NCBI GenBank assembly: GCA_031279875.1
Contig: JAITHS010000406.1
Location: forward strand, 1-21,994
Direction: 5' to 3'
From: Tannerella sp.
GTDB lineage: Bacteria > Bacteroidota > Bacteroidia > Bacteroidales > Tannerellaceae
Length of the DNA stretch: 21,994 nt
Shown here one piece after another: positions 1-21,994 of this stretch; the stretch's first letter is position 1; each line of letters starts with the position of its first letter. Below the pieces are notes generated by a model, which searched no databases, was not told the origin of the DNA, and was given only the letters and a program-made list of their open reading frames with translations. A program made the position numbers and the translations under genes.

Positions 1-999
1 ACAGATATTTATATCGCATTTTATGAATTGTGTATCAATTTATTATCAGAAAATGGAATTTGTGGATTGATTACACCAAACACATTCTTATTTACAGAAA
101 CTGCCAGATTGTTAAGACAACATTTTGCAAAAAGCAGAAATCTTGTTCAAATCACTAATTATGGTGATATTCAGTTGTTTGAAAATGCAACAACTTATTC
201 GGCAATCACAATTTTCAATCAAAAAAAAAATAATGATTTTCTCTTTCAAAAGGCACTTACTGAAACAACTTTTGAAGAAAAAATAGTTGATTTTTCAGAA
301 TTAAAAGAGCCATTCTGGCAACTTTCAACGGAGAAAACAGAAAAAATTAGAGGAAAAAAATTAAAAGAAATTTGTAATATTCATGTCGGAATTACAACAC
401 TTTGCGACAGCGCTTATATTTTCCCTGTCGAAAATATTGACGAGGCTTATGTTTATGCAGACACGAAATTCCAAGGGCGTGTGAAATTGGAAAAAAACAT
501 ATTAAAGCCTATTATAAAAGGTTCAAAATTAAAGAATTCCGATGAAATAATTAAAGAATACGTTTTGTTTCCCTACAAAAATATCAACGGCAAACACCAA
601 ATTATTTCTGAGAACGAATTAAAAGCGTTGTTTCCTTTGGCATACGACTACTTATTATCTGTAAAGTCAAAATTAGACAAGCGCGACAACGGTACACCAA
701 ATCCTGTGGCGTGGTATGCTTTTGGGCGTAGTCAAGGTTTAGATACAAGTTTTGGAGAAAAAATTATTTTTTCTCCAATGAATTATAAGCCGAATTTTAT
801 TTTTCACGAAAATCCTGAAGCAACTTTCTATTCAGGTTATTGTATTAAAAAAGTCAACGGATACAGTATTGAATCATTATTAAAGCAATTAAATTCCGAC
901 CGAATGGACAAATTTGTATCAATGTCAAGTCGAGATTTTCGCGGAGGTTGGAAAGCATATAACAAAAAAATCATTGAAAATTTCGAGATAGAAGAATGA
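1..999 (+). CDS. Eco57I-like class I DNA N6-adenine methyltransferase / R-M protein, 3' part only
   Basis: The reading frame is open to the left edge of the window, so this is the C-terminal part of a longer protein; the first visible codon is not a start. The visible start reads TDIYIAFYELCINLLSENG, then GICGLITPN. This resembles the segment just after the catalytic NPPY motif of Eco57I-type modification methylases, but NPPY itself would lie outside the window. The rest resembles a TaqI-like target-recognition domain, ending in SSRDFRGGWKAYNKKIIENF, a typical C-terminal signature of these enzymes. Expected role: methylate adenine in a specific DNA site as part of a restriction-modification system. 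The gene is visibly more AT-rich than everything downstream (long A runs, TTA and AAA codons), which suggests horizontal acquisition. It could be a fused restriction-methylation enzyme (type IIG) or a stand-alone methylase; the missing N-terminus would decide. Confidence 0.8.
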   Translation, partial: TDIYIAFYELCINLLSENGICGLITPNTFLFTETARLLRQHFAKSRNLVQITNYGDIQLFENATTYSAITIFNQKKNNDFLFQKALTETTFEEKIVDFSELKEPFWQLSTEKTEKIRGKKLKEICNIHVGITTLCDSAYIFPVENIDEAYVYADTKFQGRVKLEKNILKPIIKGSKLKNSDEIIKEYVLFPYKNINGKHQIISENELKALFPLAYDYLLSVKSKLDKRDNGTPNPVAWYAFGRSQGLDTSFGEKIIFSPMNYKPNFIFHENPEATFYSGYCIKKVNGYSIESLLKQLNSDRMDKFVSMSSRDFRGGWKAYNKKIIENFEIEE

Positions 1000-1003
1000 A
1001 CAC

Positions 1004-1042
1004 ATGATCAAAAAAGAAATTGAACGTCTAAAATATTATTAA
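1004..1042 (+). other. 12-codon mini-ORF between the methyltransferase and RNase H, possible gene remnant
   Basis: An ATG five bases after the methyltransferase stop opens a frame encoding MIKKEIERLKYY and then a TAA, one base before the RNase H start codon. The peptide reads like the start of an R-M partner protein, but it stops at once. It could be the stub of a deleted downstream gene, a leader peptide coupling translation into rnhA, or chance in AT-rich DNA. The sequence cannot separate these. Confidence 0.2.
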
Positions 1043-1043
1043 T

Positions 1044-1685
1044 ATGGCAAAAACATCTGATAAACAAAAATTTTACACGGTTTGGAACGGCGTCAATCCG
1101 GGCGTTTATGACAGTTGGGACAAGTGTCGGCAGCAAATCAAAGACTATAAGGGAGCGATTTTTAAATCTTTTGCTACCCGCGATGAGGCAGTAGTGGCTC
1201 TCGAACAGCCGTATCGTAATTATGTAGGGGCTGCGGCAAAGTCAGGCATTAAACCTCACGTTAGTGCCGACAAAGCACCGTATAAGATTGAAAGTCTGGC
1301 AGTTGACGCGGCATGTAGCGGTAATCCGGGAGACATGGAATATCGGGGCGTTTATGTTGAAACCGGTCAGGAAGTATTTCGTGTCGGGCCAATGAAGCAA
1401 GGCACTAACAATATCGGCGAGTTTTTGGCATTAGTTCATGGTCTGGCGCTTTTAAAGAAATCCGGCTGTACGATGCCGATATATTCCGACAGTCGCAATG
1501 CCATCCTGTGGGTAAAGCAAAAAAAATGCAAGACCAAACTAATCCGCACAGCCAACAATGCTATAATATTCAATCTCATAGAGCGTGCCGAAAAATGGCT
1601 CAACGAAAACCCCTACACTACCACCATCCTCAAATGGGAAACATCAGCATGGGGCGAAATTCCCGCAGACTTCGGACGAAAATAA
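1044..1685 (+). CDS. rnhA: Ribonuclease H (viroplasmin-type N-terminal domain plus RNase HI domain)
   Basis: This enzyme cuts the RNA strand of RNA-DNA hybrids, such as R-loops and Okazaki primers, in the cytoplasm. The 213-residue protein has two parts. Residues about 9-54 (FYTVWNGVNPGVYDSWDKC) form a caulimovirus viroplasmin-like hybrid-binding domain. Residues about 84-211 form the RNase HI fold. The catalytic carboxylates can be read: D88 in VDAACSGNPG, E126 in NNIGEFLAL, D149 in YSDSRNA and D209 in PADFGRK. Length and domain order match Bacteroidota RNase H proteins. The start is the ATG directly after the mini-ORF stop; no Shine-Dalgarno site is visible. It seems to be a native housekeeping gene beside the imported R-M fragment. 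Confidence 0.93.
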   Translation: MAKTSDKQKFYTVWNGVNPGVYDSWDKCRQQIKDYKGAIFKSFATRDEAVVALEQPYRNYVGAAAKSGIKPHVSADKAPYKIESLAVDAACSGNPGDMEYRGVYVETGQEVFRVGPMKQGTNNIGEFLALVHGLALLKKSGCTMPIYSDSRNAILWVKQKKCKTKLIRTANNAIIFNLIERAEKWLNENPYTTTILKWETSAWGEIPADFGRK

Positions 1686-1706
1686 TGAAATTTTAAAATT
1701 TTTTAC

Positions 1707-1714
1707 TAACTTTG
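1707..1714 (+). promoter_or_regulatory. Bacteroidota primary-sigma promoter (-7 box) for parE
   Basis: TAACTTTG is an exact match to the Bacteroidota -7 consensus TAnnTTTG. It lies 23 bases before the parE start codon and just after the rnhA stop. The upstream stretch is T-rich without a clean TTTG -33 box. A start site near 1720 would give a very short leader. Confidence 0.65.
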
Positions 1715-1737
1715 CAGCCGTTTAAAAAAGAACCTAT

Positions 1738-3597
1738 ATGGAAGAACTATACACTCAAACAGCTGATAATTACGGTGATGATGAAGTCAAAACCCTCGAA
1801 TGGGACAAGCATATACGCCTGCGACCGGGCATGTATATCGGCAAATTAGGCGACGGTTCGTATGCCGACGACGGCGTTTATGTACTGCTCAAAGAAGTAC
1901 TTGACAACTCAATTGATGAATACATGATGGGCTTCGGCAAAACGATAAGCGTCAAAATTGCCGACAGTCAGGTAACCGTGCGTGATTACGGGCGCGGAGT
2001 ACCTCTAAATAAGGTAGTTGACGTGTCGAGCAAGATGAATACCGGCGCAAAATACGACAGTAAAGCGTTTAAAAAATCGGTAGGACTTAACGGTGTGGGT
2101 ATCAAAGCAGTCAATGCGTTAAGTTCGTATTTTCTGATTGAGAGCGTCCGCGAAAAAGAAGCCAAACGTGTTGAGTATCAACGTGCGCAAATTGTTTATC
2201 AGTCTGAAATACAACCGTCAAAAGAACGTAACGGCACGCTCGTCAGTTTTATTCCCGATACCGAGATTTTTCCTAATTTTATTTACAAAGACGAATATGT
2301 AGAAAATCTGCTGAAAAACTACGCTTTTCTCAATACCGGTCTGACTATCAACTACAACGGCAAATCATTTCATTCCGACAACGGTTTGGCCGACTTGCTC
2401 AACGAAAACATGACCGAAGAACCGCTCTATCCGCTGATACATCTTAAAGGCGATGATATTGAGGTAGTTATCACTCACAGCAATCAGTACGGCGAAGAGT
2501 ACTACTCGTTTGTTAACGGTCAACACACTACGCAAGGCGGCACCCATCTGTCGGCATTCCGCGAATCGGTAGGACGCGCAATAAAGGAGTTTTACAACAA
2601 AAACATGGAATACACAGACATTCGCGCCGGCATCATCGCTGCCGTAAGTATCAAGGTTGAAGAACCCGTTTTCGAGAGCCAGACAAAGACCAAACTCGGC
2701 TCAAAAGACATGGCGCCCGACGGCGTTTCAATCCCCAAATTTATCGGCGATTTCATCAAAAAAGAACTCGACAACTATCTGCATAAAAATCCCGAAACGG
2801 CTGATATTTTGCAGAAAAAAATCCTCGAATCGGAAAAAGAACGCAAAGCCATCGCCGGCGTTACAAAATTAGCCCGCGAACGTGCCAAAAAAGTGAGCAT
2901 CAACAACAAAAAACTGCGCGACTGCCGCATACACCTTAACGACTTCAAAAACAACGAAAAAGAGAACACCTCAATATTCATCACCGAAGGCGACAGCGCA
3001 TCAGGTTCTATCACCAAAAGCCGCGACCCTAACTTGCAGGCAGTGTTCAGTCTGCGCGGCAAACCGTTAAACAGTTTCGGTTTGACGAAAAAAATAGTAT
3101 ATGAAAATGAGGAATTTAACCTCTTGCAGGCCGCCCTCAACATCGAAGACGGCATCGAAGGACTACGCTACAACAAAGTCATAATAGCCACCGACGCCGA
3201 TGTTGACGGAATGCACATCCGCCTGCTGCTTATCACGTTTTTTCTCCAATTCTTTCCCGACCTAATCAAGAAAAATCACGTTTACATACTCCAAACCCCA
3301 CTTTTTCGCGTCCGTAACAAGCAAAAAACCATCTATTGCTACTCCGACGACGAAAAACACGCGGCAATAAGACAACTCGGCAAAAACCCCGAAATAACGC
3401 GATTCAAAGGACTTGGAGAAATCTCGCCCGACGAGTTCCGACATTTCATCGATAAAGACATACGCCTCGACCCCGTTAAACTAAAAAAAGACAACGCCGT
3501 AAAAGAAATGCTCGAATTTTACATGGGTAAAAACACATCCGACCGACAAAACTTTATCATTGATAATCTGGTAATTGAAGAAGACCTTGCCGAATGA
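1738..3597 (+). CDS. parE: DNA topoisomerase IV subunit B (ATPase/TOPRIM subunit)
   Basis: ParE is the ATP-driven subunit of topoisomerase IV; with ParC it decatenates daughter chromosomes. The 619 residues contain, in order, a GHKL ATPase with E53 and N57 ([12 protein letters not shown]), D83-x-G85-x-G87 (DYGRGVP) and G116LNGVG121; a transducer domain with the QTKTKLG loop at 315-321; and a TOPRIM domain with E417 in [10 protein letters not shown] and D486, D488 and D490 in [15 protein letters not shown] lies at 555-561. The form [14 protein letters not shown] and [13 protein letters not shown] is the type I know from Bacteroidota ParE rather than GyrB, and the length fits. No parC gene is next to it here. 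It is transcribed from its own promoter. Confidence 0.93.
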
Positions 3598-3653
3598 CAA
3601 CACGCTGTGCCGAACTCCGTTATGAAAAATTTGCAAAAAAAATCACAATTTCA

Positions 3654-3682
3654 TGCAACGTTAGAAAAAAAATTGCATCATA
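3654..3682 (+). promoter_or_regulatory. Possible ECF-type, autoregulated promoter before the sigma factor gene
   Basis: The gap of about 100 bases after parE lacks a TAnnTTTG box. It does hold TGCAACGTT (3654-3662) and TGCATCATA (3674-3682) at -35/-10-like spacing, about 17 bases before the start codon. An AAC in the -35 box is typical of ECF promoters. From memory, similar TGCAAC-plus-T-run arrangements occur upstream of other Bacteroidota ECF sigma genes. Autoregulation is inferred. Confidence 0.4.
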
Positions 3683-3698
3683 GAATTAGACAAACAAA

Positions 3699-4244
3699 AT
3701 GATAACGGATGAAAAATTACTTGTTGAGGGATGTCAGCGAGGCGACCGACCAGCGCAAAAAGCCTTGTATGACATGTATTCCGGCAAGATGATGGCAGTG
3801 TGCATGAGATATGTTAAAAATATCGAAGACGCGCAGGACATCTTGCAGGAAGGTTTTATTAAAGTATTTACCAACCTTAACAGGTATTCAGGAACGGGTC
3901 AGTTTGGAGGCTGGGTGAGGCGTATAATTGTTAATTGTGCGCTGGAACATTTGAGACGTGCCGATGTTTTACGCGAAGCGTTTGATATTGAGGACGTTCA
4001 AATAGAAGATGAAGCCGATGATGTTTCGCCATACGAAGTATCCGGCGATACGATACTGAAGTGTATCGCTTCTTTGCCCGACGGTTTTAGAACTGTTTTT
4101 AACTTGTATGCCATAGAAGAGTATTCTCACAAAGATATTGGTCAGATGCTCGGAATTTCGGAAGGTACGTCGCGGTCACAGTATGCCCGCGCACGTAAAA
4201 TGCTGCAAAAGATGATTTTACAAAATATTAAACATAACGGATGA
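3699..4244 (+). CDS. ECF-family RNA polymerase sigma factor (Das/ECF21-like)
   Basis: This is a 181-residue alternative sigma factor that would redirect RNA polymerase to a small regulon. Sigma region 2 spans about residues 19-86 (ALYDMYSGKMMAVCMRYVKN, then DAQDILQEGFIKVF). Region 4 spans about 125-175, with the helix-turn-helix HKDIGQMLGISEGTSRSQYA. No region 3 is present, as expected for ECF sigmas. Its stop overlaps the start of the next gene by 4 bases (ATGA), so the sigma factor and the anti-sigma-like protein are probably translationally coupled. In context it resembles the sigma factor partnered with dual membrane-spanning anti-sigma (Dma) proteins of Bacteroidota. That subfamily assignment is by context, not by alignment. 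Confidence 0.9.
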   Translation: MITDEKLLVEGCQRGDRPAQKALYDMYSGKMMAVCMRYVKNIEDAQDILQEGFIKVFTNLNRYSGTGQFGGWVRRIIVNCALEHLRRADVLREAFDIEDVQIEDEADDVSPYEVSGDTILKCIASLPDGFRTVFNLYAIEEYSHKDIGQMLGISEGTSRSQYARARKMLQKMILQNIKHNG

Positions 4245-5518
4245 CAGAAGAAAGAGATATGTTTGAAAAGATGATTCGTTCGCAACTTGATGATTATGAG
4301 GCGAATGTAAGTCCCGATGTCTGGACGGCAATAGAAGCCGGTCTCAATAAGCGAAAGAGAAAATCAGTAGTGTTGATTTCGTTTCGACGATGGTGTTACT
4401 ATGCTGCGGCAGCGGCTGTAGCAGCATTGTTTGTTATATATATACAAGGAGACGAGGAGACGGGGATACAAGGAGACAAGGAGACAACCCTTGCAGTGGT
4501 TTGCAACCCTGCAAGTGGTTTGAACGAGGAGACAAGGAAACAAGGAAACGAGGAGACGAGGGGACAAGGAGACGAGGGAACAACCCTTGCAGTGGTTTGT
4601 AACCCTGCAAGTGGTTTGAACGAGGAGACAAGGAAACAAGGAAACGAGGAGACAAGGAAACAAGGAAACGAGGAGACGAGGGAACAAGGAAACGAGGAGA
4701 CGAGGGAAGAAAGCAAAAAAGCAACAAAGCAACAAACAAACAAACAAACAACAAAACAACGAAACAATTTAATAGCAAACACTCGTCGCTGGAGTTTCGG
4801 CATGGGTGGCGGCAGCATCGGTGTCGGTACAAATACCGTAGGAATGAGTTCGACGGCCGATTTATACATGTCTGACGTCGCCGCTACGCCGGAGCATAAC
4901 CCCATAAGCAACAACAACCCATCCTCTCCGTCAACCCACATTACCACCCGTCCGTCACAAGAAATTCTGCTCAACAACTACGTCAAAAATCGGACATCAC
5001 AAAATGCCAAAGCACATCACAAAATACCCATTTCAACCGGTATCGGCGTCAGTTACATCCTCAACGACAGATGGTCGCTTAACAGCGGTCTCACGTACAC
5101 CCTGTTACGCTCAACGTGGGACTATGAAATCACCAGCGAAACGACAGGACAAGACCGTCAAACGCTTCATTTTCTTGGTCTTCCGCTGTCGGTTTCATAC
5201 CGCCTCGCACAGTGGCGAAAGATGATGTTTTACCTCTCGGCAGGCGGAATGTGCGAATGGAACTTCGCAGGCAAATATAAAGAAATCCAGTATGTCAACG
5301 GTGATCACCTGCCAAAAGAAAACGACGACCGCATAACCGTGCCGCTATGGTCGCTCAACAGCCGCGCCGGAGTTACATATCCGCTGTGGAAATTCATCAG
5401 CATCTACGCCGAAACAGGCGCCTCTTATCACTTCAAATATAACAGTGATATCGAAACAATTTGGTCAAATAAACCTTTTTATGTATCTTTGCAGGCCGGA
5501 ATACGCTTCGGATTTTAA
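4241..5518 (+). CDS. Dma-like anti-sigma protein: cytoplasmic tail, inner-membrane helix, repeat-encoded linker, outer-membrane beta-barrel
   Basis: The 425-residue protein has four parts. Residues 1-50 are a soluble tail (RSQLDDYEANVSPDVWTAIE, then a KRKRK stop-transfer cluster) of the kind that would hold the sigma factor. Residues about 52-68 (CYYAAAAAVAALFVIYI) form a transmembrane helix. Residues about 69-176 are a charged, low-complexity linker of 8-residue repeats such as NEETRKQG. Residues about 180-425 alternate as in a small beta-barrel and end YVSLQAGIRFGF, with the terminal Phe typical of outer-membrane proteins. A linker of over 100 residues is enough to cross the periplasm. This order matches what I recall of the Dma family, which controls outer-membrane vesicle formation through its sigma factor. 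Anti-sigma activity is inferred. The linker is encoded by a DNA repeat array, described separately. Confidence 0.75.
   Translation: MTEERDMFEKMIRSQLDDYEANVSPDVWTAIEAGLNKRKRKSVVLISFRRWCYYAAAAAVAALFVIYIQGDEETGIQGDKETTLAVVCNPASGLNEETRKQGNEETRGQGDEGTTLAVVCNPASGLNEETRKQGNEETRKQGNEETREQGNEETREESKKATKQQTNKQTTKQRNNLIANTRRWSFGMGGGSIGVGTNTVGMSSTADLYMSDVAATPEHNPISNNNPSSPSTHITTRPSQEILLNNYVKNRTSQNAKAHHKIPISTGIGVSYILNDRWSLNSGLTYTLLRSTWDYEITSETTGQDRQTLHFLGLPLSVSYRLAQWRKMMFYLSAGGMCEWNFAGKYKEIQYVNGDHLPKENDDRITVPLWSLNSRAGVTYPLWKFISIYAETGASYHFKYNSDIETIWSNKPFYVSLQAGIRFGF
4446..4709 (+). repeat. In-frame octamer tandem repeat array with two 40-bp cores (linker-coding)
   Basis: The whole 264-base stretch divides into 8-base steps. 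There are five octamers, a 40-base core (4486-4525), seven octamers, a second core (4582-4621) and eleven octamers. Typical units are AAGGAGAC, GAGGAGAC, AAGGAAAC and GAGGGAAC. The cores differ at one base, and core plus seven octamers forms a 96-base duplication (32 codons). Each core contains CTGCAAGTGGTTTG (4509-4522 and 4605-4618). The array runs on into A/C-rich short repeats (AAAGCAAC, AAAC) to about 4764. Three octamers equal eight codons, hence the 8-residue protein repeat. The array is open in all three antisense frames, which produces spurious ORFs. Confidence 0.93.
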
Positions 5519-5556
5519 CAGAATATTATATAACTAATTAATAATAAGAAAAAAAG

Positions 5557-6360
5557 ATGAGAAAAACAACTATTTTTTTACTTGCGATGATACTCGGTAT
5601 AGCATCGCTCACTTCATGCCTTGACGGCAAAAATGTTCAATCGGGATACGCCCTCGGAGTTTACGACGCCGACGGAGGTTATTTCTCCCAATCGCTATTT
5701 CACAGCACTGTAGGACCACTCTACGCCCCATCTATGAATACATACATGCAGTCGGGCGAAAGTTTTCTTGTCTATTACAACTGCGATTTCGATGCACCCG
5801 AAAACTCTTCGGCAATGCTTCAAACTAACAACTACTATACCGTTACGATTTCCAACTATTCCAAGCTACCGCAAACGACAGCGATGTCGTATATGAGCGA
5901 CACATCAACGGTAATGGACAACGAGATACCCCTTTTGTCGGGTTATTACAACAACAACGGAGCGTTAGTGAATACCACATCCGACAGTTATCTCTTTTTG
6001 CCGCACACATTGCCGCAGGCTTCCGACGTAGAACTCGATTGGAGCATGTGCTACGGTAATTATTCCGGTCAGCCTACCGTTGTAGGCGCAGAACGTTTTT
6101 ACGACCTCTATATCAGAGCAACTAAAACAACGACCAAACTGTCGAAGAGTCAAAACGAATTTCAGGTATGCTATCGCATCGGTTCTTTCCTTCGCGACGC
6201 CGCCTATAACGAGCGAAACCAGGAATACTTCAACGCCGAGACATCCAAATTTAATGTCAGAATATTCTGGGTATCATCCGTTTCAAACGGGAAATTAGCA
6301 TGGTCGAGCGCCGTTCAGAGCATGTTCGTTGCCTCTTTCCTCGACGAAGAAGGATATTAA
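5557..6360 (+). CDS. Lipoprotein of unknown function, possibly NigD-like
   Basis: The 267-residue protein has a clear lipoprotein signal: basic start MRKTTIF, hydrophobic core and lipobox LTSC with the lipid cysteine at C21. The mature part is rich in Tyr, Asn and Ser and looks beta-rich (for example YYTVTISNYSKL). Size, the SCLDG start and the position after a sigma/Dma-like pair recall NigD-like lipoproteins of Bacteroidales. The sequence resemblance I can see is weak, so this is a suggestion only. It follows the previous gene by 38 bases on the same strand without a recognisable promoter, so it probably belongs to the sigma factor operon. Without an alignment it is a lipoprotein of unknown function. 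Confidence 0.75.
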   Translation: MRKTTIFLLAMILGIASLTSCLDGKNVQSGYALGVYDADGGYFSQSLFHSTVGPLYAPSMNTYMQSGESFLVYYNCDFDAPENSSAMLQTNNYYTVTISNYSKLPQTTAMSYMSDTSTVMDNEIPLLSGYYNNNGALVNTTSDSYLFLPHTLPQASDVELDWSMCYGNYSGQPTVVGAERFYDLYIRATKTTTKLSKSQNEFQVCYRIGSFLRDAAYNERNQEYFNAETSKFNVRIFWVSSVSNGKLAWSSAVQSMFVASFLDEEGY

Positions 6361-6394
6361 GGAACCTCGAAAAAATCAATTTTTAAAGGTTTCC
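6361..6394. terminator. Bidirectional terminator between convergent genes
   Basis: The 35-base gap between two convergent genes is almost wholly an imperfect inverted repeat: GGAACCT...AAAAAA on the left and TTTTTAAAGGTTTCC on the right, with small bulges. The A run and T run provide U-tracts for transcripts from either side. Confidence 0.55.
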
Positions 6395-6395
6395 A

Positions 6396-7661
6396 TTAAG
6401 CATTCGCCAGCAAATAATCTTCGGCTTCGACGCTCCACAGACCGTTATTGGCAGCGCATAGACGGTGAAGTTCTGCGTATAACGGACTGCCTACAGCCAA
6501 AGACGCAAAGTCGCTAATGGCCGTCAGCGGCATGTCTATATGAGTGTAAATCAACTTTTTACCGCCCGGAATTGAAGGCAAATTCATAGTCGTGTCGATA
6601 ACAGCGTTTAAGCCGCCGATATGAGTTATCAGCCCTGACGGGTCAAGACCGTTACTCATCATTTTGAGGGCTTCAACCATATCATCTTTGTTACCACCGC
6701 TCGTGCCGACGATGTGAGTGCGGGCGTAGTGGACGTTGTAGAAGTTAAAAGGCGCCTTAAAATCGGTTTTGGCAGGCCCGGCGAAGAAATTCAAACAGCC
6801 GTCAACGCCGAGAACAGCGTCCGCCTGCTCAATAATCGGCGCTACGGGAGCGAAAACGAACACATCGTCATAGCCTTTGCCGCCGGTGAACGACAGCAAC
6901 AACTCTGCCGGATTATCGACATTGCCGGTGTTGACATATCGCAGTTCGATACCGTTGCGGGCAGCCTCATCAGGGCTGTAAAGACTTTCGGCACGGTCAA
7001 GGCGCGTTTGGTCGATGTCGGTAACAATCATCAGTTTCGGTTGTCTGTCGCTGCGATGAATAGCGTAATTAATAGCCGCCAACCCCATCGGACCTACCCC
7101 CGCCAGTATAGCCATATTGCCACCGTCGCGGATTTCGGGATGATGAACATACGAGCCGGCAGTAGTGTGATAATTGGCGTGCATGGCGCCTATCACACAC
7201 GAAAGCGGCTCCGACAGCGATGCCGGATAATAGCCTTTGCCGGTGTAGCGAAGCAGGCAGTCGTTGCGCATAACTTCTTCTGGTATAACGACATACGTTG
7301 CATCGCCGCCGATAAAACGGTATGAATAACCCGGCGCGCTCATTATTCCCAACGGCGTATCGGGGTCGTTAATGCCGGGCTGTATCGAAAATTTGTCGCC
7401 TGCGGCAAACTTTTCCTGCCATTTTTTGCCTACTTCGATTATTTCACCGGAAAATTCATGTCCGATGATAACCGGATTATACTCCACGTCGCGTGGCACC
7501 CGTTTGTGGATGTCGGCTTCGTGCGTCGCTTTGTAAGACGACATGCATATACTGTCGCACACTACTTTTGCAAGGATTTCTTCATCCTTAATCTTCGGTA
7601 AATCAAACTCTTCCAATCGAAGGTCATTCTTACCGTACAATCTTACTGCTTTTGTTTTCAT
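6396..7661 (-). CDS. Zinc-dependent medium-chain dehydrogenase, L-sorbose-1-phosphate reductase (SorE)-like
   Basis: This is a 421-residue NAD(P)-dependent alcohol/polyol dehydrogenase. Visible features are C39 in CDSICMSS (position of the catalytic zinc cysteine), H68-E69 in GHEF, E151 in SEPLSC and the Rossmann glycines G188-x-G190-xx-G193 (GVGPMG). The cysteine cluster of the structural-zinc lobe found in classical alcohol dehydrogenases is absent. The general form resembles the SorE branch, which reduces or oxidises sugar phosphates or polyols; the true substrate is unknown. I chose the ATG at 7661: it lies one base after the tcdA stop. An ATG at 7694 would add 11 AT-rich-coded residues ([11 protein letters not shown]) and overlap tcdA. 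It is the third gene of the minus-strand operon. Confidence 0.82.
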   Translation of the reverse strand: MKTKAVRLYGKNDLRLEEFDLPKIKDEEILAKVVCDSICMSSYKATHEADIHKRVPRDVEYNPVIIGHEFSGEIIEVGKKWQEKFAAGDKFSIQPGINDPDTPLGIMSAPGYSYRFIGGDATYVVIPEEVMRNDCLLRYTGKGYYPASLSEPLSCVIGAMHANYHTTAGSYVHHPEIRDGGNMAILAGVGPMGLAAINYAIHRSDRQPKLMIVTDIDQTRLDRAESLYSPDEAARNGIELRYVNTGNVDNPAELLLSFTGGKGYDDVFVFAPVAPIIEQADAVLGVDGCLNFFAGPAKTDFKAPFNFYNVHYARTHIVGTSGGNKDDMVEALKMMSNGLDPSGLITHIGGLNAVIDTTMNLPSIPGGKKLIYTHIDMPLTAISDFASLAVGSPLYAELHRLCAANNGLWSVEAEDYLLANA

Positions 7662-7662
7662 A

Positions 7663-8472
7663 TTATTTATATTGTTTAAAATTAATATCTTCAATAACGA
7701 GACCGGCTAATGTAAAGCCGAAAATTGCTGTTGTATGGGCTACTGTGCCGTTGATGCGGGCTTTGAGGCTGCACCATTCGTGGTTGACGAGCGACGGGTC
7801 GCCGGGGCCGGTTTGAGACGTCGGGCAGAGGCATTTCTCTGTGCCGCAGGAAGCGTTTCGTCCTTTGTTTTCCAACAGTTCATCGCTGTAAACACACAGA
7901 AATTTGCGTTTCGGCATTTCGGTTTTTTTCAGTTTGCGGCGCAAGGCAGCGGCAAGCGGGCAACCGCTCACTTTCCAAAACTCTGCAACCTGTATTTTAA
8001 GCGGGTTCATCTTCAATGCCGCGCCCATAGAAGAAAAAAACGTCGCCTTAGTGCGCGTGGCGGAGATGATGAGCAGCGCTTTGTTTTGGAGGCTGTCGAT
8101 AGCGTCAATGATATAATCGTAAGCATTGAGGTCGAAAAAATCGCTCGTTTCCAGACTGTAAATCATCTGCAAAGCATTAATTTCGGCTTTGGGATTGATA
8201 GCCAGCAGATTATCACGCAACGCCTCAACCTTAACCCGACCTACGGTAAGGGTATTTGCCATCGACTGCCGATTGATGTTAGTAACGCAGATACGGTCGG
8301 AATCAACGATTGTGAGATGCCTGATGCCGGAGCGGATAAGGCTTTCGGCACACCAACTGCCTACGCCGCCTGTGCCGAATATTATGACTTTGGCTTCGGC
8401 AATACGCTGCATAACTTCGTTGCCCAGCAGTAATGTTGTCCGGTTAAAGATTCCTTGTTCTATGGCAGTCAT
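7663..8472 (-). CDS. tcdA: tRNA threonylcarbamoyladenosine dehydratase (ThiF/E1-like)
   Basis: TcdA activates threonylcarbamoyl-adenosine at tRNA position 37 with ATP and cyclises it to ct6A, improving decoding of ANN codons. The 269-residue protein has the E1-like fold: the glycine-rich G33TGGVGS39 nucleotide loop, the acidic pair D57/D59 (IVDSDR), and TNINRQ at about 64-69. The later part has [18 protein letters not shown], in the position of the family's ADI..T..DPLA segment. Length is normal for the family. Its ATG overlaps the stop of the phosphorylase gene (ATGA), so the two are probably translationally coupled. Confidence 0.92.
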
Positions 8473-9275
8473 CTCCTGATTATCAGTTCTTTAAACAACA
8501 TCACCACATTGTCGGCGGCTTTTGCTGCGGCATGGATAACGTCTTCGCCGCTGTTGGCGAAATCATGCGCAAAATGATGTCCTTCGTTGGATATTACCGA
8601 CAAGCCGAAAACTTTCATCCCTGCGTGGCGGGCTACTATAACTTCTGCTACGGTGCTCATCCCAACAGCATCACCGCCTATTTTTCCGCAGAAAGCATAC
8701 TCGGCGGGCGTCTCAAACGACGGTCCGGTAAGCCCAACATAGACGCCTTTACGCAACACGAGGCCTTTTTCGGCGGCAATTTCGTCGGCAAGCGCTATCA
8801 GCGACCTGTCATAAGCGTGCGTCATATCGGGGAAGCGAATACCGAAACGGTCGTCGTTTTGCCCTACAAGCGGGTTGGGCGCAAGGTTGATATGATCGGT
8901 AATAACCATCAAATCGCCGACACGAAACGTATGATTTATACCTCCTGCCGCATTGGTAATCAGAAGATTACGTACTCCAAGCAATTTCATCACCCTTACC
9001 GGAAACGTTACCTCCTGCATCGAATATCCCTCGTAGTAATGAAACCGTCCCTGCATAACGAGGATGTGTTTGCCGTTAAGCGATCCGCAAAGCAGATTGC
9101 CTTTATGTCCTGTTGCTGTTGACTTTACGAAGCCGGGTATTTCACTGTATGGTATAACAGTCTTATTATCAATGCTATCAACAAGCGAACCGAGACCGCT
9201 TCCGAGAATTAAAGCCGTATCAGGTATGTTTTGAATATGTTCTGCAATAAAATTTGCACTTTTGATATAATCCAT
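8469..9275 (-). CDS. punA: Purine nucleoside phosphorylase (trimeric PNP, inosine/guanosine type)
   Basis: PNP splits purine nucleosides with phosphate, giving free base and ribose-1-phosphate for purine salvage in the cytoplasm. The 268-residue protein carries the trimeric-PNP motifs: G25SGLG29 (phosphate loop), R77 and H79 in [13 protein letters not shown] at 108-112, [12 protein letters not shown] at 181-192 with E188, [14 protein letters not shown] at 204-217 with M206, and N230 in SVISN (purine-contact position). No key residue is missing. It is the first gene of the minus-strand operon and has its own promoter. The symbol follows common usage for this family and may differ in this species. 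Confidence 0.92.
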
Positions 9276-9285
9276 AAATTGGCTG

Positions 9286-9293
9286 CAAAGTTA
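9286..9293 (-). promoter_or_regulatory. Bacteroidota promoter (-7 box) for the PNP-TcdA-dehydrogenase operon
   Basis: On the minus strand this reads TAACTTTG, an exact TAnnTTTG match, 10 bases upstream of the PNP start codon. The leader would be nearly absent. No clear TTTG -33 box is seen. It is the same octamer as the parE -7 box. Confidence 0.6.
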
Positions 9294-9314
9294 CAAAAAA
9301 ATCATTGATTTTAG

Positions 9315-9343
9315 TTTGTTGATAAAATTTTTTTGTATATTTG
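9315..9343 (+). promoter_or_regulatory. Bacteroidota promoter for the Rpn nuclease gene
   Basis: TTTG at 9315-9318 and TATATTTG at 9336-9343 match the -33 and -7 boxes, with a 17-base spacer that is slightly shorter than the usual 19-21. The -7 box lies 23 bases before the ATG at 9367. It overlaps the upstream region of the divergent PNP promoter. Confidence 0.6.
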
Positions 9344-9366
9344 CGGCACATTTAAAATTGATTATT

Positions 9367-10359
9367 ATGGAAAAGAAAAAGAAACAATCGCTAAAACCCC
9401 AAGAGGGAGAACGCATACAGCGAAACATGATACGCTTTGACTGGGCGTTGAAACGCCTGTTACGCAATAAAGCCAACTACGTAGTGTTGGAAGGATTTTT
9501 GAGCGTGTTGTTGAACCAACAAATTACTATTAAAACTATTAAAGACCCGGAAGGTAACAAACAGACAGAAGAAGATAAGTACAATCGTGTTGACATACTT
9601 TGCGAAAACGACAAAAATGAGTTGTTAATTATAGAATTACAAAACAACAGTGAAGCCGATTACTTCTTTCGTATGCAATATGCTGTTGCCAAGGCTATTT
9701 CGGAACATCTCCGTTCCGGAGATAAATATGAAAAAGTTCGCAAGGTATATCACATTAATATTGTTTATTTTGAACTCGGAGTAGGAAAAGACTATGTTTA
9801 TCACGGCACAAACAACTTTGTAGGGATTCATCTCAACGATATTCTTCAACTGACGCCAAGTCAACGCAAGTTTTTGGGTAAAACGGATATATCCGAAATA
9901 TTTCCGGAATATTATATCCTTAAAGTTAACGGTTTTGATGATGTTGCAAAAAACAGCCTCGACGAATGGATATATTTTCTTAAAAACAGTGCTATTCCGG
10001 ACAGTTTCAGTGCTCCGGGTCTTGAAGAGGCGCGTCTTGTATTGATGCGCGACCGTATGACGCCGGAAGAAAAGTCCGATTACGACAATCATATGCAAAA
10101 TGTTATGTATAAAAACAGTATGATGGTTACCAAAATATTCGAATTGCAATATGCAAAAGACGAAGGACGGGAAGAAGGACGGCAAGAGGGACGGGAAGAA
10201 GGACGGGAAGAAGGACGGGAAGAAGAACGCCGACTGCTGGAACCGGTAATAGAGGAGCAAAAACGAGCATTAGAGGCAAAAGACCAAGCCATTAACGATA
10301 TTAAAAAAGAAATTGAACTTTTACGGAAACAGTTGAAAGACGAAGATAAGCAAAAATGA
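9367..10359 (+). CDS. Rpn-family PD-(D/E)XK nuclease / putative transposase (PDDEXK_2-like)
   Basis: The 330-residue protein resembles the Rpn/PD-(D/E)XK nuclease-transposase group. Some members nick DNA and promote recombination, and some act in phage defence. The nuclease core shows D76 in NRVDILCEN and E90-L-Q92 in LLIIELQN, the D...ExQ form of the active site. The beginning IRFDWALKRLLRN, then the later FRMQYAVAKAISEH, is typical. Residues 266-285 are a tetrapeptide repeat (EGRE/EGRQ) and 286-330 look like a charged coiled coil. I chose the ATG at 9367. An upstream TTG at 9316 would place the promoter inside the gene. It is monocistronic by appearance; no terminal inverted repeats were found, so mobility is not shown. 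Confidence 0.85.
   Translation: MEKKKKQSLKPQEGERIQRNMIRFDWALKRLLRNKANYVVLEGFLSVLLNQQITIKTIKDPEGNKQTEEDKYNRVDILCENDKNELLIIELQNNSEADYFFRMQYAVAKAISEHLRSGDKYEKVRKVYHINIVYFELGVGKDYVYHGTNNFVGIHLNDILQLTPSQRKFLGKTDISEIFPEYYILKVNGFDDVAKNSLDEWIYFLKNSAIPDSFSAPGLEEARLVLMRDRMTPEEKSDYDNHMQNVMYKNSMMVTKIFELQYAKDEGREEGRQEGREEGREEGREEERRLLEPVIEEQKRALEAKDQAINDIKKEIELLRKQLKDEDKQK
10162..10221 (+). repeat. 12-bp tandem repeat coding for EGRE units in the Rpn gene
   Basis: Five near-identical 12-base units (consensus GAAGGACGGGAA) are followed by one degenerate copy. The unit is four codons, so copy-number change would lengthen or shorten the protein without a frameshift, unlike the octamer array at 4446-4709. 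Confidence 0.9.
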
Positions 10360-10377
10360 TATTTAAAAAAGTCGTTT

Positions 10378-10385
10378 TATCTTTG
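10378..10385 (+). promoter_or_regulatory. Bacteroidota promoter (-7 box) for the sigma/FecR/SusCD operon
   Basis: TATCTTTG is an exact TAnnTTTG match, 41 bases before the sigma factor start and 18 bases after the Rpn stop. No firm -33 box is seen. It implies that basal sigma factor expression comes from the primary sigma factor. Confidence 0.6.
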
Positions 10386-10426
10386 CACCGATTTTGCCTT
10401 AGTGAACGAAAAATACGACGACTGCA

Positions 10427-10951
10427 ATGATGAAAATCGACCGAATATACAAAGAACACGCGCGTGCTATGTTTTTATATGCCCGTCAACTTGGTTTTGA
10501 CAGGGATATGGCTTTGGACGCTATTCATGATGTATTTTGTATTATGCTCGAAAAACCCGAACTTGTTGATAAGGTTGACAATATGCACTATTATCTCTGT
10601 AAAGCGATTAGAAACAGATTGTTAAACATGCTCAAAGAGCAACTTTCCGCAATTGATTTGCCCGATGAGACGGAAGATAGCAACAGCGTCGGCGAAATGT
10701 TTGCCGAAGTCGTTACAATTGAAGACGAAATAATCCGTTGCGAGGAAGAAGATGCCATTAAACGCAAAGTCAGGCAATTACTCGACAGTTTGCCGTCGCG
10801 ACGCCGTGAAGTACTGTTTTTGCGATATATCCAAGAACTTGATTATGAGCCGATTGCCAATATGATGAAAATTCCTGTCGCCGCCTGCCGCAAACTCCAT
10901 TACAAAGCAATGTTGCAACTGCGCGACGGCATAGAACAGAATAAATTATGA
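10427..10951 (+). CDS. ECF-family RNA polymerase sigma factor (FecI-like, SusCD-linked)
   Basis: This 174-residue sigma factor would direct transcription of the downstream uptake operon when released from FecR. Region 2 spans about residues 5-75 (ARAMFLYARQLGFDRDMALDA, IHDVFCIMLEKP). Region 4 spans about 113-165 (LDSLPSRRREVLFLRY, then DYEPIANMMKIPVAACRKLHYKA). ATG codons at 10427 and 10430 are both possible starts and change one residue only. It precedes fecR, susC and susD on the same strand, the usual order for Bacteroidales sigma/anti-sigma-controlled loci. It differs clearly from the other ECF sigma in this window and so should have a separate regulon. Confidence 0.9.
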   Translation: MMKIDRIYKEHARAMFLYARQLGFDRDMALDAIHDVFCIMLEKPELVDKVDNMHYYLCKAIRNRLLNMLKEQLSAIDLPDETEDSNSVGEMFAEVVTIEDEIIRCEEEDAIKRKVRQLLDSLPSRRREVLFLRYIQELDYEPIANMMKIPVAACRKLHYKAMLQLRDGIEQNKL

Positions 10952-10991
10952 ATTTTTAACATCTCAAAGGGGCATAAATGAGGTGATAGAT

Positions 10992-11018
10992 TTGTCTTTT
11001 ACGAAAAGGACAATTTTT
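10992..11018 (+). promoter_or_regulatory. Terminator-like hairpin between sigma factor and fecR
   Basis: TTGTCTTTT (10992-11000) pairs with AAAAGGACAA (11004-11013), leaving one bulged G and an ACG loop. Five T residues follow (11014-11018), and fecR starts at 11021. The shape is that of a weak, AT-rich intrinsic terminator or attenuator. The function is inferred. Confidence 0.35.
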
Positions 11019-11020
11019 AT

Positions 11021-12082
11021 ATGACTCTGAAAGAAATAATCAAAGATGCGCTTGACGACAACAATAAACAGATGTCCGAAGCGGATTATGAAAATCTGTG
11101 GCGACGGCTCGAAACATCCGTAGCGAGAAGAAGTGTTATCTCTCGCCGCGACAAGTCGTTTGTTATGAAGCTTTTACCATTTGCTGCTGCCGCTTTTGTT
11201 GCGCTGGCAATAAGTGTAAGTATTACACTTATTAATAAAGAAAAAAATAATCAAATCGACGATAAAGATGTTATAACGGGTGTCAGTCTGGAAGATGAAG
11301 ATATAAAACTTATTAGCGGCGGCAAGGTAGATTCGTACAGTCAAAACGTTGATATACATGTAGGTACGGATGGGTTACTGACTGTTATGGCTGATTCCAC
11401 TACCGAGAAAGCGACCGTAAAAGCAACCAAAATTACAAGTATTATAGTTCCATACGGTAAGAGATCGCGACTTACGCTTGCCGACGGCACAAAAATCATC
11501 ATCAACTCCGGTTCCACGCTGGAATTTCCGGAACGGTTCGACGGTGAGAAATACGAGATAAACATGTCGGGCGAGATATTTGTCGAAGTTAAAAAGGACG
11601 TCAAACGTCAGTTTGTTGTACATACTGCCGAAATGGACATAACGGCTTATGGAACAACGTTTAACGTATCGTCATACGGCGACAGAAGAGAGGCACCGTC
11701 GGTAGTTTTGGTAGAAGGAAAGACAGGAGTTAGAATGACGCACAACCGCAACGAAACAAGTGAAATCATCATGCTACCCAACGAAATGGTTATATATCAG
11801 AATAATACAATCAACAAGCAAGCCGTTGACGTTAAAAAACACATCAGTTGGAAAGACGGATATATCTTTTTGGACGACACTCCGATACCAGAAGTGTTGA
11901 AAAAAATAGAGCAATACTACAATATGTCGTTCGACATCAAGGAAAGCGTTGAACTGCAAAACATTAAGTGCGTCGGCAAACTGTTCCTGTCGGCAAACAT
12001 CGACAACGTGATGACAACAATATCTCGTTTATCATCAACACGTTACCGTCGCCAAGACAACAAAATCATAATAGAATACTAA
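11021..12082 (+). CDS. FecR-family anti-sigma factor
   Basis: FecR-type proteins hold an ECF sigma factor at the inner membrane and release or activate it when the partner outer-membrane transporter binds substrate. In this 353-residue protein, residues 1-45 form a short cytoplasmic sigma-binding tail, about 51-72 (LLPFAAAAFVALAISVSITL) the membrane helix, and the rest lies in the periplasm. The FecR domain covers about 140-235 (VPYGKRSRLTLADGTKIIIN, then EIFVEVKKD and TAYGTTFNV). The C-terminal DUF4974-like domain covers about 285-353 (DTPIPEVLKKIEQYYNMSFD). The susC start lies only 14 bases after its stop, so there is no room for a separate promoter between them. Confidence 0.92.
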   Translation: MTLKEIIKDALDDNNKQMSEADYENLWRRLETSVARRSVISRRDKSFVMKLLPFAAAAFVALAISVSITLINKEKNNQIDDKDVITGVSLEDEDIKLISGGKVDSYSQNVDIHVGTDGLLTVMADSTTEKATVKATKITSIIVPYGKRSRLTLADGTKIIINSGSTLEFPERFDGEKYEINMSGEIFVEVKKDVKRQFVVHTAEMDITAYGTTFNVSSYGDRREAPSVVLVEGKTGVRMTHNRNETSEIIMLPNEMVIYQNNTINKQAVDVKKHISWKDGYIFLDDTPIPEVLKKIEQYYNMSFDIKESVELQNIKCVGKLFLSANIDNVMTTISRLSSTRYRRQDNKIIIEY

Positions 12083-12096
12083 CCAACAAATCGTTT

Positions 12097-15000
12097 ATGA
12101 AAAAAAACAGAATTACAATTTTTATGTTAGTCATCGGAATAAACACAGCCTTTGCGTTTCAGTCGATGTCTCAAAGGGGAGATTTCTCGTTTAACCTAAA
12201 AAACACGGCTATAAGCGAGATTATCAATCTTATAGAGGAAGGCAGCGACTACGTTTTCGTGTTTACCGAAAATCTTGTGGGCAATGAATTGAGCCGCAAG
12301 ATGGACATCAAAGCCGACCATGACGAACTAATCGTCGTACTCGACAAACTTTTCGCCAACACTGCGCTGACGTACAACATTTTAGACCGTCAAGTAGTGC
12401 TGTTTCGGGCTGATGAGACGAAGAAAACAAACCCCGACAAGGTTGAATCGTGGCAACAACCAGGCACAAAGACCGTCAAAGGTACAGTAACGGATGCGAC
12501 CGGCGAGCCGCTGGCCGGCGCTACCGTAACGGTTAAAGGCACTACACGCGGCGTTATTACCGACAACAACGGCATGTACGCCATTGATGTAACGCCGTCG
12601 AACGTGCTGATAGTAGCCTATCTGGGCATGAAGACGCAGACAATTGATGTCGGCTCACAGTCGGTTATCAACGTTATACTTCAAGAACTGACTTCCGAGT
12701 TAGACGAAGTAACCGTCGTAGCATTCGGCAAGCAAAAAAAGGAAAGCGTCATTTCATCCATCACCACAGTCAACACCAAAGACCTGAAAGTACCGTCAAG
12801 CAACCTGACGACTGCTTTTGCGGGTCGCGTGGCGGGTCTTATCTCGTATCAGACATCAGGTGAGCCGGGACAGGACAACGCATCATTCTTTATCAGAGGC
12901 ATCACGACTTTTGGCGCCGACGCCAAGAAAGACCCACTGATACTCATCGACGGCGTTGAACTCAACACCGACGACCTTGCACGACTTAATACCGACGACA
13001 TCGCCTCGTTCTCAATTATGAAAGACGCTACAGCGACAGCCGTTTACGGCGCACGCGGCGCTAACGGCGTCATATTGGTAACGACTAAAGAAGGACGCGA
13101 AGGCAAGGCACAGGTCAACGTCAGGATAGAACATTCGTTTTCTAATCCGACGCAGATGGTACAACTTACCGACCCTGTAACCTACATGAAAATGCACAAC
13201 GAAGCCATCCTGACGCGCGACCCAAATGGTGTCAGAATGTACTCGGCAGAGAAGATAGCCATGACAGAGCGCGGCCAATATCCCGATTTCTTCCCTGCAA
13301 CCGACTGGTACAAGGCCATGTTTAACAATTATGCCATCAACGAACGCGCCAATATCAGTGTCAGCGGCGGAGGCACGGTAGCCAGATATTACGTAGCCGC
13401 TAATATAACGCAAGATAATGGTAATTTGAAAGTTGATAAACGCAACAATTTCAATTCAAACATCGACTTGACAAAATACGCAGTAAGGTCGAATGTCAAC
13501 GTCAATGTAACAAAAACAACAGAATTAATTCTCCGTTTGAGTTCCACGTTCGATGAGTATCGCGGGCCTTTTGACGGTGGTTCGGGCATGTATCGCAAAG
13601 TAGTACAGGCTAACCCCGTGTATTTCAAGCCCTATTACGAGCCGGACGAGAATTTTAGTTATGTTGACCACTTGCTTTTCGGAAATTATACGACTGCCGA
13701 CTATATCAACCCATACGCCGAAGCACTAAAAGGATACCGCGATTACAGCAAAAACATGACTATGACACAGTTTGAATTGAAGCAAAAATTAGATATGCTG
13801 ACCGACGGTCTTTCTTTTCGTACTATGATTAATATGAACCGTTTTTCGGAATTTACCGTCTATCGTTCATACAAGCCTTTTTACTACAGTATTGATACAT
13901 ACGACCTTAACACTCGCGACTATACACTGAAATGTCTCAATCCTGCCGTCGGCAACACATTTCTGAACTATTCGCCCGGCCAGCGCAATATCAACACCGT
14001 GTTTTATCTTGAATCGGCGCTTGATTATAGCAAGATAATCAACGAGAAACACAACCTCAACGGAATGCTTGTTTACATAATGCGTCAGGAGAAATCTGGT
14101 GTTGCCGACAATCTGCAACTATCGCTTCCCAACCGCAATCTGGGCTTGTCGGGACGTATGGCTTACAACTATGACAGTCGTTATTTCGGAGAGTTCAACT
14201 TCGGATACAACGGCTCCGAGCGTTTTGCCGAATCCCACCGCTGGGGCTTCTTCCCGTCGGTAGGCGCCGCATGGATGCTTTCCAACGAGATATTCTTCGA
14301 GCCGCTAAAAAATATCATATCCCAGTTCAAAATTAAAGCCACATACGGCATGGTAGGCAACGACGCCATAGGCAGCAACAACGACCGTTTCTACTATCTG
14401 TCGCAGATAGACATGAACGCTTCCAAACCTGTGGGTTGGGGACCGATGCTTAATTACAGTCCTCCCGGAATATCCGTTTCGCGTTATGCCAACGACAGGA
14501 TAGGATGGGAAACGGCATACAAAACTAATGTAGGTCTTGAAGTAGCCATTAAAGGCGGTTTCTCTGCAAATATCGACATTTTCCACGAGAGACGCGAGAA
14601 CATACTGCTGACACGTGTCATACCCCAAACGATGGGTATTCTTCCCTCTATCAAGGCTAATCTTGGCGTCGGTAGCGGTAGCGGCGTTGATGTGGAACTC
14701 AACTACGAAAAACATTTCAGTCCTGATTTCTACATGACTGGTCGCGGTACATTCACGTATGCAACAAGCAAAGTGCTGGAATGGGAAGAACCCGACTATT
14801 CGCAAACACCGTGGCGCTCGCGCGTGGGCTACAACATCAATCAACAGTGGGGATATATCGCCGAGCGCCTCTTTGTAGATGAATATGAAGTAACAAACTC
14901 GCCTACACAGTTCGGACGAGTTATGGGTGGCGACATCAAATATCGTGATATTAACGGCGACGGTACCATATCAGCTATTGATCAGGTGCCGATAGGCTTC

Positions 15001-15522
15001 CCAACAGTGCCGGAAATCAACTACGGCTTCGGCTTGACTACCGGCTTCAAAGGGTTAGACTGCTCGTTCTTCTTTCAAGGCTCCGGCAGGCAGTCGTTCT
15101 GGCTCACGACCAGCGGTAACAGCAATATTGTACCATTCCTTGACGGCGATTCCAACGACGGCTTAGTAGGTCAAAATGCCGTAATACAGGCTATCGCCAA
15201 AGACTACTGGACTGAAAGCAACCGTAACTCGTATGCCTTCTGGCCGCGTCTCGCTACATATTCGGTTACAAACAACAACTATAGAAGCACATGGTTTATG
15301 CAGGATGCCTCTTTCATTCGCATGAAATCGTTTGAAATAGGCTATGCCCTGCCGCTTAATCTTGTTAAGAAAGTCTATATGAACAATTTGAGAATATATT
15401 TGAGCGGCACTAACCTGTTTTGTATCAGCCCGTTCAAACTGTGGGATCCTGAAATGGCAGGTAACGGTCTGGGTTATCCATTACAGAGAGTTTTTAATTT
15501 AGGATTAAATGTTAATTTTTAA
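12097..15522 (+). CDS. susC-like: SusC/RagA-family TonB-dependent outer-membrane transporter with N-terminal STN signalling domain
   Basis: This 1141-residue outer-membrane importer works with SusD as a lidded complex powered by TonB. The signal peptide is about residues 1-20 (ITIFMLVIGINTAFA). The STN domain (about 29-104, FSFNLKNTAISEIINLIEEG) is the domain that contacts FecR anti-sigma factors. The carboxypeptidase-like beta-sandwich is about 127-197 (VKGTVTDATGEPLAGATVTV). A TonB-box-like LDEVTVVAFG lies at 202-211, and the plug follows, with DPLILIDGVEL and IMKDATATAVYGARGANGVI. The remainder is the barrel, ending in a Phe-terminated strand (LGLNVNF). The frame is open back to 11968 inside fecR; the ATG at 12097 gives a proper signal peptide. 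The ligand cannot be read from sequence. Confidence 0.95.
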   Translation: MKKNRITIFMLVIGINTAFAFQSMSQRGDFSFNLKNTAISEIINLIEEGSDYVFVFTENLVGNELSRKMDIKADHDELIVVLDKLFANTALTYNILDRQVVLFRADETKKTNPDKVESWQQPGTKTVKGTVTDATGEPLAGATVTVKGTTRGVITDNNGMYAIDVTPSNVLIVAYLGMKTQTIDVGSQSVINVILQELTSELDEVTVVAFGKQKKESVISSITTVNTKDLKVPSSNLTTAFAGRVAGLISYQTSGEPGQDNASFFIRGITTFGADAKKDPLILIDGVELNTDDLARLNTDDIASFSIMKDATATAVYGARGANGVILVTTKEGREGKAQVNVRIEHSFSNPTQMVQLTDPVTYMKMHNEAILTRDPNGVRMYSAEKIAMTERGQYPDFFPATDWYKAMFNNYAINERANISVSGGGTVARYYVAANITQDNGNLKVDKRNNFNSNIDLTKYAVRSNVNVNVTKTTELILRLSSTFDEYRGPFDGGSGMYRKVVQANPVYFKPYYEPDENFSYVDHLLFGNYTTADYINPYAEALKGYRDYSKNMTMTQFELKQKLDMLTDGLSFRTMINMNRFSEFTVYRSYKPFYYSIDTYDLNTRDYTLKCLNPAVGNTFLNYSPGQRNINTVFYLESALDYSKIINEKHNLNGMLVYIMRQEKSGVADNLQLSLPNRNLGLSGRMAYNYDSRYFGEFNFGYNGSERFAESHRWGFFPSVGAAWMLSNEIFFEPLKNIISQFKIKATYGMVGNDAIGSNNDRFYYLSQIDMNASKPVGWGPMLNYSPPGISVSRYANDRIGWETAYKTNVGLEVAIKGGFSANIDIFHERRENILLTRVIPQTMGILPSIKANLGVGSGSGVDVELNYEKHFSPDFYMTGRGTFTYATSKVLEWEEPDYSQTPWRSRVGYNINQQWGYIAERLFVDEYEVTNSPTQFGRVMGGDIKYRDINGDGTISAIDQVPIGFPTVPEINYGFGLTTGFKGLDCSFFFQGSGRQSFWLTTSGNSNIVPFLDGDSNDGLVGQNAVIQAIAKDYWTESNRNSYAFWPRLATYSVTNNNYRSTWFMQDASFIRMKSFEIGYALPLNLVKKVYMNNLRIYLSGTNLFCISPFKLWDPEMAGNGLGYPLQRVFNLGLNVNF

Positions 15523-15534
15523 TTGTATAGAATT

Positions 15535-17493
15535 ATGAAAAATAATAATATCTCGTTTCTCTTTTCGTTTCTGTTTTTGTTTTCGTGCGACTATCTTGAC
15601 GTTGTACCCGACCAGATACCGACGCTTGACGATGCTTTTGCCGACCGTTATACTGCCGAGCAATACCTCGCTACATGCTACTGGGGAATGCCTAAAGCGG
15701 CAGGATGGGATCAGAACCCCGCTTTTCTCGGAAGTATGGAGATGGCGCAGAACCCCAATTTTCGTACCTCAATGGGTATGCGTGTGGCGCTCGGCGAAGA
15801 CAATCCTACATCACCTGTTATCAACTACTGGGGCAGTACCGGCGGTAGTATAATATCTCTATACGCCGGTATAAGAGAGTGTAATACTTTTCTTGATAAT
15901 ATTCATCGCGTTAAAGACCTGAAAAGCAATGAGATGGCGCGCATGATAGACGAGGTTAAGCTTATCAAGGCATGGATGCATTTCTACCTCATTACATATT
16001 ACGGACCGATGTGTATCATTCGCGAAAGTGCGCCCGTCAATACCTCTACGCAGGGTATCAGGGTATATCGAGACAAAATTGACGACTGCTTTGAGTATAT
16101 TCTCGAACTACTCGACGAAATTATTGACAGCAATGCCCTACCCGACCGTATTACTAACCGAACGACCGAACTGGGACGCTTTACCCAAGCCGTACCTTAC
16201 GCTCTCAAAGCCAGAGTACTTACATACTGGGCAAGCGACCTCTATAACGGAAACACCGATTATGCCTCGTTTAAAAACCATAACGGAGAATCGTTTTTCA
16301 ACCAAACAAAAGACCCTACACGCTGGATTAAAGCCGCAGAAGCGTGCAAAAAAGCCGTCGAAGTGTGTCTTACTAACGGTATAAGGCTATATCAGACAAC
16401 AGACCTGCTGCTGAGTAAGCCGATGTCGGATACTACGCGGCTAATAAATACTTTACGCAGCGCAGTAAGTGAGCAAATCAATATGAACGTCGAACTGATA
16501 TACGGCAATACGTCATATCCTTGCGGCTCTAACGTTCAGAGACACTGTTTGCCGCGTTTTGAAGCCGGTTCTGCTGCTAACGCAACCAGCCGTTTGAGTG
16601 TGCCGTTGCATGTTGCAGACTGGTTTTATTCCGGTAACGGCGTGCCGATTGAAGAAGACGAAGACTGGGCTGAAGACGACAGATACAACACTCGCTTCGA
16701 GACCTTGCGCACCGGCGACTATCGACATCGCTATCTCATACAGCCTGATGAAGTTACCTCTGCGGCAAATTTCGACCGCGAACTGCGCTTCTATGCCGCT
16801 CTCGGTTTTGACAGAGGTAAATGGTACGGCAATCAGTATAACAACGAGCCGAACGACGATGCCGAGTGTATGTTTCCGAAAGCCCGTTACTCGGAGTTCT
16901 CAAACCGCGTTTCCAACACCGAGTACTGCGCTACCGGCTACTGGGCTAAAAAACTTGTAGCCCTCAACACCCGCTGGCGCGACGCTAATGAACTGACTTA
17001 TATGAGCTTCCCCTATCCCGATATACGCTTCGGAGACCTTCTGCTGCTTACATCGGAAGCGATTAACGAGGCGACGGCAGGCGACGATAATACACCGACT
17101 GATCCTGACGTTTACATTTATATTGACCTCGTTCGTATGCGCGCCGGTCTGCAGGGCGTTATCGACAGCTGGCAAGAACACGCTATTGCGTCAAAGAAAA
17201 ATAAACCTGCTACCAAAGGAGGTATGCGAGACATCATACGCCGTGAAAGGAAGATTGAACTTGCATTAGAAGGTCAGGACTACTGGGACCAAAAACGTTG
17301 GAAAACAGCCCACCGAGAACTTAACCGGAATATTCAAGGCTGGAATGTAACGGTTGAAGACGTCAGTCCACAGGCGTATTACTCCGTTACGACCATCTAT
17401 CCGATGCGCTTTACCATGCGCGATTATTTCGCCCCTATTCCCGAAACAGACCTAATCAACAACCCGCAATTAGTTCAGAATCCGGGATGGTGA
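15535..17493 (+). CDS. susD-like: SusD/RagB-family surface lipoprotein
   Basis: SusD proteins sit as a lid on SusC at the cell surface and bind the ligand. The 652-residue protein has a lipoprotein signal with lipobox LFSC and lipid cysteine C18, then CDYLDVVPDQIPTLDDAF, a typical SusD beginning. The C-terminal half contains IRRERKIELALEGQDYWDQK and RWKTA, the conserved family segment, and it ends NPQLVQNPGW, the usual intact terminus. A TTG 12 bases upstream could act as a start, but the ATG at 15535 gives the better signal peptide. It follows susC by 12 bases. Confidence 0.94.
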   Translation: MKNNNISFLFSFLFLFSCDYLDVVPDQIPTLDDAFADRYTAEQYLATCYWGMPKAAGWDQNPAFLGSMEMAQNPNFRTSMGMRVALGEDNPTSPVINYWGSTGGSIISLYAGIRECNTFLDNIHRVKDLKSNEMARMIDEVKLIKAWMHFYLITYYGPMCIIRESAPVNTSTQGIRVYRDKIDDCFEYILELLDEIIDSNALPDRITNRTTELGRFTQAVPYALKARVLTYWASDLYNGNTDYASFKNHNGESFFNQTKDPTRWIKAAEACKKAVEVCLTNGIRLYQTTDLLLSKPMSDTTRLINTLRSAVSEQINMNVELIYGNTSYPCGSNVQRHCLPRFEAGSAANATSRLSVPLHVADWFYSGNGVPIEEDEDWAEDDRYNTRFETLRTGDYRHRYLIQPDEVTSAANFDRELRFYAALGFDRGKWYGNQYNNEPNDDAECMFPKARYSEFSNRVSNTEYCATGYWAKKLVALNTRWRDANELTYMSFPYPDIRFGDLLLLTSEAINEATAGDDNTPTDPDVYIYIDLVRMRAGLQGVIDSWQEHAIASKKNKPATKGGMRDIIRRERKIELALEGQDYWDQKRWKTAHRELNRNIQGWNVTVEDVSPQAYYSVTTIYPMRFTMRDYFAPIPETDLINNPQLVQNPGW

Positions 17494-17534
17494 TTAGTGG
17501 TTATGCGAACATTTTCAATACAAAACAAACAAAT

Positions 17535-18746
17535 ATGAAACACATAATTAATATTCAAATGCTTATCATCGGCATCGCGCTTGCTTCCTGTAACGAGAAG
17601 CAGTTAGAGCCGATAAATGCCTCCAAAGGCAAGCCGATGCCGGTAACAAACGTTTCGGCAGAGCCTATACCCGGCGGTGCAACGATATCTTTTGTCATAC
17701 CCAAAGACAATGACGTGCTGTCGGTCAAGGCTGTTTATACTATCACTAACGGCAAACAGAGAGAAGCCATAACATCGTTCTACGGCAACACCCTGACAGT
17801 TGAAGGCTATAACGACCTCAATCCCCACGAAGTACTACTTTATACCATAAGCCGTTCTAAACAACTGTCAGACCCCGTGAAAGTAACATTTACGCCGCTC
17901 GAATCGCCTATCAGCAAAGCTGTTAAGACGGCTTTTATCACCAGTGATTTCGGCGGTGCATACTTCGCTTGGCGTAACAGCGCCAAAGTGATGCTGACCG
18001 TCGAAATGCTGGCAGAAAATACGAAAGGCGAGTTGCAAACCGCTCGAATAGTAACTTCGTCGGTCGATTCCGCCAATTTTACTATTCGCGGTTATGAGCC
18101 TAAACCGCAAAAGTTCGGACTCATATTTCGCGACAACTGGGATAACGTTTCCGACGTTATCTTACCCGCAGACGGAACGATTATCCCGCGTGAGGAAAAG
18201 ATGTTAGACCGCCAACTGTTTTCTATCTTCAAAATCAACAACATCTATCTGCAAGGAGATGTTACATTTACCAACTGGGAAGGACGCGACGAGTATATGT
18301 TTGACGGCGATGTAGAGACTTACGGACATAGTTATTCGGGTTCTTTGCCCGTTTCTATAACGCTCGACCTCGGCAAACAGGTGCGATTGAGCAGATTAGT
18401 TCTATTTCATCGTCATAGTGGCGATAACGCCGATGCACATTACTTTGCATGGGGAAATCCGAGACATTATGTTGTCTATGGTCGCAGAGAGCCTCCCGCA
18501 ACAGGTAACTGGGATGAATGGACACAACTGATAGATTTTACACAAGAAAAACCGTCCGGTACAAATTCCGAATACGACCTCATTACGGATGAAGACAGAC
18601 AGTATGCAATAAACGGTTTTGAGTCATCTTTTCCGCAGACTGAAAACACTTACCGGTATATCCGTTTCCGCTTTCTTACCTCATGGGAAAACAGACCTTA
18701 CGTTCATCCGGCCGAATTTGTTTTCTACGGAGAATATGCCGATTAG
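17535..18746 (+). CDS. Lipoprotein with DUF4959-DUF5126-DUF5000-like architecture, discoidin-like C-terminus
   Basis: This 403-residue lipoprotein has lipobox LASC with lipid cysteine C19. After the signal, residues about 20-120 look like a DUF4959 beta-sandwich (PGGATISFVIPKDNDVLSVK). Residues about 125-225 look like DUF5126. Residues about 240-400 look like DUF5000, a discoidin-like fold (MFDGDVETYGHSY, then LPVSITLDLGKQVRLSRLVL). This three-domain order is one I know from proteins beside SusCD pairs in Bacteroidales, where they are thought to be surface glycan-binding accessories. A GTG start at 17487 overlapping susD is possible but would spoil the signal peptide, so I used the ATG at 17535. 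It is distantly similar in layout to the next gene. Confidence 0.82.
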   Translation: MKHIINIQMLIIGIALASCNEKQLEPINASKGKPMPVTNVSAEPIPGGATISFVIPKDNDVLSVKAVYTITNGKQREAITSFYGNTLTVEGYNDLNPHEVLLYTISRSKQLSDPVKVTFTPLESPISKAVKTAFITSDFGGAYFAWRNSAKVMLTVEMLAENTKGELQTARIVTSSVDSANFTIRGYEPKPQKFGLIFRDNWDNVSDVILPADGTIIPREEKMLDRQLFSIFKINNIYLQGDVTFTNWEGRDEYMFDGDVETYGHSYSGSLPVSITLDLGKQVRLSRLVLFHRHSGDNADAHYFAWGNPRHYVVYGRREPPATGNWDEWTQLIDFTQEKPSGTNSEYDLITDEDRQYAINGFESSFPQTENTYRYIRFRFLTSWENRPYVHPAEFVFYGEYAD

Positions 18747-18781
18747 TCATTTCAAACCAATAATTTTCAAATATATAAATT

Positions 18782-20037
18782 ATGAAAAAACTGTTTATCA
18801 TATCTTTAATAATCCTATCATTAGCCTCATGCGAGAATATGATGGATGTGCATAAAAAATTTACTGACGGCGGCGAAATAGTTTACGCTCCAAGACTTGA
18901 TTCAATGAAATTTTATGCTGGTCATAACCGCGTATTCTTCAAGTTTCGCACCCTGAACGCTACCAACCTTAAAGCCGTTGAACTTTACTGGGACGACGAA
19001 CAACTCATAGTTCCCGTTACCATGTCGTCGGGCTATGACAGTATGCTGATTGAAGTGCCGTGCAAGGAAGAAAAATCATATACGTTTAAAATTAGAACGA
19101 CAGACGAGTTCGGTAATCATTCGCTGTGGGAGACCGGTTTTGCCAATTCCTACGGCGAGATGTTCATACAGTCGCTGGTAAACCGCTCTATAAAATCGTT
19201 CAGTGTTTCCGACAACAACGGTGCTATCACGTGGTATCCGCCGACAAGTAATCTGGTTCGCAGCGAAGTGCGTTATACAAATACTGCACAACAGGAAACG
19301 GTTATCAGCGTGCCGTCGGCACAGATGACTACCCAGTGCGTCGGTCAAACAAGCAATCGCTTCGATGTACGTTCATTCTTTCTGCCCGAAGCCGACGCTC
19401 TTGATACTTTCGCCGTAACATGGGAATCCGTCCGCCCGCTCTATCAGGTGCCACGCTCAAAATGGAGCATCAAATACTGCAACTCATGGCACGGAATGCC
19501 CTCGCTGACAGGTACGGCTAACATGCCGCATTTTATCATCGACGGCGATTTTACGTCTTTCTGGCATTCCAGCTATGCTAACTATGCAGTCGGTACGCAT
19601 CCGTTAGACCCGACTATCACCCGGGACCCGCCGCCGTTTACTATCATCATCGATTTCGGGGAAGATATTGCCATCGAACAGGTTGACCTCTACCGGCGCC
19701 TCAACAATAACAATACCCAATTAGTCATTGCTTATGTGCCTAATATCGACCCGTTGCTACTTACCGAAGCCGATTTTAAATGGCTCGGACCGGTCTCTGT
19801 TTCCTTCTCCAACCATTCAATATTCAAAAACTATTTTTATTCCGGTGTCGCCAACAGCAACTGGCAGGAAGTAGGCAGAGTAGAATATCCGTCAGACAGC
19901 AATTTTGATACGCCGGAAAAAAACCAGCGTATCATCAATCCACCGACGCCCGTTGTAGCCCGATACCTCAAACTTATCTTGCCTAACACCCGCAGCAACG
20001 GCAACGTATCTCTCGCAGAAGTATTTGTTTCAGGAAG

Positions 20038-20041
<4 letters not shown>
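18782..20041 (+). CDS. DUF4998-like lipoprotein with C-terminal F5/8 type C (discoidin) domain
   Basis: This 419-residue lipoprotein has lipobox LASC with lipid cysteine C17. Residues about 18-210 look like DUF4998 (MDVHKKFTDGGEIVYAPRLD, then GHNRVFFKFRTLNA). Residues about 230-419 form a discoidin-type carbohydrate-binding fold (HFIIDGDFTSFWHSSY, then FTIIIDFGEDIAIEQVDLYR), ending RYLKLILPNTRSNGNVSLAE. It probably binds ligand at the surface together with SusD. The gene lies 35 bases after the previous lipoprotein gene, and its stop overlaps the start of the phosphoesterase gene (ATGA). Confidence 0.82.
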
Positions 20042-21819
<1,778 letters not shown>

Positions 21820-21843
21820 GAGCTTACGTCCGTCATTGGGAAT

Positions 21844-21906
21844 GGGTAGTGGGTAGTGGGTAGTGGGTAGTGGGTAGTGGGTAGTGGGTAGTGGGTAGTG
21901 GGTAGT
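21844..21906 (+). repeat. Heptamer tandem repeat GGGTAGT, nine copies
   Basis: Nine perfect copies of GGGTAGT follow AAT and end at GGTACC. The reverse strand reads as a Pro/Leu/Thr/His/Tyr repeat (PLPTTHY) in a spurious open frame, which is not a gene. The G-triplets spaced by TAGT could also form a G-quadruplex. Confidence 0.97.
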
Positions 21907-21916
21907 GGTACCACGC

Positions 21917-21994
21917 AGTCCCGCAGGGACGACACTTTATTAACCGGTGACTTTAGTCTCCGGAGAGAGGAGGCATATCAACAATAGTCCCGCA
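21917..21994. repeat. Palindrome-bearing intergenic repeat, REP-like, cut by the window end
   Basis: GTCCC-GCA-GGGAC (21918-21930) is a perfect 5-bp-stem hairpin, and TCTCCGGAGA (21957-21966) is a perfect palindrome. AGTCCCGCA occurs at 21917-21925 and again as the last nine bases of the window (21986-21994), so a second hairpin unit may continue beyond the edge. No gene is visible from 21766 to the end. The first hairpin might also help terminate the uptake operon, but no T-run follows it directly. Confidence 0.6.

Follow-up and report, generated by a model that had tools for sequence, protein, structure and literature searches.

A genome-specific dispersed repeat encoding much of a Dma-like anti-sigma factor linker in Tannerella sp.: probable in-frame capture as a passive tether

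In a Dma-like anti-sigma factor of Tannerella sp., the linker is encoded largely by a repeat that is dispersed through the same genome, and we consider it probable (about 0.8) that this repeat was captured in the gene and kept in frame as a passive tether. The gene lies in the window, the whole 21,994-nucleotide stretch of DNA that was analyzed (contig JAITHS010000406.1 of GenBank assembly GCA_031279875.1, forward strand). In the course of events that we propose, a repeat made of 8-bp tandem units and a palindromic core would have entered the linker and been retained in frame, where its product may act as a passive, disordered periplasmic tether joining the inner-membrane anti-sigma part to the outer-membrane barrel. 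The repeat would have been tolerated through octamers that are free of stops in all frames, a hydrophilic sense reading and a linker that is free to change, and later growth would have proceeded in 24- and 96-bp steps that kept the frame.

Host gene and structure of the array

The coordinates of all features are collected in Table 1. The anti-sigma protein consists, in order, of an N-terminal part, a transmembrane (TM) helix, a linker and a C-terminal beta-barrel, which matches PF13568 with 27.2 bits, just above the cut-off of 27. The N-terminus is conserved among orthologues, but no anti-sigma domain was matched in Pfam or NCBIfam, and for this reason the protein is labeled Dma-like only. Matches were found in 37 relatives in all, 30 of them of the same genus, and 29 of these 30 make up the orthologue set. 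The window and 29 genomes of the same genus provide 30 loci, at all of which the genes for the sigma factor, the anti-sigma factor and the NigD-like lipoprotein, or their relatives, follow one another on one strand, with the NigD-like gene of one locus, L047, lying approximately 1.1 kb away.

This layout resembles that of Dma (dual membrane-spanning anti-sigma factors), reported in B. thetaiotaomicron with a TM helix, a long tether, a C-terminal barrel and an adjacent ECF sigma factor gene (PMC13088901). The Dma proteins lie next to an ECF21 sigma factor through which vesiculation is controlled; the neighbor of the gene in the window encodes an ECF-type sigma factor. The linker in the window differs in coming from a dispersed repeat, and kinship to the B. 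thetaiotaomicron proteins is drawn from architecture, not sequence. An earlier note on this DNA had proposed a trans-envelope anti-sigma factor whose linker is written by the array, and the TM helix, the barrel and the neighboring ECF sigma factor gene support this for a Dma-like protein.

Using TRF, periods of 8, 24 and 96 were found across positions 4444 to 4709, the last of these in 2.4 copies with 90% matches, in support of the proposal that a frame-neutral 96-bp duplication has occurred in the past. In the array, 23 octamers (ACRAGGRR, one of them clearly divergent) and two 40-bp cores share a single 8-base register. This strict register had been described before and was confirmed, except that it begins two bases earlier. 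Exact two-octamer matches number 18 on the plus strand, compared with 0 in 100 dinucleotide shuffles. The array encodes 88 of the 113 linker residues, and its coding frame does run on into the barrel as had been claimed, being open throughout, matching PF13568 and aligning with the 29 orthologues. Positions 4724 to 4769, within the A-rich tail of the linker, resemble positions 5292 to 5336 of contig C43 of the same genome (87%; BLAST).

Table 1. Features of the window and genes carrying the repeat in frame
Feature	Location	Strand	Basis or remark
ECF sigma factor gene (das-like)	3699..4244	+	Sigma70_r2, r4_2, TIGR02937; 4-bp overlap with next gene
Dma-like anti-sigma factor gene, 425 aa	4241..5518	+	ORF, PF13568, orthologue alignments
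TM helix, approximate, residues 52-68	4394..4444	+	Hydropathy maximum, ahead of linker
5 octamers ACRAGGRR, third unit divergent	4444..4483	+	Sequence, TRF
Core copy 1, palindrome, predicted hairpin	4484..4523	+	Core comparison, folding
7 octamers	4524..4579	+	
Core copy 2, 96 bp beyond copy 1	4580..4619	+	TRF
11 octamers, 24-bp higher-order unit	4620..4707	+	Identical units at lag 3, 7/8 pairs
A-rich linker tail (EESKKATKQQTNKQ...)	4708..4767	+	
Conserved C-terminal barrel region, starts RRWxFGMGGG	4784..5515	+	PF13568, orthologue alignments
NigD-like lipoprotein gene, third in conserved cluster	5557..6360	+	PF22221
In-gene host: Dma-like anti-sigma gene	Window		
In-gene hosts: two FecR anti-sigma genes	C172, C157		Pfam
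In-gene host: CarB	C222		Pfam
In-gene host: Rho	C262		Pfam
In-gene host: RND transporter	C293		Pfam
In-gene host: HU-CCDC81/SPOR protein	C101		Pfam
In-gene host: OmpA-family protein	C347		Pfam
In-gene host: E2 acyltransferase, lipoyl and E3-binding domains	C272		Pfam
In-gene host: GNAT protein	C320		Pfam
Further ORF at contig end, 66-bp in-frame units (TLAVVSEPCKRFEQ...)	C221, L087:3729-4299 (about)		

Linker length in orthologues

The 113-aa linker compares with a mean of 130.7 +/- 16.4 aa in the orthologues (range, 85 to 168 aa; n = 29), the linkers of which are similar in length and unrelated in sequence. The nearest other protein among the matches listed is 38% identical, with no second strain represented among them, and the linker region searched alone found only itself among 5,773 candidates. 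Alignment of orthologues had been suggested in the earlier note as a check on the array; linkers of similar length were indeed present in all 29, and the same residues encoded by nonrepetitive codons were not seen in any of them. Steps of three octamers (8 residues) or of 96 bp (32 residues) could also serve, if selected, to set how far the protein reaches across the periplasm, a reading with which the internal 24- and 96-bp periods and the confinement of the linkers to 85 to 168 aa would agree. That range is nevertheless a wide spread, and most orthologue linkers carry no strong tandem array according to TRF, making selection on length an unlikely explanation. The orthologue at L048 (genome G018) carries five copies of a 14-residue unit of the YGSSPTVVNVDGEK type ahead of its TM helix.

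Distribution of the repeat within the genome

A BLAST search with 601 bp around the array gave 78 matches in its own genome. The 24-bp octamer pattern has 65 exact matches there (control, 0) and none in 60 relatives, of which 36 belong to the same genus, while the 15-base half-core ACCCTGCAAGNGGTT has 281 exact copies (control, 0) and three matches in 2 of the 60 relatives. Octamer and core thus form a repeat family scattered through this genome and nearly absent from the 60 relatives. Each of them, and the two combined, recur at other loci (C2, C43, C221, C272 and C320). When 152 core copies from the fetched contigs were compared with their flanks, the palindrome proved to be longer and to fold into a hairpin; the consensus is predicted to form a hairpin of approximately 37 nt with -19 kcal/mol as RNA. 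An exact search with the 32-base consensus core found it absent from the GTDB r220 species collection, which perhaps leaves out this genome, and from IMG/VR. The genome has a single match to Y1_Tnp (RAYT-like), at L259 (C98:217-432; 30.6 bits), and the 1.9 kb around it contains other palindromic repeats but not the core of the array.

The location of copies was examined in 101 of the 410 contigs (812,347 of 2,785,059 bases), of which 85, the window included, were picked because they carried a listed repeat or as the window itself and 16 were unselected; C24 and C322 were included in part. Genes were called with a hexamer model, by which 89.5% of the fetched contigs is coding. Of 144 repeat clusters, 126 were intergenic or partial. 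Another 8 lay within ORFs but had coding-like sequence on only one side, and the 10 with such sequence on both sides are here called in-gene. As most of the contigs were chosen for carrying the repeat, these fractions hold for the fetched contigs and not for the genome. A further ORF, at the end of C221, contains an in-frame array of 66-bp units within which the contig terminates, and thus the assembly seems to be broken in the repeat. Counted together, a mostly noncoding repeat family of one genome has been made into protein in about eleven genes.

The inserts in eight of the nine other in-gene hosts lie outside the named Pfam domains, and that in the GNAT gene starts at the domain edge. In the RND transporter, for which the RND model covers the whole protein, the insert occupies approximately residues 494 to 507, between the two halves. 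Such repeat peptides are not domains, and the origin of disordered linkers becomes testable through them.

It is conceivable that the repeat works at the RNA or DNA level, through an mRNA hairpin at the core or as a site for protein binding, and that the peptide is a by-product. The strong predicted hairpin of the core consensus fits such a role, as does the location of most clusters outside genes, but 6 of the 10 in-gene clusters (C172, CarB, Rho, RND, C101 and C347) consist of octamers with no exact core motif, and a search of the window against Rfam gave no match. We regard this role as improbable for the array in the linker. In the FecR gene of C157 (L091:6773-7840), an in-frame reverse core is accompanied by a second repeat-like stretch (ERHCEARSNP...WIASFLAMT), likewise in frame.

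Frame tolerance, orientation and length steps

All 512 variants of three consecutive octamers were translated, and no stop codon was found in 1,536 sense and 1,536 antisense 24-mer frames. The mean hydropathy of the octamers is -2.73 in the sense reading (hydrophilic) and +0.97 in the antisense reading (hydrophobic). In the cores, both of the remaining forward frames contain stop codons. All nine in-gene octamer clusters are read in sense (P = 0.004 against one half), the core-only cluster of C157 being left out. Of the 21 clusters outside genes, which include four at ORF edges (among these that of C221, counted as sense), 13 have the same orientation as the nearest gene and 8 the opposite, such that the contrast with in-gene clusters reaches only P = 0.067 by Fisher's test.

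Octamers do not divide evenly into codons, so that the gain or loss of one or two of them shifts the frame, and in a phase switch such changes would turn the anti-sigma factor off and free the sigma factor. The arithmetic of the earlier note is correct: with -1, -2, +1 and +2 octamers the ORF ends at 208, 171, 179 and 216 aa, respectively, a truncation to 171 to 216 aa, whereas the loss or gain of three octamers (eight residues) keeps an ORF of 417 or 433 aa. The array itself, however, does not look like a contingency locus with a long perfect frame-shifting tract. Its units are imperfect, and the longest perfect tract is 20 bp at period 8 compared with 59 bp at period 24. Within the 11-unit block, units are identical in 7 of 8 pairs at lag 3 but in only 2 of 10 at lag 1 and 1 of 9 at lag 2. 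Elsewhere, identity at lag 3 was found in one of four pairs in the 7-unit block of the window, one of eight in an intergenic block of 11 units (C152) and three of six in a block of 9 units at an ORF edge (C203). Likely length changes are therefore frame neutral, given the 59-bp tract at period 24, and either the mechanism or the loss of frameshifted forms may account for this. Periods of tandem cores in coding sequence are weak evidence of selection, as 18 of 38 noncoding pairs likewise have periods that are multiples of 3.

The same repeat is, moreover, present in frame in housekeeping and other genes, including those for CarB, Rho, E2 and the RND pump, arguing for general capture and tolerance. 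The on/off switch is hence unsupported by these data and very unlikely, and a tempting reading of the array is removed.

Dispersed repeats in the linkers of other species

The linker of the orthologue at L053 contains an octamer array of a different type, AACGGGAG, which is found at 32 or more other places in its genome (G012), and that of L046 contains a palindromic repeat found in at least 39 other places in its genome (G036) and present in the genome of the window too. For the linkers of L042 and L056, which served as controls, two matches and one match, respectively, were listed in their own genomes, with themselves included. Three species thus carry different dispersed repeats in one orthologous linker. 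In 20 fetched stretches of G012, 16 AACGGGAG sites were located in 13 stretches. Judged by ORF length only, two sites are clearly in-gene and in sense, the one in the anti-sigma linker and another at a C-terminus (L279); sites near the start of two long ORFs (L264 and L272) are antisense and doubtful.

A different result was obtained for L051 (G014), the linker of which has a 24-bp array of 3.9 copies and 7-bp arrays according to TRF. No other place in G014 was found for these arrays among the matches listed (four there), although sequences similar to the 7-bp part occur in G000, G012 and G036. The repeat of this linker was perhaps made locally, and thus some linker arrays may arise in place. 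For the window, the corresponding explanation is that the array grew within the gene by slippage and merely resembles arrays elsewhere, and local amplification has clearly occurred in it as well. Nevertheless, the octamer, the unrelated palindromic core and the combination of the two all recur at other sites, a dispersal that largely refutes purely local growth and leaves it only a slight chance.

A broader reading is that, across the genus, the dispersed repeats of each lineage form a mobile supply of linker-coding sequence that overwrites disordered linkers (anti-sigma tethers and those of E2, Rho, OmpA and SPOR proteins) and then grows or shrinks in frame-neutral steps. Tandem units that lack stops in every frame, and that encode hydrophilic peptides in one orientation, could make repeated overwriting feasible. 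We put this forward tentatively, as possible but less than even; if it holds, tether lengths would evolve fast and in parallel across species.

Comparison of other host genes with relatives

Four of the hosts other than anti-sigma genes (CarB, RND, E2 and GNAT) were compared with relatives. The CarB gene, for which one match was found in the genome, carries a 30-bp insert that is missing from 28 of 28 readable relatives. Thirty CarB loci were collected (the gene itself, 28 that were read and the fragment L198, which was not); 34 relatives had some match. Through its insert, the RND protein exceeds four of the five relatives closest to it by six residues and the remaining one by eight. In E2, the repeat accounts for almost all of the linker that joins the lipoyl and E3-binding domains, and 19 relatives have other linkers at this site. 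In the GNAT protein, a stretch has been replaced, with three additional residues at its start relative to most of 19 relatives. These comparisons indicate that the repeat both inserts and replaces. Neither the 30-bp CarB insert nor the net RND change (18 or 24 bp) is explained by simply counting octamers added in a single event, and this speaks against the capture reading that we prefer.

A chimera of unrelated contigs fused at repeats is scarcely credible, despite a fragmented assembly (410 contigs, 80% complete) with one contig, C221, ending in a repeat array, as the frame is open, the neighboring genes are conserved, the protein agrees with its orthologues at both ends, and the CarB, RND, E2 and GNAT flanks match relatives on either side of the repeat.

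Relation to known repeats

In-frame capture of dispersed repeats is already known, with RPEs in Rickettsia genes and MITEs and REPs in ORFs, as reported (PMC2229807 and PMC3733652). Like the RPE as reported there, the repeat of the window is small and dispersed, lies mainly between genes and has some in-frame copies within conserved ones. It differs from this Rickettsia element in that it combines an 8-bp tandem unit with a palindrome of approximately 37 nt, belongs to Bacteroidota (the proteins of the relatives are labeled Tannerella sp.), replaces linkers as well as lengthening them and grows in tandem, and in that the same orthologous linker carries different repeats in different species. 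In the way it works, the case in the window resembles an RPE without being one.

CGTC-tagged REPs of Bacteroidetes and REPs within ORFs are reported (PMC3733652). REPs are palindromes of 20 to 40 bp in high copy number, mostly outside genes. The core resembles REPs and MITEs in being a 37-nt hairpin palindrome of high copy number (as the half-core count indicates) and mainly extragenic location, but here it is coupled to octamer arrays. REPs are, in addition, associated with a RAYT transposase, for which the one Y1_Tnp match in this genome is a candidate, with other palindromes and not the core of the array in the 1.9 kb around it. STRRs are 7-bp repeats of cyanobacteria. Short tandem units of this kind, spread over the genome, are reported in a cyanobacterial RNA gene (Vioque 1997); the unit in the window is 8 bp, from Bacteroidota and inside protein genes. 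Repeat DNA that codes within genes has also been described as palindromic amphipathic repeat coding sequence in other hosts, and the likeness to the repeat of the window is one of description and not of sequence (PMC2996958).

With the terms used, no account of such octamer arrays in Bacteroidota was found in the open literature searched. As far as these searches reach, three aspects are new: an octamer that stays open in any frame, linkers that are replaced by a repeat, and an orthologous linker that holds different dispersed repeats in each of three species.

Other tandem repeats were noticed in the window. Positions 21763 to 21908 contain two 7-bp arrays, TGAGAGT (6.1 copies) and TGGGTAG (9.4 copies; TRF), with a core-like CTGCAAGCGGTTTGGAG between them, and the stop codon of the gene at 20038 to 21765 is the first TGA of the TGAGAGT array. 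A 12-bp repeat of 5.7 copies at positions 10162 to 10229 lies in frame in a gene of the PD-(D/E)XK transposase family and encodes EGRE repeats.
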